Positions 1 through 64,000 of a DNA stretch of 64,000 nt are shown one piece after another. The notes under the pieces were generated by a model. The model worked only from the letters and a program-made list of their open reading frames with translations. It was not told the DNA's origin and ran no database searches. How positions within the stretch are numbered: the stretch's first letter is position 1; every line of letters starts with the position of its first letter. The stretch lies in NCBI GenBank assembly GCA_018266845.1, contig JAFDZO010000015.1, positions 1 to 64,000 of the forward strand, read 5' to 3'. The stretch is from Bacteroidota bacterium (GTDB lineage Bacteria > Bacteroidota > Ignavibacteria > Tepidaquicellales > Tepidaquicellaceae). The position numbers were made by a program, and so were the translations under genes.

Positions 1-1464
1 AATATTTTCCTCGCCGGATAAATCTGCAATTGTTCTGCTTACTTTTAATATTCTGTCATACGCTCTTGCCGAAAGCCCCAGCTTCATAATGGCAAGCTTC
101 ATAAGCTTCTCGCACTCTTCATCAATTTTACAAAACTCTTTTATTTCTTTTGAAGTCATGTTTGAGTTAGAATACATTCCCTTTCTTCCTTCAAATCTTT
201 TCAACTGAATTTCTCTCGCCTTCATAACGCGCTCACGAATTACTTCGGATTTCTCCGCATCAACTTTGCTTGAAAGCTCATCGAACTTAACGGGATTAAC
301 GTGAATGTGTATATCAATTCTATCTAATATCGGTCCTGAAATTTTTGAAAGGAATTTTTGTATTTCGTATTCGGAATACATATCCGATTCTTTCTGCGTT
401 CCTGCGGGAGTAGGATTCATAGCTGCAACTAACATAAAGCTGCACGGGTATTTTACTGTCATCTTCGAGCGCGAAATAGTTACTTCCCTGTCTTCAAGCG
501 GCTGGCGCATTACTTCGAGGACGTTTTTCTTAAACTCAGTCATTTCATCTAGGAATAAAACTCCGTTATGAGCAAAAGAAATTTCTCCGGGCTTTGCATT
601 TTGTCCACCGCCGACGATAGAAACATCGCTTGCTGTATGGTGAGGTGAACGGAACGGACGCGTGGAAATAATGGCAGAGCTTGGCGGTAAAATTCCTGCA
701 ATCGAATGTATCTTTGTTGTCTCAAGAGATTCTTCTAATGTAAGCGGCGGAAGAATTGTAGGCAGTCTTTTTGCGAGCATTGTTTTACCTGAGCCGGGCA
801 AACCAATCATAATTATATTGTGCCCGCCTGCGGCAGCGACTTCCATTGCGCGCTTTACTTCAAGCTGACCTTTTACATCGGCAAAATCTACAGGGTAATT
901 CTGATGCTCTTCGAAAATTTTCTTAACATCTATTTTGTATGAAACGGGATTTGACTGACCGTTAATAAAATCTATTACTCCTCTAATATCTTCAAAAGGA
1001 AGAACATCTATTCCTTCAACGATAGCGGCTTCGGCAGCGTTTTCCATAGGGAGAATTATTCCTTTGAAGCCGTTCTTCTTAGCTTCGAGGGCAATGGGCA
1101 GAACTCCGTTCACTCTACGCAGCTTGCCATCAAGCGAAAGCTCGCCGAGAAAAACATATTTGTTAATAATATCGGGAATAATTTGTTCAAGCTCGGAAAG
1201 GATACCGATTGCAATGGGAAGATCAAATCCCGAACCCTCTTTGCGTACGTCAGCAGGCGCGAGATTTATAGTATATCTCTTAATGGGAAAAAGATAAGCA
1301 TTATTTTTTATAGCTGCGGCAACGCGCTCTTTGGATTCTTTCACCGCGCTATCAGGCAAGCCGACAATTGCAAAGGCAAAGAGACCGTTCTCGACGTGAG
1401 TTTCAACGCGGACTATATAAGCATCTACTCCGAAAGTAGCTGCGGAAAAAACTTCAGTAATCAT
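1..1464 (-). CDS. comM: ComM/YifB-family AAA+ Mg-chelatase-like ATPase (3' end beyond window)
   Basis: The frame starts at an ATG whose complement lies at 1462-1464 and stays open to base 1, giving 488 residues. The family is usually about 510 residues, so only the last ~20 are missing. The N-terminal ~180 residues are the ChlI-type domain (start MITEVFSAATFGVDAYIV). A Walker A motif GLPGSGKT lies near residue 220, followed by the Mg-chelatase core with GVLFLDEM (Walker B-like) and the SRTIADL C-terminal region. In other bacteria ComM is a hexameric helicase that drives branch migration during natural transformation. The start lies 6 bases beyond the der stop codon, so the two are probably co-transcribed. 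Family assignment is firm; a role in transformation here is inferred. Confidence 0.93.
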   Translation of the reverse strand, partial: MITEVFSAATFGVDAYIVRVETHVENGLFAFAIVGLPDSAVKESKERVAAAIKNNAYLFPIKRYTINLAPADVRKEGSGFDLPIAIGILSELEQIIPDIINKYVFLGELSLDGKLRRVNGVLPIALEAKKNGFKGIILPMENAAEAAIVEGIDVLPFEDIRGVIDFINGQSNPVSYKIDVKKIFEEHQNYPVDFADVKGQLEVKRAMEVAAAGGHNIIMIGLPGSGKTMLAKRLPTILPPLTLEESLETTKIHSIAGILPPSSAIISTRPFRSPHHTASDVSIVGGGQNAKPGEISFAHNGVLFLDEMTEFKKNVLEVMRQPLEDREVTISRSKMTVKYPCSFMLVAAMNPTPAGTQKESDMYSEYEIQKFLSKISGPILDRIDIHIHVNPVKFDELSSKVDAEKSEVIRERVMKAREIQLKRFEGRKGMYSNSNMTSKEIKEFCKIDEECEKLMKLAIMKLGLSARAYDRILKVSRTIADLSGEENI

Positions 1465-1470
1465 CTATTG

Positions 1471-2829
1471 TTAATTTTTCTTTTTGAAGATTAGAGATAT
1501 AGGCACGCCGTCAAAATCCCAATAGCTTCGTATTTTCCTCTCAAGAAATTTTCTGTAATTAGGCTGAATGCCTTTATCATCATTTGTAAAAAATGCGAAG
1601 ACAGGCGGAGATGTTTTCACCTGTGTAATATAGTTTATCTTTATTTCTTTTCCTCTTAAAGATGCGGGCGGAGATTTTTGGATTTCGGGAAGAAGCTTTT
1701 CGTTAAGCTCGCTTGTCATTATCTCTGAATTTCGCAGTTCATAAATTTTCTTTCCTTCTTCAAGAATTTTATGAATCCGCTGCTTAGTCTTTGCAGAGAT
1801 GAAAATAAATTTCAGGAAGTCATAGCTTCTAAGATGCTCACGTATTTTATTCTCTATAAGTTTCGCAGTATTGGAATCTTTCTCGATTAAATCCCATTTG
1901 TTAATTACAACGAGCAGGCCTTTTTTGTATTTATAAACCTCCTCTATAATAGTAGTGTCCTGCTTATCCAGCTTAAATGCTGCGAGCTTGTAATCGGAAG
2001 CTGATTCCAGATTCTCAATTATGATGTTTACATCAATTACCAGTATTGCTACATCGCATCTTTGAATAGCTTTGTATGTTCTGATGGTAGAATAGAACTC
2101 CACATCTTCCGATACTTTTGTTTTCTTTCTAAGCCCTGCTGTATCAATTAAAACTATATCTTCATTATGATATTTCACAACAGAGTCAATCGAGTCGCGC
2201 GTCGTACCTGCAATATCTGTAACGATGTTTCTTTCTTCGTTGAGGATTGCATTTACGATAGACGATTTTCCCGCATTAGGTCTTCCTATTACGGCAAATT
2301 TTATTCTGGTATCTTCTTCTTCAGTATCTTCTTCAATATCTTTGCAGATTATGTCAAGCAAGTCGCCGGAATTTCTTCCTGAAATAGCGGAGATTGGAAA
2401 CGGCTCCCCTAGCCCAAGTTTATAAAATTCCGCAGAAAGATTTTCCTGCTTAATATCGTCAATTTTATTAGTAAGCAGGACAATTTCTTTATCGTTAGCA
2501 TATTTTCTCAGCATTGCGGCAACTTCTTTATCAAGCGGATGAAGTCCGTTTTTTGCGTCAACAACAAAAAGAATTTTATCAGCTTCTTCGATAGCAAGCT
2601 TCACCTGATTTCTAATGGCGGCTTCAAATTTATCATCGGAGTGCGGAACAAACCCGCCGGTATCAATGAGAAAAAATTTCTTGCCCGTCCATTCACCTTC
2701 GCCGTAGTTGCGGTCGCGCGTTACGCCGCTTGAATCGTGAACGATGGCATCGTTGCTGCCTGTTAATCTGTTGAATAAAGTTGATTTTCCTACATTAGGT
2801 CTGCCAACAATCGCGATTATATTTTTCAT
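1471..2829 (-). CDS. der: Ribosome biogenesis GTPase Der (EngA)
   Basis: This 452-residue protein has the double G-domain layout unique to Der. The first P-loop GRPNVGKS is at residues ~8-15 and the second GRPNAGKS at ~181-188. Each has a downstream DT(A/G)G switch motif (LIDTGG and LIDTAG) and an NK.D base-recognition motif (TNKIDD and INKWDL). The C-terminal ~100 residues form the KH-like RNA-binding domain. Der is an essential GTPase that assists assembly of the 50S ribosomal subunit. The length matches the family. The gene lies immediately upstream of comM on the same strand. The intergenic region beyond its start (2830-2989) should hold divergent promoters for der and the DUF1232 gene. 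Confidence 0.97.
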   Translation of the reverse strand: MKNIIAIVGRPNVGKSTLFNRLTGSNDAIVHDSSGVTRDRNYGEGEWTGKKFFLIDTGGFVPHSDDKFEAAIRNQVKLAIEEADKILFVVDAKNGLHPLDKEVAAMLRKYANDKEIVLLTNKIDDIKQENLSAEFYKLGLGEPFPISAISGRNSGDLLDIICKDIEEDTEEEDTRIKFAVIGRPNAGKSSIVNAILNEERNIVTDIAGTTRDSIDSVVKYHNEDIVLIDTAGLRKKTKVSEDVEFYSTIRTYKAIQRCDVAILVIDVNIIIENLESASDYKLAAFKLDKQDTTIIEEVYKYKKGLLVVINKWDLIEKDSNTAKLIENKIREHLRSYDFLKFIFISAKTKQRIHKILEEGKKIYELRNSEIMTSELNEKLLPEIQKSPPASLRGKEIKINYITQVKTSPPVFAFFTNDDKGIQPNYRKFLERKIRSYWDFDGVPISLIFKKKN

Positions 2830-2989
2830 ATCTTAAAAGTTACTTTATAGTAAACACACATAAAAGTTAAAATGAAGTGTATCTAATTTGAGAAAAAAGT
2901 AAAATTCGCGGTTAAACCGAATGCAGGAGATGGAACAATCTGTATTTCTTTTTCGTTTTTTAGATTATCAATAATAATTATATTACCTT

Positions 2990-3403
2990 ATGAATGACAC
3001 CTTAGATGAAATAAAGATTTACGATGAGTTGAAAAAGAAGTCGTCAGAAGTAAACGATGAAGACTTTAAGAATGTAATTAACAGCGAAGTTTCCGTAAAA
3101 AAAAGAGCTGATAAACTGAACAAAAATGTATTCAGCAAGCTCTTGAACCAGCTTTCGCTTTCCTATGAAATGATAAAGGATTACAAGTCGAAACGCTATA
3201 CGGATATACCATGGAGAACGATTGCTTTAATTATTGGCGCTATATTGTATTTTGTAAATCCTTTTGACATTGTCCCTGATTTGCTTCCTGTTATAGGGTT
3301 CACTGACGATGCTGTTGCCTTTGCGGCGATTTTCCGTTCAGCGCAGGGCGACCTTTTGCGATACTGCGAATGGAAGGGATATGACCCGGAAAAATATTTT
3401 TAG
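2990..3403 (+). CDS. YkvA-like DUF1232 membrane protein
   Basis: A 137-residue protein with a charged N-terminal half and one hydrophobic region carrying the DUF1232 (YkvA) signature. Residues ~73-110 read WRTIALIIGAILYFVNPFD followed by IVPDLLPVIGFTDDA. The P-x-D-x-x-P-D-x-x-P-x-x-G-x-x-D-D pattern is the core of the family. The function of DUF1232 proteins is not established; they are small membrane-associated proteins. The gene precedes the YmdB-type phosphoesterase by 50 bases on the same strand. Confidence 0.85.
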   Translation: MNDTLDEIKIYDELKKKSSEVNDEDFKNVINSEVSVKKRADKLNKNVFSKLLNQLSLSYEMIKDYKSKRYTDIPWRTIALIIGAILYFVNPFDIVPDLLPVIGFTDDAVAFAAIFRSAQGDLLRYCEWKGYDPEKYF

Positions 3404-3453
3404 TTTTTTTATAAATAACGAATTCACAATTGAATTCTTAGAAAGAAGTATGA

Positions 3454-4251
3454 TTGAATAGTTCAATCACTGTTTTATTTATAGGGGATATTATCGGAGA
3501 ACCGGGTTATAATCACACCCAGACTTTCCTGCCCTCTTTAATTTCAAAACACAAGCCGGATTTTGTAATTGCCAACGGTGAAAATATCACCGAAGGAATG
3601 GGCATTCTTGAGCGCGATGCCCTGAAGCTCTTTAGCCTGAACATAAATGTTCTTACCGGCGGAAACCATACAATGGATAAGATTCAGGCGCATAAATATA
3701 TTAATGATACCAGAAACTTGCTGCGCCCGGCAAATTATCCTCGAGGCGTTTATGGTAACGGATATGGAATTTACAAGGTATCGAATACTAATCACAAAAT
3801 TGCTGTGATTAATCTGATGGGCAGGGTATTTATGAAGCCGATTGAGTGCCCTTTTAAAACGTTCGACTGGGTGTATGAAAAAATTAAGGCGGAGACGAAT
3901 ATTATTTTTGTAGATTTCCACGCAGAAGCTTCGGCGGAAAAAATGGCATTCGGCTGGCACTGCGACGGACGCGCATCGGTTGTTGTGGGCACGCATACGC
4001 ATATCCAAACTGCCGATAACAGAATTCTTCCTAACGGCACGGCATATATTACCGATGTCGGAATGACGGGACCGTATGATTCGGTAATCGGAATGAAGAA
4101 AGAGCAGTCAATAAAGAGGTTTATGTTTGCTACTCCGCAAAAGCACGAAGTGGGGCAAAATGATTTGCATCTAGCAGGCGTATTATGTAAAATTGACACT
4201 GTAACCGGAAGGGGAATTTCTATAGACAGAATTTTTTACCCGGAGCTTTAA
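3454..4251 (+). CDS. YmdB-family metallophosphoesterase (TIGR00282)
   Basis: The 265-residue protein begins with the metal-binding motif FIGDIIGEPG and carries NGENITEGMG, GGNHTMD and RPANYPRGVYGNGYGIY. These are the conserved blocks of the YmdB/TIGR00282 calcineurin-like phosphoesterases, which hydrolyse 2',3'-cyclic nucleotides in studied members. Later motifs VDFHAEASAEK and GTHTHIQTAD supply further metal ligands. The only start that keeps the first motif is TTG at 3454, behind a purine-rich AAAGAAG. An ATG four bases upstream (3450) opens only a three-codon frame ending in TAG. Length and motifs fit the family well; the physiological substrate is unknown. Confidence 0.9.
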   Translation: MNSSITVLFIGDIIGEPGYNHTQTFLPSLISKHKPDFVIANGENITEGMGILERDALKLFSLNINVLTGGNHTMDKIQAHKYINDTRNLLRPANYPRGVYGNGYGIYKVSNTNHKIAVINLMGRVFMKPIECPFKTFDWVYEKIKAETNIIFVDFHAEASAEKMAFGWHCDGRASVVVGTHTHIQTADNRILPNGTAYITDVGMTGPYDSVIGMKKEQSIKRFMFATPQKHEVGQNDLHLAGVLCKIDTVTGRGISIDRIFYPEL

Positions 4252-4308
4252 GGGAACAAATTTGAATTAACATCATTAAAAAATATTATTATTAATTAAA
4301 CATACTAA

Positions 4309-4992
4309 ATGAAATCTTTTCTATCATTTTTATTAGTGCTTCTTTTTTTATCATCAGCATTAATTTATACTTCGGGTTGTAAAGATAATGCAGTTACGAC
4401 GGCAGACACAACTACAATTGCAAATCCGAATGTTAAGGTTTATAGAAATCTTACAATCAATGAATTTTTCGGAGATGCTTCTATGAGCAGCATTAACTTA
4501 GACTCAGGAACCATCACGCTGGCAAACAGTATCTGGAGAGATGCCGAGCTTTCAGACTCAGTCGGACAAGGCAGAGACAGATTTTATATAAGGTCAGGTG
4601 ATGGAAATCAAGACCACTTGGCTCCCGGTCAGGAAACTAAGTTTGTTCCTTTCTTTAACACAAGAAGCGCTACTTATTCACAGGCGGCTTTTGATACTAC
4701 AAAACGCATTGATCCAAGCCATGCAGACCCGCTTGTTGCTACGGATTTCTATAAATACAGCACTTATTCACTCGGAAGGTCGTTTGTTTCTGACGATATA
4801 AGAGTATATGGATTCTGGCTTAAGGGCAAGAAAGTTTCGATGGGTTGGTCAACAGAGAGATATGGTTTAGTATATCTGAAATCTATTGCTACAACCACGA
4901 TAGGCGGAGTAAGCACATATCAATTAACAGTTGATGTCAAGCTTAATACAGCCGGACAAAACGACTTTAGGGAAAGAATTCCCTCCAACTAA
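4309..4992 (+). CDS. Hypothetical lipoprotein
   Basis: This 227-residue protein starts with a hydrophobic signal peptide and a lipobox-like YTSGC at residues ~20-24, so it is probably lipid-anchored. The mature part is rich in Ser, Thr, Asp and Gly and looks like an extracytoplasmic beta-rich domain. I recognise no catalytic motif and cannot assign a family. The gene follows the phosphoesterase by 57 bases and is followed by the palindromic element at 5015-5188. Confidence 0.7.
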   Translation: MKSFLSFLLVLLFLSSALIYTSGCKDNAVTTADTTTIANPNVKVYRNLTINEFFGDASMSSINLDSGTITLANSIWRDAELSDSVGQGRDRFYIRSGDGNQDHLAPGQETKFVPFFNTRSATYSQAAFDTTKRIDPSHADPLVATDFYKYSTYSLGRSFVSDDIRVYGFWLKGKKVSMGWSTERYGLVYLKSIATTTIGGVSTYQLTVDVKLNTAGQNDFRERIPSN

Positions 4993-5014
4993 TTTTTTTT
5001 ATTCCCAAGCTACG

Positions 5015-5188
5015 GAGACTGTGTAAAAAGTCCATTTTTTCTCCTTGCGAGAAGTTCCTGCTTCGCAAGGAATATGTTCTATAAAGCTCTGCTTCATTGC
5101 AAAACAGAGTTTTGCGGACACTTTCCGTCCCAAACGGAGTTTGGGACGGAGAATCAAAAACTAAATTTTTGACTTTTAACACAGGCTC
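5015..5188. mobile_element. MITE-like palindromic element with imperfect terminal inverted repeats
   Basis: The ends are inverted copies of one another. The left end GAGACTGTGTAAAAAGTCCA (5015-5034) and the reverse complement of 5169-5188 agree at 17 of 20 positions. Between them are three nested palindromes: CCTTGCGA...TCGCAAGG (5043-5070), CAAAAC-AGA-GTTTTG (5100-5114), and a perfect 11-bp stem CCGTCCCAAAC with a GGA loop (5125-5149). No credible coding sequence lies inside. Ends containing TGTGTAAAA recall IS256-family termini, but that relation is inferred from memory. No clear target-site duplication is visible. Confidence 0.55.
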
Positions 5189-5204
5189 TACAGCACGGGA
5201 ATAA

Positions 5205-5238
5205 GAACCCTTATATAATAAAGGGGGTTTTTGTTTTA
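5205..5238 (+). terminator. Possible intrinsic terminator
   Basis: AACCCTT and AAGGGGGTT arms enclose a short AT loop and are followed by TTTTTG. The stem is imperfect (one bulge). It lies between the MITE-like element and the Fn3-like protein gene and could end the 2990-4992 transcription unit. Confidence 0.35.
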
Positions 5239-5304
5239 AGCAGCATGTAAATAATACTTGAATTTCTCTAAAATAGCTTTTACATTTACATACACATCAG
5301 ACCT

Positions 5305-5721
5305 ATGAGAAAGTTTTTACAGTTTTCAATTGGATTATTAACCGTTTTTTGCGTCTCTGCAATTGTTTTTGCAGCGGTGTCTTTGCAGTATTTTACCGCC
5401 AAAAATAATTCAGAAGGTATTTTAGTCGAGTGGAAAACTGTAGATGAAGGCAATACGGTAAAATTTGACCTCGAAAGAAGCGTTAACACGCCTGACAACT
5501 TTCTCAGCCTAAACACGAAAGGCGCAACAGGCAGTAACTCATATTATTCCTATCAGGATAATTCGGTCGAAGCGCGGACAAGCTCCTCGACTATCTATTA
5601 TTACCGCCTGAAATGTTCGGATGCTTCGGGAAATTATACCTACACAAATCACATCACAGTCAGCCACACGGTTTCAGGAATAAGAAGCACGTGGGGCAGC
5701 ATAAAAGCTATTTTCCGGTAA
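5305..5721 (+). CDS. Secreted fibronectin-III-like protein
   Basis: A 138-residue exported protein with a signal peptide at residues 1-25. It is followed by a single Fn3-like module: ILVEWKTVDE, KFDLERSVNTPDNF and YYYRLKCSDASGNYTYTNHI show the typical W...F.(V/L)ERS...YYYRL...D..G spacing seen in surface proteins of Bacteroidota. The C-terminus RSTWGSIKAIFR is a short basic tail of a kind I associate with exported proteins of this group. There is no enzymatic motif. A surface or binding role is inferred only. Confidence 0.6.
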   Translation: MRKFLQFSIGLLTVFCVSAIVFAAVSLQYFTAKNNSEGILVEWKTVDEGNTVKFDLERSVNTPDNFLSLNTKGATGSNSYYSYQDNSVEARTSSSTIYYYRLKCSDASGNYTYTNHITVSHTVSGIRSTWGSIKAIFR

Positions 5722-5765
5722 AATAGTTTAGTTTCTTTTTCACTTATCCTTAAAATCAATTTGTT

Positions 5766-6125
5766 ATGAACAGACAAGATATTCCTGTATTCAAAAATGA
5801 CCCTGTCATTGTTTTAGTTTTAGGCATTGTTACATGCGGGCTGTATTATATTTATTGGAATATGAAGGTGGCGGAAGTTTTTAATAAGATTACCAACCGC
5901 GAACTTATTTCTGCTCCGATCGCTATTTTGGGAGGGTTGTGCTCTCCCGTCCACATGTATTTTTATTATTTAGTCGGACAGGGACTCGATGAGCTTGGAC
6001 AGCTCATTCAAAAAGACAACCTGAAAGACAAAGCAGTTTTGCTGATGATATTAGGGTTTTTCTTTCCGCCTGTTTCTGCGATGATTATTCAGGGGCATCT
6101 TAATGAGCTTTACGACTCGAATTAA
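5766..6125 (+). CDS. DUF4234-like small membrane protein
   Basis: A 119-residue protein with about three membrane segments. The N-terminal block VIVLVLGIVTCGLYYIYWNM matches the DUF4234 pattern (hydrophobic, G-x-Y-x-x-Y-W). Function is unknown. Its end overlaps the start of the next gene by 23 bases, which indicates translational coupling with the DUF2752 protein. Confidence 0.65.
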   Translation: MNRQDIPVFKNDPVIVLVLGIVTCGLYYIYWNMKVAEVFNKITNRELISAPIAILGGLCSPVHMYFYYLVGQGLDELGQLIQKDNLKDKAVLLMILGFFFPPVSAMIIQGHLNELYDSN

Positions 6126-6564
6126 AAACAATAAGGGGAAGTTCGGCTGGCTGTTAGTTTATGCCGGAGTGATTGCGCTGAGTTTTTTTATTACGCCTTA
6201 CCTTGATATTGGCATTGAGGTTTGCGCTATGAAGTATATGACGGGTATTCCATGTCCCGGCTGCGGATTAACTCATTCATTTTGCGCAATTTCATCGGGG
6301 AATTTTTTAGAGGCGTTTCATTTTCATCTTTTAGGTCCATTTATTTATCTCGTTTTTTTAGTTTGTATTTTTGTTCTTTTTTCAGAAATATTTTTTGATA
6401 AAAAATTTCCAAAGTTAAGAAAAACTTTCTTTTCTAAAAAATTTACTTATGCTTTTGGTATAATTTTATTTTTGTTTTTTTCGTTCAGAATTTATAACTT
6501 ACTGCTTTCGGGCGAATTCACAAAACTACTCAATAATTCTGTTATAATAAAAATCATTCATTAA
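6103..6564 (+). CDS. DUF2752 membrane protein
   Basis: This 153-residue protein has about three membrane helices and the diagnostic DUF2752 motif CPGCGLTHSFCAISSGNF, followed by EAFHFHLLGPF. DUF2752 proteins are small membrane proteins of unknown function with a conserved CPxCGxT(R/H) motif at the membrane face. The ATG at 6103 lies inside the 3' end of the preceding gene. It forms a small-membrane-protein cluster with the genes on either side. Confidence 0.82.
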   Translation: MSFTTRIKNNKGKFGWLLVYAGVIALSFFITPYLDIGIEVCAMKYMTGIPCPGCGLTHSFCAISSGNFLEAFHFHLLGPFIYLVFLVCIFVLFSEIFFDKKFPKLRKTFFSKKFTYAFGIILFLFFSFRIYNLLLSGEFTKLLNNSVIIKIIH

Positions 6565-6581
6565 ATTAAAAATAAAAAAAA

Positions 6582-6998
6582 ATGCTAAACCCCATTTTTT
6601 TACTACTTAAATCCGACGAGGAAGCTGCTACTGGTATTATGGCGCTTTTTACGGGTGTATTTTTGTTAGTTTGGATAGGTATTGCTGTTCTAATGATTGC
6701 TGGTTGGTGGAAAATTTTTACTAAAGCAGGAAAGCCTGGCTGGGCTGCCATTATTCCTATTTATAATATAATAATATTGACAGAGATAGTGGGCAGACCT
6801 ACATGGTGGGTTTTTATTTACTACGCTGGGTGTACAACGATTATAGGACATATAATCCTGAGTTTGGATTTAGCTAGGAGTTTTGGTAAAGATGTAGGAT
6901 ATGGCGTAGGGTTAATTTTATTACCATGGCTTTTTTATCCAATGCTGGGTTTCAGTTCAGCGCAATACGTTGGACCTTCTGCAAAAGACAAAAACTAG
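6582..6998 (+). CDS. DUF5684 membrane protein
   Basis: A 138-residue integral membrane protein with about four helices. The central motif WWKIFTKAGKPGWAAIIPIY, followed by NIIILTEIVGRPTWWV, is the DUF5684 signature also found near signal peptidase-like membrane proteins. No catalytic residues are evident. It follows the DUF2752 gene by 17 bases and is closed by the strong terminator at 7022-7061, so 5766-6998 looks like one transcript. Confidence 0.78.
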   Translation: MLNPIFLLLKSDEEAATGIMALFTGVFLLVWIGIAVLMIAGWWKIFTKAGKPGWAAIIPIYNIIILTEIVGRPTWWVFIYYAGCTTIIGHIILSLDLARSFGKDVGYGVGLILLPWLFYPMLGFSSAQYVGPSAKDKN

Positions 6999-7021
6999 AG
7001 AAAAAAAGTTTTACATATTTT

Positions 7022-7061
7022 AAAACGGTTGCGTTATCAGTTTAACGCAGCCGTTTTTGTT
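7022..7061 (+). terminator. Intrinsic terminator after DUF5684 gene
   Basis: A 15-bp stem pairs AAAACGGTTGCGTTA (7022-7036) with TAACGCAGCCGTTTT (7043-7057), with one G-U pair and a six-base loop, followed by a T-rich tract. It separates the small-membrane-protein cluster from prfA. Confidence 0.85.
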
Positions 7062-7087
7062 TTTATAAAAAGTTTTATTCATTATTT

Positions 7088-8164
7088 ATGTTCGATAAAT
7101 TAGAAAAAGTAAAAGCAAGATATAACGAGCTTGCCGATTTGCTTTCAAAACCGGAGATTACAAACGATACTAATGAGTTTAGAAAACTTTCAAAGGAATA
7201 TGCCGACTTGCAGGAGCTTGTCGAAACTTTTGATGAATACAAATCAGCTCAAAAGAATGCCGAAGAAAACAGGAAACTTCTTTTTGAAACATCAGATGCA
7301 GAGTTGAAAGAAATGGCAAAGGAAGAACAGGACACGCTTGAAAATAAATTAGCCGCGCTTGAAGCAAAGCTAAAGGAATTAATTGTCCCTAAAGATCCCG
7401 AAGATTCTAAAGATGCCATTATGGAAATCCGCGCCGGTACCGGCGGAGAAGAGGCGGCATTGTTTGCGGCAGATTTATACAGAATGTACACTCGTTACTT
7501 TGAAACTAAAGGATATAAAGTTGAAGTAATGGATTTTAGTGAATCGTCAACTCCGGGAGGGATAAAAGAAGCAGTGATAAGCATAAGCGGGAAAAACATC
7601 TATGGCGATTTGAAATATGAAAGCGGTGTTCACAGAGTTCAAAGAGTTCCAAAAACGGAGGCAAACGGAAGAGTGCACACATCGGCAGCGTCGGTTGCAG
7701 TGCTTCCCGAAGCAGAGGATTTTGATGTTGAGCTGAATGAAAACGATATGAAGATAGATGTGTTCCGTTCCGGCGGCGCAGGCGGACAAAATGTTAATAA
7801 AGTTGAAACGGCAATAAGAATTACTCACATTCCTACAGGAATAGTTGTGCAGTGTCAGGATGAACGCTCCCAGCTGAAAAATAAATTGAAGGCAATGAAA
7901 GTCTTGCGTTCAAGATTGTATGAGCTTGAACTTGAAAAAAGAAATGCAGCTGTTTCCGCAAACAGGAAAAACCAAGTGAAGACAGGGGATAGAAGCGAGA
8001 AAATAAGAACATATAATTATCCCCAAAACAGGCTCACTGACCATAGAATAGGATTAACTCTTTACAATTTATCTGATATTGTGGAGGGGGACTTAGATGA
8101 GGTAGTAGATAAGCTGAAAACAGCCGACAGGGCTGCAAAGATGGCAGAGGAAGCGGGGATATAA
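7088..8164 (+). CDS. prfA: Peptide chain release factor 1
   Basis: The 358 residues match RF1 in length and order: an N-terminal coiled-coil domain, the acidic [15 protein letters not shown] block, and the stop-codon recognition region [21 protein letters not shown] (a P-x-T type motif, as in RF1 rather than the SPF of RF2). The catalytic GGQ in [18 protein letters not shown] lies near residue 230. RF1 terminates translation at UAA and UAG. The gene stands alone between a terminator and a convergent methyltransferase gene. Confidence 0.97.
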
Positions 8165-8248
8165 AAAGCCATAGTCTATAAGAAGTTAGAAATTATAAGT
8201 TAACGGACTTAATTGGATATACCCCGTAAAATTCCTTAATTGAATTTA

Positions 8249-9001
8249 TTACTTTATCTGTCCCGTGTAAATATTTGTGTGATACTCAAATTTTACCTCA
8301 CCATTTATTTGATACCTATCAAATAATGTTTTCAATTCACTTATCATTTCTTCATTGTTCTGAGGAACATAAGAAGAAGAGAGAAGCCTTCCCTTAAACC
8401 CTTCAAAATCAAATTTCTGAAAACTTTCAATTAGTTCAACATCATATCCTCGTTTATCGAAAAATATTTTAATATTTTCGTTAACCCTTTCGTCCTGCTG
8501 GCAGACTTTGTCGTAATCCGTACCGAACTTTTTGATTAAGTTTTCATAGTCGGAAAGAAGCTGTGAATTTTTTGTGTTTCTTTCGTTCCACATAAGCACA
8601 ACATAGCCGTCTCTTTTTATTATTCGCATAAATTCCTTTTTACATTTTTCCATATCAAACCAGTGGAATGCCTGTCCGCAGACAATTACGTCAATGCTGT
8701 CATTGTTAAGCGTAGTATCTTCCGCCGTTCCGTTTATGCTAATGAAGTTTGTATATCCCTCAAGAAATTTTTCACCGGCTTCTCTCATTTCTTTGTTTGG
8801 CTCTACTCCGTAAACTTTGTTTCCGTTTTTCAAAAACAATAATGAAGAAATTCCTGTGCCCGAGCCTATATCGGCGATTATTTTTTCTTCGGATAATCCT
8901 GTTTTCTCTTTCAGGTAAGGTATTATTGCAGCAGGGTAATGAGGGCGGTACTTTACATAATTTTCCACTCTATCGGAAAACCGCGTGGTTGAATTATTCA
9001 T
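8249..9001 (-). CDS. Class I SAM-dependent methyltransferase
   Basis: A 250-residue protein of the UbiE/Tam-like methyltransferase class. Near the N-terminus it has the YRPHYPAAII motif common in this subgroup. Motif I, IADIGSGTGISSLLFL (residues ~42-57), binds SAM, and VYGVEPNKEMREAGE is motif II. The DVIVCGQAFHWFD block follows the usual motif IV position. The substrate cannot be told from sequence. It is transcribed convergently with prfA and divergently from the M14 peptidase gene. Confidence 0.85.
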   Translation of the reverse strand: MNNSTTRFSDRVENYVKYRPHYPAAIIPYLKEKTGLSEEKIIADIGSGTGISSLLFLKNGNKVYGVEPNKEMREAGEKFLEGYTNFISINGTAEDTTLNNDSIDVIVCGQAFHWFDMEKCKKEFMRIIKRDGYVVLMWNERNTKNSQLLSDYENLIKKFGTDYDKVCQQDERVNENIKIFFDKRGYDVELIESFQKFDFEGFKGRLLSSSYVPQNNEEMISELKTLFDRYQINGEVKFEYHTNIYTGQIK

Positions 9002-9071
9002 GATGAATTAATATTTATTTTTTACTTCAAATATGTAATTGCTATATTGTTTATATCTAAGAAAAACTAAA

Positions 9072-11489
9072 ATGAAATACAAATCTTTTTTTTCAGCTTT
9101 AATCATAGTTGCGCTGGCAACTGTTTTCATGAGCTCCGACATGATAAACTATAGAGCTGCTAATTCACCGTTAGAAACCTACAGCAAGGTTAAAATAGTA
9201 ATTACTTCTGCGGAGCAGATTAAAACGCTTCTGCAAAATGATATTTCTTTAGAACATTATCAGGGCAATTTTAAAGAAGGTATTGAAGTAGTAATCAATC
9301 AGAATGAAATATCAAGATTGAAATCAGCCGGCATAAATTACGAAATTATGATTGCCGATATGAATGATTATTATGCCAATCGTCCTCAGCCTACACAGGA
9401 AGAAATGACGAAGAGCAGGAATATACAGCAGAACGACAATGCTGCCGGATTTTCTTACGGCTCTATGGGCGGGTTTCACACTTATACAGAGTTAGTGCAA
9501 AAGCTTGATTCATTGCGCCTGCAATATCCTACTTTGATTACCGCAAAACAGGATAGAGGAACAACTGAAGGCGGAAGAAAAATCTGGTCGGTAAAAATTT
9601 CCGATAACGCAGATGTAAACGAATCGGCTACAGAACCGGCAATATATTTTGACGCTCTTCATCATGCAAGGGAACCGATTTCAATGGAGGCTCTTCTATA
9701 TTATATGTACTGGCTTCTTGATAATTATAACACGAATCCTGAAGCAAAGTACTTAGTTGATAACCGCGAAATTTATTTTATTCCGATTGTAAATCCTGAC
9801 GGATATGCTTACAATCAGCAGACAAATCCAAACGGCGGTGGCAGCTGGAGGAAAAACAGAAGAAATAATGGAAGCTGTTTCGGTGTGGATTTAAACAGAA
9901 ACTATAGCTTTGGCTGGGGTTATGATAATAGCGGTTCCAGCCCGGACCCTTGTTCAGATACATACAGAGGTCCTTCGGCGAATTCCGAACCTGAATCACA
10001 AGCTGTAAAGAATCTTATTGATGCAATTTTGCCGAAAATTTCTTTTTCGGCGCATTCGGTTGCCGGAAGATATTTGAATCCTTTCGGCTTTAAGGATAGC
10101 TCAGTAGCTTATGAAGTTTATTCTGACTTCAGTTCTGATTTTTCCTCTGAAAATGATTATTTGTACGGAACCGTATGGCAGATGCTTGATTATTATTCCA
10201 ATGGCACTACAAGAGACTATCTTCAGTCAAAGGGCACATACTGCTGGACACCTGAAATCGGCGGCAGCGGTTTCTGGCCCGCAGTATCTGAGATTGTTCC
10301 GCTTTGTAATGAAAACTTAGGACCTTTAAAATATTTAACGTGGGTGGGCGGCGCTTATGCAAGGATGCAAAACTTTAAAGTTCTGGGCAAAGGATATGTT
10401 GAAAAAAATGATACGCTTTCTCTAGAAGTAAGCATAAACAATAAAGGGCTTTCTAAAACTGCGAAAAATGTTGTTGTAAGCGTTAGCTCTCCTTATCCGA
10501 ATTTAACGGCGTTAAACGCTTCGGTAAATTACGACAGTATTCAGGCGAGAACAATTAAGAAAAATTCTTCAAATCTTTTCAAATTTATTGTCGGCAATTC
10601 CGCTGCCTTGCTTGATGAAATAAAGCTTATTATCACTGTAAAGCAGGAAAATATTACTACAACAATTGATACGGTAAAAGTTAATGTCGGCAAGCAGTCA
10701 GTATTGTTTTTTGACAATGCGGAAAATGGCATTGGCAATTGGACAACTGCCGGAACAGGAACCTTATGGGATACATCCTATATCTCGCCTTACGAGGGAA
10801 ATAAATCCTTTGCTGATTCAAGATATGGTAATTCAAAAAATTCTTCCAATAATACATTCACTTTAACAAACCCGATAAGCCTTACGGGAGTATTAAATCC
10901 GAGGATTGAATTTGCAACACGCTTTGCTACAGAGAAGGGATTCGATTATGCAAGAATTCAGGTAAGCTCAAATAATGGCAGCACATGGACAAGCCTTCCG
11001 GGAAAATATACAACTACTGTCAGCAGCCAGCCTTCTTACTCCGGTAATCAATCGTGGGTTGTTGACCAGATAAACCTTGCTTCATACTCAGGACAGAGCA
11101 TTAGAATTAGATTTAATTATGTTACCGATGCAGGGCAGCCCGGCGACGGATTTTTCTTTGATAATTTTAAAGTGCTTAACTATACGGTAACAACGGGTGT
11201 AGCGCAGGTAAGCTCTGAAGTACCGGATAAATTTTCTTTATCTCAAAACTATCCTAATCCGTTTAATCCGGCTACAAGAATTAATTATTCTATTGCTAAG
11301 CAGGGATTTGTTGCTTTAAAAATTTATGATGTTACAGGGAAAGTTGTCGCCAATCTTGTGAGTGAAAATCAAAATCCGGGAAGTTATTCCGTTGATTTTG
11401 TTGCTAATGATTTTCCAAGCGGAACGTATTTCTATAAACTGGAGACAAATGATTTCAGTGAAGTAAAACGAATGGTGCTGGTGAAGTAA
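9072..11489 (+). CDS. Secreted M14 zinc carboxypeptidase with T9SS sorting domain
   Basis: The 805-residue protein is read from the ATG at 9072 because this start gives a proper signal peptide (MKYKSFFSALIIVALATVF); the frame is open 11 codons further upstream. The M14 domain spans residues ~130-440. Its zinc ligands are in HHAREPISMEAL (near 197-200) and in SAHSVAGRYLNPFG (near 327), and the catalytic Glu is in TPEIGG (near 394). A linker and a jelly-roll (MAM/cleaved-adhesin-like) region follow. The C-terminal ~85 residues are a type A T9SS sorting domain with QNYPNPFNPATRINY. It should be an extracellular or surface-attached carboxypeptidase for scavenging peptides. A bidirectional terminator follows. 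Confidence 0.92.
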   Translation: MKYKSFFSALIIVALATVFMSSDMINYRAANSPLETYSKVKIVITSAEQIKTLLQNDISLEHYQGNFKEGIEVVINQNEISRLKSAGINYEIMIADMNDYYANRPQPTQEEMTKSRNIQQNDNAAGFSYGSMGGFHTYTELVQKLDSLRLQYPTLITAKQDRGTTEGGRKIWSVKISDNADVNESATEPAIYFDALHHAREPISMEALLYYMYWLLDNYNTNPEAKYLVDNREIYFIPIVNPDGYAYNQQTNPNGGGSWRKNRRNNGSCFGVDLNRNYSFGWGYDNSGSSPDPCSDTYRGPSANSEPESQAVKNLIDAILPKISFSAHSVAGRYLNPFGFKDSSVAYEVYSDFSSDFSSENDYLYGTVWQMLDYYSNGTTRDYLQSKGTYCWTPEIGGSGFWPAVSEIVPLCNENLGPLKYLTWVGGAYARMQNFKVLGKGYVEKNDTLSLEVSINNKGLSKTAKNVVVSVSSPYPNLTALNASVNYDSIQARTIKKNSSNLFKFIVGNSAALLDEIKLIITVKQENITTTIDTVKVNVGKQSVLFFDNAENGIGNWTTAGTGTLWDTSYISPYEGNKSFADSRYGNSKNSSNNTFTLTNPISLTGVLNPRIEFATRFATEKGFDYARIQVSSNNGSTWTSLPGKYTTTVSSQPSYSGNQSWVVDQINLASYSGQSIRIRFNYVTDAGQPGDGFFFDNFKVLNYTVTTGVAQVSSEVPDKFSLSQNYPNPFNPATRINYSIAKQGFVALKIYDVTGKVVANLVSENQNPGSYSVDFVANDFPSGTYFYKLETNDFSEVKRMVLVK

Positions 11490-11494
11490 ATTTT

Positions 11495-11533
11495 TTGACC
11501 TGACCCCGCAGGGGCGGAGTCAGGTCTTTTTTT
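11495..11533. terminator. Bidirectional terminator between M14 peptidase and DUF3298 genes
   Basis: ACCTGACCCCGC (11499-11510) pairs with GCGGAGTCAGGT (11515-11526) with one mismatch. T tracts on both strands flank it, so it can serve both convergent genes. Confidence 0.85.
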
Positions 11534-12330
11534 TATTTTGAGTAGTAACTTGCGTCAGGCATTACATCTTTCAAATCTTTCCATGATACCATCACTTCGG
11601 TTGGTCCGTAAACATAAGGCGCTATATCATAGGAGTTGTAATAAAATCTTAAACCCTTCTTTTCTATTGCAAAATTCTTTGTGTAAGTAATTTTGTTCTC
11701 AAATAATCCGGCTTTTTCCTGCAGATTATCCGTGGCGCTTAGACCTTTCATCTTTCTAAAGTTAGCATCAATAATTTTGTTTAATGCAGATTCGTAGTTT
11801 GTTCCGAAAATTGTAGAGAGTGTAATTTGATTTCCGTTTGCTTTATCAAAATTATAAAAAGTTGTATAGCTGTTCGGGTGAGCGCCTCCTGTGTACATAG
11901 ACTGGGTGATTCTGTAAGATAAAACATTTGTTCTGTTCGCATTTACTCTTCCATCAGTTTCCAAATACCAGCTTGAGCCGTTTGTCTGCTCTTTTAAAGA
12001 TTTTGTATATTCAGCGATAAAATTTACAGCTGCTTCTTTGAAGTCAGCAGGTTTTTTATTATCCCAGATATTTACAGCTTTTAAAAGAGAATCCTGTATG
12101 GTCTCGTTTATTGTGCTTCTTGCGTTTCCTGATTTTACAACCTGGTAACTAAGGTCAAAGTAAGTACAGCTCCCTGCATCTTTTTTGCAATTATTATATG
12201 ATTTGAAAACTCTCTTAATAACACGCGTTTTCTTTTTTGATTTAGTGGAGTCCGCGCTGTTTTCCGCATAGGCGCTTCCTGCGAAAGAAAACGCAGCAAT
12301 GACGATGATAAAAATTTTTAGCAATTTCAT
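11533..12330 (-). CDS. Exported DUF3298/RsiV-like protein
   Basis: Read from the ATG complementary to 12328-12330, the protein is 265 residues with a signal peptide ending near AYAEN; an upstream in-frame ATG at 12366 would put 12 polar residues in front. After a Lys/Ser linker it shows the PdaC/RsiV architecture: the SYQVVKSG.....INETIQD N-terminal part (DUF4163-like), then YTGGAHPNSYTTFYNFD, the hallmark GGAH motif of DUF3298. It ends with a YDIAPYVYGPTEVMVSW block. Homologues act as lysozyme-binding anti-sigma factors (RsiV) or deacetylase accessory domains; the role here is unknown. Confidence 0.82.
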   Translation of the reverse strand: MKLLKIFIIVIAAFSFAGSAYAENSADSTKSKKKTRVIKRVFKSYNNCKKDAGSCTYFDLSYQVVKSGNARSTINETIQDSLLKAVNIWDNKKPADFKEAAVNFIAEYTKSLKEQTNGSSWYLETDGRVNANRTNVLSYRITQSMYTGGAHPNSYTTFYNFDKANGNQITLSTIFGTNYESALNKIIDANFRKMKGLSATDNLQEKAGLFENKITYTKNFAIEKKGLRFYYNSYDIAPYVYGPTEVMVSWKDLKDVMPDASYYSK

Positions 12331-12366
12331 TCTTTTTCGGTTGTTTGTTTGATTACAAAAATACAT

Positions 12367-12701
12367 TATAAAACTTAAATATTAAATTACACTTGATTGT
12401 CTGAGGCTTCTTTATAGGCACACAACAAAAAAAAAATAAAAATTGGAAATTAACAAAAAAAAGCGCAAATCTTTAAAGCTAGTTAGGAAGTTTGTTACCG
12501 TATCCAGAAAGTTTGTTGAGACTCAATATATTGCGTCTCTGCGTTAGCTTCTGAGAAAGTATTTACGTTATTAGGACACCGTGAGCACATTTACTTGCCA
12601 TTTCAAATAAATTTTTATTTTGTGTGGTGTGAGCCTTTTTAAAGCATGAGCTTTGAAACATTTTATTTTTTGCCTCGTTAATTTTGTAAAAAAAATAATA
12701 T
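12367..12701. other. 335-base intergenic region with 21-bp-spaced direct repeats
   Basis: No coding sequence is seen. Two copies of AAGTTTGTT at 12488-12496 and 12509-12517 are spaced exactly 21 bases apart. They are followed by a GAGAC...GTCTC inverted pair (12518-12539). A TAATTTTG at 12679-12686 resembles the TAnnTTTG promoter element of Bacteroidota, with a TTTG 23 bases upstream, a little further than usual. The region separates divergent genes, so promoters are expected here. Confidence 0.35.
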
Positions 12702-15134
12702 ATGCCCCTTTCTATTAAAGCTCTCTATCCCCTTTTGTTATTTCTTTTTTTTACTTCGGCAAAATTGTTTTCACAAAACGGAGATTCTCTTTCGGCATCA
12801 GGGCTGCAGATTGAGAATTCTTTTTTTTCTGCCGGGCAGGATTCATCTCAATCAAATGAAAAAACCGGCATCGGTGACGGCATCTCTCAGATAAAAGATA
12901 CAAGCTCGACAGAGTTTTCTCCTAATAAAGGCGAGCAGCTGGTAGTTTTTGCAGGAAAGATTGAGGAAGGAAAAATAAAGGTTGACGGAGCGCTTGATGA
13001 AGCAGAGTGGAAAAATGCTGCAAGACTTACAAATTTTTCAGAGGTAAGTCCGGGAGATAATGTAAAGCCGCCGGTGCAGACTGAAGCATATATTATTTAT
13101 GATGACGATAATATTTATTTCGGATATGTTTGCCATGATGATGATATGAAAAACCTCCATGCTACATTTGCAGATAGAGATAAAATTTTTCAGGATGATT
13201 TTGCAGGGTTTTTTCTTGATACATATTCAAATAACAAACAGGCGTACGAATTTTTAACTAATCCTTTCGGCATTCAGGGCGACCTTCTATGGTCTAACGG
13301 AAATGAAGACGCAAGCTATGATGCCGTGTGGTACTCCGGCGCAAAAATATATAAAGATAAATGGACTTGCGAGATTGCAATTCCTTTTAAGAGCATACGG
13401 TTTCCTAATAAAAATATTCAGGATTGGAATATTCACGTTTACCGCATCAGACCGAGAAAAAACAGAGACGAGTATTTCTGGTGTCCTATTTCCAGAGATG
13501 ACCCGTCCTTGTTTACAAAATCAGGAGTGTTAAAGGGGCTAAAAGAAATTAAAGGGGGGAATAATCTTGAGGTTCTTCCTTATCTACTTGGTTCTCAAGC
13601 GGGCAAGCTGAATGATTTCAGCAATGGAAAGTCCGGCTTAAAAAATGATGCGGTAAAAGGAGAGTTCGGTGTAAACCTGAAATACGGAATTACTTCTAAT
13701 CTCACGACGGACTTTACTATTAATCCCGATTTCAGCCAGGTTGAATCGGATGCAGGGGTTATTAACATTAACTCATCCTTCGCGCTGTTCTTTCCTGAAA
13801 AGAGACCTTTCTTTCTTGAGGGCTTTAATATTTTCAATACTCCCTTCAATGCAGTTTACACCCGCTCTATAAACAAACCGTATCTTGCAGGGAAACTCAC
13901 CGGAAAGATAGGGAAATTTGATATAGGGTATATTTCAGCGTATGATGAAAAAACTCCTTTTCTTATTCCGCTCGAGGAAAGCAGTTCTATCTTTTCTACA
14001 GACATAAAATCGCTTTCTAATATAGTAAGGGTGAAAAGGGACTTGAAAGATGATTCCTACCTCGGCTTTATTTTTACCGACAGAGAATATAAAGACGGCT
14101 CGACTCAGCTGTTTAGCTACGACGGGTTTAACAGAGTAATAGGGTTTGACGGGAATATAAATTTTCTTAGCAACTATTATCTTAATTTTCAATTGCTGAA
14201 TTATACCACTCACGAGCTTAATGATTCAAATCTTTATTACGATAACCAGCTTTTTGACGAAGGGAAACACACTGCGGGTTTTGACGGAGAGTCATATTCA
14301 GGTATCGGAGGTTATTTTTCATTCAGCAGAAGCGCGCGCCATTGGAATTTCAACGTGAACTATGAGTTTAATCCTCCCACGGCGCGTATGGATAACGGCT
14401 TTCTTTTTAATACCAACTATAAAACACTCTCGTCGTGGCAGGGTTACACGTTTTACCCCGAAAGCAAATTATTTGTGCGAATACAACCATCTTTGTATGG
14501 TCATGTAAAACATAACTACGAAGGAAAAATAAAAGAAGAGTTTGCGCAGGCGCAGGTATATATACAATTTCAAAATCAGATAAATGCAAATCTGACGATG
14601 TTTCTTGTTAATAATGAAGATTTCGGAGGAACTTATAATCAATATGTTCTGCGCCCTTCGATAAATATGAATATTAATACTCTGCCGAAGTTTACCTTTG
14701 GTTTCTATTACACAAGAGGAAAATCAATCGTCAGATTTATTGACCCGTCATATATCGGCTACAGGCAGCAGCTTCAGATTTGGAATACCTGCAAACCGGT
14801 TGAAAGACTTATACTTGAGACTAACTACACTTACGAAGAGATGGCAAATAATTCGAACCTCAGTGATAAACTTTATGCAGGATATATTCTCCGCAACAAA
14901 GCATCATATCAGTTTTCAAAAGAGCTTTTTTTAAGGGTAATTACACAATATAATTCTTTCGGAAACAGCTTTACGGTTGACCCGCTTCTTAGCTATAAAA
15001 TTAATCCGTTCTCGATTTTTTATCTTGGTTCAACACATAGAATTGAAGATATTCCCGTTCCAAACGAGCCATCAAGGTTTGTGGAAACGGGAAGACAAAT
15101 CTTTATGAAGTTCCAGTATCTCTGGAGATTGTAA
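12702..15134 (+). CDS. DUF5916 outer-membrane protein with CBM9-like N-terminal domain
   Basis: This 810-residue exported protein has a signal peptide and then a carbohydrate-binding family 9-like domain (residues ~85-260: VDGALDEAEWKNAARLTNF, AYIIYDDDNIYFGYVCHD, WTCEIAIPFKSIRF). After it comes the DUF5916 region with TTDFTINPDFSQVESDAGV and the conserved FFPEKRPFFLEGFNIF. The rest is amphipathic beta strands ending in an aromatic-rich tail, consistent with an outer-membrane barrel. Members are common in Bacteroidota and Gemmatimonadota; their ligand is unknown. A hairpin follows the gene. Confidence 0.88.
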   Translation: MPLSIKALYPLLLFLFFTSAKLFSQNGDSLSASGLQIENSFFSAGQDSSQSNEKTGIGDGISQIKDTSSTEFSPNKGEQLVVFAGKIEEGKIKVDGALDEAEWKNAARLTNFSEVSPGDNVKPPVQTEAYIIYDDDNIYFGYVCHDDDMKNLHATFADRDKIFQDDFAGFFLDTYSNNKQAYEFLTNPFGIQGDLLWSNGNEDASYDAVWYSGAKIYKDKWTCEIAIPFKSIRFPNKNIQDWNIHVYRIRPRKNRDEYFWCPISRDDPSLFTKSGVLKGLKEIKGGNNLEVLPYLLGSQAGKLNDFSNGKSGLKNDAVKGEFGVNLKYGITSNLTTDFTINPDFSQVESDAGVININSSFALFFPEKRPFFLEGFNIFNTPFNAVYTRSINKPYLAGKLTGKIGKFDIGYISAYDEKTPFLIPLEESSSIFSTDIKSLSNIVRVKRDLKDDSYLGFIFTDREYKDGSTQLFSYDGFNRVIGFDGNINFLSNYYLNFQLLNYTTHELNDSNLYYDNQLFDEGKHTAGFDGESYSGIGGYFSFSRSARHWNFNVNYEFNPPTARMDNGFLFNTNYKTLSSWQGYTFYPESKLFVRIQPSLYGHVKHNYEGKIKEEFAQAQVYIQFQNQINANLTMFLVNNEDFGGTYNQYVLRPSINMNINTLPKFTFGFYYTRGKSIVRFIDPSYIGYRQQLQIWNTCKPVERLILETNYTYEEMANNSNLSDKLYAGYILRNKASYQFSKELFLRVITQYNSFGNSFTVDPLLSYKINPFSIFYLGSTHRIEDIPVPNEPSRFVETGRQIFMKFQYLWRL

Positions 15135-15143
15135 TCAGCAGAA

Positions 15144-15178
15144 TTCCCGTTAATTTGCTGAAAGTTAACGGGAACTTT
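15144..15178 (+). terminator. Hairpin after DUF5916 gene
   Basis: TTCCCGTTAA (15144-15153) pairs perfectly with TTAACGGGAA (15165-15174) across an 11-base loop. The T tract after it is weak (CTTTCCTCTT), so termination is likely but not certain. Confidence 0.6.
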
Positions 15179-15267
15179 CCTCTTATCCCGCCATTTAAAA
15201 AAAATCTGTAAACAATTGAAATTTAATATTAAGATTAATAATTTCCCTTATATAACAAAAACAAAGA

Positions 15268-15729
15268 ATGAAATCTAAACACATTTTCAGGGTTTTCAAC
15301 TCATTACTTTTTCTTGGCTTAATTTCACTTTCTTTCATAGGTTCAAACTGCAACGATGTGCTAAACGCACTCACCGGAGACGATATTACCGGTACATGGC
15401 AGCTTGATACTCAGGGAGGAGCGCAATATGATATATGCTCAACTGAAAGCGTACAGTTCAACAATGGAACAGCTACATTAACCTGCCCTGGTTCTTCATC
15501 TATTTCGAGAAGTTATTCTACATCCGGGGGAGTATTAGAATATACTCAAACAGGTATCCGCTATAACTATAGTGTAACATCAGGCTCGGGTCCTAGTTCT
15601 TTAACGCTTACGGGGATTAATGTAAACAGAATTTTGAAGTATAAAAAAACAAGCGCCCGCCCTAATTCTTCAGGAGCGAATGAAAATAACGATAATACAA
15701 AATTTTTAAATTCTTCAGAATTAAAATAA
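15268..15729 (+). CDS. Exported lipocalin-like hypothetical protein
   Basis: A 153-residue protein with a signal peptide. The sequence IGSNCNDV lies at the cleavage region, but Asn before Cys makes it a poor lipobox. The mature part has DDITGTWQLDTQGG and later repeated Ser/Thr-rich strands, similar to small lipocalin-like (G-x-W) domains, but this is a weak resemblance. It stops one base before the start of the metalloprotease gene, so the two are almost certainly co-expressed. Confidence 0.55.
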   Translation: MKSKHIFRVFNSLLFLGLISLSFIGSNCNDVLNALTGDDITGTWQLDTQGGAQYDICSTESVQFNNGTATLTCPGSSSISRSYSTSGGVLEYTQTGIRYNYSVTSGSGPSSLTLTGINVNRILKYKKTSARPNSSGANENNDNTKFLNSSELK

Positions 15730-15730
15730 T

Positions 15731-17452
15731 ATGAAAAAAATTTTACGGATTATTCCTATTGTAGTTTTGTTTGTTTCCATTGGTTTTTTTATAGGGCTGA
15801 CGGAATTTAAGTCAGAAACTAAAACAGTACAGTTTGCAAATACTAATGTAAAGACCGGCAGTTTAATTGCAAACAATGAAAACAACATGGAATTTAAAAG
15901 GGTAAACCTTTTTAAGTTTACTGAAAATAAATCAGCGCCTAACAGTTTTTCAAGAAATATGACTTTTTTGGTTCTTGATAGAAGCTCGCTGGTAAAAACT
16001 GTTAATGCAAACGAAAAGAGAATAATTTTCACTATACCTGTAAACCAATATGAATTCATGGAGCTTGAGATGGTAGAGCAGAAAGTATTTTCTGAGAATT
16101 CTTCTATTTATGAAATTAACGGCGATACAAAAACGAAAGTGCCGTTTACACCCGGAATTTCTTATACGGGAATAGTAAAGGGCAAACCGAACTCTGTAGC
16201 TACTGCAAGTGTGTTTAATAATTTTGTAACCGCTATAGTATCAGATGAAACCGGTAATTATGTTCTTGGAAGTGTTCCTGCAGGAGACGGAAAGCCTTTC
16301 TCTGAGAATTATGTTTATTATAACGATAACGATTTATCATCTTTAAATAATTTTAAATGCAGTGTGGAAGGTCAGGAAGAAAAATTTTCCAGAAACGCAT
16401 TAACTGAATCCTATAACGCCCTGCATAATATTAATAATCCAGGCAACAACGATGCCCGTACATCTGTAAAAGTATATTTTGAAGCTGACTATAAAATGTA
16501 TCAGGATTTCAGCAACAGTACTTCAAATGTAGCATCTTACATTCAGGCGATGTATAACTCTGTAATTACTATTTATCAGAATGAAAGCATACCGACAACA
16601 ATTTCGGATATAGGGGTTTGGACAAGCACTGACCCTTATGCAAATATGTCTGATAACGAACAGATTTTAATAAAGTTTGGAAACAATAAAAGGGATAATT
16701 TCCCGGGCAATCTTGCCCAGCTTCTTTCCACACGAACAAATACCGGCGGCGGCGGGATAGCCTGGATAAATATTCTATGTATCCCTTATCAATCAGACGG
16801 TTCAGGAAGATATTCCTTCTGTTTTATTGACCCCACTTATAATAATTATCCGGTTTATTCATGGACAGTAAATGTCGTTGCTCACGAGCTTGGGCATAAC
16901 TTCGGCTCATGGCATACGCATTCATGCCACTGGCCCACAAATTTCTCTAACACAGGCGCAATTGATTCCTGTTATCAGGCAGAGGGAAACTGCTTCTTTG
17001 GAACACGTCCGAACCCTAATGGAACAATTATGAGTTATTGCCATCTGAATGGGGCAGTAAATTTTCTATATGGCTTTGGACCTATGCCGGGAGATACAAT
17101 AAGGTTAAGATACAACCAAGCAGCTTGTCTGACAGGTATAACCAATTCTTCAGAGCGCCCTATTGTGTACGAGTTAAGGCAAAATTTTCCGAATCCGTTT
17201 AACCCCTCGACTACTATAAGGTTCTTGGTGCCAGAAGCTTCAGTTGTAACTTTAAAAGTGTATAATAATGCCGGAAAAGAAGTGGCAAATCTCGTAAACG
17301 CTAATAATTATCCGGTAGGATTTTATGATATAAATTTTGACGCATCGGTTTTTAACCTGCCATCGGGAGTTTACTATTACAAAATGACGGCAGTACCGGT
17401 AAACGGCGCAAGCGCATTTACGCAGGTAAAGAAAATGATTTTAATTAAATAA
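15731..17452 (+). CDS. Secreted reprolysin-like metalloprotease with T9SS sorting domain
   Basis: A 573-residue exported protein. After the signal peptide comes a ~200-residue region that resembles a propeptide. The metzincin domain follows, with the complete zinc motif HELGHNFGSWH: ligands H385, H389 and H395, catalytic E386. Met-turn candidate GTIMSYCH lies downstream. The last ~85 residues are a T9SS type A sorting domain (RQNFPNPFNPSTTIRF...GVYYYKMTA). It should be an extracellular endopeptidase. Its start is one base after the preceding stop, and a small lipoprotein gene follows by 16 bases. Confidence 0.92.
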   Translation: MKKILRIIPIVVLFVSIGFFIGLTEFKSETKTVQFANTNVKTGSLIANNENNMEFKRVNLFKFTENKSAPNSFSRNMTFLVLDRSSLVKTVNANEKRIIFTIPVNQYEFMELEMVEQKVFSENSSIYEINGDTKTKVPFTPGISYTGIVKGKPNSVATASVFNNFVTAIVSDETGNYVLGSVPAGDGKPFSENYVYYNDNDLSSLNNFKCSVEGQEEKFSRNALTESYNALHNINNPGNNDARTSVKVYFEADYKMYQDFSNSTSNVASYIQAMYNSVITIYQNESIPTTISDIGVWTSTDPYANMSDNEQILIKFGNNKRDNFPGNLAQLLSTRTNTGGGGIAWINILCIPYQSDGSGRYSFCFIDPTYNNYPVYSWTVNVVAHELGHNFGSWHTHSCHWPTNFSNTGAIDSCYQAEGNCFFGTRPNPNGTIMSYCHLNGAVNFLYGFGPMPGDTIRLRYNQAACLTGITNSSERPIVYELRQNFPNPFNPSTTIRFLVPEASVVTLKVYNNAGKEVANLVNANNYPVGFYDINFDASVFNLPSGVYYYKMTAVPVNGASAFTQVKKMILIK

Positions 17453-17468
17453 AAATCTTACTCTTCAA

Positions 17469-17912
17469 ATGAAAGTATTAAAAAGTTTTTGCCTCATACT
17501 ATTTGCTGCAATTTTTTTTGCAGGCTGTACTTCATCAGGCAGTTCAGGAAATCAGCTTGAGCTTGCTGATTACACATTTACAATGTACGGAAACGGCGGG
17601 ATGAAAATCTGCTCAGGTGTCTTAAATGTGAAAAATATTTCCTCAGCAAAAAATCCTGAGGTCAGCGGAACATATTCTATTACTAACTGGTATCAGGATG
17701 ACTTTCCCGCAAAATCAACTATGGGAGGCGAGTTCAGCGGAAACATAGATTATTCTGTCGGTAAGCTTTTCATTAATATGAATCCGAAAATTGCCGATGC
17801 TAATGTTTTTTTTAACGCAGGAGTTTACAGCTCGTTTTATCAGGGCGAGTGGAACTACTCCACATTCAGAGGACCGATGGTGAAAGGCGAATTATTAATT
17901 AAGAAAAAGTAA
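17469..17912 (+). CDS. Small hypothetical lipoprotein
   Basis: A 147-residue protein with a clear lipoprotein signal (ILFAAIFFAGC, Cys near residue 20). The mature part is a beta-rich single domain with a central SGTYSITNWYQDDFP block. No family is recognised. It is the third gene of the 15268-17912 unit and probably sits in the membrane facing the periplasm or surface. Confidence 0.6.
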   Translation: MKVLKSFCLILFAAIFFAGCTSSGSSGNQLELADYTFTMYGNGGMKICSGVLNVKNISSAKNPEVSGTYSITNWYQDDFPAKSTMGGEFSGNIDYSVGKLFINMNPKIADANVFFNAGVYSSFYQGEWNYSTFRGPMVKGELLIKKK

Positions 17913-17943
17913 CGAACTTTTTTTCCGAAATTGTGTTATAAAT

Positions 17944-17979
17944 CCGGCGGAGAGATTAAACTTAAATTTTCTCCGCCGG
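17944..17979 (+). terminator. Strong hairpin without clear T tract
   Basis: CCGGCGGAGA (17944-17953) pairs perfectly with TCTCCGCCGG (17970-17979). Only TCATATT follows, so this may stabilise a 3' end rather than terminate transcription. Confidence 0.5.
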
Positions 17980-18036
17980 TCATATTAAAAAGAGTTTTAT
18001 AGTTTATTATCCATATTTCATTAATTTAAAAACTAA

Positions 18037-18492
18037 ATGGAGAAAGAAAAAACACACGAATGCGGCTCTTCGCGCAGAGATTTTCTGAAAAAATCTCTTA
18101 CAGGAATGGTTCTTGGCGCTGCTGCTTTAAGCTGCGTTAATGTTGAAAAGCTTCTTGCTGCTGCCGAGACTTATCCTATGGCAGAAGGAAGCGCGCCGAA
18201 GACGTTCAATCTTTCCGATTTTCCCGAACTCGGAAATAAAGGCGGTTATGCAATGGTAACAAGCAAGGTTATAGTCATTAATAAAGGCGGAGGAAAATAT
18301 ACTGCGCTTGATATGACCTGTACACACAAAAAACAGCAGGTAGAGTTTGACGGCTCGAAATTTATTTGCCCCGGACACGGCTCTGAATTTGACAAAAGCG
18401 GAAAAGTAACCGAAGGTCCTGCTACAAAGAATCTGAAAAGCTACAAGGTAACTTACAATAAGGAAGAAAATTCCATTACTGTAAATATGTAA
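18037..18492 (+). CDS. Tat-exported Rieske [2Fe-2S] protein
   Basis: The 151-residue protein begins with a twin-arginine signal (SSRRDFLKKSLTGMVLGAAA). The following Cys33 is in a possible lipobox ALSC, so it may be a Tat lipoprotein. The Rieske motifs are complete: C95-T-H97 and C111-P-G-H114-G-S-E-F supply the two Cys and two His cluster ligands. There is no cytochrome b gene nearby, so it is not evidently part of a bc1 complex. The next gene encodes a CxxCH-containing barrel protein, which suggests a shared electron-transfer role, but no partner is proven. Confidence 0.9.
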   Translation: MEKEKTHECGSSRRDFLKKSLTGMVLGAAALSCVNVEKLLAAAETYPMAEGSAPKTFNLSDFPELGNKGGYAMVTSKVIVINKGGGKYTALDMTCTHKKQQVEFDGSKFICPGHGSEFDKSGKVTEGPATKNLKSYKVTYNKEENSITVNM

Positions 18493-18578
18493 TAATGCTT
18501 TCCCGAAGAAGCGCAGCTTTTCATAGGTATAACTGCTCGTCCCCGTCCTTTTTCATTCATTAATTTAATCACACTTAA

Positions 18579-19712
18579 ATGAAGAAACTACTATTTCTTT
18601 CCTTTGTTTTTTCTTTTTTCATTATCTGTCAAAAAGGTTTTTCTTATCCGCGTTTTGTCGCTTATACCGGCGATAAATGTGTTGACTGCCATGTAAATCC
18701 GTCAGGGGCTTCCATGAGAACCGAGTACGGCGTGAAATACTCTAAGCAGGAGCTTGAAATGGATTTTATGAAAAAAGTTTCATCAAAGATGGAATTTTCT
18801 CCTAAGCTCAGTAAAAATATTTCTGTCGGCGGAGATGTAAGGCTTGCTCATTCTGATAACGATTTGAAGACATCCACTTCCGCAAACAAATTACTTGCTA
18901 TGGAAGGGAATTTGTATATAAACGCAAAGATAAACGATAATCTTAGCGTATTCGTTTCTTCAGGGCTGCAAAGTGTTGAGGCTCCTGTAAAAAATGAATT
19001 CTATGGACTGCTTTCAAACCTAACCGATGCAAAAATTTATTTTCAGGCAGGAAAGTTTTCTCCTAATTTCGGAATCAGAATTCCCGACCATCGCGCATAC
19101 CAAAGATTATATTTGCTCAATACGCCTTATGATGCAGATGCGGGGTTGCAGTTAGGAATTTCTCCGGGGGATTTTAATATGAGTATTGGTTTATTTAACG
19201 GGCTTGCAATAGATTTTTTCGATACAGACTTAAATAAAATGTTCGTTGCTTCTGCCGACTATACTTTCCATTTTAGTCAGGATAGAGTTCATCTTAATCT
19301 CGGCGCTTCTGCTTACAATAACCCGTTTAGAGTAGATGACGGGCAGGGCAATTTGATTGATGCCAATCAGAAAGCGTTTAACGGATTTACCAAAATCGGA
19401 TTCTTTGATAAAGTAGCAATTCTCGGTGAAGTGGATTTTCTTGAAAATCAGAGGTCAAACATTCTCAAAAGAGGTATGTACAGCTTTGGCGAGCTAAGTG
19501 TGCGGGTTGCCAGAGGAGTTGAGCTTCGCGGACAATATGAAATGCGCGACCCCAACAGAGACGTTACCGATGACGAAATAAAAAGAATCAGCGGCGGCTT
19601 TGCATTGTTCCCGATGCAGGGAATGGAAGTGGAAGCCATGTACCGCTCGGTAACCGAAACTCCTTCAATGGATAATAACGAGTACCAGTTTATGTTCCAT
19701 TTTTATTTTTAA
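18579..19712 (+). CDS. Outer-membrane beta-barrel protein with a single c-type heme motif
   Basis: This 377-residue exported protein has a signal peptide. Immediately after it comes a heme c site, C34-V-D-C37-H38 within AYTGDKCVDCHVNPSGASMR, a pattern I recognise from a family of putative multidomain cytochrome/porin proteins. The rest (residues ~70-377) alternates polar and hydrophobic positions and ends in FMFHFYF, a terminal aromatic strand typical of outer-membrane barrels. It may move electrons near the outer membrane. The Rieske gene 86 bases upstream is the natural candidate partner. Confidence 0.75.
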   Translation: MKKLLFLSFVFSFFIICQKGFSYPRFVAYTGDKCVDCHVNPSGASMRTEYGVKYSKQELEMDFMKKVSSKMEFSPKLSKNISVGGDVRLAHSDNDLKTSTSANKLLAMEGNLYINAKINDNLSVFVSSGLQSVEAPVKNEFYGLLSNLTDAKIYFQAGKFSPNFGIRIPDHRAYQRLYLLNTPYDADAGLQLGISPGDFNMSIGLFNGLAIDFFDTDLNKMFVASADYTFHFSQDRVHLNLGASAYNNPFRVDDGQGNLIDANQKAFNGFTKIGFFDKVAILGEVDFLENQRSNILKRGMYSFGELSVRVARGVELRGQYEMRDPNRDVTDDEIKRISGGFALFPMQGMEVEAMYRSVTETPSMDNNEYQFMFHFYF

Positions 19713-19785
19713 TCTACAACCCGGTTACTATGTTGTAAATTTCGTCTTGAGCGGGATTGCTGCTTCGTAACGAATTTAAAGCTAT

Positions 19786-19825
19786 AAAAAACCTGACATG
19801 ATTAAAACCTGTCAGGTTTTTTTTA
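19786..19825 (+). terminator. Intrinsic terminator after the heme-barrel gene
   Basis: AAAAAACCTGACA pairs with TGTCAGGTTTTTT around an 11-base loop and is followed by further Ts. It lies between the heme-barrel gene and the DUF1579-like gene. Confidence 0.85.
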
Positions 19826-19871
19826 TTTAATTTTTATCCCCTCTTCAATATCTTGTAAAAAAATTCCCCCT

Positions 19872-20384
19872 ATGAAAATAGTAAAAATTTTTCTTTATAT
19901 TTTTTTTGTTTTTCTTTTCCACAATATAAAAGCTCAAAATCCTCCTAAACCTATTGACCTCCCGTTCTTCAATTTAATTGAAGGAACATGGACGGCGCAG
20001 TCCGATATGATGGGAATGAAAATGAACGAGGAGCTTACCTGTGCTATGAGTCTTAACAAACAATTTCTTGTTATGAATCTTACTGCCGTCTCCGAAGATA
20101 AAACTCACACATATACCGGAATGGGTGTCTTTGGCTGCGATGATAAAGGAAATGTTACTTCGTGGTGGTTTGATCATTGGGGAGTTACCGGCACTTCTTC
20201 CGGCACGGGAAAGATTGACGGGCTTAAAATGATAACAGATGATAAAAGTGTAAACTATACCACGAACAGAACGCTTGAGCTTACAGGCGGGCAGTTAGTC
20301 ATGAAATTTTCCAGAACGGTAAAAACTCCTGACGGCAAAGAGGTTCCAATCAGCGGCGAGACCATTTACAACAAAACAAAATAA
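19872..20384 (+). CDS. Exported DUF1579-like protein
   Basis: A 170-residue protein with a signal peptide ending near KAQNPPKP. The mature domain starts FFNLIEGTWTAQS and contains GMGVFGCDDKGNVTSWWFDHWG, the layout of DUF1579-type lipocalin-like domains (G-x-W near the start, then Y/F-D-x-K-G...W). The function is unknown; such domains may bind small hydrophobic ligands. It stands alone between terminators. Confidence 0.68.
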   Translation: MKIVKIFLYIFFVFLFHNIKAQNPPKPIDLPFFNLIEGTWTAQSDMMGMKMNEELTCAMSLNKQFLVMNLTAVSEDKTHTYTGMGVFGCDDKGNVTSWWFDHWGVTGTSSGTGKIDGLKMITDDKSVNYTTNRTLELTGGQLVMKFSRTVKTPDGKEVPISGETIYNKTK

Positions 20385-20409
20385 AAAAGGCGCATTGCTG
20401 CGCCTTTTG
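20385..20409. terminator. Bidirectional terminator
   Basis: A perfect 10-bp stem AAAAGGCGCA / TGCGCCTTTT with a TTGC loop ends both the DUF1579-like gene and the convergent NirK-like operon. Confidence 0.85.
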
Positions 20410-20432
20410 TTCATCCATTAAACAGCAGGAAA

Positions 20433-22208
20433 TTACTTTCCCTTTTTTGCTTTCATAACCATTACAACTGAAATTATTGAAATAATCAGCGAGCCGAAGA
20501 TAATACCCATTCCTGTTTTCGATACATTGCCCATAAACCCGGAAGTAGAGCTTTTCACCCTTACTTCACCCTTCATATACGGGTGAGGAGTGCACATATA
20601 GGTATATGTTCCCTGCTTCGTATATCTGAAAGAATATTTTTCTGCATGCGCCAGCATAGGCGATGCCATAACTTCCGGCACGCTTCCATAGCTGATGACA
20701 TTATGAATTCCCGCAAACTCGCCTTCCATATACGCAAACACATCTTCATTCTGCCACGTTACAGTTGTGCCCTCTTCAATTTCAAGAACTTTCGGATAGA
20801 ACGAGTTCCCTATAATTTTTACAGTAACTTCTTTTTCATTTGGTCCGTGAACTTCCGGCGGGTCAACATCGGGCGTGCCAGGCTCAAACGGAGAAACTAC
20901 TCTTGAAACTTTAGATTTTATTTCCGCAAAATCCTTTTCGGAATACTTCGGTCCGTCGGATAAAACTGTTACAGGTGTCTGGGCATTTTTATCGCACTGT
21001 AATATTCCTATTGCTCCTCTGTCAGTTGAACCCACGGCATGAGAGAGCATCAGGTAGCTTCCTTCATCAGGCGGAACGCGGAACTCAACCACCCATGAAT
21101 CCGTCGGTCCGGCTGTAACGCTTTGCCCTCCCGGATAAGAGGCATCGGGATTCCCCTGCCAGTATGCGAAGTCCCATACAATTCCTACTATATGAAATGT
21201 GGAAAGCAGATTAGGTCCCGCATTCAGGAAATAAATTCTTACATAATCGCCGGGCTTTACTTTTATCGGCTCTTCTACATACCTGAAAAGTTTTCCGTTG
21301 AAAGTAGTGTAAAGCGGCTGGCTGTTGATAGCATCTTTTCCGTTTGAATAAAACTCATGCTGTGTAAGATAAATTTCTGCATCGGGTTTTTTATTCAGAA
21401 TCTGTTCCAGCTTGAATTTTTTCTTCGGCTTTACAACCATCATTCCATATTGACCGAAAATAATGTGCATAGGTATTGCGTGCCCGCCGGGCGCGCAGTG
21501 GTATAAATAAACTCCCGGCACCGTGCATCTGAAAATAAGTGATTTGGTTTTACCTGCCTCTATTTTTCCGAGGTATTTTGATGTTTGCGTATAAGCAGAG
21601 TGAATAGAAGCTCCATGGGGAATTGAGCCTTTGTTTACAACGTTAAACTTTACTACATCGCCTTCTTCTACTGTGATAGTTGGTCCCGGAATTGTGCCGT
21701 TTGTTACAAACCCTTTAAACATTACTCCTTTGCCCAGATATGCTTCGCCTTCTGAAAGCTCGATTGTTACTTCCTTATCGAACTTAGAATCCTGCGGCAT
21801 ATAGCTTGTCGGGGGGATGGGCAGCTTTTCGTCTCTGCTGATTACTTCTATAAACTCTTTCTTCGGCTCTGTTTGTTTAGTAGTATCCGAAGGAGCAGGG
21901 GGAGGAGGATATGATGCAGGCAAAAATTTTGCAGTGTTCATTTTATCTACTGCGTCTTTGTATTCAGGGGGAAGCTGGCTTACAAGGCTCGCTGCTTTAT
22001 CGTTTATGCTGCCCTGATTTTTTATCGCAGTTAAAAGCTCTTTTGCAACAAGAGAATTATCTTTGTTTTCAAGAATCGTATTGAAGTAGCTTGTATTGCA
22101 AAACGGACAGGCTTCAGATTCAAAATGCCAGATGAGAAGAGCAGCTGTGAATACGGCAAAAGGAATTGCTATCTTTAAAAACTTCTTACTTCCTTTAAGT
22201 GTTTTCAT
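20433..22208 (-). CDS. NirK-like multicopper protein with fused plastocyanin-type domain
   Basis: Read from the ATG complementary to 22206-22208 (591 residues); an upstream in-frame start would overlap the cytochrome gene. Order: N-terminal membrane segment (~12-28), a C34-P-F-C37 motif, a Pro-rich linker, two cupredoxin domains (~145-260 and ~275-405), a third plastocyanin-like domain (~460-552) and a C-terminal membrane anchor (~566-587). Aligned by eye with copper nitrite reductases, the type 2 copper ligands are H203, H237 and H390, and active-site H339 is kept. Type 1 ligands are H198, C238 and H248. The axial Met position is Q253 and the catalytic Asp position is S201. The third domain has intact ligands H502, C539, H542 and M545. 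It may reduce nitrite or have another copper redox role. Confidence 0.8.
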   Translation of the reverse strand: MKTLKGSKKFLKIAIPFAVFTAALLIWHFESEACPFCNTSYFNTILENKDNSLVAKELLTAIKNQGSINDKAASLVSQLPPEYKDAVDKMNTAKFLPASYPPPPAPSDTTKQTEPKKEFIEVISRDEKLPIPPTSYMPQDSKFDKEVTIELSEGEAYLGKGVMFKGFVTNGTIPGPTITVEEGDVVKFNVVNKGSIPHGASIHSAYTQTSKYLGKIEAGKTKSLIFRCTVPGVYLYHCAPGGHAIPMHIIFGQYGMMVVKPKKKFKLEQILNKKPDAEIYLTQHEFYSNGKDAINSQPLYTTFNGKLFRYVEEPIKVKPGDYVRIYFLNAGPNLLSTFHIVGIVWDFAYWQGNPDASYPGGQSVTAGPTDSWVVEFRVPPDEGSYLMLSHAVGSTDRGAIGILQCDKNAQTPVTVLSDGPKYSEKDFAEIKSKVSRVVSPFEPGTPDVDPPEVHGPNEKEVTVKIIGNSFYPKVLEIEEGTTVTWQNEDVFAYMEGEFAGIHNVISYGSVPEVMASPMLAHAEKYSFRYTKQGTYTYMCTPHPYMKGEVRVKSSTSGFMGNVSKTGMGIIFGSLIISIISVVMVMKAKKGK

Positions 22209-22230
22209 ACTCTTTGTTTTTATTTTTTGT

Positions 22231-22650
22231 TTATTTATCAACTGACCTGAAATATTCCAGAACATTTCTCGCTTCATCCTGCGTGAGGTTTTGGCTTACC
22301 ATAGGCACTTTGTATTCAGCAAAAAGCGAAGCTGCGGCTTGATTTTCTTTTACCATTCCCTCAGGGTTGAGTATCATGTTCATTATCCATTCGGGTTTTC
22401 TTCTCTTGGTTACTCCTTTAAGCGGGGGACCAATGAGCTTCTCATCAATCTTGTGGCAGGAAACACATTTTTGCTCGAAAATTGTTTTCCCTGAAGCAGA
22501 CATCTTGTCATCTATCTTTCCCATATCCAGCTTTACTTCTTTAACCGGACCGACTCCAAGCTCTTCATTATTATTGCTGCAGCCGTTAAAGCTTATTGTT
22601 AAGAAGAAACTTGCTAAGAGGATTGCGGGTATTAATATTTTTATTTTCAT
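22231..22650 (-). CDS. Lipoprotein monoheme cytochrome c
   Basis: The start is placed at the ATG complementary to 22648-22650 (139 residues) because this gives a proper lipoprotein signal with lipobox FNGC (Cys24). A longer frame exists upstream, but it lacks a signal and overlaps ric. The heme c site is C62-V-S-C65-H66, and M117 in KVPMVSQNLT is the likely axial ligand. The fold is a class I cytochrome c. It lies 22 bases upstream of the NirK-like gene and 40 bases after ric, so it is a plausible electron donor to the copper protein at the cytoplasmic membrane's outer face. Confidence 0.88.
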   Translation of the reverse strand: MKIKILIPAILLASFFLTISFNGCSNNNEELGVGPVKEVKLDMGKIDDKMSASGKTIFEQKCVSCHKIDEKLIGPPLKGVTKRRKPEWIMNMILNPEGMVKENQAAASLFAEYKVPMVSQNLTQDEARNVLEYFRSVDK

Positions 22651-22690
22651 TATATAGAATTTATTTATTTGGGTATTAAGTTTTATTAAA

Positions 22691-23413
22691 TTATATGATG
22701 ATTTGATTTCTTTTTTGAAATTCCATTTCCACTGTTCTTGGGAATAAAATGTTGTTTTCAAGATGTATATGAATTTTTAAGTCCTTATAAAACTCTTCAA
22801 GCTCCTGAAACGTTACTCTGAATGTAGTGCACGCATTTGCCGGCGGAGTAAAATTGTTTGTGAGCTGTTTTATCATCTCAATTTCTTCACCTGCTTCCGA
22901 GTGCTCCCGTATCAGCACGCTAATCGGCGTTTCCACATTTCCGAACGGAGGATAAAAATTAGTTCTGCTCTCGGTTTCCATTGCAGCGATATACGGGAAC
23001 AGCACGCTTTCTTCTTTTTCCATGTGCGAGGCAAGGTCGGTTTTGAGGCGCTCGAAATTTTTCTTCACTTCCGAAAGATAAGGAAAATTATCTCCGTGAG
23101 CGTTTACAACTTTTTCTATATGGGCAGAGATGACGGGAAATACTCTTCTTAAATATTCGTGGTGATTAACAATGATGTAGCTGCAAAGAAAAGATAAAGA
23201 CCAGATATTAAATTTTTCGCTTACGTATTCCGTTTCGATTTCTGAAAGCTCTTCCGTGATTTTTTCGGCATTCAGCCCTCTTTCAGAGCAGATGGATGAA
23301 AGCTGTTTTTTTCCTCCGCAGCAGTAGTCGAGATTGTATTTTTCAAGAACCCTTATAGCTCTGAAGTTATTTTTTACTATTTCACCGAGTGTAGTTTCGG
23401 GCGCAATGTTCAT
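22691..23413 (-). CDS. ric: Iron-sulfur cluster repair di-iron protein (RIC/ScdA/YtfE family)
   Basis: A 240-residue protein with the two-part RIC layout. The N-terminal DUF542 domain carries LDYCCGGKKQL with the Cys pair at residues 31-32. The hemerythrin-like domain (residues ~78-230) carries the di-iron ligands in NHHEYLRRVFP, SHMEKEESVLFPY, REHSEAGEE and HIHLENNILFP. RIC proteins help restore iron-sulfur clusters damaged by nitric oxide or oxidants. It is the first gene of the ric-cytochrome-NirK-like operon, and a TTGAC-N4-GTCAA palindrome sits 53 bases upstream of its start. Confidence 0.94.
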   Translation of the reverse strand: MNIAPETTLGEIVKNNFRAIRVLEKYNLDYCCGGKKQLSSICSERGLNAEKITEELSEIETEYVSEKFNIWSLSFLCSYIIVNHHEYLRRVFPVISAHIEKVVNAHGDNFPYLSEVKKNFERLKTDLASHMEKEESVLFPYIAAMETESRTNFYPPFGNVETPISVLIREHSEAGEEIEMIKQLTNNFTPPANACTTFRVTFQELEEFYKDLKIHIHLENNILFPRTVEMEFQKRNQIII

Positions 23414-23465
23414 TTTCAGTTTTATTTATTTTACATAAAACTAAAGAGAACGAATCCGAGAGGCA

Positions 23466-23479
23466 TTGACTTAAGTCAA
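23466..23479. promoter_or_regulatory. FNR/HcpR-like operator TTGAC-TTAA-GTCAA upstream of ric
   Basis: The sequence TTGACTTAAGTCAA is a perfect 14-bp palindrome of the Crp/Fnr half-site type. Its centre lies about 59 bases upstream of the ric start codon, and a TATGTA at 23437-23432 on the minus strand could be the -10 element. The same half-sites with the same spacing occur upstream of nrfH at 59533-59546. Confidence 0.72.
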
Positions 23480-23502
23480 GGGAGTGTGAAAAGAAATCAG
23501 TT

Positions 23503-23523
23503 CTCCCCCTTAACAAGGGGGAG
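23503..23523. repeat. CTCCCCCTT-AAC-AAGGGGGAG hairpin
   Basis: A perfect 9-bp stem with a three-base loop, followed by a GAGGGGGTTT segment and a related, weaker TTCCCCTTATAAGGAG palindrome 50 bases on. It resembles short dispersed hairpin repeats common between genes in this phylum, and could also serve as a terminator for the minus-strand lipoprotein-side genes. Confidence 0.5.
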
Positions 23524-23610
23524 CTAGAGGGGGTTTAAAGTGTTTGAGGTAAATCAGTATCGGTAAATTATCTTCCCCTTATAAGGAGAGAGATAGTGAG
23601 GTAAAAGTGT

Positions 23611-24042
23611 TTAGGGTCTAGTATTATATACAAATCCAGCTACTTTATCTCCATTATATTGAGGTAGAAAATAAAAATCGTTCTTTTTCCCTTTGATCTT
23701 AAAGAGGCTTTTTTTGTAAGGCTCTATTAATTGATTTAATGGGGTTTTAGTAACAATAGCTTCGTAACCTTCTATGTTGTTTATCACTAATCCAACTAAT
23801 TCTATAAACTGTTCCATAGTTATATCTTTACTATACATTACACCTTTATCAGTATTTTCTTGAACTTTATAAGCATAAGAGTATTTAGTACCATCATATG
23901 TGAATACAGCTGAACCTGAATTTCCTTTGTTTTCCGTTTGTGAAAAAATACTGTTGCTCTCGGTTTTTTTACTATTAGCACATGCAACGATTAACAAAAG
24001 AATAGTAAAAATAGAAAAGAGGAATTTATAATTATTTTTCAT
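23611..24042 (-). CDS. Hypothetical lipoprotein
   Basis: A 143-residue protein with a short signal peptide and lipobox LIVAC (Cys near 21). A polar linker is followed by a small domain (residues ~50-143) with no motif I recognise. Its codons are noticeably AT-richer than those of the ric operon. It lies 17 bases downstream of the membrane-protein gene on the same strand, and they may form a two-gene unit. Confidence 0.55.
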   Translation of the reverse strand: MKNNYKFLFSIFTILLLIVACANSKKTESNSIFSQTENKGNSGSAVFTYDGTKYSYAYKVQENTDKGVMYSKDITMEQFIELVGLVINNIEGYEAIVTKTPLNQLIEPYKKSLFKIKGKKNDFYFLPQYNGDKVAGFVYNTRP

Positions 24043-24059
24043 AAATAGGATTTTGGTGG

Positions 24060-24479
24060 TTACTCCATATTTCTTCTTGAATGTTTAAATCTATTCCAAA
24101 GCAATAGTAAAATATTAAACGGAATGATAATTCTTAAATATGTCCACCCAAAAGAATCATTTAATCCATTCGTGTAAGATTGACTTAGTAATATACAGTT
24201 AGCAATAATTATTATAACAATTATTATTTTAAATATTACAGGCCACTCTGTGAACGTATAAACATCTAATGACCAATTTACAACATCATTTTTTTTCTTG
24301 GTTCTTTGGACAATACCAACATCTAATGTTATTATACAATAATAAATGCTGAGATAAAGCATTTCGTTTATATCCCATAATTCAAAATGAATATTTCCTT
24401 GTTTTCCAGCGACTGTTAAAAGAATTTTGATTAGAAAAGGGGCAAAAGGCAAAGCTATGTTTATGAGAAACCAAATCAT
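24060..24479 (-). CDS. Hypothetical membrane protein
   Basis: A 139-residue protein with about four hydrophobic segments (residues ~2-22, ~38-55, ~78-98 and ~110-130) separated by short polar loops; RTKKKNDVVNW lies in a loop. No family is recognised. It is AT-rich and sits with two other AT-rich genes of unknown function, possibly a recently acquired stretch. Confidence 0.5.
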   Translation of the reverse strand: MIWFLINIALPFAPFLIKILLTVAGKQGNIHFELWDINEMLYLSIYYCIITLDVGIVQRTKKKNDVVNWSLDVYTFTEWPVIFKIIIVIIIIANCILLSQSYTNGLNDSFGWTYLRIIIPFNILLLLWNRFKHSRRNME

Positions 24480-24580
24480 AAGAGGTTTATAGAATTGAGA
24501 AGTAAATCGATTTTGTTAAGTTTAAATATTAACTATATTTAACTCAATAAAAAATAGCATTCAAATATCATATTATAATT

Positions 24581-25315
24581 ATGGATAAAATAGATTCTTT
24601 ATATTGTGTTATAGATTCATTAGAAAAAATAAGTAAAAGCAATGTTTCAATCAAAAATGCCGATTCAATTTTTACTATGCTTAAAGATATACAAGATAAC
24701 AGTAATCATAATTTTTGGTTTGGTTTTTTAGGAATAATGGTGGCTATTATCTCGGTATTTATTCAGTATAAAAGCATACAAGATACCATTAAAGGAAATA
24801 CGGAAATAACTTTTAGACAACAATGGATTGATAATATTAGAAACACTCTAAGCGAATTACTTGGGGAATTAAATAGGATTTTAAATTATTTATATGACCA
24901 TACAAATAGAAGGGAAGAAATTAATTGGAAAAAACTTTATACAATGGTAAGTGCAGCAACTCCTAAAATTGTAAAACTTAAACTGTTATTTAATTCAGAT
25001 AGAAGATTGGATCAAGAACTGGCTTTCAGACTTTTAGAAAATATTGAGACATTTTTTACTTATTATATAAATAAAGAAAATATTAATAGGGTCACAAACT
25101 CAGATTTTACAGATGCGAGAAAGGATTTAATAAATTTAACTAAAATTATATTGATTAGAGAATGGAGACGAGTGCAAAAAGAAAACATGGTTTCTGGAGA
25201 AAATTTGAATTCGGAAAGTAAGTTTGAAGAAACAATAAAAAAAATTGCTCAAAGATTAAAAATTAGAGAATTGAAAATTCAACATAAGCACTATGAAAAA
25301 TACAACCGAAAATGA
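24581..25315 (+). CDS. Hypothetical single-pass membrane protein with helical cytoplasmic domain
   Basis: A 244-residue protein. One transmembrane helix (residues ~44-64, FWFGFLGIMVAIISVFIQY) is followed by a long charged helical region containing FRQQWIDNIRNTLSELLGEL and ending in a Lys/Arg-rich tail. The FR.QWI..LR pattern after a membrane segment is seen in several uncharacterised bacterial proteins linked to accessory regions, but I cannot name a family. The gene is very AT-rich compared with its neighbours and is divergent from the two preceding genes. Confidence 0.55.
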   Translation: MDKIDSLYCVIDSLEKISKSNVSIKNADSIFTMLKDIQDNSNHNFWFGFLGIMVAIISVFIQYKSIQDTIKGNTEITFRQQWIDNIRNTLSELLGELNRILNYLYDHTNRREEINWKKLYTMVSAATPKIVKLKLLFNSDRRLDQELAFRLLENIETFFTYYINKENINRVTNSDFTDARKDLINLTKIILIREWRRVQKENMVSGENLNSESKFEETIKKIAQRLKIRELKIQHKHYEKYNRK

Positions 25316-25319
25316 GCAT

Positions 25320-26006
25320 TTACTCCGTCATCTTCTTCAGCTTTGCTGCATTCTTTATGATAAAAGATTTTCCTGAAACCTCTATTACTCCTTCTTCCTG
25401 AAGTTTTTTTAATGTGCGGGAAAGCGTTTCGGGGATTGTGCCGAGAAGCGAAGCCATATCGTATCGGCTGATTTCAATTTCAAACTCCTCAATACCCGCT
25501 TTTTCGTACTCGGTAAAAATATATCCGGCGACACGCTTGTGAACATCTCGCATTGTGAGATTTTCAATCTGAAAATTAAGCTGCCTGTTTTTCTTTGAAA
25601 TACTTGCAAGCATTTTCAGGCACAGGTTTACATCGTCTTTGAAAAACTGATGTATTCTATCGGCGGGAATATAAAGAAGCTCGGTGTAATCTTCCATTGC
25701 CATTGCGTTTGCAGGATAGGTAAGCTGTTTTGTTTCATCGGTGAATTTTTCGAAGAGAGGCACTTCTGCAAATGAACCGTACGGGTGAATAATGGTGAGT
25801 ATCTGCTCCCTGCCCTCTTTGGAGATTTTATAAATTTTTACGGAGCCGTCAAGAACAGTATAGGGTCCGCCGAAAAGCTCGGACTCAAAAAAAATTATAT
25901 CGCCCTTGCCGAACTTTTTTTTGCTGACAAACGATTTTACTTTTTCAAGCTGCTCATCGCTCATCTCGGCAAAAAGAAAAACCTTTTTTAATATTTCATT
26001 ATCCAT
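25320..26006 (-). CDS. Crp/Fnr-family transcriptional regulator, FNR-like recognition helix
   Basis: A 228-residue regulator with an N-terminal cyclic-nucleotide-binding-type beta roll (residues ~10-125), a dimerisation helix (~126-160) and a winged HTH (~170-220). The recognition helix E193-T-L-S196-R197 has the E-x-x-S-R pattern of FNR, which reads TTGA-type half-sites. The protein has one cysteine (C129) and lacks the N-terminal cysteines of FNR, so it is more like DNR/HcpR-type nitric-oxide-responsive members. The TTGAC-N4-GTCAA palindromes at 23466 and 59533 are its likely targets (inference). It overlaps the upstream SemiSWEET gene by 8 bases. Confidence 0.88.
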   Translation of the reverse strand: MDNEILKKVFLFAEMSDEQLEKVKSFVSKKKFGKGDIIFFESELFGGPYTVLDGSVKIYKISKEGREQILTIIHPYGSFAEVPLFEKFTDETKQLTYPANAMAMEDYTELLYIPADRIHQFFKDDVNLCLKMLASISKKNRQLNFQIENLTMRDVHKRVAGYIFTEYEKAGIEEFEIEISRYDMASLLGTIPETLSRTLKKLQEEGVIEVSGKSFIIKNAAKLKKMTE

Positions 26007-26253
26007 ACCGGAGTTTCATTACAAGGTTTATGGTTGCGAAAATTGCTCCAATGCCATTGGCAAAAACAAGAGGAAGGTCGTTGATAATTAATCCGTAAAT
26101 GAGCCAGAGAATAATACCGATTTCCATCATTAAAATCATCGGCAGCGAAAGGTCTTTTGTGTGTTTTGTTTTTATCGCTCGTATGCCCTGTGGAAGCAAG
26201 GCAAATGTTGTGAAAAATGCAGCCACAAAACCGAGTATGGTAATGAAGTTCAA
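25999..26253 (-). CDS. SemiSWEET-family PQ-loop transporter
   Basis: An 84-residue protein with three transmembrane helices and the PQ-loop motif FALLPQGIRAIKTKHTKDLSL near residues 18-38. This is the size and layout of bacterial SemiSWEETs, which dimerise to carry sugars. The last helix ends in Lys/Arg residues. Its stop codon overlaps the start of the Crp/Fnr regulator gene, so translation of the two is probably coupled. The substrate is unknown. Confidence 0.85.
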   Translation of the reverse strand: MNFITILGFVAAFFTTFALLPQGIRAIKTKHTKDLSLPMILMMEIGIILWLIYGLIINDLPLVFANGIGAIFATINLVMKLRYG

Positions 26254-26340
26254 AACTGTTTTATTATAGGTTTAAAAAAGACAGCAAAGAGCAAAACATT
26301 GAAAAAACAACAAAAGAATCAAGCGACAACGATTAATAAT

Positions 26341-26408
26341 ATTGATTTAACAATGGTTTATGGCAAAACTTACGAGGGGGCGTAAGTTTTGCCCATAGTT
26401 AAATCAAT
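26341..26408. terminator. Long inverted repeat overlapping the glyQS stop codon
   Basis: The outer arms ATTGATTTAAC (26341-26351) and GTTAAATCAAT (26398-26408) are perfect complements, as are the inner arms CAAAACTTACG (26364-26374) and CGTAAGTTTTG (26381-26391). The whole folds into one interrupted hairpin. The right arm covers the last codons and stop of glyQS. It probably separates glyQS from the SemiSWEET-regulator pair. Confidence 0.65.
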
Positions 26409-27766
26409 ACTTTATCAATTAAAAAATTCCTTATCTGGTCAATCGAAATTCTAATCTGCTCCATAGAGTCCCTATCCCTTACCGTAACGGTATTGTTTTC
26501 CAAAGTCTCCGAGTCAACCGTAATGCAGTAAGGCGTTCCGTTTTCGTCCTGCCTTCTGTATCTTCTGCCCACAGCACCCGACTCATCATAAAAGACATTA
26601 AAAACTTTTCTTAAATCTTTTGTGATATTATGTGCAAGCTCCTGCATTCCGTCGCGGTTCACCAATGGAAATACCGCTGCCTTCACCGGAGCAAGCGCCG
26701 GATGGAAATGCAGAACGGTTCGGGTTTCAGAGCTTGTTGTTCCGTCTGAGTTTTCTTTTTTGATTTCTTCCTCATCGTACGAATCAACTAAGAAAGCCAT
26801 AAAGCTTCTTGATGCTCCTGCAGAGGTTTCAATCACATAGGGAATAAATCTTTCCTTTGTCTGGTCGTCGTAATATTCCATTTTCTTCCCGGAAAATTCC
26901 GTATGACGCTTAAGGTCAAAATCGGTTCTGTTGTGAATGCCTTCAATTTCTCCCCAGCCGAAAGGAAATTCGTATTCAATATCGGCGGCGGCTTTTGCAT
27001 AGTGGGCAAGCTTATCGGGCGAGTACCATTTCAGCTTGTCTTTTTTCATTCCGTACTTTATAAACCAGTTGAAGCGGATTTCTTTCCAGTAGTCGAACCA
27101 TTTTTCATCTTCGCCCGGCTTTACGAAAAACTGCATTTCCATCTGCTCGAATTCGCGTGTGCGGAAAAGAAAATTCTTGGTGTTGATTTCGTTTCTGAAC
27201 GCCTTGCCGACCTGCGCAATACCGAAGGGCAGCTTCTGTCTGGCTGATTCTTTTACGTTAAGAAAATTTACGTAAATTCCCTGTGCTGTTTCAGGTCTTA
27301 TAAAGATTGTGTTTGATGATTCTTCGAGCGGACCGATGAAGGTCTTGAACATCATATTGAAATTTCTGGCTTCGGTAAATTTTCCTTCTGCCTGGCATTT
27401 ACTTGCCTTTCGGCCTTTGTATCCTTTGTTTCCGCATTCAACATCGTCAAGCTGGTCAGCACGGAAACGGGCTTTGCACTCTTTGCAGTCAACAAGCGGG
27501 TCGGTAAAGTTTTCAACATGTCCTGATGCTTCCCATACTTTCGGGTGCATCAAAATAGCTGCATCTATTCCTTCTATATCTTCGCGGAGTGTCATTTCTT
27601 TCCACCACGCTTCTTTTATGTTACGGAGAAGCTCGACTCCCAGCGGACCGTAGTCCCAGCAGCCGTTAAGACCGCCGTAGATTTCAGATGACTGAAAAAC
27701 AAAGCCTTTACGCTTAGCCAATGAAACAATCTTTTCCATTGTATCGTTTTTTGTATTACCTGCCAT
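26399..27766 (-). CDS. glyQS: Glycyl-tRNA synthetase (homodimeric alpha2 type)
   Basis: This 455-residue class II synthetase matches the bacterial/eukaryotic-type alpha2 GlyRS. It has GFVFQSSEIYGGLNGCWDYGPLG near the N-terminus, and motif 2 with FRNEINTKNFLFRTREFEQME. Motif 3 lies in the C-terminal part of the catalytic core, followed by the anticodon-binding domain (LHFHPALAPVKAAVFPL ... VGRRYRRQDENGTPYC). It charges tRNA-Gly. Four cysteines (CKECKARFR, VECGNK, KCQ) near residues 95-125 may bind zinc. It stands as a single gene upstream of a long hairpin. Confidence 0.96.
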   Translation of the reverse strand: MAGNTKNDTMEKIVSLAKRKGFVFQSSEIYGGLNGCWDYGPLGVELLRNIKEAWWKEMTLREDIEGIDAAILMHPKVWEASGHVENFTDPLVDCKECKARFRADQLDDVECGNKGYKGRKASKCQAEGKFTEARNFNMMFKTFIGPLEESSNTIFIRPETAQGIYVNFLNVKESARQKLPFGIAQVGKAFRNEINTKNFLFRTREFEQMEMQFFVKPGEDEKWFDYWKEIRFNWFIKYGMKKDKLKWYSPDKLAHYAKAAADIEYEFPFGWGEIEGIHNRTDFDLKRHTEFSGKKMEYYDDQTKERFIPYVIETSAGASRSFMAFLVDSYDEEEIKKENSDGTTSSETRTVLHFHPALAPVKAAVFPLVNRDGMQELAHNITKDLRKVFNVFYDESGAVGRRYRRQDENGTPYCITVDSETLENNTVTVRDRDSMEQIRISIDQIRNFLIDKVLI

Positions 27767-27842
27767 ATTGTATTAAAATTGAATTAATTTCAAATTTACC
27801 AAAAACACAGTATATTAAATATGGAAAAAAAATTAAGACCGG

Positions 27843-28595
27843 ATGAAGCTATACTACAGTGAATATAAGCCTAACGGAATTTTAGGTGAGTTCTTTCTTG
27901 ATTACTCGAAATTTGAAGTCAGGCAAAAAATCAGAGGAAATTTTCATTTACTTAATGATTATACTTCATCGCTTCTGATAGTTCTAGATATAAACTCAGG
28001 AAAGATTATTTGTAAAATTGCCGGGTACAGGAATGAACGATTAAGAATAAATCTGAAGGAAAACTCCGTTTTGTTTATTTATAAATTCAAACCGGAAATT
28101 TTTTATCTATTGAATGACGGCAAAATAGAGAATTTCAAAAATAAAATTGTAAACTATCTGAAGATAAAATTTCCCGCAGGCATTCACGATGAAAAAACTA
28201 TAAACGATATTCTAATAGAACACTATAAAAAAATTACTCTCAATAGGACAAAATTAAAGTCCTATGTACTGCGTGCAATTGAAAAAATAAACTTGCAAAA
28301 AGGAAATTACAAAACCGGAGAACTGATTTCAGAATCCGGTATTAGCATAAGACAGTTTCAGAGGGAATTTAAAAAAGTTACAGGTTTTTCTCCCAAGGAA
28401 TATGCTTCAATTCTAAGAATAAACTCACTGACCTCTCAATTATTAAAAGACAAAGTTTCATTGAAAGATATTTTTTTCGATTTTGGATTTTATGACCAGG
28501 CCCACTTTAATAATGAGTTTAGAAAAATAATCGGAGCTAACCCGACTTTATTTGAATCCCGCCAGAAACTCATTAAATATTTAAACCTTCTTTAA
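27843..28595 (+). CDS. AraC-family transcriptional regulator
   Basis: A 250-residue protein with a ~140-residue N-terminal sensory domain I do not recognise and a C-terminal AraC DNA-binding domain (residues ~155-240). The two HTH units are visible: GELISESGISIRQFQREFKKVTGFSPKEYAS, and SLKDIFFDFGFYDQAHFNNEFRKIIGANPT, the second with the family's GF.DQ.HF...F....G.(S/N)P signature. The N-terminal domain has no cupin-type ligands that I can see. It may control the next gene, 58 bases downstream, but nothing proves it. Confidence 0.88.
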   Translation: MKLYYSEYKPNGILGEFFLDYSKFEVRQKIRGNFHLLNDYTSSLLIVLDINSGKIICKIAGYRNERLRINLKENSVLFIYKFKPEIFYLLNDGKIENFKNKIVNYLKIKFPAGIHDEKTINDILIEHYKKITLNRTKLKSYVLRAIEKINLQKGNYKTGELISESGISIRQFQREFKKVTGFSPKEYASILRINSLTSQLLKDKVSLKDIFFDFGFYDQAHFNNEFRKIIGANPTLFESRQKLIKYLNLL

Positions 28596-28653
28596 TCTTG
28601 TCGCATTTTTACAATCAAACAAAGACATCCCTTCTTATATTAGAAATAAAAAA

Positions 28654-29916
28654 GTGAAAACATTCTTAATTTTATTACTGATGAATTTACCCCTGATGGC
28701 GCAATCAACTGCATTTGATAAACTGTATAAATTGTACAGTGAAAAGAAGTATTTTAAGTTTATCTCTCAATTTAAAGAAAACGAAAACATCCTCTCTGAA
28801 AACGAAAAAAATATCTGCAATGTTTTTTATTTTGGTCTGCTTAATAATAGGACTGAATCTGAAAAATATTTCAAGCTGGAATTGATTTCAGATTCGTCTA
28901 TACCGGATTCAGCAAAGAAAGATTTATATTCCACGAGCATATTAAATAATGTATGGCTTGGAAATTATAAAAAAGCCGGAGAAGAAACAGAGATAGTTTT
29001 GAAAAATTACTCCGCATTAATTAAATCTAAGGATAAGGAGGATTATGAAAACTCGCTTATTATTTGGAAATCACTTGCCGGGCTGGGCAGACAGGAAGTT
29101 GTTAAAAAATCTGATGTGAAAATAAAAATGAAAAAAGACATTGCAGGATTGTATAACATTCCTGTAGTTTGTAATAATAATACATTAGATTTTGTGTTCG
29201 ATTCAGGTGCAAATTTTTCTACTATTACCGAAACTCAGGCAAAAAATTTTAACATTACTTTGACAAGCGGGAGAATAAAAGTTGGCACGATAACTGAAAA
29301 GAAAGTAGATGCTGTAATAGGTTACTCAAATTCGTTTTTTATGGGAGATATGGAAATTAAAAATACAGTATTCCTTGTCATGCCCGATGAAGTTTTATCC
29401 TTTGCAGGCGGTATGTATAAAATAAACGGTATAATTGGTTTCCCTATAATGGAGGCGATGGGTGAAGTGAGTTTTTCAAAAGATGGAGAATTTATTGTTC
29501 CGTTAAACATATCAGAGAGCAATCTGAAAAATCTGGTTGTGGACGGATTTAATCCTGTTATTGAAGTAGATTATAAAAATAATCCATTGGCTTTTACATT
29601 TGATACAGGAGCAAAAACAACCTTGCTGTATGCGCCTTTTCTTGAAGAATATAAAAACGAAGTTACTGCGCAATATAAACTTGAAGAAGTAAAATTTGAG
29701 GGCGCGGGCGGCGAGACAACTGTCCCGGGGTACCGTCTGAAACAAGTTGAGTTTTCAGTTGCAAATGATAAAACTATTCTACCGAAAGTCAGCTTGCTAT
29801 CAGAATCTATTAAAAATAACGGAGAACTATTTTATGGAAACTTGGGTCAGGATTTTATTTCAAAGTTTGACTATATGGTTCTGAATTTTAAAAACATGTT
29901 TGTTGACTTTAAATAG
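28654..29916 (+). CDS. Exported tandem retropepsin-like aspartic protease
   Basis: The frame starts at GTG 28654, which gives a signal peptide ending in MAQS. The N-terminal ~150 residues are helical, possibly TPR-like. Two aspartic-protease-like domains follow. The first has VFDSGANFSTI with GRIKVGT and GIIGFPIM; the second has TFDTGAKTTLLYAPF with YGNLGQDF. Each contributes one D-(S/T)-G-A motif, so the protein could form an intramolecular pepsin-like pair or two retropepsin-like units. The length is 420 residues. Its substrate and cellular role are unknown. Confidence 0.8.
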   Translation: MKTFLILLLMNLPLMAQSTAFDKLYKLYSEKKYFKFISQFKENENILSENEKNICNVFYFGLLNNRTESEKYFKLELISDSSIPDSAKKDLYSTSILNNVWLGNYKKAGEETEIVLKNYSALIKSKDKEDYENSLIIWKSLAGLGRQEVVKKSDVKIKMKKDIAGLYNIPVVCNNNTLDFVFDSGANFSTITETQAKNFNITLTSGRIKVGTITEKKVDAVIGYSNSFFMGDMEIKNTVFLVMPDEVLSFAGGMYKINGIIGFPIMEAMGEVSFSKDGEFIVPLNISESNLKNLVVDGFNPVIEVDYKNNPLAFTFDTGAKTTLLYAPFLEEYKNEVTAQYKLEEVKFEGAGGETTVPGYRLKQVEFSVANDKTILPKVSLLSESIKNNGELFYGNLGQDFISKFDYMVLNFKNMFVDFK

Positions 29917-29942
29917 CTTTGTTTTCAATTATTTGTGCGGTG

Positions 29943-29982
29943 AATGCACTATCTTTCCAAAAGTAAGGTGGTGCATTTTTAT
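29943..29982 (+). terminator. Intrinsic terminator after retropepsin-like gene
   Basis: AATGCAC (29943-29949) pairs with GTGCATT (29971-29977), with some further pairing inside, followed by TTTATTTGG. Confidence 0.65.
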
Positions 29983-30057
29983 TTGGCTTTAATTTATTAA
30001 CAATTTAAATTACAATATTCTAAAATCCTTTCATAAAACTTAAAGGAGGAAAGAGCT

Positions 30058-32115
30058 ATGAGAAAGTTAATTTTTCTCTCCTTTTGTCTGATTCTGTTGG
30101 CAGTTTCATCGCAAGCTTTTTCAAACGGAATCGGTGTTGTTAATGCTTCAACAGGCATATATTTAAAGACAGTCGCTACCCGCATAAATGTATCCGTTGA
30201 AAGTCAAATCTCTACAACTGTAACTACCCAGACATTCCAAAACAATTTAGGAGCAGATAAGACCGTATCATTTGCTTTTCCGATGCCCGATGGCGCAAGC
30301 GCAACTGGGCTGAGATGGAAGGTGAACGGCACTTGGTATCAAGCGCCAATTGCTCCCCGTCCGCAGGATTCAACTTTGCCCGGCGGAACGATGAATACAA
30401 ATTTGAAAACATATCTTGGAAGCACTCCGTTGTTTTTTGGAATACAGCAGCAGGTGAAAAGAGATTCTACTCTGATTGTCGAGCTGACTTATGTTCAGCT
30501 TTTGAAATATGACTTTGGAAGTGTTTATTATGACTATACCAATGATTATCATTTGATACAGACGGCAGCAATGGAATCACAAGAAATGACTTTTAATCTG
30601 ACTTCTCCGCGAACTATAGACAGCATACGGCTTGTAAGCGCAAATCCTCTTACACAGCTTACCAATAACGGAAACAATGCAGTAGTCATAAGCAACTTGT
30701 ATAGCGCTGCGGCAACAGTAAATTTTAAAATAAAATATTCACTCAATTTAAATCAGTTAGGATTATACAGCTATTCTACATTAATACCCCAAGCGCAGCT
30801 TCCAGATTCGCTCGGTGGATTTTTTATGTTCATCGCTGAACCTAACCCCGGGAATACAGCAAACATAATTAAAAAAGTTTTTACATTAATTGTTGACCGT
30901 TCAGGAAGCATGGGCGGCACAAAAATAGACCAGGCAAAAAATGCAGCTAAGTTTATTGTAAATAATTTAAACCCGGGAGATAAATTTAATATAGTAGATT
31001 TTGAAACGAGCGTTTATAGCTTCAGAAGCCAGCATGTTTTATATACTACTCAAACGAGGGATTCAGCGCTTACGTATGTAAATAATATTGTTGCAGGCGG
31101 CAGCACTAATATTTCAGGAGCATTTTCAACCGCAGTGCCTCAATTTAATGCTGCTACAGACAGTACCGCAAACATAATTATTTTCTTTACAGACGGGCAG
31201 CCAACGGTGGGAATAACAGAAACAACTGCCCTGCTGAATCACGTTCACAATTTAATTACCACTGCTGAGTCTAAAATATTTTTGTATTCGTTTGGAATAG
31301 GAACAGATGTAAATCAACAGCTTCTGACATTGATGTCTTCACAAAATAACGGCTATTCGGAATTTTTACTTGACGGAGAACTTGAATCAAGAATCACAAA
31401 TTTTTATCTGAGGATAAAAAATCCTGTCTTGTTAAGCCCGACAGTAAGCTTTAACGCAGGAGGAATTACGAATGTATATCCTAATCCATTGCCGAATTTA
31501 TATATAGGTCAGCAGATGATAGTAACGGGAAGATACACAAGCACGGGACCCGTTACCGTAACGCTTTCAGGCAAGGCATTCAATCAGCCCGTTTCGTATC
31601 AATATACATTTAACAGGGTTGATACAACGGCAACAAGGTATCAGTTTTTAACAAAGATATGGGCAAAGCAGAAAATCGATAATCTGCTTGTTCAGTATTA
31701 CAGCTTAACGCCGGGCACTCCGCAGGCGCTTGCAATAAAGCAGCAGATAATTAGTATAAGCATTGGATACGGGGTGATAAGTCCGTTCACGAGCTTCGGA
31801 AATCCGACTCACGTAAATAATGAGAATGAAAATATAAATATTGCCGGCTCATACAAGCTGGTCGGTAATTATCCGAATCCGTTTAATCCGACAACAACTA
31901 TAAAATTCATCGTAAACAAAAATGTTACGGGAGTATATCTTGTAAAAATTTATAATCAGGTCGGACAGTTAGTTGATGTAATTAAATTTACATTAAACGG
32001 AAAAGGTATTTACGAAGCAAAATGGGATGCAGCAAAATTTGCATCTGGAGTATATTATTATAGGATAGATTTCGGCGAAGATTTGCTTACAGGCAAGATG
32101 GTATTAATGAAGTAA
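30058..32115 (+). CDS. Secreted VIT-VWA protein with T9SS sorting domain
   Basis: A 685-residue exported protein preceded by a strong ribosome-binding site AAGGAGG at 30043-30049. After the signal peptide is a VIT domain (TTVTTQTFQNNLGADKTVSF...FPMP). A von Willebrand A domain follows with an intact MIDAS start, D-R-S-G-S-M at about residue 280, plus SGSTNISGAF-type and FFTDGQPTVG motifs. The C-terminal ~85 residues form a T9SS sorting domain with GNYPNPFNPTTTIKF. VIT-VWA proteins resemble inter-alpha-trypsin inhibitor heavy chains and bind ligands through a divalent metal. It is probably displayed on the surface. Confidence 0.92.
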   Translation: MRKLIFLSFCLILLAVSSQAFSNGIGVVNASTGIYLKTVATRINVSVESQISTTVTTQTFQNNLGADKTVSFAFPMPDGASATGLRWKVNGTWYQAPIAPRPQDSTLPGGTMNTNLKTYLGSTPLFFGIQQQVKRDSTLIVELTYVQLLKYDFGSVYYDYTNDYHLIQTAAMESQEMTFNLTSPRTIDSIRLVSANPLTQLTNNGNNAVVISNLYSAAATVNFKIKYSLNLNQLGLYSYSTLIPQAQLPDSLGGFFMFIAEPNPGNTANIIKKVFTLIVDRSGSMGGTKIDQAKNAAKFIVNNLNPGDKFNIVDFETSVYSFRSQHVLYTTQTRDSALTYVNNIVAGGSTNISGAFSTAVPQFNAATDSTANIIIFFTDGQPTVGITETTALLNHVHNLITTAESKIFLYSFGIGTDVNQQLLTLMSSQNNGYSEFLLDGELESRITNFYLRIKNPVLLSPTVSFNAGGITNVYPNPLPNLYIGQQMIVTGRYTSTGPVTVTLSGKAFNQPVSYQYTFNRVDTTATRYQFLTKIWAKQKIDNLLVQYYSLTPGTPQALAIKQQIISISIGYGVISPFTSFGNPTHVNNENENINIAGSYKLVGNYPNPFNPTTTIKFIVNKNVTGVYLVKIYNQVGQLVDVIKFTLNGKGIYEAKWDAAKFASGVYYYRIDFGEDLLTGKMVLMK

Positions 32116-32157
32116 AAGGAAATAAGAAGTAATTAGTATTATTTAGAAATGAAAAAA

Positions 32158-32197
32158 TAAAAAGCCGCGGGAAAAATATTTCTCACGGCTTTTTTTG
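32158..32197. terminator. Bidirectional terminator
   Basis: AAAAAGCCG pairs with CGGCTTTTT around a ~20-base internal region, with T tracts on both strands. It lies between the convergent VIT-VWA and acid-phosphatase-like genes. Confidence 0.8.
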
Positions 32198-32202
32198 TTA
32201 AA

Positions 32203-32841
32203 TTATTTTATACAGTACATATAGTTAGTAATACGCACCATGTAGCCGGCATTGCCTCCTGCCATATCACTCCACTGGTCGCCAACGTTCCCTACGAAGT
32301 TATATCCTTCGTTTGCAAGCTTCTGCCTTAATGTGCTTTTATATTCCTCTGCAGTTGATTTTTTAAATTCAACGGGACGGAGAATAAGAGTATCTATATT
32401 TGAGTAACCTGATTTTTTTAAATTGCCAAGTGTATGCGTGTAATTGAAATCGTTGTAATCACGTCCCGTAATAAAAAATACTTTGAAGCCTTTTTCTTTC
32501 AAAAAGTTATACAGTTCCAGTACGGGCTGCACTGCGGGGGAACTTTCATTTTCAAGCTGATTATTATATGATATTGCATCAAATACATAATGCGAGGCAC
32601 GGAAGATTTCAAAGTTACTTAAAGAAGTTTCATCAACATCAATGACAACAACATCTTTTGCTCCGGGAGTCATATTTTTAAAATGCTCAATAGCTGGGGC
32701 GATAATTCCTCTCAGTTCGGCATCATAAGAGCCGGAAGAATAATACGATGAAACGGAAGCAGAATCGTTAAGAAAGAAGAACTGCGCAAACGAACATTTT
32801 GTTACAAGTAATAGCAGGAATACAAGAATTTTTAATTTCAT
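32203..32841 (-). CDS. Exported HAD-superfamily acid phosphatase-like protein
   Basis: A 212-residue protein with a signal peptide. It shows the HAD DDDD phosphatase motifs in order: VVVIDVDETSLSNFE (nucleophile and general acid Asp, near residues 64-66), FFITGRDYND (motif II Thr with Arg), a Lys in FKKSTAEEYKS, and NVGDQWSDMAGG (motif IV Asp pair). This is the layout of class B/C acid phosphatases and the e(P4) group. It should hydrolyse phosphomonoesters in the periplasm or at the surface. Confidence 0.85.
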   Translation of the reverse strand: MKLKILVFLLLLVTKCSFAQFFFLNDSASVSSYYSSGSYDAELRGIIAPAIEHFKNMTPGAKDVVVIDVDETSLSNFEIFRASHYVFDAISYNNQLENESSPAVQPVLELYNFLKEKGFKVFFITGRDYNDFNYTHTLGNLKKSGYSNIDTLILRPVEFKKSTAEEYKSTLRQKLANEGYNFVGNVGDQWSDMAGGNAGYMVRITNYMYCIK

Positions 32842-32964
32842 ATTGATTTGTTTGAGTAGATATAAAAGATTTTTGTTAAAATTAAGTAAATTCAGGGTTT
32901 TCTTAAACTCATTATACTCTGATTTTTAGCTTAAAAATACGCTTAAATATAGGTAAATTCACGA

Positions 32965-34314
32965 ATGTCAAAATCTGTCTCATTACATACGTTAGGATGC
33001 AAGCTGAACTACAGCGAAACCTCTACCATTGCCAAGCAATTTGAGGAAAAAGGATATTCGATTGAGGAATACGGAAATCCCGCCGATATCTTTGTGCTCA
33101 ATACATGCTCCGTTACCGAAAACGCAGATAAAGAATGCAGGCAGATAATCCGCAGCGTGATACGAAATAATCCTGCCACATACGTGATTGTAACAGGCTG
33201 TTATGCTCAGCTTCAGCCTGAGGAGATTGCAAAGATAGACGGAGTTGATTTAGTGCTCGGCGCAAATGAGAAGTTCAAGCTGTTCGACTATATGGATAAT
33301 TTTCAGAAGGAAAATATTTCCTGTATTGATGAAAGCAGCTATAAGGATGTGAAGGTAATCCGCAAGGAAGTTTATGAGCTGGATGAATTTGTGGAGGCAT
33401 ACTCGGCAGATAATGATTCTCGCACAAGGGCGTTTCTGAAAATTCAGGATGGATGCGATTACAAATGCTCGTTCTGTACTATCCCTATGGCGAGAGGCAA
33501 ATCTAGAAGTCTTGATATTAGCAAAGTTGTTGAAAACGCAAAGAAGATTATTGATAGCGGCTATAAGGAAATAATTCTAACGGGAGTAAATACGGGCGAT
33601 TATTTATTCGAAGTGAACTTGCCCGAAGGAGAATCATTAAAATACAAACTGATAGATGTTTTATATGAACTGGATAAGCTGAACATTGAGAGAATAAGAA
33701 TAAGCTCGATAGAGCCGAATCTGCTCACTGATGAAATTCTTGATTTATATACTTCATCAAACAAGTTCTGCAATCATTTTCATATTCCTTTGCAGAGCGG
33801 AGATTCGGAAATTCTCAAAGCAATGAGAAGAAGATATAATGCGGATTTTTACAAAGACCTGATTTACAAAATAAATGATAAGATACAAGATGTTGGAATA
33901 GGCGTGGATGTTATTGTCGGTTTCCCGGGGGAAAGCGATGCGAATTTTGATAACACGTACAGATTTCTGGATTCACTTCCCATAAGCTATCTGCATGTAT
34001 TCAGTTATTCAGAAAGAAGAAATACCGTTGCTATAGATCTGCCGAATTCAGTTGATGTGAGAAAGAGAAGATTCAGAAGCCAGGTGCTGAGAAACCTATC
34101 GAATAAAAAAAGATTTGAGTTTTATACAAAGTATATAGGTACAGAGCAGGAAGTATTATTTGAAACAGTAAAAGATGCAGGAGTAATAGAAGGATATACA
34201 AGAAACTATATCAGGGTGCAGACACCATACTCGGCAGGAACGGAAAATAATATTAAGAAAGTAAAATTATCGGCAGCGGATTCCATAAAGCCGGTAATGA
34301 GTGAAATAATATAA
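32965..34314 (+). CDS. mtaB: tRNA t6A37 methylthiotransferase MtaB
   Basis: A 449-residue member of the methylthiotransferase family. The N-terminal UPF0004 domain starts VSLHTLGCKLNYSET, the MtaB-type form, with further cluster cysteines in LNTCSVTE and TGCYAQ. The radical SAM motif is C-D-Y-K-C-S-F-C within IQDGCDYKCSFCTIPMARGKSRS. A C-terminal TRAM-like region is present. The KL(N) of GCKLN is what separates MtaB from RimO and MiaB. MtaB adds a methylthio group to t6A at tRNA position 37. It begins a long co-directional run, and its stop overlaps the next start (TAATG). Confidence 0.93.
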   Translation: MSKSVSLHTLGCKLNYSETSTIAKQFEEKGYSIEEYGNPADIFVLNTCSVTENADKECRQIIRSVIRNNPATYVIVTGCYAQLQPEEIAKIDGVDLVLGANEKFKLFDYMDNFQKENISCIDESSYKDVKVIRKEVYELDEFVEAYSADNDSRTRAFLKIQDGCDYKCSFCTIPMARGKSRSLDISKVVENAKKIIDSGYKEIILTGVNTGDYLFEVNLPEGESLKYKLIDVLYELDKLNIERIRISSIEPNLLTDEILDLYTSSNKFCNHFHIPLQSGDSEILKAMRRRYNADFYKDLIYKINDKIQDVGIGVDVIVGFPGESDANFDNTYRFLDSLPISYLHVFSYSERRNTVAIDLPNSVDVRKRRFRSQVLRNLSNKKRFEFYTKYIGTEQEVLFETVKDAGVIEGYTRNYIRVQTPYSAGTENNIKKVKLSAADSIKPVMSEII

Positions 34315-34514
34315 TGGATAAAGAATTTAAATCAATTGAAGATTTAAACCGAGAGCTTTCTCTTATGGAAGGTAAACCATTTGAGGAGATTCTAAGAAAA
34401 ATGGGCGAGCTATATTCCTATGCGAAAGCTAATAATCTTTTACCTGAGCGAGATTTAATGGAAAGCTTGGAACATAAAATAAAAATGAAAAAAGTTTTAA
34501 ATAGTCGAAAGTAA
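34314..34514 (+). CDS. Small conserved-looking hypothetical protein (66 aa)
   Basis: A 66-residue, highly charged, probably all-helical protein (MDKEFKSIEDLNRELSLMEG...). Its ATG overlaps the mtaB stop codon in a TAATG junction, and its stop lies 3 bases before sixA. That argues for a real translated gene. I recognise no family; its size and charge recall small accessory subunits, but no function can be assigned. Confidence 0.6.
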   Translation: MDKEFKSIEDLNRELSLMEGKPFEEILRKMGELYSYAKANNLLPERDLMESLEHKIKMKKVLNSRK

Positions 34515-34517
34515 TTT

Positions 34518-35006
34518 ATGAAAATATATTTAATAAGGCACGGCGAAGCAATAGACCACGAGACAAATTCGGTGAAGTCGGATGAATACCGTTTTCTCAC
34601 GGTAAAAGGAAGAATGACAACCCGCAAGGTTGCAAAAAACCTAAAAGAAGAACTTTCTTTAGCAGATAAAATATTTACAAGTCCTTTAACAAGGGCAGTG
34701 CAGACAGCAGAAATAATTGCAACCACAATAAAATATAAGAACGATGTAGAAATTGCAAACGAGCTGAAAATCGGCTCATCAATGTCAAAGATAATTGAGC
34801 TTATTACAGAACACTCGACAATGAACGCAATTGTTCTGGTCGGACACGAACCTATGATGGGAATGCTCGTGCATACGCTTTCGGATAAAAAAGATTTTTA
34901 TAATTTCAAAAAATCAGGAGTGTGCTTGATTGATTTTGATGTAAAAAAAGAGCATGGCACATACAAATGGTTTTTAAATCCTAAAACCTTAGAGCACATA
35001 GACTGA
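34518..35006 (+). CDS. sixA: SixA-type histidine phosphatase
   Basis: A 162-residue protein of the histidine phosphatase (phosphoglycerate mutase-like) superfamily. The catalytic R-H-G motif is at residues 7-9 (MKIYLIRHGEAID) and the second His is in VLVGHEPMMGML. Its short length and TSPLTRAVQTAEI match SixA, which dephosphorylates phosphohistidine on signalling or PTS proteins. The true substrate here is unknown. It is followed within 2 bases by the ABC ATPase gene. Confidence 0.85.
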   Translation: MKIYLIRHGEAIDHETNSVKSDEYRFLTVKGRMTTRKVAKNLKEELSLADKIFTSPLTRAVQTAEIIATTIKYKNDVEIANELKIGSSMSKIIELITEHSTMNAIVLVGHEPMMGMLVHTLSDKKDFYNFKKSGVCLIDFDVKKEHGTYKWFLNPKTLEHID

Positions 35007-35007
35007 T

Positions 35008-35832
35008 TTGCAAAGCCCGCTTCTTCAAATAAACAATCTTTCGTTCTCCTATGAAAAAGATAAAAAATTTCTCGATGATATTTCATTGGAGATACTTGAG
35101 AAAGATTTTGTTTCAATCGTAGGAAGAAATGGTTCGGGAAAATCAACCTTCGTAAAAATTCTCTCAAGAATAATAAATAATTACTCAGGTAAAATTTTTT
35201 ATGAAGAGAAAAATATTACAGATTACGAAAACAAAGATTTCTCGCGCAATATAAGCTATATGCCGCAGGTTTTTCCCCAGTTTGTGAATGAACTGATAGT
35301 AAATGAGCTTCTGCTTTTGGGAAGATACGCTTATAAAAAATCCACGCAGCTTTCATACAGTGATGAAGATATAAATTCCGTAAACGAAGCGATGAAGGTT
35401 TGCGGAATAACTGATTTCAAAGATAAGCAGCTGAAGACACTTTCCGGCGGAGAGAGGCAAAAGGTTCTTTTAACTTTATCACTGGTACAGTTAAATATTA
35501 CGAAAGATTTGCATGGAAAGATATTGATAGTGGATGAACCGCTTACGCATCTTGACATAAATTTTCAGTATGAAACTTTATCGCTTCTGAGGGATTTAAA
35601 TGAAAGAAAAGGTCTCACTGTGCTTTTTGTCATTCACGATTTGAACCTTGCGCTGAAGTATTCCAATAAAACTATTCTGCTGAACAAAGGAAAGATGGTC
35701 GGATTTGATTCAACGGAAAAGATACTTTCACAGGAAAACATAAACAATAATTTTCTTATCAACTCAGAGCTTGTAAATTTTAACAATAATACATTTATAC
35801 ATTTTAATGACGTACAACAAAATCATAATTGA
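35008..35832 (+). CDS. ABC transporter ATP-binding protein (FecE-like), orphan
   Basis: The frame starts at TTG 35008, immediately after the sixA stop. The 274-residue ATPase has Walker A GRNGSGKST (residues ~39-47), Q-loop MPQVFPQF, signature LSGGERQKV, Walker B ILIVDEPLTHLD and H-loop VIHDLN. The DEPLTHLDI form and overall length suit the iron-siderophore/cobalamin importer group. No permease or binding protein is encoded nearby, so its partners must be elsewhere. Its last 26 bases overlap the next gene. Confidence 0.85.
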   Translation: MQSPLLQINNLSFSYEKDKKFLDDISLEILEKDFVSIVGRNGSGKSTFVKILSRIINNYSGKIFYEEKNITDYENKDFSRNISYMPQVFPQFVNELIVNELLLLGRYAYKKSTQLSYSDEDINSVNEAMKVCGITDFKDKQLKTLSGGERQKVLLTLSLVQLNITKDLHGKILIVDEPLTHLDINFQYETLSLLRDLNERKGLTVLFVIHDLNLALKYSNKTILLNKGKMVGFDSTEKILSQENINNNFLINSELVNFNNNTFIHFNDVQQNHN

Positions 35833-36571
35833 AGATACAGGGTTAACCAAAAAAGTAATCCTCAACCGTCCCGAGAAAAGAAATTCTCTGGATGAAGAAA
35901 TGATCTCCGAAATCACTTATGCATTCAATTCTCTTTCAGAAGATAAAGATACGAAGTCAATAATATTAACCGGCGCGGGAGGAAACTTCTGTTCGGGATT
36001 GTTTTTGGATTATCTTCAAAAGATTTCCGAGTTTGACATTCTGCAGAACAAGCAGGATTCGCAGAAATTCAAATCAATGCTGCTGGCAATTTACAACTGC
36101 AAAAAACCGGTTGTAGCAATGGTGGAAGGTTACGCCCTTGCAGGCGGCTGCGGAATTGCAAGCGTTTGCGATTTTATTATTGCTTCAGATAAAGCAACCT
36201 TCGGCTACACTGAGGTAAAGATTGGATTTATTCCTGCAATCGTGATGATTTTCCTTATGAAGAGAGTTACCGAAACAGTTGCTAAAGATTTACTACTTAC
36301 ATCGCGCTTCATCAATGGCACTGAGGCAAAAGAGCTTGGATTCTCAAACTATGTTGTTTCATCAGAAGAACTTGAAAGATTTACAATGAAACACTGCGAA
36401 TCATTGAACAAGCTTCCGATGAGTTCAATGGCATTAACAAAAGAAATGTTCAAGAACATTCCTTCAATGAGCTTTGAATCATCTTTGGATTATGCAGTTG
36501 ATTTAAACGCAATAACAAGAATGACTGACGAATGCAAAAACGGAGTCAGTTCTTTTTTAAATAAAAAGTAA
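35807..36571 (+). CDS. Enoyl-CoA hydratase/isomerase family protein
   Basis: A 254-residue crotonase-fold protein. It has NRPEKRNSLDEEMI, the oxyanion-hole motifs GAGGNFCSG and ALAGGCGIASVCDFIIAS, and FGYTEVKIGFIPA. The Glu in the TEVKIG helix corresponds to one of the catalytic glutamates of hydratases; the GG of LAGGCG marks the second half of the oxyanion hole. The subtype (enoyl-CoA versus methylglutaconyl-CoA hydratase) cannot be settled from sequence. It overlaps the ABC ATPase gene by 26 bases. Confidence 0.88.
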   Translation: MTYNKIIIEDTGLTKKVILNRPEKRNSLDEEMISEITYAFNSLSEDKDTKSIILTGAGGNFCSGLFLDYLQKISEFDILQNKQDSQKFKSMLLAIYNCKKPVVAMVEGYALAGGCGIASVCDFIIASDKATFGYTEVKIGFIPAIVMIFLMKRVTETVAKDLLLTSRFINGTEAKELGFSNYVVSSEELERFTMKHCESLNKLPMSSMALTKEMFKNIPSMSFESSLDYAVDLNAITRMTDECKNGVSSFLNKK

Positions 36572-36575
36572 TGTT

Positions 36576-36761
36576 ATGACACAATTAAAAGAGCTTACCA
36601 TTAAGACGATAGAAAATTTGCCGGACAGCTGCACAATTGATGATATTATGTATGAAATTAACTTTGTAAACCAAGTGATGGAGGGAATAAAAGATGCTGA
36701 TGAAAAGAAATACATTTCAACAGATGAGTTGTTACAAAAAGTAAAAGAATGGCAGAAATAG
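36576..36761 (+). CDS. ParE/RelE-system antitoxin
   Basis: A 61-residue protein of the short antitoxin type that accompanies ParE-like toxins. LPDSCTIDDIMYEINFVNQV is followed by EGIKDADEKKYISTDELLQKVKEW, a pattern typical of such antitoxins. It starts 4 bases after the hydratase gene and overlaps the toxin gene by 13 bases, the usual type II toxin-antitoxin arrangement. It should bind and neutralise the toxin and repress the pair. Confidence 0.8.
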   Translation: MTQLKELTIKTIENLPDSCTIDDIMYEINFVNQVMEGIKDADEKKYISTDELLQKVKEWQK

Positions 36762-37057
36762 TCTGGACAGAAAAATCGGAGAAAAGTCTAAAGTCAATTT
36801 TCGATTATATCTCAAAAGATTCAAAATTTTATGCGGGAAAATTTATTAGTTCTTTGGTTTCATCTACCAGAAAACTTGAGTCTTTTCCTAAGCTAGGCAG
36901 GGTTGTACCTGAATTCAATATTGAAACAATAAGAGAGATTATTTTTTACAATTATAGAATTGTTTACAGAGTAAATTCTGATTTAATAGAAATTCTCCTA
37001 GTAATTCATGCAGCGAGAGATTTTGAAAAAACATTTAAAAAAGATTGGGAAATTTAA
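36749..37057 (+). CDS. ParE/RelE-family toxin
   Basis: A 102-residue protein with the ParE-like layout: VWTEKSEKSLKSIFDYISKDS at the N-terminus, FPKLGRVVPE in the centre, and IREIIFYNYRIVYRVNSDLIEILLVIHAARDF at the C-terminus (R-E-I-....Y-R-I-V-Y is the hallmark). ParE toxins inhibit gyrase and RelE toxins cleave mRNA; the subtype is not resolved. It sits inside a run of metabolic genes rather than in a mobile region. Confidence 0.85.
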   Translation: MAEIVWTEKSEKSLKSIFDYISKDSKFYAGKFISSLVSSTRKLESFPKLGRVVPEFNIETIREIIFYNYRIVYRVNSDLIEILLVIHAARDFEKTFKKDWEI

Positions 37058-37067
37058 AATTTATAAA

Positions 37068-38132
37068 ATGGCAGAAAAAAAATACAACGAAATACAATAT
37101 CTCGATAGAAACGAATCACAATACGGTCCGTCACCTAAGTGCTATGAATATCTTAAACACGCAACGATAGACGATTTATCATGGTATTCAAGAGATTTTG
37201 CTAAGGGAGTAAAATCAAGCCTCTCAAAAAGAATTGCAAACGATTTCAATATTGATGAAAGACAGGTTATTCTTTCATACGGAAGTGAAGATTTATTGAA
37301 GCAGATAATTCATTACTATCTCGATAGAAAAGAAAAGATATTAATTCCCAAAGAAGCGTGGTGGTATTATAAAAAAGTCGCTTATGAAGTCGGAGGATTT
37401 AACGTTGAATACCCTATGTATATTGGAGAAAAAGACGGACTGAAAACATATATGTACGATGTTGACAGAATGATTGAGATTTATACCCGCGAAAGACCAA
37501 GAATTGTTTTGATAGCTTCGCCAAATAACCCTACAGGAAACAGAATTCCCAAAGAGGAACTCAGAAGATTTCTCGATGCTTGCCGAGGGGCAATAGTAAT
37601 GATTGACGAAGCGTATTGGGGATTCGGCTCAACAGAAAATGATTATGTAAAAGAGTACATCGATGAGTTTCCGAACTTAGTTATCTGCAGAACATTTTCA
37701 AAATACTACGCTCTTGCTGGAGCAAGAATAGGTTTTGCATTTGCCGGAAAAAATCTTGAAGAGCTGATAAATTTCTCTGTAAGATATCTTGGCTATAATA
37801 AAATGTCCGAGAAACTTGGAGAGATAGCGCTTGATGATTCGGAATATTATGAACGTGTAACAAAACTGATGCAGGAAGATAAAGAATATTTTTATAAGGA
37901 GTTTAATGCAATGGAAGGATTCACAGCATACAAATCTTATGCAAACTTTATGCTTGTAGATATGCCTCAGCATATAAGAAAAGATCTTGATAAATATTTA
38001 AAGGAAAGAAATTTGCTCATTAAGTTTTTAAATGAAGAAGCTTTTAAGACGGAGACAAGAATTACTTTAGGCACTAGAGAGCAGAATTACCATTTGATGG
38101 AGTGCATTAAAGATTTTTTAACAGGAAAATAA
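37068..38132 (+). CDS. Histidinol-phosphate aminotransferase-like PLP enzyme
   Basis: Read from ATG 37068 (354 residues) because an upstream in-frame ATG at 37008 lies inside the toxin gene. It is a fold-type I class I/II aminotransferase of the HisC group: LDRNESQYGPSP at the start, YGSEDLLKQII, IASPNNPTGNRIP, IDEAYWGFG, and the PLP lysine in RTFSKYYALAGARIG. No other histidine genes are nearby, so a different amino acid substrate is possible. It follows the toxin gene by 10 bases and may depend on the same transcript. Confidence 0.82.
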   Translation: MAEKKYNEIQYLDRNESQYGPSPKCYEYLKHATIDDLSWYSRDFAKGVKSSLSKRIANDFNIDERQVILSYGSEDLLKQIIHYYLDRKEKILIPKEAWWYYKKVAYEVGGFNVEYPMYIGEKDGLKTYMYDVDRMIEIYTRERPRIVLIASPNNPTGNRIPKEELRRFLDACRGAIVMIDEAYWGFGSTENDYVKEYIDEFPNLVICRTFSKYYALAGARIGFAFAGKNLEELINFSVRYLGYNKMSEKLGEIALDDSEYYERVTKLMQEDKEYFYKEFNAMEGFTAYKSYANFMLVDMPQHIRKDLDKYLKERNLLIKFLNEEAFKTETRITLGTREQNYHLMECIKDFLTGK

Positions 38133-38142
38133 TTTTTAATCA

Positions 38143-38667
38143 GTGATGAAGAAAAATTTCATAATCGTTTTAATTTTAAGTTTTTATTTTTTACAGGGCT
38201 GTGATAAGAAGGAAGAAACTCAATGGAAAGTTAAAGATCCAAAAGAAACTGTAAACCAGCATCCAGAGCCTCAGTTTAAGAAAGAAGGAGACCTTACATT
38301 TTTAAAGAAGGACGGTAAGGAAATTAAAAAAATAGATATAGAGGTTGCCGATAACGGACCTGAAAGGCAGCAGGGACTTATGTACAGAAAATCAATGCCG
38401 GAAAGTGAAGGCATGCTTTTTATTTTTCCGCAGGATGATGACCAGGCTTTCTGGATGAAGAACACAATCATGCCGCTTGATATAATTTTTATTAACTCTG
38501 ATAAGCAGATTGTAAAGATATATAAGAACACAACTCCCTACTCTGAAAAATCACTGCCTTCAATTAAAAAGGCAATGTATGTTGTCGAAACCGTAGCAGG
38601 ATTTTGTGATAGGTTCGGAGTTTCAGAAGGTGATAAAGTTAATTATAACTACCAGCAAACAAAATAA
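38143..38667 (+). CDS. DUF192 lipoprotein
   Basis: A 174-residue lipoprotein (signal with FLQGC, Cys near residue 20). A ~30-residue linker is followed by a DUF192 domain: DIEVADNGPERQQGLMYRKSMPESEGMLFIF, AFWMKNTIMPLDIIFI and the closing VVETVAGFCDRFGVSEGD. DUF192 is a compact, widespread extracytoplasmic domain of unknown function. It follows the aminotransferase gene by 10 bases, and a hairpin follows it. Confidence 0.88.
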   Translation: MMKKNFIIVLILSFYFLQGCDKKEETQWKVKDPKETVNQHPEPQFKKEGDLTFLKKDGKEIKKIDIEVADNGPERQQGLMYRKSMPESEGMLFIFPQDDDQAFWMKNTIMPLDIIFINSDKQIVKIYKNTTPYSEKSLPSIKKAMYVVETVAGFCDRFGVSEGDKVNYNYQQTK

Positions 38668-38675
38668 TTATTCAT

Positions 38676-38697
38676 AGGAGAGGCGAGCTCCTCTCCT
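38676..38697 (+). terminator. Hairpin after DUF192 gene
   Basis: A perfect 8-bp stem AGGAGAGG / CCTCTCCT with a six-base loop, followed by GAATTTTAA. It probably ends the mtaB-to-DUF192 transcript, although the T tract is short. Confidence 0.6.
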
Positions 38698-38763
38698 GAA
38701 TTTTAATCAAACCACTTTTATAAGATAATTTTACTTCTTAAATAAATTAAATTCGGTTAATTT

Positions 38764-40158
38764 ATGACGGGTAAAATCATTCTTTTAGTCTTTCTCTTCG
38801 TTGTTTCCTCCAATATTTATTCTCAAAGTTCATTTAGCGAGAAATTTATTCACTCTTTAATTTTTGATGAAGTCCTTGACAAGAGTTTCGTTGATAAAGA
38901 AGATTTAGTATATTCAAACCGTCTTGGAATAAAATACGAAGTAGAAAAAGAAAAATTTTTAATCGGATATGATATTGATAATGAAGTAAAAGAAAAGTTA
39001 ATATTGAATGAGGTAAAATATTTCATTTCAGAAGAATCTTTGGATAATAATTTTTCCAAGATAATCTTCACGGCTCCGGAAATAAACTACTCTAAAGATT
39101 TTTATTTTCTCAGCGGCAAACTGGTTAATCCCATAAAGTACTTCACCCGCGGCTGGAAAAAACTAAACGGAAAATATTTTCAATTTCTTGTAAGTGATGA
39201 GAGGTTGTTTAATGATTATTGCATCAAAAAACTCGAAGACTTTGTTGATAAAACTTCTGAAATATTAAGGTTATCAAACAAAGAGAAAAATACTTTAAGT
39301 AAAGAAAAGCTCTTATATGTTTTTTGCAAAAATCAGGATGAAATAAAATCAATAACAGGATATGCTTCCCGCGGACAATTTATTTTGAATTACGATGCCG
39401 TTGTTACCACATATTCATGCCATTATCATGAAGTCGCTCATTTTTTGATTAACTATAAATTAAAGAGTCTGCCATTATATTTAATTCCTTTTTTACAGGA
39501 AGGCTTTGCAGTTGCTGTTGGAGGACGAGGGGGGCAATCTGCCGAAGTACTCGCTGATGTGGGATATTATTTAGCGCGCAGCGGTATTGTAGATTACAAA
39601 AACTTGTTTGAAGCTGAGGGATTTAAAAATGAAGACGCTACAATCTCGTATCCTATTGCGGGGCTTTTTAGCAGATATTTAATTGTTAAAAATGTCGATG
39701 AATATTTAGAGCTTTACCGGAAATTTTCTGGCAGCCCGGCTGAAATAAATTTGATAAAGCTAAATATGATTGATAAAAATATTTTAGCAAATTTTGAAGA
39801 GTTTTTAAAAACCTATAAAGTATCTGAAAAAATTACCTTTGATAATAGAACTAATTCACAAGAGATAAAAACCGAAAAATCTTTTTTCCTTACACCTGTA
39901 AACCCATTGGAGGGATACAGAAGCATCAAGTGTGTAGAATTGATTAAAGATAAGGAATATAAAGGAGAAAAATATTATTTTGCTATTAACGAAGCTGAAA
40001 TTAATATTTATAACCTGTACTCAAATGAACTTATAGCTTCGCACGTGAATTCATTTTCAAAAAATCCGGCTAAATATTTTAACGGAAAAGATTATGAGTT
40101 TTATATAAGTAAAGATTTGCTTGATGAAGATTTTAATGATTTAAAAATTTCCTATTGA
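38764..40158 (+). CDS. Exported putative gluzincin metallopeptidase
   Basis: A 464-residue protein with a signal peptide (ends near YSQSSF). In the middle, near residues 220-224, it has H-E-V-A-H in CHYHEVAHFLINYKL, followed about 20 residues later by FLQEGFAVAVGG. The HExxH...E-G-x-A spacing is that of gluzincin (MA clan) peptidases, with the second Glu as the third zinc ligand. No known family comes to mind for the rest. It may be a surface or periplasmic protease. Its stop overlaps the next start (TGATG). Confidence 0.62.
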   Translation: MTGKIILLVFLFVVSSNIYSQSSFSEKFIHSLIFDEVLDKSFVDKEDLVYSNRLGIKYEVEKEKFLIGYDIDNEVKEKLILNEVKYFISEESLDNNFSKIIFTAPEINYSKDFYFLSGKLVNPIKYFTRGWKKLNGKYFQFLVSDERLFNDYCIKKLEDFVDKTSEILRLSNKEKNTLSKEKLLYVFCKNQDEIKSITGYASRGQFILNYDAVVTTYSCHYHEVAHFLINYKLKSLPLYLIPFLQEGFAVAVGGRGGQSAEVLADVGYYLARSGIVDYKNLFEAEGFKNEDATISYPIAGLFSRYLIVKNVDEYLELYRKFSGSPAEINLIKLNMIDKNILANFEEFLKTYKVSEKITFDNRTNSQEIKTEKSFFLTPVNPLEGYRSIKCVELIKDKEYKGEKYYFAINEAEINIYNLYSNELIASHVNSFSKNPAKYFNGKDYEFYISKDLLDEDFNDLKISY

Positions 40159-40520
40159 TGAAGAACAAAATAATTTTTGCAGGGGCGGTTTTCGGATTTT
40201 TAGGAGTTGCGCTTGGCGCTTTCGGCGCTCACGTTCTCAAAAATGCGTTTACGCCCGAGCAGTTTGATAATTTTAGGACCGGCATAATGTACCAATTGGT
40301 GCATGCCGTAGTACTTATCAGTATCGGATTTTTGGGAATACAAAAGCTTTTCAAAGCAGCTTATTTTTTTATAGCAGGGGTGATTTTGTTTTCATTCTCG
40401 CTATATATTTATACCATATTTAATTTGAAGTTTGCCGCTATGTTTGCTCCTTTTGGAGGAGTCTCATTTATGATAGGATGGATTTTATTAACAATATATT
40501 CGCTAAAAAAAGAAAGCTGA
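40158..40520 (+). CDS. DUF423 membrane protein
   Basis: A 120-residue membrane protein with four helices. The family signature GAVFGFLGVALGAFGAHVLKN near the N-terminus and RTGIMYQLVHAVVLISIG are typical of DUF423 (YgdD-like). The ATG at 40158 overlaps the preceding stop; an in-frame TTG three bases earlier is less likely. Its function is unknown. The last 43 bases overlap the start of the Omp85 gene, so the three genes from 38764 onward appear coupled. Confidence 0.85.
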   Translation: MKNKIIFAGAVFGFLGVALGAFGAHVLKNAFTPEQFDNFRTGIMYQLVHAVVLISIGFLGIQKLFKAAYFFIAGVILFSFSLYIYTIFNLKFAAMFAPFGGVSFMIGWILLTIYSLKKES

Positions 40521-42268
40521 AAAAAATTCTTTTCATATTGTTACTTCTCATTTATATGAACGGTTTCTCACAGGTGAAAATCCGTTCTGTTAATATTTCT
40601 GGAAACGATTTTTTTTCCGATAATGATATTTTATCAATGATGATTTTGAAAAAGGGAGGAGATTTCAGTGAAAAGCAAATTAGCGAAGATGTAAGAACAA
40701 TAAGAAGCAAATATAAAAATGAAGGTTTTCTTCTTGCAGGCGTAAAAGAGGGAAACAGAATTTTTAACTCCGATTCCACCTCTGTTGAACTCAATATAGA
40801 TATAAAAGAAGGAAGCAGAGTTGTAATTGGAAATATTATTATAGAAGGAAATGAAAAGATTTCAAAAGAAGAAATTCTCTCCTTCTTTGAAACGAAGACA
40901 GGAGAGATTTTAAGAGATAATACTCTGAATAACGACATTCTTGAACTTTTAAATATGTATGAAAAGAGGGGGCTTCCTTTTGCGAAGGTAGTTATAAAAA
41001 ATGTCTCATTGTATGATAAAGAGGAAAAATTAAAAATAGAGATAATTGTTAGTGAAAATTCAAAGGTTCAAATTGACCAGATAAAGATAAAGGGAAATGA
41101 TGAAACTAAAGAAAGTGTAATTTTACGGGAAATAAAACTCCCCCAAGATAAAACAATTAATATAGATTTTCTTTCAAATTTAAAGCGAAGACTTGAAAGA
41201 CTAAATATATTTGAGACAGTTGATGACCCTAAAATTTATTCTTTAAAAGAAAAAAATAAATCAGGTTTGCTAATACAGGTTAAGGAAGGAAATACAAATA
41301 CTTTTGACGGTATCCTTGGTTATGTTCCACCTGCAAATGAAAATGAAAACGGATATCTTACCGGACTTGCTAATGTATCGTTTAGAAATCTTTTCGGAAC
41401 AGGAAGAAGGATTGATGCAAAATATCAGGCAGAAGTCCGCTCTACTCAGGAGCTTTCATTTAACTATTCAGAGCCGTATGTTTTCGGTTATCCGGTTTAT
41501 GCCAATCTCGGCTTTCTTCAGAGAATACAGGATACAACCTATACGAGAAGGAAATTTGACATTAAAACAGATTTTCTTTTCAGTGATAATTTTACAGTCA
41601 GCGGCTTAGCAGGATATGAGCGGATAATACCAACTGATTCGAGCAGGTACTATTTTAAAATAGCAGACTCACAAACGTTTCTTACAGGACTAGAGTTAAA
41701 ATACGACACGAGAGATAATATTTATTCTCCTACCAGAGGAATTTTATACATTACTTCCTATTCGTATGGCACTAAAAGAATTTTTAATATTCAGGACTTG
41801 CAGGGATTGGGGTTTCAGGAAAATTTCATTGTTCAAAAATATTCAATGGATGTAGAGATTTATATGTCATTTTTGAAAAGACAAGCATTACTGTTAAGAG
41901 GCTTTGCCGGGGAAGTCCGCTCTGATAAATTGGAAGATTCAGATTTTCTAAGAATTGGCGGGAACAAATTTATCCGGGGTTACCGAAGTGAACAGTTTCT
42001 CGCATCACGGCTGGCAGCCGGAACATTTGAACCAAGATACCTTGTATCGAGAAAAAGCTTCCTCTTTGGATTTTATGATTTCGGATATTACTTTAAGCCT
42101 GAAGATATTGCGAACAATGTAACAGAGCAAAGCGGATTTTTATTCGGATATGGTTTCGGAATACGCCTTGAAACACAACTGGGGATAATAGGCGTAAGCT
42201 ATGGTCTGGGCAAAGGAGATGGTTTCTTAGACGGAAAAATTACATTCGGGCTGATAAATAATTTTTAA
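40478..42268 (+). CDS. Omp85/BamA-TamA superfamily outer-membrane protein
   Basis: A 596-residue protein with a signal sequence (residues ~12-32, cleavage near GFSQ). Three POTRA-like domains follow, each with a VxI..I.(I/G)N pattern (VKIRSVNISGNDFFSD, VIGNIIIEGNEKISK, VQIDQIKIKGNDET; residues ~33-265). The C-terminal ~330 residues are a 16-strand-type barrel with the conserved LRIGGNKFIRGYRSEQF (the VRGF/Y-equivalent of loop 6). It could insert or assemble outer-membrane proteins, or transport lipids. It is shorter than BamA (usually five POTRAs), so TamA-like is more likely. It converges with the DUF2851 gene, overlapping by 4 bases. Confidence 0.86.
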   Translation: MDFINNIFAKKRKLKKILFILLLLIYMNGFSQVKIRSVNISGNDFFSDNDILSMMILKKGGDFSEKQISEDVRTIRSKYKNEGFLLAGVKEGNRIFNSDSTSVELNIDIKEGSRVVIGNIIIEGNEKISKEEILSFFETKTGEILRDNTLNNDILELLNMYEKRGLPFAKVVIKNVSLYDKEEKLKIEIIVSENSKVQIDQIKIKGNDETKESVILREIKLPQDKTINIDFLSNLKRRLERLNIFETVDDPKIYSLKEKNKSGLLIQVKEGNTNTFDGILGYVPPANENENGYLTGLANVSFRNLFGTGRRIDAKYQAEVRSTQELSFNYSEPYVFGYPVYANLGFLQRIQDTTYTRRKFDIKTDFLFSDNFTVSGLAGYERIIPTDSSRYYFKIADSQTFLTGLELKYDTRDNIYSPTRGILYITSYSYGTKRIFNIQDLQGLGFQENFIVQKYSMDVEIYMSFLKRQALLLRGFAGEVRSDKLEDSDFLRIGGNKFIRGYRSEQFLASRLAAGTFEPRYLVSRKSFLFGFYDFGYYFKPEDIANNVTEQSGFLFGYGFGIRLETQLGIIGVSYGLGKGDGFLDGKITFGLINNF

Positions 42269-43656
42269 TATACAATTATTTTTAGAGGTTCGCTGACTAT
42301 AGCTTCGTTGAATATTCTTTCACCTATTACGCATTCCGAGCATTTACCTTTAATGCAATAAAAATTGTGGAGGTGAATTAATCCTTGCTCATCGGAAACA
42401 GTTTTGGGTTTCACGTTTAATTGAGCTTCCATTGTGCGGGTAATTTCATTCGAGTTAATACATTTCAAGTTAGAGTAGAACTCTAAAACTTTTTGTTTTG
42501 TATCCTGAATTTCAAACTCAATAGTATAAAGATAAACTAAAGGAATTATTACGTTAGTTATGATGTCATTCACTCTCTCCTTCCCTATATATTTCGTTTT
42601 AGATTTCGTCTCTTTACCAAAGTTATAATGGTTTTTCCAATAGCCGGATATTTCGACATTAAGAAACAAATCTATAAGTTTGTTGTGAATTTTCCTTTCA
42701 TTGTTAAAAATGTTGATAATTTCTTTTAGAAAATCCCCGAATAAAACTTTATATAATAACCCGGAAGCATATGCCAGTCTTACAGTCGGAAAATTCGGAG
42801 GTCTGAGACGGAAAAAATTCCACTCGGATTTATCAAGAGTTTCCGGAAATCTTTTGTTTCTGGTTTCATTCCATATCACCTTTAAGAGAGAAATATATTC
42901 ATCTTTATATTTCAAATCGTGCAGAAACCCCGCTGCTCCGAACAACACCGCGTCAAGAAACAATTTATCGTTTTCAAACTCTTCATACTGAAAGCTTCTT
43001 GCCAGTTTTAAAAATTGCGCTTTATTTTTTGAATAACCAAGCGCTTCGCAGATGAACTCAAATAAGACAATTTGCCACGTAAATTTTTTGTTTCTGCTTT
43101 CTTGAAAATCATCAAGCCGGTTTCGTAATCTAATAGTTTTATATTTTAATCTTTTAAACCCAAAATCTCTAATTACATCGGTTTTAAAATCTGCTTCAAT
43201 TTCTTTAACGTTTGGAAAACATGGCAGCTTAAACTTAGGCGAAGGATTATTTATTATATCTTTCCATATAATATGAATAGATTGCTTCAAAAAGTTAGAG
43301 AGAATTATCGTAGGAATATCTCTCGATTTTTTCACTCTGGGAATTTTCTTTTTCACTTCATCATCTTCATCCCAAAACACAACTTGCAGGATTACTTTGT
43401 TGTATTTGTTGTCTCCTTTATGATTATGCTGCTTCCAGCCTTTGAAGTCCCTATGAATTTCAATATCCCCGGAATACAATTTTCCGTCTAATCTAATTTT
43501 AGCATCAATAAAATCAGGACCGGCATCCGAATTTTTTTCTCCGAAATCTAAAACTTCAAGTGTTTTGTTATCGCAGGTCATTAACCGCGATTCGTAATAA
43601 GAAGGGCTTTCCCATATTCTGGATATAAAACTCTCATTAATGTTAAGTTTTTTCAT
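42265..43656 (-). CDS. DUF2851 family protein, possibly nuclease-like
   Basis: A 463-residue protein with the conserved DUF2851 N-terminal region: NSDAGPDFIDAKIRLDGK, YSGDIEIHRDFKGWKQHNH and NKVILQVVFWDED. The spacing of GPD...D-x-E-I-H...W...H suggests a PD-(D/E)xK-like active site (inference). A helical middle follows, then a C-terminal cysteine motif C-x5-C-x2-C in FYCIKGKCSECVIG, which could bind a metal. The function of DUF2851 has not been shown. It overlaps the 3' end of the Omp85 gene by 4 bases, convergently. Confidence 0.83.
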   Translation of the reverse strand: MKKLNINESFISRIWESPSYYESRLMTCDNKTLEVLDFGEKNSDAGPDFIDAKIRLDGKLYSGDIEIHRDFKGWKQHNHKGDNKYNKVILQVVFWDEDDEVKKKIPRVKKSRDIPTIILSNFLKQSIHIIWKDIINNPSPKFKLPCFPNVKEIEADFKTDVIRDFGFKRLKYKTIRLRNRLDDFQESRNKKFTWQIVLFEFICEALGYSKNKAQFLKLARSFQYEEFENDKLFLDAVLFGAAGFLHDLKYKDEYISLLKVIWNETRNKRFPETLDKSEWNFFRLRPPNFPTVRLAYASGLLYKVLFGDFLKEIINIFNNERKIHNKLIDLFLNVEISGYWKNHYNFGKETKSKTKYIGKERVNDIITNVIIPLVYLYTIEFEIQDTKQKVLEFYSNLKCINSNEITRTMEAQLNVKPKTVSDEQGLIHLHNFYCIKGKCSECVIGERIFNEAIVSEPLKIIVY

Positions 43657-43714
43657 TAACTTTTAAAAAGGTTTTTCATAAATTAACAGTATTAATTTTA
43701 ATTAAAAACCAAAA

Positions 43715-44293
43715 TTGAAAAAAGTATTTATGTTTAAATTTCATTTATCAATCCTGACCCTACTTTTAGCTGCTTTCATTTTTTCTTCCTGTTCAAAAAC
43801 TCCAAGCACAAAGCCGGAGCAAACCTATATTGACGATGGAAAAAAATTGGAGGAAGAAAAAAAATATGATGAAGCTATTGCAAACTACAAGGAACTTATT
43901 AAAAATTACCCGGCTTCTGAAAAAAATGCTATTTATGCATACAATAGAATAGCAGGTATATATTTTGAAAATATGAGAGATTACCAGAAAACCGTTGATA
44001 CATATATTGAGATGGCTGACAAATTTCCAAACACCAAAGACGGTAAAAATGCCCTTTTTATGGCTGCGTTTACCTATGACGAACATATGAAGGACAAAGA
44101 AAAGGCAAAGGATGCTTATAAAAAGTTTTTAGCAAAGTATCCTCAGGATACCGACCCTAATGACAAAATGAGCGAATCTGCAAAAACCATGCTTCAGGTT
44201 CTTGAATCAGGAAAAACTATAGAGGATATGATTAAAGAAAATTCTGGAAGCGATAAAACCCAGAAGAAAGACACTACAAAAACGAAAAAATAA
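43715..44293 (+). CDS. TPR-containing lipoprotein (BamD/YbgF-like)
   Basis: A 192-residue lipoprotein, with lipobox FSSC (Cys near 28). The start is either TTG 43715 or ATG 43730; both give a workable signal. Three TPR-like units follow, for example YDEAIANYKELIKNYPASE, YQKTVDTYIEMADKFPNTKDG and AKDAYKKFLAKYPQDTD. Tandem TPR lipoproteins of this form resemble BamD or the CpoB/YbgF tail and act as scaffolds in the envelope. A Lys/Thr-rich tail ends the protein. A terminator follows. Confidence 0.8.
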   Translation: MKKVFMFKFHLSILTLLLAAFIFSSCSKTPSTKPEQTYIDDGKKLEEEKKYDEAIANYKELIKNYPASEKNAIYAYNRIAGIYFENMRDYQKTVDTYIEMADKFPNTKDGKNALFMAAFTYDEHMKDKEKAKDAYKKFLAKYPQDTDPNDKMSESAKTMLQVLESGKTIEDMIKENSGSDKTQKKDTTKTKK

Positions 44294-44315
44294 TTTTTTA
44301 TATTTGTGAATTTTC

Positions 44316-44348
44316 AAAAGGTGAGTATTTTTATGCTCGCCTTTTTTT
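44316..44348 (+). terminator. Intrinsic terminator after TPR lipoprotein gene
   Basis: AAAAGGTGAG (44316-44325) pairs with CTCGCCTTTT (44336-44345), with one G-U pair, and is followed by more Ts. Confidence 0.85.
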
Positions 44349-44384
44349 ATGAACTTTTTTTTCTTCATGCCGTTTAATGAATAA

Positions 44385-45362
44385 ATGACTTCTGATTTTA
44401 AAAAATATCTTGTACCCTCCGTTGTTGCAAGGCTATCAAACATTGAGTTGAAGGCAAAATCCGTTGTAGAGGGTTTTATGGCAGGTCTGCATAAATCTCC
44501 TTATCATGGTTTTAGTGTTGAGTTTGCAGAACACCGGCAATATATGCCCGGAGATGATTTAAAGTTTCTTGATTGGAAAGTATATGCAAGAACGGGGAGA
44601 TTTTATATTAAGAGATTTGAAGAAGAGACAAACTTAAAATCGTACATACTTCTTGATATAAGTAAATCTATGGATTTTTCTTCCGGGGAAAATAAACAAA
44701 CGGAAGAGAGGAAAGGGCTTTCTAAATTGTTTGGTAAGAGTAAATCTCCTGCCGAAAAATCAAAAGCAAATCTTACAAAGTTAGAATATGGTTCTTATAT
44801 TGCAGCTTCGTTAGCTTATCTTATGCTTTTGCAGCGTGATGCAATATCCCTCACTACCTATGATACTCAAATTCAAAACTATATTCATCCGCGCGCAACG
44901 GATTCTAATTTGAAATTAATTCTTCACGGATTAAACAATATTCAATCTACCAATAAAACCGGAACGGCAAGATGTCTTAATGAGATTGCCGATAAAGTAA
45001 AACGCAGAGGACTTGTAGTGGTAATAAGTGATTTATTTGATGACCAAAGAGAGGTTATGAGCGCACTGAGACATTTTAAATATTCTAAGAATGAAGTAAT
45101 AGTTTTTCAGATTCTCGACCCGCTTGAGCTGAGTTTTCTTTCAGGGAATCCTGTTACATTAAAGGATTTGGAAACGCACGAAGAAATGTTCAGCCAGCCG
45201 TTTGTGATTCAAAAAGCATATCAGGAAGCAGTTCGAGAGTTTATCACAACATATAAAAATGAATGCGCAAAAAGCGATATAGATTATATAATGCTTTCTA
45301 CGGAAAACACTTTTGACAAAGTTTTAATAAACTACCTGACTAAAAGAATGAAAATGATGTAA
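44385..45362 (+). CDS. DUF58 domain protein (MoxR-associated)
   Basis: A 325-residue protein with the DUF58 signature HRQYMPGDDLKFLDWKVYARTGRFYIKRFEEE and a VWA-like fold that starts YILLDISKSMDF (residues ~85-96). Compared with usual ~290-residue members it has an extra Lys/Glu-rich insert at residues ~100-130 between the first VWA strand and helix. DUF58 proteins typically work with MoxR AAA+ ATPases, but no moxR lies in the window. It ends 3 bases from the convergent GWxTD gene, with no terminator in between. Confidence 0.87.
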   Translation: MTSDFKKYLVPSVVARLSNIELKAKSVVEGFMAGLHKSPYHGFSVEFAEHRQYMPGDDLKFLDWKVYARTGRFYIKRFEEETNLKSYILLDISKSMDFSSGENKQTEERKGLSKLFGKSKSPAEKSKANLTKLEYGSYIAASLAYLMLLQRDAISLTTYDTQIQNYIHPRATDSNLKLILHGLNNIQSTNKTGTARCLNEIADKVKRRGLVVVISDLFDDQREVMSALRHFKYSKNEVIVFQILDPLELSFLSGNPVTLKDLETHEEMFSQPFVIQKAYQEAVREFITTYKNECAKSDIDYIMLSTENTFDKVLINYLTKRMKMM

Positions 45363-45365
45363 AAC

Positions 45366-46673
45366 TTATCTCATTCTAAAATCGTCATATATAGGTGTTA
45401 TCAATCTGTAATCACCAAAACCGGAATCATCAACAAAAACAAACTGCCTGTTAATATCATAATAATCCCAGACTTCATAAGGCTTTGTCTGGCTTTCAAA
45501 CGGGTGCCTGTCTATGCTGCTGGGGTTTCCATAAATGATAAATACCATTCCCATATCAGTTCGCCACCCCTCGTAATGATGTGAGTAGCGTTCATTTGCT
45601 ATTCTTATTCTATTGTAATATTCAACCATCAGTTCATTTCGCGGAGTACCCGGTGAAGGGTCTTTTTTCTTCCAGAACTCTATGAATCTTTTTTCTTTTT
45701 CGGATTGAGTTTTTGCTTTTCTTAACCTGTCCATTTCTTCTGCTGTAGCGATGTATTGCAATTGAGCGATTGCAACATCTATATCTTTTACTGTGATCGG
45801 AATATTAGTCCATCTGTTTGAAATATTTTTTGAGCCTATGATTTTTCCTGTAGAATTATCTTTTAATTCGAGTTTGAAATCACCTAATGTAATGTTTTCT
45901 GTCGAAATTTTTTGAATGATTTTATTTGCGCCAGGATTTAAAGAGTACTTTCCATTTTCAATGTTTAGCTGGTTATTTTTTGAATCTGTAATTAAGTAGG
46001 AATAATTCGCATCCAGCGCTGAAGATTTGCTATTGTACACTTCGTAAAACACATAGAAGTCTTTCATTGAGCCAAGATTATTGTTGACGGAGGGAGTAAT
46101 TTTCTTTTTTCCGCTAGCTTCAATTTCATAGTTTGATACAATCATCAAATCACTTATGAAAACATCTTCCCCCTTATGGTCAATTACTTTGAACGAGAAG
46201 TTCTTTGTAAGCTCTGTTTTAGAATTATTATCTTTAAATGTTACAGCAGAGATATAATTTCCTGTCTTTATCGGAAATGACTGCACAACAAATTTTGAGT
46301 CATCTTTATAATACTTGGATTCTTCAGCAGGGATGTCAATATTATTTGTGTAAGACTCATTAATTATAGTTTGATTATTTTCCCCTGTAACCTTTAGAGT
46401 GTAGGTTACGCTCCCGTTTAATTCCTTGGTTGAAGAATTCTTCTTAAATTGAATTCCATCATAAGGAATTTCAACATAATAATCCAAACGCGCGACTGAA
46501 CTATCGTTGCCATAATAAAAAACCAAAGGGTCGGCATAAAATAGTTCACGTGTACTGGTATAATTTGAGAGGGTTTTGTCTTTTAACTGGGCAAATGATA
46601 AAGTATTTAATAGGGAGACTAAAGCAATTACCGCTAATACAAAGGAGGGGAATCTTTTAATTGTGGTATTCAT
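45366..46673 (-). CDS. Exported GWxTD-domain protein
   Basis: The start is placed at the ATG complementary to 46671-46673 (435 residues), which gives a signal peptide (FPSFVLAVIALVSLLN...) and avoids overlapping rimO; an upstream in-frame ATG exists at 46724. The first ~300 residues are beta-rich. The C-terminal GWxTD domain has EFWKKKDPSPGTPRNE, HHYEGWRTDMGMVFIIYG and PYEVWDYYDINRQFVFVD. This domain is characteristic of Bacteroidota and allied phyla; its function is unknown. It lies 25 bases after the rimO stop on the same strand. Confidence 0.88.
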   Translation of the reverse strand: MNTTIKRFPSFVLAVIALVSLLNTLSFAQLKDKTLSNYTSTRELFYADPLVFYYGNDSSVARLDYYVEIPYDGIQFKKNSSTKELNGSVTYTLKVTGENNQTIINESYTNNIDIPAEESKYYKDDSKFVVQSFPIKTGNYISAVTFKDNNSKTELTKNFSFKVIDHKGEDVFISDLMIVSNYEIEASGKKKITPSVNNNLGSMKDFYVFYEVYNSKSSALDANYSYLITDSKNNQLNIENGKYSLNPGANKIIQKISTENITLGDFKLELKDNSTGKIIGSKNISNRWTNIPITVKDIDVAIAQLQYIATAEEMDRLRKAKTQSEKEKRFIEFWKKKDPSPGTPRNELMVEYYNRIRIANERYSHHYEGWRTDMGMVFIIYGNPSSIDRHPFESQTKPYEVWDYYDINRQFVFVDDSGFGDYRLITPIYDDFRMR

Positions 46674-46698
46674 ACGAATACAAATATATTTCTTAAAT

Positions 46699-48003
46699 TT
46701 AAACTTTTTCAGCAAATAAATCAAACTCTTCTGAATCGTATATTTTTACATTACAGAAGTTTCCGATTTCTAATTTTTCATTTTTGTTTACATAAACTTC
46801 CTGGTCTATTTCCGGCGCATCTTTGTATGTTCTTCCTATGTAATGTTCCTTTTCTTCTCTGTCTATAATGACTTTAAATTCTTTCCCGATGCTGCCCTTG
46901 TTTGCATCCAGAGAATTTTCCCTTTGGGCATCAAGCAATAATTTTTGTCTTAACAATTTTTCTTTCATTGGGATCCTATCCGGTAAATCAAATGCTGCCG
47001 TTCCCTCTTCATGTGAATACGGGAAAACTCCAAGCCGGTCAAACTTAAATTCTTTCACAAAATTTAATAACTGTTCAAAATCCTTTTCCGTTTCATCAGG
47101 ATAGCCTGTAATAAAAGTTGTTCGTAATGCAATACCCGGAACCTCTTTTCGTAATTTCTCAAGCAGATTCACCGTAGTCTTTGTTGTAATTCCACGCCTC
47201 ATTGACTTCAATACATTATCGGCTATATGTTGTATCGGCATATCAAGATACTTGCAGACGTTATCAATATTTTTTAAAGCATCTATTAATTCCAGCGGAA
47301 ATCTTGAAGGATAAGCATACATTAATCTTATCCATTCTATTCCCTTTAGCTTAGACAATTCCTCCAGTACAACCGTAACATTCCTTTTGTTGTCCGTATC
47401 AAATCCCCAGTAAGTAGTATCCTGTCCTATAACAATCAGCTCCTTCACGCCCTTTGATGCGAGCGACTGCCCTTCCATAACAATCTGTTTCAGCGGCTTT
47501 GATACATGCTTACCGCGCATAACAGGTATGGCGCAGAAAGAGCACGGATTATTGCACCCCTCGCTTATTTTTAAATACGCAAAATGGTTTGGAGTAGTTA
47601 TTATTCTCTCGCCTAAAAGACTGCTTTTGTAGTCAACTCCGATTTCATTCAATATATCAATAACTGTCTGGTGTTTATCAGTTGCGCCGAAGTACTTATC
47701 AACTTGCGGAATTTCTTTCTCAAGCTCAACCCCATATCTGTCAGAGAGGCATCCTGCAACATATACGCTCTGAATTTTCTTTTTCTCCTTCAGGTCAACT
47801 GCACGTAAAATTGTATCAATCGATTCCTGCTTTGCTGCCTCAATAAATCCGCATGTGTTTATAAGCACGGTATTAGAATTTTTTTCATCTTCGACTATTT
47901 CAATGTCGTTCGATTTCATTTGGCTCATAATAAATTCCGAATCAACCAGGTTTTTTGAGCATCCTAATGTTATAATCTTTATTTTATCTTTTTTAACTTT
48001 CAA
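46699..48003 (-). CDS. rimO: Ribosomal protein S12 methylthiotransferase RimO
   Basis: A 434-residue methylthiotransferase. The N-terminal motif IITLGCSKNLVDSE is diagnostic of RimO (GCSKN versus GCKLN of MtaB). Auxiliary cluster cysteines are in INTCGFI and VAGCLSDRY. The radical SAM motif is C-N-N-P-C-S-F-C in SEGCNNPCSFCAIPVMRGKHVS. A C-terminal TRAM domain is present (residues ~368-434). RimO methylthiolates an aspartate of ribosomal protein S12. It is the first gene of the rimO-GWxTD pair and diverges from the DinB gene. Confidence 0.95.
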   Translation of the reverse strand: MKVKKDKIKIITLGCSKNLVDSEFIMSQMKSNDIEIVEDEKNSNTVLINTCGFIEAAKQESIDTILRAVDLKEKKKIQSVYVAGCLSDRYGVELEKEIPQVDKYFGATDKHQTVIDILNEIGVDYKSSLLGERIITTPNHFAYLKISEGCNNPCSFCAIPVMRGKHVSKPLKQIVMEGQSLASKGVKELIVIGQDTTYWGFDTDNKRNVTVVLEELSKLKGIEWIRLMYAYPSRFPLELIDALKNIDNVCKYLDMPIQHIADNVLKSMRRGITTKTTVNLLEKLRKEVPGIALRTTFITGYPDETEKDFEQLLNFVKEFKFDRLGVFPYSHEEGTAAFDLPDRIPMKEKLLRQKLLLDAQRENSLDANKGSIGKEFKVIIDREEKEHYIGRTYKDAPEIDQEVYVNKNEKLEIGNFCNVKIYDSEEFDLFAEKV

Positions 48004-48131
48004 ACCTTGCTGTTTGTTTTTCGTACTAAATTTAGCTTAAACAGGAACTCTTATTAATGCAAAAATTTAAATATAAGATTCTTTCATTTTTGTTTTAGAC
48101 TAAAAATTTTATTTTAACTAAACCAATTTTT

Positions 48132-48575
48132 ATGACAAACCAAATCTTTTCCTCGCAGCTGTCTTTCTTAAAAAGAGTAATGGAACTTAACGCCTCAGAC
48201 ATAACTCATGAAGAAAGTTTAATTTCCTCCCCTCAAAGCGGTAATTCAGTTAATTGGATTATCGGGCACATTATCGTAGTTCGCGATTATATGCTTAAAG
48301 CAATGGAATTGGAGCCTCTTGCCAATGAAGAAATGGAAAAGCTTTATAATAGAGGAACTCCAAACATCACAAAAGATAATGCTATGCCTTTAGAAGATTT
48401 GATAAAAATGTATTATAAGGGAACAGACAATATGTTCAAACGACTTGAAGGAGAAGAAATAGCAGGTGAAGAAAGTGTTAAATCAATTGCCGGACTTATT
48501 TTTCACGAGTGCTACCACTCCGGTCAGATTGGCTTATTCAGAAGATTAATCGGCAAAGAGCCAAAGCTAAAATAA
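48132..48575 (+). CDS. DinB-family protein
   Basis: A 147-residue four-helix-bundle protein with the DinB pattern: NWIIGHIIVVRDYML (first His, near residue 45) and FHECYHSGQIGLFRRLIG (second and third His). The three His would bind a divalent metal. DinB-like proteins include thiol-dependent metal enzymes such as bacillithiol S-transferases, but the role here is unknown. The SprT-like gene follows by 10 bases. Confidence 0.83.
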   Translation: MTNQIFSSQLSFLKRVMELNASDITHEESLISSPQSGNSVNWIIGHIIVVRDYMLKAMELEPLANEEMEKLYNRGTPNITKDNAMPLEDLIKMYYKGTDNMFKRLEGEEIAGEESVKSIAGLIFHECYHSGQIGLFRRLIGKEPKLK

Positions 48576-48585
48576 AAGGTAACGA

Positions 48586-49209
48586 TTGAACACTAAATAT
48601 ATCGAGATACTAAGAAAATATTTCCCGGAACAATCACTTCCCTATGTTTTAAAATGTTTTTCCGATTACACTTTTTCTCTGAAAATTTCGCGCTCGCGAA
48701 AAACAAAAATGGGAGACTATACTCATCCTTTCAAAGATAAAGGGCATAGAATTACCGTCAATCACGATTTAAACCAATACGCTTTTTTAATTACGTTCAT
48801 TCATGAGCTTGCTCACCTTACTTGCTATGAAAAACACAAAAACAAAGTTGCGCCGCATGGAAAAGAATGGAAAGATGATTTTAAAAATTTAATGAAGCCG
48901 GTTCTAAATGAACAGGTTTTTCCCTATGATATTATCTCTGAAATAAATTTTTACTTCATAAACCCTTCTGCATCAAGCTGCACCGATATAAATCTTTACC
49001 GCGCTTTAAGAAAGTACGATAACCTTAACGGCTACGACCTGCTCGAAAACATTCCCGAACATTCAGTCTTTTCTTTGCCTGACGGAAGAACATTTCTCAA
49101 AGGAAAGCAGCTCCGAAAAAGATTTTACTGCCGCCTTCTTCCTACAAATAAAAATTATTTTATCAATCCTCTCGCTAAAGTAAAACTTGTAAGCGAATCA
49201 ATTTTTTAA
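48586..49209 (+). CDS. SprT-like zinc metalloprotease-fold protein
   Basis: A 207-residue protein that starts at TTG 48586. It has the SprT-type zinc site H-E-L-A-H within FIHELAHLTCYEKH, with a further His in VAPHGKEWKDDF, and then C-terminal lysine-rich strands. In the SprT/Spartan family such domains bind zinc and may act as DNA-protein crosslink proteases. The start choice is supported by the lack of an in-frame ATG before the conserved region. It is the second gene after DinB and precedes a 215-base AT-rich spacer. Confidence 0.78.
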   Translation: MNTKYIEILRKYFPEQSLPYVLKCFSDYTFSLKISRSRKTKMGDYTHPFKDKGHRITVNHDLNQYAFLITFIHELAHLTCYEKHKNKVAPHGKEWKDDFKNLMKPVLNEQVFPYDIISEINFYFINPSASSCTDINLYRALRKYDNLNGYDLLENIPEHSVFSLPDGRTFLKGKQLRKRFYCRLLPTNKNYFINPLAKVKLVSESIF

Positions 49210-49345
49210 AAAATATAAAAAATAAACGCACGTGTTGAAAAAAATTTTTAAAAAAATATTTTTGAAAATCTTTTCGTTCGCAAAACCCATTTTTTCATAG
49301 GAGAAAATTAAACTTTATGATTAATTACTCAATGAAAAATAAATC

Positions 49346-49373
49346 TTGACAAAAAGAATTATAATATTATATT
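49346..49373 (+). promoter_or_regulatory. Putative sigma70-type promoter of the ATP-grasp/aminomutase operon
   Basis: TTGACA at 49346-49351 is followed after 16 bases by TATATT at 49368-49373. A start site near 49380 would leave a leader of about 45 bases before the TTG at 49425. The surrounding 49210-49424 region has no gene, is very AT-rich with several A and T tracts, and includes the perfect palindrome TTTTTGCAAAAA. Confidence 0.5.
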
Positions 49374-49424
49374 AGCGTAAGTTTTTTGCAAAAAGTATTT
49401 GCAAAATATTTATAAAGTTTTTTT

Positions 49425-50516
49425 TTGAGAATAGCATTATTATATAACGTAAAGAAAGAAACTTCGGAAGAAGTTTACGATTCGAAACCTGAGAACAAAA
49501 AAGATTTCAGCAAGTATCTTAACGAAAATCTTGTTAAGAATTATCCTGAAAGACTTGACGATACTTTTGCCGAATGGGATTCCGAAGAAACAATTGACGC
49601 TCTTAAAGCAGCGATTGAAACCGGAGGACATGAAGTAACTCTCATCGAAGCAGATACAGATGCATACGAAAAAATAAAAAGCATTCAGCCGGAGTTTGTG
49701 TTCAACGTTGCCGAAGGCAAGACAGGCGTTTCGCGCGAATCACAAATTCCCGCCATACTTGAAATGCTTGATATACCTTTCACAGGAAGCGATTCCATCA
49801 CAATAGGAATCTGCCACGATAAATCACGATGCAAAGAAGTATTATCATACTATAACGTTCCGAACTCATCATTCTTTATAACCGATAATCCCGGTGAAAT
49901 TCCTGATGACTTAACTTATCCGCGATTTGTAAAGCCGCTTCACGAGGGTTCATCGAAGGGAATTTTCAATTCTTCCGTTGCAAATAACAAGGAAGATTTA
50001 AAAAATGAAATCATCAGAATAAAAGACTGCTATGATCAGCCCGCTCTTGTGGAAGATTTTCTCACGGGAAAAGAGTTCACAGTTGCATTAATGGGTAACG
50101 GAAAAGATGTAAGAGTACTGCCGGTTGTTGAAATAAATCTTGATGCCGTACCCGATGACTTCAACAAAATTTATTCATACGAAGTAAAATGGTTCTTTGA
50201 TACAAGAGAGAATCAGTTAGACATATTCAGATGCCCCGCAAACGTTGAAGAAAATTTGTACAAAGAAATTGAGAAGGTGTGCAAAGATGCATTCAAAGTA
50301 TTAAGACTGCGCGACTGGGCAAGAATGGATGTAAGATTAGACAGAAACGGCGTGCCGAACATAATTGAAGTGAATCCTTTACCAGGAATTTTACCGGACC
50401 CTGCCGATAACTCATGCTATCCAAAAGCAGCAAGGGTTGCAGGAATGGATTATAACGCAATGATTAATGCAGTACTGAACGAAGCAGTTAAAAGGTATTC
50501 CAAGGAGAAAAATTAA
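49425..50516 (+). CDS. D-Ala-D-Ala-ligase-like ATP-grasp enzyme, copy 1 (atypical)
   Basis: A 363-residue ATP-grasp protein starting at TTG 49425. It has the Ddl-type N-terminal domain (FVFNVAEGKTGVSRESQIPAI..IPFTGSD), then RFVKPLHEGSSKGI (residues ~167-180), LVEDFLTGKEFTVALMG and DWARMDVRLDRNG. The signature loop of canonical D-Ala-D-Ala ligases (NTSPGMT) reads N317-P-L-P-G-I-L-P-D here. Nucleotide and metal binding residues look intact, so it should be an active ATP-dependent carboxylate-amine ligase, but the substrate may not be D-Ala. The next gene, three bases on, encodes a paralogue. Confidence 0.82.
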   Translation: MRIALLYNVKKETSEEVYDSKPENKKDFSKYLNENLVKNYPERLDDTFAEWDSEETIDALKAAIETGGHEVTLIEADTDAYEKIKSIQPEFVFNVAEGKTGVSRESQIPAILEMLDIPFTGSDSITIGICHDKSRCKEVLSYYNVPNSSFFITDNPGEIPDDLTYPRFVKPLHEGSSKGIFNSSVANNKEDLKNEIIRIKDCYDQPALVEDFLTGKEFTVALMGNGKDVRVLPVVEINLDAVPDDFNKIYSYEVKWFFDTRENQLDIFRCPANVEENLYKEIEKVCKDAFKVLRLRDWARMDVRLDRNGVPNIIEVNPLPGILPDPADNSCYPKAARVAGMDYNAMINAVLNEAVKRYSKEKN

Positions 50517-50519
50517 GAC

Positions 50520-51614
50520 GTGAAGATAAGCATAATATTTAACGATCCCGTTCAATACGCTACAGGAAAAATTTATACCGACGAAGAAGTTGATACGGTT
50601 GAAGAAGCGATAGATATGAGCGAGTATGGTGTGCTTGATGAAGTGAAATCGGTACAACGCGCATTAGAGCCGACCGGACATCAAACTAAGATTGTACCCG
50701 TTGCGCTTGATGTTCACAAGCTGATTGATGAATTAAAAGAGGACAGACCTGACATAATTTTCAACCTTTGTGAATCTCTTGACGGAGATCCTACTCAGGA
50801 AATGAATGTTGCAGCGCTCTTTGAAATATTAAAAATTCCTTACACGGGAAATACTGCTCTTACGCTGGGACTTGCGCTTAATAAATCACGAGTGAAAGAA
50901 ATTCTTCACTACTATGATATTCCGACATCGGCACATTACTTGTGCTCAGATGTAAGTAAGTTCAGAGAGAACGGCTACGATAAATTAAAGGATAAGTATC
51001 CGTTAATCGTAAAGCCTTCGAGAGAAGATGCAAGCATAGGCATTGAAAATAAATCAGTCGTTTACAGCGAAGAAGAGCTAAAGCAGAGAATTGAATACAT
51101 ACTTGATGAATACAAACAGCCGGCATTAGTAGAGCAGTTCATAGACGGAAGAGAGATAAATGTAAGCGTAGTCGGTAATGTAAAGAATAACAGCGAAGAT
51201 GATTTAATAGTGTTTCCTATTTCGGAAATTGATTTCAGCGCATTGCCCGCTGATTATCCTAAGATAGTTAGCTACAACAGCAAATGGATGTATAAGACAG
51301 TTGAGTTTGCAGGCACAAAGGCAGTCTGCCCGGCGCAGAACCTTTCACCGGAGCTTGAAGAAAGAATTAAAGCAACTGCAAAAAAAGTTTATAGAATTAT
51401 CGGCGCGACAGATTATGCAAGAGTGGATTTCAGAGTAAAAGACGGAGTGCCTTACGTGCTTGAATTAAACCCAAACCCGGATATTGCGTCTGATGTAGAT
51501 GAGGATACGGGTTTCACAAGAAGCGCAAAGGCATACGGATGGACTTACGAAGAGCTTATACAGAACGTAATAAAATTCTCCTGTGAACGCTGGGGAGTGA
51601 ATTATTCAGAGTAA
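50520..51614 (+). CDS. D-Ala-D-Ala-ligase-like ATP-grasp enzyme, copy 2 (atypical)
   Basis: A 364-residue paralogue of the preceding protein, starting at GTG with an AAGGAG ribosome-binding site 14 bases upstream. It shares the Ddl layout (IIFNLCESLDGDPTQEMNVAALFE...IPYTGNT, LIVKPSREDASIGI, LVEQFIDGREINVSVVG, DYARVDFRVKDGVPYVLELN). The substrate loop is L-N-P-N-P-D-I-A-S-D rather than NTSPGMT, and it differs from copy 1. This suggests the two ligases act on different or successive substrates. It belongs to the four-gene operon ending with the aminomutase. Confidence 0.82.
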   Translation: MKISIIFNDPVQYATGKIYTDEEVDTVEEAIDMSEYGVLDEVKSVQRALEPTGHQTKIVPVALDVHKLIDELKEDRPDIIFNLCESLDGDPTQEMNVAALFEILKIPYTGNTALTLGLALNKSRVKEILHYYDIPTSAHYLCSDVSKFRENGYDKLKDKYPLIVKPSREDASIGIENKSVVYSEEELKQRIEYILDEYKQPALVEQFIDGREINVSVVGNVKNNSEDDLIVFPISEIDFSALPADYPKIVSYNSKWMYKTVEFAGTKAVCPAQNLSPELEERIKATAKKVYRIIGATDYARVDFRVKDGVPYVLELNPNPDIASDVDEDTGFTRSAKAYGWTYEELIQNVIKFSCERWGVNYSE

Positions 51615-51643
51615 CAAGTAGTAAGTAGAAAGTATAATGTAAA

Positions 51644-52120
51644 ATGATACGCGAATTAATACAGGACGATAGAGAGAAGATAAAGAATATTTTAACTGAT
51701 ACGAATAATTTTAACGATGATGAAATAACAATTGCTCTGGAGCTTTTAGATGTTTACTTAAACAACCCCGGGCAGAAAGATTACGAAATATTTGTTGATA
51801 CAAACGAAGAAGATGAGAATGATTTGAACGGTTATGTGTGTATAGGTCCGAGGCCGTTAACGGAAGGCACGTATGATTTATACTGGATTGCAGTAAATCC
51901 AAAGATTCAGTCGAGAGGCGTGGGCAGCAAGTTAGTTCTTTACATAGAGGAACACATTAAACGAAAAGGCGGCTACCTTGTTCTGATAGAGACATCTGGC
52001 AAGCCATCGTACGAGAAAGAAAGAAAGTTTTACGAGAAAAATAATTACACAATGGCAGTCGAAATAAAAGACTTCTACAAAAGAAGCGACTCGCTGGTAA
52101 TTTACTCAAAGTATCTCTAA
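51644..52120 (+). CDS. GNAT-family N-acetyltransferase
   Basis: A 158-residue single-domain acetyltransferase. The acetyl-CoA motif is at IAVNPKIQSRGVGSKLVLYIEEH (Q-x-x-G-x-G, residues ~85-107), followed by LIETSGKPSYEKERKFYEKNNY, a typical GNAT C-terminal half with KFYEKN. It is shorter than AblB-type beta-lysine acetyltransferases (~270 residues). In this operon its partner could be beta-lysine or a ligase product; the substrate is not shown. Confidence 0.85.
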   Translation: MIRELIQDDREKIKNILTDTNNFNDDEITIALELLDVYLNNPGQKDYEIFVDTNEEDENDLNGYVCIGPRPLTEGTYDLYWIAVNPKIQSRGVGSKLVLYIEEHIKRKGGYLVLIETSGKPSYEKERKFYEKNNYTMAVEIKDFYKRSDSLVIYSKYL

Positions 52121-52198
52121 GGATAAGTTTTTAGAAGGAAAGAAAGCTCTTTCCCATCGCGCAAAAAAAAGCGGTGACGAACAAAAAAAGGAGAACAA

Positions 52199-53359
52199 AT
52201 GGAACTCTGGCAGCAAATGATAAGACAGAGTGTTCATACACCGGACCAGTTAGTAGAGAAGTTCGGTATAAAAAAGGAAATAGCAGAACGTCTGGATGAT
52301 TTCTTCCAAGCAAGAATCAATCCATACTATCTATCATTAATAAGATACGAGGGCGACCCCATCTGGAAGCAATGCGTACCTGATGAAGTTGAGCTTGAAG
52401 ATATTGACGCGCCTGAAGATCCGCTTGGCGAAGACGATATGAGCCCGGTGCCCAATATTACGCACAGGTATCCTGATAGAGCGTTATTTCTTGTAAATTC
52501 TCAATGCGGTTTATACTGCAGATTCTGTACAAGAAAAAGAAAGGTCGGCGACTCGAGCAAAATTTCCATGAAGGGACTTGAGGCTGCTTTCAAATATCTT
52601 GAAGAACATACGGAAATTTCCGACGTGATTTTATCCGGCGGCGACCCGCTTATGCTTACGGATGAGATGCTTGAAAAAATTCTTATCCGCTTAAGACAAA
52701 TAAAACATATTCAGGTTATCCGTCTCGGCAGTAAAATGCCCTGCGTGCTTCCGCACAGAATAACGGAAAAGCTCTGCAATATGCTTAAAAAATATCATCC
52801 GATATATTGCAATACGCACTTCAACCATCCTTGGGAAATTACAGAGGAAAGCAAACGCGCATGCGGTATGCTTGCCGATGCAGGAATTCCTGTCGGTAAT
52901 CAGTGCGTGCTGATGAAAGGTGTTAACGATGACCCTGAAACGATGCGCCAGTTGATGAAGGGACTTCTTGCAATGAGAGTTCGTCCATATTATATTTATA
53001 TGGCTGACCTGACAAAAGGAGCAAATCACTTCAGAACTCCTATCAGCAAGGGAATGGAAATTATTGACAATCTTCGAGGACATATTTCAGGGCTTGCTGT
53101 TCCTCATTTTGTTATTGATGCTCCGGGCGGCGGCGGAAAGATACCTATTCTTCCGAACTATGTAGTATCGCAGGATGAAGATAAGATTATACTTCGTAAT
53201 TTCAAATATAATGTTTATGAGTATCCTGATGTAAAAGAAGAAAATGTTTCCGAAGTACAGGAATCAAATATGAGAAAGCTGAAGAAAAATATTGAAAAGC
53301 ATAAGCGAAGTTACGTAAGAAAAGTAAAACTGCCGATAGCAAATAATCAATTGGCATAG
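52199..53359 (+). CDS. kamA: Lysine 2,3-aminomutase
   Basis: A 386-residue radical SAM/PLP enzyme with a good ribosome-binding site (AAAGGAG) before ATG 52199. The SAM cluster motif is C103-x3-C107-x2-C110. The PLP lysine is K314 in DAPGGGGKIP. D270 (in MADLTKG) and D307 (in VIDAPG) lie 37 residues apart, with D307 seven before K314. These are the same spacings as D293, D330 and K337 of the clostridial enzyme, the first two of which hold the lysine side chain. Glutamate 2,3-aminomutases replace them. It should convert L-lysine to beta-lysine. It is the last gene of its operon, with a terminator after it. Confidence 0.92.
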   Translation: MELWQQMIRQSVHTPDQLVEKFGIKKEIAERLDDFFQARINPYYLSLIRYEGDPIWKQCVPDEVELEDIDAPEDPLGEDDMSPVPNITHRYPDRALFLVNSQCGLYCRFCTRKRKVGDSSKISMKGLEAAFKYLEEHTEISDVILSGGDPLMLTDEMLEKILIRLRQIKHIQVIRLGSKMPCVLPHRITEKLCNMLKKYHPIYCNTHFNHPWEITEESKRACGMLADAGIPVGNQCVLMKGVNDDPETMRQLMKGLLAMRVRPYYIYMADLTKGANHFRTPISKGMEIIDNLRGHISGLAVPHFVIDAPGGGGKIPILPNYVVSQDEDKIILRNFKYNVYEYPDVKEENVSEVQESNMRKLKKNIEKHKRSYVRKVKLPIANNQLA

Positions 53360-53381
53360 CAAAATAATATAGATTAGAGTA

Positions 53382-53418
53382 AAGCCCTCTTTTTCTTATG
53401 AAATTGAGGGTTTTTTTA
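53382..53418 (+). terminator. Intrinsic terminator after kamA
   Basis: CCCTC (53385-53389) and GAGGG (53406-53410) flank a further TTTC/GAAA pairing and are followed by TTTTTTT. It closes the 49346-53418 operon. Confidence 0.75.
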
Positions 53419-53507
53419 TGCCCAAACCTGAAACCTTACCCTTACCTTTGCCGTCATAAATAGCAAGAGATAATAAATAAGAATTTATCTTGAATGAAAC
53501 CTTACGG

Positions 53508-53521
53508 GACTTCCGGAAGTC
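53508..53521. promoter_or_regulatory. Perfect 14-bp palindrome GACTTCCGGAAGTC
   Basis: It lies 62 bases upstream of the first gene of the DUF6249-DUF4097-sigma-factor unit, in an otherwise gene-free 222-base spacer (53360-53582). Its position and symmetry suit an operator, but no binding protein can be named. Confidence 0.4.
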
Positions 53522-53582
53522 TTACAAAAGAAAGAAAACATAAAATAGAAATTTATAACAATTTTAAATCAGGAGAAACACT

Positions 53583-53963
53583 ATGCATCCAGCAGAAGCT
53601 TTAATACCAATATTCGGAATAATATTTACATTCGGAATCCCCGGAGTGATTATTTTCTGGTGGCTTTATACAAAGCACAGAGAGAGAATGAGATTAATTG
53701 AAAAAGGATTAACACCGGAAGAAGTTAAAAGCTATTTTAGCGAAGCTAACAACAAACCTAAAAATCCTTATTCAACTTTAAAGTGGGGAATACTTATTAC
53801 TTTCTTAGGCGCTGGGATTTTTGTTGCCAATCTTCTTGAAGATAAGTTTAATATGGGTGACGGGATGACAACCGGCTTGGTATTCATTTTCGCGGGCTTA
53901 GGATTTTTACTCTACTATGTTCTTGTAAAAAGTAAAATCGGCGGCGGTTCAAATAATCAATAG
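53583..53963 (+). CDS. DUF6249-like membrane protein
   Basis: A 126-residue protein with three transmembrane helices (residues ~7-27, ~63-83 and ~92-115). The block YTKHRERMRLIEKGLTPEEVKSYF after the first helix is the hallmark of the DUF6249 group, which I recall as often encoded near ECF sigma/anti-sigma genes. It starts the unit that continues with DUF4097 and a sigma factor. Confidence 0.72.
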   Translation: MHPAEALIPIFGIIFTFGIPGVIIFWWLYTKHRERMRLIEKGLTPEEVKSYFSEANNKPKNPYSTLKWGILITFLGAGIFVANLLEDKFNMGDGMTTGLVFIFAGLGFLLYYVLVKSKIGGGSNNQ

Positions 53964-53994
53964 TAAAAGAAAACGTAAACTTAAAAACCTGAAT

Positions 53995-54804
53995 ATGCAA
54001 AAGTCAATTATATACTTTGTTCTCATCTTGACGGGATGTTTAACTTTGTCTTCATGCTCACTCTTTTCGCCGAGATACGAAAAAATAGAGAAGGGAGAAT
54101 ACAGGATAAGCGCAAACGGAAAGAAGAGATTTACATTAAACAACATTGACGGGAAAATAAAAATCGTAAGAACAACGGATGCCGGAGTGATAATTGTAAG
54201 GTATGAAAAAGTTGCCCACGTAAAGAAAAGAGATTTAAACACGCCTCTTAATGAAATAAAACTTAATATTGACTCTTCAGGTGCAGATGTAAAGATTGAT
54301 ACAGAAATGGAGAGCATAAACTCTCACATAAGAATTGGCATCGGAGAATCGAATAAAGTTGACTATGAGATATTTATCCCGGAAGGAATTGAAATAAATT
54401 TGAATAATACAAATGGCAGTATTACCGCGAAGGAATTGGATAACAATATAAAAGCAAGTACCGTTAACGGAGATATTAAGCTCGAAAAACTTTCAGGCAA
54501 GCTTGAACTTGAAACTACTAACGGCTCAATCAGAGGAACGATAGATTCTACCAAAGGTATTAAGGCAGAAACAATGAACGGAAGCATTAAATTTTCCTTA
54601 GGAACAAAAGTTTCAGCAACTGTGAAGGCAGATGTAATGAACGGCTCCGTAAAGACTGAAGGGCTGAATTTCAAAAATTCTACCGATAGAAAAGAGAGAA
54701 AATATTTTCATGGCACATTAGGAAACGGAGATGCAGAGATAAAACTTGAAACAACAAACGGTTCAATAAGGCTGACCGGAGACAGCGAAAGCACAGAAAT
54801 ATAA
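53995..54804 (+). CDS. DUF4097 lipoprotein with beta-helix-like repeats
   Basis: A 269-residue exported protein; the signal ends at LTLSSC (Cys near 20), so it is probably lipid-anchored. The mature part repeats strands with N-G-(S/D)-I turns (NTNGSITAKEL, TVNGDIKLEKL, TTNGSIRGTI, TMNGSIKFSL, VMNGSVKTEGL), the DUF4097 pattern predicted to form a beta-helix. Such proteins are commonly encoded next to sigma-factor genes and may respond to envelope stress, but no enzyme activity is known. It lies 32 bases after the DUF6249 gene. Confidence 0.85.
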   Translation: MQKSIIYFVLILTGCLTLSSCSLFSPRYEKIEKGEYRISANGKKRFTLNNIDGKIKIVRTTDAGVIIVRYEKVAHVKKRDLNTPLNEIKLNIDSSGADVKIDTEMESINSHIRIGIGESNKVDYEIFIPEGIEINLNNTNGSITAKELDNNIKASTVNGDIKLEKLSGKLELETTNGSIRGTIDSTKGIKAETMNGSIKFSLGTKVSATVKADVMNGSVKTEGLNFKNSTDRKERKYFHGTLGNGDAEIKLETTNGSIRLTGDSESTEI

Positions 54805-54870
54805 ATTTAGATAAAGGCGGTCAATAAATGTTTATTTTGCAGAATAATTTGGGTAACTTAAGCTATAGCA

Positions 54871-54908
54871 GGGGAATTTTAGCTTTCATTTCAGAGCTAA
54901 AATTCTCT
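54871..54908 (+). terminator. Stem-loop between DUF4097 and sigma-factor genes
   Basis: GAATTTTAGCT (54874-54884) pairs perfectly with AGCTAAAATTC (54895-54905) across a 10-base loop. Outer AGCA/TGCT bases extend it, and TTTTCTT follows. It lies in the leader of the sigma factor gene, so it may be a terminator for the upstream genes or an attenuator. Confidence 0.6.
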
Positions 54909-54974
54909 GCTTTTCTTAATGCTGCAATCCCTGCATCATATACCGAAGCAGAGGAAACCACAAACTGCCTTTCT

Positions 54975-55619
54975 ATGCAATCCGATAATGATATTATCAG
55001 AAATATTCAAAACGGTGATTCGGATTCTTTTTCGGAGTTGGTTACCAGATATAAAGATAAAGCATACTCTCTTACTTTCAAAATTCTGAAGAACGAAGAT
55101 GATGCGGAAGATTCTTTGCAGGAGGCATTTATTAAGCTGTTCAAATCAATAAAGCAAAATCAATTTGAGGAGCGTTCAAAGTTTTCTACTTATTTTTATA
55201 CAATAGTTTATAATACAGCAGTTGACCACTATAAAAAGCTAAAATCAAAAAATTTCAGCCTAATATCTATTGATGTGAATGAGGATAATTTTAAGGACGG
55301 AGACGAGCTTGCTTTTTCTATCGAGTCTAAAATTGACACGCAAAATTATTCAGAGAGTATTGCCACAGATACTGAGAAGCAGCTTAACGTAAATGAAATT
55401 CAAAATATTATAGGAAAGTTTATCGAAAGCATTCCGCAGCAATACTCTGTGATATTGAATATGTTCTTTATTAATGATATGAGCCATGATGAAATCAGCA
55501 AGATGTTAAAACTTCCTATCGGAACAGTAAAGAACAGAATTTTCAGGGCAAAAGATGCACTGAAAAAAATTATTTTAAAGCAGTACTCTGAAGAAGAGCT
55601 TGCAAGTTATTTATCTTAG
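54975..55619 (+). CDS. ECF-type RNA polymerase sigma factor
   Basis: Read from ATG 54975 (214 residues). The open frame begins at 54828, but that stretch runs through a hairpin and resembles no sigma region. Region 2 spans SFSELVTRYKDKAYSLTFKI...DAEDSLQEAFIKLFKS, and region 4 is IPQQYSVILNMFFINDMSHDEISKMLKLPIGTVKNRIFRAKDALK. A ~45-residue linker between the regions is longer than usual. It belongs to the sigma-70 family extracytoplasmic-function group. The next gene, 29 bases on, encodes a putative anti-sigma protein. Confidence 0.88.
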   Translation: MQSDNDIIRNIQNGDSDSFSELVTRYKDKAYSLTFKILKNEDDAEDSLQEAFIKLFKSIKQNQFEERSKFSTYFYTIVYNTAVDHYKKLKSKNFSLISIDVNEDNFKDGDELAFSIESKIDTQNYSESIATDTEKQLNVNEIQNIIGKFIESIPQQYSVILNMFFINDMSHDEISKMLKLPIGTVKNRIFRAKDALKKIILKQYSEEELASYLS

Positions 55620-55648
55620 AATTTTTATTTGATTGTAAAATTTTTAAT

Positions 55649-56068
55649 TTGACAGAAGTGAACGATAAAATAGACGACATATTAGAAAACTCCCTAAGAG
55701 AGTCCTTGCTTAAAAAACCACACATGGATTTTGCAAAAAATCTTATGCTTAAAATTTCTCTTGAGGAAGAGTTTGCCTTGCAAGATAAGAAAACGGAAAA
55801 GTTTGCCAAGAAAATAATATTCGGAATTTCAGGGGTCTTTGCAGCGGTAACAGCTTTTATTATTTATATGATTTATTCCAATCCCGAATCGAGTGAAAAC
55901 AGCGGGGTAATTGCGGAAAAAACCTCATCGTTTTTTGAGCAGTTCGGTCTAAAAGCTCTTAATCTTCTAGGGTTAAACGGCGGAAGCTCAATATTTTTAA
56001 TTTTGTCAGTTATAATAATAGCCACAATATTTTTAACGGTTGATAAACTGATTTTGAAGAAGAAATAG
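55649..56068 (+). CDS. Putative anti-sigma factor (membrane)
   Basis: A 139-residue protein with an amphipathic cytoplasmic N-terminal part (residues ~1-55, NDKIDDILENSLRESLLKKPHMDFAKNLM), and two hydrophobic segments (~56-78 and ~112-130). The start is TTG 55649, or GTG 55659 in another frame is excluded; an ATG is absent nearby. No ZAS zinc motif (HxxxCxxC) is seen. Its position directly behind the sigma gene suggests it binds that sigma factor, but this is inference. A terminator follows. Confidence 0.6.
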   Translation: MTEVNDKIDDILENSLRESLLKKPHMDFAKNLMLKISLEEEFALQDKKTEKFAKKIIFGISGVFAAVTAFIIYMIYSNPESSENSGVIAEKTSSFFEQFGLKALNLLGLNGGSSIFLILSVIIIATIFLTVDKLILKKK

Positions 56069-56094
56069 TTAATGAATGACTATCTTCAAAAAAG

Positions 56095-56131
56095 AAAAGC
56101 CCTCTCGGTAAGTTCCGAAAGGGCTTTTTTA
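56095..56131. terminator. Bidirectional terminator
   Basis: AAAAGCCCT and AGGGCTTTTT flank a CGG/CCG inner pairing. It lies between the anti-sigma gene and the convergent porin gene. Confidence 0.8.
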
Positions 56132-56156
56132 TTCTGTGTTTGTATTACTTTTGTGT

Positions 56157-57413
56157 TTACAGATTTGCTGTTATCATTATGTAGCTCCAGAAAGCAGCGT
56201 CTTCTCTTACTCCGTTAGCTGTATTGAAATTTCTTTTCATAATATCTCCGGGCAGAAAAATGCTTCCTCCCCATGTTACGGCAGCTTCTTTTATGAACTG
56301 GTATTTAATAGTTAAATCGAATTCCTGTCCGAACGCATTTTCATCAAAGGAATTTTTCTTGTTAGACATGAAGTAATGCCCTGCTAAAGAAGTTGTAAGC
56401 GGAACGCTTTCCGGGTTGTAATTAAACGTTACATAATAATCATTAAGCCCTAAATTTTTTGTATCAACCGGAATATTAAGGAAGTAATCCATATATCCGT
56501 AGAACTTATGATTTGTTGCGAAAGGAGTTGCGAATGTATTGTTGTTCGTTGTATTTGTAATTTCATTTCCGGAAAGCATATCTACGCCGAATCCGCCTTT
56601 ACATATTTTGCTGCCATAGCTAAGCTGCAAAGATAATAAATAAGCGCCTACATCAAGGGAACTTAACTTTCCTAATTGATAAGCGCCTTCAAATATTGTG
56701 GAAAACTTCTCGTAGTTTCCTCTGTGATTTACACCGATAGTTGCTCTTGAAATATCGTTATTGGTGCCGTCGGATTTTTTTCTGTTGACTTCATAATACC
56801 CGAAAAAGTCAAGAGTATTTTTCTCATCAGCTTTTATATTTGACCATAAACCATACAGCGAGGAGCTTGAATCGCTTCCCGAAGGATAAGGATAGTTTGA
56901 CGGATTTCCGCTTGCTATGTAAGGAACTGAATTTTTTGTAGTGATTGCAAAAATATCTGTCTTATTATTTTCGCCGAATCTTATTCTGGCTCCATCAAAA
57001 GAACGGGCTACGTAGTTCCATCCTAATGCGCCGATAAATCTTTCAGTGCCATAGCTCATTTCAAATCTTCCCGCCTGAACAGAGATAGGGGCTTTGACAA
57101 AATTTTTGAACCAGACATATCCCTGATGCAAATCAATATTTTTTGAATTGGCGGTCAAAGATGCCTCTTCACCGAATACGCGTGAATCCTGAAGCTCTAC
57201 ATAAAAATTGAATTTATCTGAAACATTTTTTTCCACGAAAGCTCTTGTGCGAAGGCTTGTGAATATAGGCGGGTAAGTTTTGTTTGAAAAATCTCTTCCG
57301 TCAAGCTCTGTTCTTAGCTGGATTTGCCCGCCGATTTTCCAGTCTTTATCCTGTGAATATAAGTTTATTGTGATAATTGAAAATAGAAATACAAGAATAG
57401 TAAATTTTTTCAT
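56157..57413 (-). CDS. Alginate-export-family outer-membrane porin
   Basis: A 418-residue exported protein with a signal peptide (FTILVFLFSIITINLYSQ). Strand-turn-strand patterns run throughout, including QIQLRTELDGRDF, YVELQDSRVFGEE, IDLHQGYVWFKNF, VQAGRFEMSYGTERFIG and WNYVARSFDGARIRF. These match the alginate-export/OprD-like barrel family (PF13372-type). The C-terminus ends in an aromatic strand (SYIMITANL). It lies 24 bases after nrfA and is the last gene of the nrf operon, so it may let nitrite or other solutes reach the periplasm. Confidence 0.8.
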   Translation of the reverse strand: MKKFTILVFLFSIITINLYSQDKDWKIGGQIQLRTELDGRDFSNKTYPPIFTSLRTRAFVEKNVSDKFNFYVELQDSRVFGEEASLTANSKNIDLHQGYVWFKNFVKAPISVQAGRFEMSYGTERFIGALGWNYVARSFDGARIRFGENNKTDIFAITTKNSVPYIASGNPSNYPYPSGSDSSSSLYGLWSNIKADEKNTLDFFGYYEVNRKKSDGTNNDISRATIGVNHRGNYEKFSTIFEGAYQLGKLSSLDVGAYLLSLQLSYGSKICKGGFGVDMLSGNEITNTTNNNTFATPFATNHKFYGYMDYFLNIPVDTKNLGLNDYYVTFNYNPESVPLTTSLAGHYFMSNKKNSFDENAFGQEFDLTIKYQFIKEAAVTWGGSIFLPGDIMKRNFNTANGVREDAAFWSYIMITANL

Positions 57414-57437
57414 TTTAATTTTGTTAAGTTGGCAAAA

Positions 57438-58928
57438 TTATTTATTCTTCATATCATAGTTTACCGGACCCTGTCTTTCTGTTGCTGTTTTATCCCATAC
57501 CGGAACTGTATTCGTTAAGAATGCAGCCTTTTCTTCTCTTAGTTTCTTCATATCAAGCCCGATATATGCCTGCGCTTTTTCCTTTGTCGAAACATCAGGC
57601 ATCTGAATAGGAACTTTTACTCCTAAACTGACTAATAAGTTAGTTAAAAGAACTCTTGCTTCTTCGGATTTTTGTATAGAAGTACCGAGTATTCTTGCGC
57701 TTTCGAGCGGGGCGTGGAAGCTGCCGCCGACACTGGCTGAAACGAAATCCCATCTCCATTGAGCGTGTCTAATCAGTTTTAAAATCGGCTTCATTTGTTC
57801 TTCGGTTGCTCCATTTTCCCAAGCAGTTTTTGCTTCGATATGGGCTTTCACGAGTGTTTTAGTCGCTAAGTCAGATAGTTCAAGAACTTTATCCTGTCTG
57901 TCGTTTACGTTCTGCCTTAGTTTGTCTTCACTTTCTCTGTGGCAGACCTGGCAAGAATTTGCAATATTATTTAAAGGACTTTGAATCTTATGGTCTGTGA
58001 ATTTTACACCGCCTTCACTCTTATAAGGCATATGACACTCTGCACAGGAAAGACCACGCTCATAGTGAATTCCCATTCTAAAAAGTTCAAAATCCGGGTG
58101 CTGTGCTTTTATAACCGGGGTTTTACTGAGTGAGTTTACAAAATCAACATGCTCGTTTTCATCATAATATTTTTCAATATCTTCAACTGTAAATCCTTTA
58201 TCCCAAGGGAACGTCAAATATTTTTCTGTTTTGCCTTTGAAGTAATACTCAACGTGGCACTGAGCGCATACAAGCGAGCGCATTTCCTGATGAGTAGCGT
58301 TCTTAATATCCTTTCCCTGCCTTTCAAAGGCTTCGATTAAAGCAGGTCTGGTAATACGAAGATTCATCGTTTTCGGGTCGTGGCAGTCCTGGCATCCGAT
58401 TGGATTTACAATTTCTGCTCCCAAATCTTTCCATTGTGATTTATAAAATTCAGCTGCGCCTTTTTGGTTCATTACGCGAGGTACATCAGTGCTTTTGCAA
58501 GCCCAGCATGTTCCCGGCTGAGGCACGTCTGTTCTTAGGGTTTGTCTTATATCCCTGATAGCGTAATAGTGTCCTCTTGCCTGATTATAATCGCGTGAGA
58601 ATGCATATCCCGCCCAAAGAACAACAAAGTCAGGGTATTTTTCCAGCAAGTCAATTGTATGTGAGCCTGCATGTTTGCTTGCGAATGAAGTATCGAGTGT
58701 AGAAAGATATGATTCGTATTCGCGGGGATAATTTTCCCCCCATTTTTCGTTTCTTGGTTCCCAGTCCGAAATGGGTTTAACATTTTGAACTATCTGGTTG
58801 GATTCCTGTCTCCTTTCGACTATGCTGCTTCCAAGTACGCCGAGGAGAAAAACAACGGCGATTGTTACAACGTAAAGTACCCATCCAACCCAGGGCTTTT
58901 CTTTTACTAATTCGGAGATTTTTTTCAT
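57438..58928 (-). CDS. nrfA: Cytochrome c nitrite reductase catalytic subunit NrfA
   Basis: A 496-residue pentaheme enzyme. The active-site heme has the rare lysine-ligated motif C-W-A-C-K (in GTCWACKSTDVPR). Four ordinary sites follow: GCQDCH, VCAQCH, SCAECH and SCQVCH. Catalytic residues are in the VCAQCHVEYYF region (Tyr) and later His/Arg positions. An N-terminal membrane segment (residues ~14-35, WVGWVLYVVTIAVVFLLGVLG) suggests an uncleaved anchor or signal. NrfA reduces nitrite to ammonium with six electrons in the periplasm. NrfH is encoded 20 bases upstream. Confidence 0.97.
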   Translation of the reverse strand: MKKISELVKEKPWVGWVLYVVTIAVVFLLGVLGSSIVERRQESNQIVQNVKPISDWEPRNEKWGENYPREYESYLSTLDTSFASKHAGSHTIDLLEKYPDFVVLWAGYAFSRDYNQARGHYYAIRDIRQTLRTDVPQPGTCWACKSTDVPRVMNQKGAAEFYKSQWKDLGAEIVNPIGCQDCHDPKTMNLRITRPALIEAFERQGKDIKNATHQEMRSLVCAQCHVEYYFKGKTEKYLTFPWDKGFTVEDIEKYYDENEHVDFVNSLSKTPVIKAQHPDFELFRMGIHYERGLSCAECHMPYKSEGGVKFTDHKIQSPLNNIANSCQVCHRESEDKLRQNVNDRQDKVLELSDLATKTLVKAHIEAKTAWENGATEEQMKPILKLIRHAQWRWDFVSASVGGSFHAPLESARILGTSIQKSEEARVLLTNLLVSLGVKVPIQMPDVSTKEKAQAYIGLDMKKLREEKAAFLTNTVPVWDKTATERQGPVNYDMKNK

Positions 58929-58948
58929 ATAATATTATGTTAACTTTT

Positions 58949-59497
58949 TTATTTAATTAACGGAGATAACTTAGGAACTCTTGCATTAGGAAATGAGCTT
59001 AAACTGTTCACAGTTCCGTGAGGAGTTTCTTCATGGCATTTCCAGCAGTATTCATCTTTGTAAGTATTGTGAAGGCTTGTATTTCCTACAAGCGCTGTGT
59101 GGCATCTGACACAGTTACTTTGTACTACATCCTTTCCTGCCTGCTTGATTCGTATCACCTGGTCTTCAAGACGGAGCGTAAATATAGTTGAGTGGCGTAA
59201 ACCGTCTGTTGCTTTAAAAAAATATTTATTGAAAACATTATTGTGAGGAACATGGCAATCGTTGCAGGTTGTTACACGCCCGTGCGAGCTATGCTGCCAT
59301 GATGCGTATTGTGGAAACATAACATGGCAATTTATGCAGGTTTCAGGATTATCGGATAAGTATGAGGCTGCGTTGCCTATATAGAAAATCCATAAGATGA
59401 ATGCGGTGAGAATACCGGAGATTACAATTACAGGCACTTTCCATTTTTTAGGAGGCGCTGTTAAATCAATAAATCGGTCAATTTTTTTCTTTAGCAT
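58949..59497 (-). CDS. nrfH: Cytochrome c nitrite reductase small subunit NrfH
   Basis: A 182-residue NapC/NirT-family cytochrome with one N-terminal membrane helix (residues ~20-42) and four heme motifs: TCINCHVMFPQYASWQHSSHG, TCNDCHVPH, NCVRCH and YCWKCHEETPHG. The Met in CHVMF may ligate the first heme. It takes electrons from menaquinol and hands them to NrfA. It is the first gene of nrfH-nrfA-porin. A Crp/Fnr-type palindrome lies 36 bases upstream of its start codon. Confidence 0.95.
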   Translation of the reverse strand: MLKKKIDRFIDLTAPPKKWKVPVIVISGILTAFILWIFYIGNAASYLSDNPETCINCHVMFPQYASWQHSSHGRVTTCNDCHVPHNNVFNKYFFKATDGLRHSTIFTLRLEDQVIRIKQAGKDVVQSNCVRCHTALVGNTSLHNTYKDEYCWKCHEETPHGTVNSLSSFPNARVPKLSPLIK

Positions 59498-59532
59498 CAG
59501 TATAAATTTAAGAGAAATTTCGCTAAAATGAA

Positions 59533-59546
59533 TTGACTAAAGTCAA
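59533..59546. promoter_or_regulatory. FNR/HcpR-like operator TTGAC-TAAA-GTCAA upstream of nrfH
   Basis: The sequence TTGACTAAAGTCAA has the same half-sites and 4-base spacer as the site at 23466-23479. Its centre lies about 42 bases from the nrfH start codon, so activation from the common -41.5 position would imply a very short or absent leader. Confidence 0.72.
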
Positions 59547-59573
59547 ATTTGAGTAAAGGTAACCATTAACTGC

Positions 59574-61697
59574 TTATTTTATTAAAATTTTATCTTGTGA
59601 AAAAAACAATCTACCTGTGTGAAAAACCTGAATAGCATCAGCCCCTTTGAATAACGGATTATACTTACTAAACATATAATTTAAGATAAAAGAAGACAAG
59701 GAAATTCCGAAAAACTGACCGTTAGTAATGTAAAATACGGGCAGTGAGTTTTTTTCAGAAATCAGTAAAGAAACCTCATCAAACTTATCACCGTTTTTTA
59801 TTTCGATAGTGTTATTGTTAATCTTTACAATGGGCGCAGCATTTTTCTTTTGAAGGAATTCCTCAAGATTTTTATTAGTAATTTCTAGCGAAGTGATTTT
59901 GTATTCGGAAGCTAATAGCAGTTCAAATTTATCTGATTGAATAAGCGAGTTTAAATTAAGCTCGATATTATTTAATTCAAATTCAAAACTTGTAAACGGC
60001 AGAGCTGCGGATATAATTGAATCGGCAGATGAGTTTATGTATTGAAATCCGCGGAAGAGCTTTGTTGATGTGCTTCCTCCTTCGCAGGAGATTTTCAAAG
60101 ATTTTATTTTTCCTCTGAATATGGAAGAAGAATCTTCCGTGATAACTTTGCATTCAATTTTTTGGGAAGAGTGTATATATCTTCTGAAAAATTCCGATGC
60201 TGATGAAGACAGCTTTTGCTTTAATGAATCATAGGGAAGAGAATAGTTTACATCCTGCTTTAATTTATAGAGCGTTATAAATGTATTCCCCGAAGCAAAG
60301 CTTTTCATTTCTTTAAAAACAGGATTGTAGGCAGGCAGATCTATGTGTCCTTCACTCTCTCCTCTTATTCTATTTGTTTTTATATAATAATCTGTGAAGA
60401 ATGGAAATCCGTCAGCCCCTAATACATTAATTCCTGCGTTATTCAGATTGGAGTAATAAGTAAGAGTAGAGGGATTTAAATTATCCTCTCTGGAAAAAAC
60501 ACGGAGATTGACCTTGTTTTTTTTATCTGATGCCTTGTCTTCGTTAATGAGTTTTATTATCTCATCGTTATGCCATGAGTTTCTTTCAGGATAGCTGTTG
60601 TAAATAAACGGAATTTTTACAAATGAAAAGAAGAGGAAATTTACAATAGCAATAACGATGAATGTGAGTGCAAACAATTTTCTTTTTCTTACTTCCTGCT
60701 CGCCGAAGAAAACTATAGCAGAAAGCAACAGGCTTAGCGGAATTAAAAGCGGAATTGAAAATCGCGGCATCTTGAACGAAATACTTGTAATCAGCACATA
60801 GCTCCCTATGAACCAATAAAGCGGCATCTTCCTGTGAAAAGCAAAATTGCTTTTGAAAAAAATTATTATTGCTGCGATGAAAAGTAAAGCGAGGGGGTAA
60901 GAAATTTGTGAAGGAATAATAGAGAAGTAATAAAGAATATTTTCGATTAATGATAAATCTCCACGTTCAAGTTCGTTGAGTCTGTTTGAAAGTATCTGCA
61001 CAATATTTCTTAAATACCAGGGAAGCGAAATAACAAGCGATACTATTACGGCTAATAAAAAATTCAGGGTGATTCTATATTTCTTTGTCGCTTTGCGGAA
61101 ACCTTCCATCAAAAAATATAGAACTGGCGGAGCGAGAAATAATATGAACGTCCATTTAGTCAGCATTCCCATGCCGAAAATTACACCGAACTTGATGCAG
61201 TTATTCCTGCTGGAAAAATCGTTTGTTCTTATTAGAGAATAAACCGCTGCTGCGCACATTGCGGCCAGCGTAAGGTCAAGCATATATTCGCGTCCGTATT
61301 GCAGGGTAATGGGAAACATTCCAATGCAGAAGGAAGCAAAGAGTCCGGTTTCAGGATTGTAAATTCTTTTGCCGATTTGATAAACTGAGATAACGAGCAA
61401 AGTGAGGAAGAATGTCATTTCAAGAAATCCTGCAAACTCACCTGTACCTGCAACGGCATAAAACGGAATGGAAGCCCAGTAAACCAAAGGCGGATAATAC
61501 CAGGAAACATCGAGCAGATTAATGAGCAGTGCCGAAAAAGAAGATGATCCCTTAAGCGCTTTGTATGTATCGAGACTGTATGAAAGGTGGTCGGCGGAAT
61601 CCCAATGAAGCGGCTTATGCCCCCAAAAGAACCACAAAACATTCGTAATTATCAAAAAAATGATAAAAAAAAGTAAATATCGGTCAGTTTTGCTCAT
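59574..61697 (-). CDS. Family 39 (ArnT/PMT-like) membrane glycosyltransferase
   Basis: A 707-residue protein with about 11-12 transmembrane helices in its first ~400 residues. The first periplasmic loop holds the acidic motif in GHKPLHWDSADHLSYSLDTY, corresponding to the catalytic Asp/Glu region of GT-C enzymes; SWYYPPLVYWASIPFYAV and FPITLQYGREYMLDL are further family blocks. The C-terminal ~300 residues are a soluble periplasmic domain. It should transfer a sugar from a polyprenyl-phosphate donor to an extracytoplasmic acceptor. The acceptor is unknown. The gene reads away from the sigma gene. Confidence 0.85.
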   Translation of the reverse strand: MSKTDRYLLFFIIFLIITNVLWFFWGHKPLHWDSADHLSYSLDTYKALKGSSSFSALLINLLDVSWYYPPLVYWASIPFYAVAGTGEFAGFLEMTFFLTLLVISVYQIGKRIYNPETGLFASFCIGMFPITLQYGREYMLDLTLAAMCAAAVYSLIRTNDFSSRNNCIKFGVIFGMGMLTKWTFILFLAPPVLYFLMEGFRKATKKYRITLNFLLAVIVSLVISLPWYLRNIVQILSNRLNELERGDLSLIENILYYFSIIPSQISYPLALLFIAAIIIFFKSNFAFHRKMPLYWFIGSYVLITSISFKMPRFSIPLLIPLSLLLSAIVFFGEQEVRKRKLFALTFIVIAIVNFLFFSFVKIPFIYNSYPERNSWHNDEIIKLINEDKASDKKNKVNLRVFSREDNLNPSTLTYYSNLNNAGINVLGADGFPFFTDYYIKTNRIRGESEGHIDLPAYNPVFKEMKSFASGNTFITLYKLKQDVNYSLPYDSLKQKLSSSASEFFRRYIHSSQKIECKVITEDSSSIFRGKIKSLKISCEGGSTSTKLFRGFQYINSSADSIISAALPFTSFEFELNNIELNLNSLIQSDKFELLLASEYKITSLEITNKNLEEFLQKKNAAPIVKINNNTIEIKNGDKFDEVSLLISEKNSLPVFYITNGQFFGISLSSFILNYMFSKYNPLFKGADAIQVFHTGRLFFSQDKILIK

Positions 61698-61839
61698 TTT
61701 TGGAAATTAAAGATATTAAAGATAAGTTACTATTGCATAAGGTATTGAGGAGCAAGAAAATACTTAATGTTGAAAACAAACATTATGTGTTTATAAATTG
61801 AAATTCGTTAAGAATAGAGGTAATTTAACAAATTTGTGA

Positions 61840-62451
61840 ATGAGCAATTCTTCATCTGCCGAGAACATATCTAAGACCAAAAACGACGATAATATTTTAA
61901 TCAACAAAGCTCTTGAAGGCGACCAAGCCGCATACGAGAAGCTGATGAAAAAATATTATCAGCTTATTTACAATCTCATTTTCAGAATGATTTCCCGCAA
62001 AGAAGATGTGGAAGATCTGACGCAGGAAGCATTCATCAAGGCATTCAATTCACTCCAGAATTTTGACAGACAGTTTGCTTTTTCAACATGGCTTTTCAAA
62101 ATTGCTACTAATAACGCAATAGATTATCTCCGCAAAAAGAAACTGAACACATTTTCGATTGATAAAGAAATAGAATCGGAAGAGAGCGATTTTAAATTTG
62201 AGATTCCCGATATAGAAAACAAGCCGGACAGGGTGATAATGGAAGACCAGAGAAAGAAAATTCTTGACGAGGCAATTGAGTCGCTTCCGCCGAAATACAA
62301 AGAGGTTATAATATTAAGACATAAGCTGGATAAAGAATACGAAGAGATAGCAAAAGAATTAAAGCTTCCCTTAGGCACAGTAAAAGCCCATATCTTCAGA
62401 GGAAGAGAACTCCTCAATAAGTTTCTTAAAGATAAGATTAAAAATTATTAA
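61840..62451 (+). CDS. ECF-type RNA polymerase sigma factor
   Basis: A 203-residue sigma factor. Region 2 is AYEKLMKKYYQLIYNLIFRMISRKEDVEDLTQEAFIKAFNSLQNF...FSTWLFKIATNNAIDYLRKKK, and region 4 is LPPKYKEVIILRHKLDKEYEEIAKELKLPLGTVKAHIFRGRELL. This closely follows the RpoE-like group used for general ECF functions in the phylum. No anti-sigma gene follows; mutS starts 47 bases downstream. Confidence 0.92.
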   Translation: MSNSSSAENISKTKNDDNILINKALEGDQAAYEKLMKKYYQLIYNLIFRMISRKEDVEDLTQEAFIKAFNSLQNFDRQFAFSTWLFKIATNNAIDYLRKKKLNTFSIDKEIESEESDFKFEIPDIENKPDRVIMEDQRKKILDEAIESLPPKYKEVIILRHKLDKEYEEIAKELKLPLGTVKAHIFRGRELLNKFLKDKIKNY

Positions 62452-62498
62452 ATTATCTTTTCACAAGCAGCATTCCTTTTAACTGCCCTGATTTTTTT

Positions 62499-64000
62499 AT
62501 GAGAGACGAAACTCCGTTAATGCGCCAATACCGACAGATAAAAGAAAAGTATCCTGAAACGCTTTTGCTTTTTAGAATGGGAGACTTTTTCGAAACGTTC
62601 GAGCATGATGCAATTGTCGCTTCTAAAATTCTCGGCATTACTCTTACAAAACGCTCTAACGGAAAAGCATCTGAAGTGCCGCTTGCGGGATTTCCGCATC
62701 ATGCATTGGATAACTATCTGCCTAAGCTTGTCCGCGCCGGACAGAGAGTTGCCGTGTGTGAGCAGCTTGAAGATCCGAAGTTTGCAAAAGGAATTGTTAA
62801 AAGAGATGTGATAGAAGTAGTTACTCCCGGCGCTACTTTTTCCGAAAAACTGCTTGACCATAAATCAAATAATTTTCTTGCTGCAATTTTTATAAGAGAC
62901 AGCATCTGCGGACTTGCATTCTGCGATGTTTCCACAGGTGAGTTTGCCGCTTCAGAAGTTCACATAAAAAATCTTCTCGAGCAGATAGATAATATAAATC
63001 CTTCTGAAATTTTAATTTCAAAAAGAGAAAAAGATAAAGTATTCAAGGCGCTGGACTATGAACCAGACGCTGCGTTTAACGAACCTCAGAGAAGATGGCT
63101 TTTCACAAAGGTGGAAGACTGGGTTTTTAATTATGATTATGCAAACGAAGTACTTACAAATCACTTCGGGACGCAATCACTGAAGGGTTTCGGCATCGCC
63201 GATATGAAGGAAGGCATTATTGCCGCCGGGTGCGTAATGAACTACCTGAACGAAACACAGAAGAACAATCTTCCTCATTTAAAGAAAATAACGAACTACA
63301 ATTTTACCGATTATATAATTCTTGACCCATCGACAAAAAGAAATCTTGAAATAACTTCTTCGCTTGCTGAAGGCGGAAGAGAAGGTACGCTTATTTCAAT
63401 TCTTGACAAAACTCAGACTGCAATGGGCGGACGCTTATTGAAGAAATGGGTTTCACGTCCGTTAAAGGTAAAAAGCCAGATACAGGCAAGACTTGATGCA
63501 GTTGAAGACTTATGCGAAAACAAAGGCGACAGGAAAGTAATAATTGAGCAGCTAAAATCTGTTGCCGATTTAGAAAGATTGCTTTCGAAAATTTCCACAG
63601 GAAGAGCTGTTGCAAGAGATATATTGCAATTGAAGATTTCGCTTAAAAATATTTCTGAAATAAAATTAAAACTTAGTGAATTCAAATCAGAAGCGATAAA
63701 AAAAGTAAAAGAGAACATTGTAGATATTCCCGAAGTGATTTTGAAAATTGATAACGCAGTTAACGATAATTTTATTTCAGGAATTGATTCATACGGAGTA
63801 ATCAAAAAAGGATACAATAAAGAGCTTGATGATATAAAGGATATTTTGATAAACGGAAAGACATGGGTGGAAAATTATCAGAGCCAGGAAAGAAGAAGAA
63901 CGGGTATAAGCTCACTGAAGGTGGAGTTTAATAAAGTGTTCGGTTATTACATAATGATTACCAAAGCAAACCTTGATAAAGCTCCCGCTGATTATACCAG
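62499..64000 (+). CDS. mutS: DNA mismatch repair protein MutS (3' end beyond window)
   Basis: The frame opens at ATG 62499 and runs to the right edge (500 complete codons of a usual ~860-880). The mismatch-recognition domain has LLLFRMGDFFETFEHDA, with the Phe-x-Glu wedge of G-D-F-F-E. The ITLTKRSNG and VPLAGFPHHALDNYL blocks are in the usual places. The connector, lever (LDPSTKRNLEI...GTLISILDKTQTAMGGRLLKKW) and the start of the clamp domain follow. The ATPase and dimerisation domains must lie outside the window. MutS starts mismatch repair by binding mispaired DNA. Confidence 0.96.
   Translation, partial: MRDETPLMRQYRQIKEKYPETLLLFRMGDFFETFEHDAIVASKILGITLTKRSNGKASEVPLAGFPHHALDNYLPKLVRAGQRVAVCEQLEDPKFAKGIVKRDVIEVVTPGATFSEKLLDHKSNNFLAAIFIRDSICGLAFCDVSTGEFAASEVHIKNLLEQIDNINPSEILISKREKDKVFKALDYEPDAAFNEPQRRWLFTKVEDWVFNYDYANEVLTNHFGTQSLKGFGIADMKEGIIAAGCVMNYLNETQKNNLPHLKKITNYNFTDYIILDPSTKRNLEITSSLAEGGREGTLISILDKTQTAMGGRLLKKWVSRPLKVKSQIQARLDAVEDLCENKGDRKVIIEQLKSVADLERLLSKISTGRAVARDILQLKISLKNISEIKLKLSEFKSEAIKKVKENIVDIPEVILKIDNAVNDNFISGIDSYGVIKKGYNKELDDIKDILINGKTWVENYQSQERRRTGISSLKVEFNKVFGYYIMITKANLDKAPADYT

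Follow-up and report, generated by a model that had tools for sequence, protein, structure and literature searches.

A three-domain NirK with serine and glutamine at the Asp98 and Met150 positions, a probable TsNirK-type nitrite reductase of an Ignavibacteria genome

Our analysis of a 64,000-nucleotide stretch of DNA (the window, taken as a whole) suggests that the gene at 20433-22208 most likely encodes a TsNirK-type nitrite reductase with three coppers, anchored to the membrane in the periplasm, that reduces nitrite to NO; we give this reading a probability of about 0.87. The Ser/Gln oddity on which the original prediction dwelt is real, yet it is not new: it is the trademark of a widespread NirK branch with a known crystal structure. 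Indeed, the surprise is already explained, because TsNirK, a copper nitrite reductase of Thermus scotoductus SA-01 solved as PDB 6hbe, has the Ser, the Gln and the third domain and reduces nitrite (PMC6400189). The possible novelty may instead lie beyond that prediction, in the two ends of the protein, with a membrane anchor at the C-terminus and a CxxCN module at the N-terminus.

Active-site residues and the clade that shares them

The gene and its parts are as follows.
20433-22208, minus strand: SerCAT/Gln-type three-domain NirK, 591 aa (translation, alignment, structure comparison)
22110-22178, minus strand: signal peptide or N-terminal hydrophobic segment, residues 11-33 (sequence; model helix 7-28)
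22008-22109, minus strand: CxxCN module, residues 34-67 (CPFCNTSYFNTILENKDNSLVAKELLTAIKNQ..), at the predicted mature N-terminus (motif in clade members)
20994-21782, minus strand: two-domain NirK core, residues 143-405, with T1CuN and T2Cu (profile and structure matches)
21606-21608, minus strand: codon for S201, at the AspCAT (D98) position (alignment)
21450-21452, minus strand: codon for Q253, at the type 1 axial Met150 position (alignment)
20553-20837, minus strand: C-terminal cupredoxin (amicyanin-like T1CuC), residues 458-552 (PF00127, 1.8e-13; amicyanin model, 5.7e-17)
20439-20507, minus strand: C-terminal transmembrane helix, residues 568-590, then a lysine-rich tail (model; clade tails)

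The start of nirK was placed at 22208 and not at the first ATG of the open reading frame (22277), because the latter would run into the final part of the cytochrome c gene upstream, whose stop is at 22231. In an alignment with TsNirK and six homologs of the same order, the sensing loop reads H198-G-A-S201-I-H203 and the Cys-His/type 1 segment reads H237-C238-A-P-G-G-H-A-I-P-M-H248-I-I-F-G-Q253, while domain II provides H339 as HisCAT, V341 as ValCAT and H390 as the third type 2 His. The protein has the type 2 His triad (H203/H237/H390), the type 1 ligands H198, C238 and H248 and the HisCAT of ordinary NirKs, in agreement with the histidines and the numbering given in the original prediction, but it has S201 and Q253 in place of AspCAT and the axial Met. 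The prediction had named as its own refutation an Asp or Met elsewhere in the site; none was found in either site in these gap-free columns. The C-terminal blue-copper domain is likewise complete as predicted, with the full type 1 ligand set H502, C539, H542 and M545 in addition to the PF00127 match. With the TIGR02376 NirK model the protein scored 138.2 bits, below the curated cut-off of 296.3; such Asp/Met-based models under-score Ser/Gln NirKs.

A phmmer search against solved structures gave 6hbe with an E-value of 4.5e-118, followed by a next match at 3.4e-39, and the 6hbe match extends through the third domain. Moreover, an AlphaFold2 monomer model built from 40 aligned homologs (pLDDT 82) predicts the TsNirK-type fold, with Z 46.1 over 403 residues at 2.0 Å to 6hbe, the next NirK reaching Z 29.9 over 265 residues; the comparison was made as a VIA second look at Foldseek candidates. 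In TsNirK, Ser78 is the SerCAT and replaces the catalytic Asp in an active nitrite reductase (kcat 65 s-1, Km 27 uM), Gln130 is the axial ligand, and the C-terminal type 1 copper lies 14 Å from the first, with Glu385 in the connecting path (PMC6400189). In the window protein, S201 stands as SerCAT in the His-X4-His sensing loop, Q253 aligns with Gln130 and so would be the axial ligand, and the C-terminal His2-Cys-Met cupredoxin would be connected by E497 toward T1CuN.

Judged from the aligned sequences, the Ser/Gln pair is a clade hallmark and not an isolated oddity. NirK relatives were present in 31 of the 149 genomes surveyed in the class. Seven of these (the window and matches at 61-67% identity), all from the order of the window, have Ser/Gln in every case, whereas the other 24 reach 29-37% identity, and those whose sequence was read have the Asp/Met site, mostly with a C-terminal c-type cytochrome. 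A scan of genome contigs yielded 503 relatives; the best 80 of the 503, which were kept, come by their record titles from Ignavibacteria, Bacteroidetes, Balneolaceae, Verrucomicrobia/Opitutia, Kiritimatiellae, Planctomycetota, Myxococcales and Gammaproteobacteria. In an alignment of 77 sequences from the best-scoring relatives, with identities down to about 45%, none departs from S201, Q253, V341, Q362, E497 or any of the eleven copper ligands. The conservation of the Gln in the 80-locus set is partly selected because one of the two gathering patterns (GQ[YF]GM) contains it, whereas the Ser is in neither; the survey of the class, which is free of this bias, showed both residues in all seven close relatives. 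Since these loci are the best-scoring relatives, distant relatives with intermediate residues could be missed. The position of TsNirK Thr240 is more variable (Thr in 57 sequences, Ser in 20). In a maximum-likelihood tree, 75 Ser/Gln proteins stand apart from 22 ordinary NirKs with support of 100/100, and no relative was found in the viral contigs scanned.

Chance or misalignment behind the two residues is ruled out by the invariant and gap-free columns of the 77-sequence alignment. The usual residues being Asp and Met, Ser and Gln could also be read as the decay of a dispensable gene; this degenerate-gene reading has a negligible probability and is refuted in substance, because all 77 homologs retain both. 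Moreover, the frame is open, the ligands are intact, and an operon and a promoter box are present. The Ser/Gln NirK may rather be regarded as a stable alternative solution to nitrite reduction and not a one-off, because both residues are kept together across many phyla. The motifs HG[AVGML]S[IVLF]H and HC[AS]PGGHxIxxHxxxxQ serve to identify the corresponding genes.

Close relatives of TsNirK also occur on Thermus thermophilus plasmids. On the NAR1 plasmid, a TsNirK-like nirK lacks its 5' end beside an IS982 insertion, and a truncated nirK at IS982 has likewise been described there (PMC7694296). Two Ser/Gln nirK genes were seen per bin in an Opitutales and in a Myxococcales MAG, possibly as paralogs or through mixed bins.

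Gene neighbourhood and the fate of nitric oxide

Upstream of nirK and at a second locus of the window lie the following features.
22231-22650, minus strand: lipoprotein-like c-type cytochrome (CVSCHK) of the nirK operon, candidate electron donor (PF00034, 2.9e-11)
22691-23413, minus strand: RIC/ScdA/YtfE iron-sulfur cluster repair di-iron protein, first gene of the operon (TIGR03652, 230.7 bits; NCBIfam cut-off 204.7)
23466-23479, palindrome: exact FNR/DNR box TTGACTTAAGTCAA, 53 bp before the RIC start codon (palindrome scan)
25320-26006, minus strand: Crp/Fnr-family regulator, a candidate for acting at the box (family matches)
57438-59497, minus strand: nrfHA, with NrfH at 58949-59497 and NrfA at 57438-58928 (PF02335, 7.8e-174; PF03264, 3.1e-12)
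59533-59546, palindrome: exact FNR/DNR box TTGACTAAAGTCAA, 36 bp before the nrfH start (palindrome scan)

The gene order on the minus strand is RIC, then the c-type cytochrome, then nirK. Electrons would probably come from this cytochrome and enter at the copper of the C-terminal cupredoxin (H502/C539/H542/M545). From there, E497 would lead them to the Gln-ligated type 1 copper (H198/C238/H248/Q253), and the C238-H237 bridge would carry them on to the site of nitrite reduction, the type 2 copper (H203/H237/H390). There, S201 would stand in for Asp98 together with H339 and Q362, handling the bound water and protons. As the working form of the enzyme we would expect a trimer, the TsNirK type being a homotrimer whose type 2 site lies between subunits.

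Exact FNR/DNR sites number three in the window versus about 0.6 expected, the third being inside a gene. Of the 34 exact sites at related loci, 17 lie between -150 and +60 relative to the start of nirK or of its operon, versus 0.74 expected. The P value of this enrichment is not to be taken literally, as related loci do not count as independent and promoter regions make a biased background. Nevertheless, the placement of the boxes at these starts is clear: they were found there in 14 relatives, and none of four control palindromes was so placed at the related loci. The boxes at RIC-cytochrome c-nirK and at nrfHA suggest, on sequence grounds, shared FNR/DNR-type control of two nitrite reductases. 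RIC is also close to nirK in 10 loci, the window included. Moreover, a gene recognised from its sequence as qNOR directly precedes nirK in two Bacteroidales/Prolixibacteraceae loci, and the Thermus nirK is flanked by a DUF542 protein, an Rrf2 regulator and a cytochrome c. Elsewhere in the window, 18037-19712 holds a Rieske protein with a twin-arginine signal and then a porin-like protein (weak LbtU match) with a CxxCH heme motif (CVDCH) at its N-terminus.

These observations bear on the substrate, for which the original prediction had offered either a nitrite reductase with altered chemistry or an enzyme with another substrate. The first alternative stands, TsNirK being active with Ser for Asp. 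According to the second, this would be a NirK-fold enzyme acting mainly on oxygen or hydroxylamine or in NO oxidation, in which the loss of Asp98 removed efficient nitrite reduction. Indeed, substitution of Asp98 lowers the activity of ordinary NirKs (PMC6400189), a NirK-fold protein with a C-terminal cupredoxin from Nitrosopumilus (9cck, Z 28.7) is named a multicopper oxidase, and an NO reductase was not found in the host genome. However, TsNirK, with an equal site, is a faster nitrite reductase than AxNir carrying Asp98 mutations (PMC6400189), and nirK stands in one gene order with RIC, behind a box similar to that of nrfHA. Another main substrate is thus very unlikely and finds no support, because the context is NO-related (RIC, cytochrome c and FNR/DNR box here; qNOR and Rrf2 in relatives) and the catalytic residues match those of TsNirK almost one for one.

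If the protein is a nitrite reductase of the TsNirK type, its place in the metabolism of the cell is a further question. The host genome (3.5 Mb, 98% complete) encodes NrfAH; its matches to the heme-copper oxidase family are aa3 and cbb3 oxidases only, and a qNOR query that recovered its targets in two positive-control genomes had no match. Searches of this genome likewise yielded no NirS, NarG or Hcp, and no NosZ above the cut-off. In six genomes of the same order with a Ser/Gln nirK, qNOR had no match either, the heme-copper family matches being aa3/cbb3-like by score and length. NO formed from nitrite here is therefore probably not respired to N2O by the same cell, as no NO reductase was detected in the genome. 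NrfA also reduces NO, and NrfA and RIC repair would be local safeguards against it. Equally compatible with our main reading is a role of the same reaction in nitrite or redox disposal or in NO supply, beside ammonification by NrfAH and not in denitrification. The gene content of the host and of the six relatives favors this role, and so does NirK clade 5 (Thioalkalivibrio, Caldalkalibacillus, Thermus), whose genomes often encode NrfA according to Pold et al. 2024 (PMC10999283). However, a divergent NO reductase could escape the search, and qNOR does adjoin a Ser/Gln nirK in the two genomes mentioned above, so that we hold the chances of such a role to be about even. In either case, a Ser/Gln nirK beside NrfAH, with no NO reductase detected, bears on which organisms release NO.

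The CxxCN module and the membrane anchor

Neither the module (residues 34-67) nor the transmembrane helix (residues 568-590) was part of the original prediction. The N-terminal 125 aa, module included, have no Pfam match. The consensus of the module, over about 35 residues, is A-C-x-x-C-N-x2-F-x2-E-L-x3-R-x2-[ST]-L-x-G-x-E-L-L-A-A-x2-N-Q, and the motif, which is kept across phyla, was found in 68 of 76 clade members. A profile HMM of the module gave three matches only in 100 genomes, all at Ser/Gln nirK loci, and nothing in the sampled genomes with an ordinary NirK. At loci L006 and L007/L050 there is no fused module, and a separate secreted ORF of 114-118 aa that contains it lies just upstream of nirK. 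This argues that the module works together with the Ser/Gln NirK, because it is fused in some cases and encoded by an adjoining gene in others. It is absent from the Thioalkalivibrio loci and from the TsNirK chain of the solved structure, and a full-text literature search, with most subscription papers outside its scope, gave no account of such an N-terminal module.

The module might be a new dedicated partner of SerCAT-NirK, mostly fused and otherwise a separate secreted upstream protein, which could load or gate the enzyme at the membrane through copper delivery or through thiol-based redox or NO sensing; we put this forward tentatively, copper loading or a thiol switch being a guess from the CxxC. 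At the other end of the protein, the predicted transmembrane helix and the lysines would tether the enzyme to the inner membrane, on its outer side. A hydrophobic C-terminal tail is present in 59 of 76 clade members.

Comparison with known systems

What speaks against our main reading is the score below the TIGR02376 cut-off, a product with no obvious respiratory sink, since no NO reductase was found in the genome, and a TsNirK that has neither module nor anchor. Nevertheless, TsNirK is the closest known system. Its Ser78, Gln130 and Glu385 correspond to S201, Q253 and E497, both proteins have ValCAT and an amicyanin-like C-terminal cupredoxin, and they share 47% identity over the common part and an equal predicted fold. 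In contrast, the CxxCN module and the C-terminal membrane helix belong to the window protein only, Ser363 takes the position of TsNirK Thr240, and the host genome is one with neither NirS nor a detected NOR. In a full-text literature search with most subscription papers outside its scope, SerCAT matched the TsNirK paper only.

The ordinary NirKs of Geobacillus and Nitrosomonas europaea and AniA share with the window protein the two-domain core, the type 2 His triad, the Cys-His bridge and HisCAT, but they have Asp98 and Met150, are mostly without a C-terminal cupredoxin and reach about 31-33% identity. The comparison with stellacyanin made in the original prediction was apt, as a His2-Cys-Gln type 1 site is also reported for TsNirK; stellacyanin, however, is a small electron carrier without type 2 copper. 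Finally, NirK clade 5 (PMC10999283) holds genera whose NirKs group with the window protein, and NrfA is encoded in the window genome too, whereas the accessible part of that account mentions neither Ignavibacteria nor the CxxCN module.
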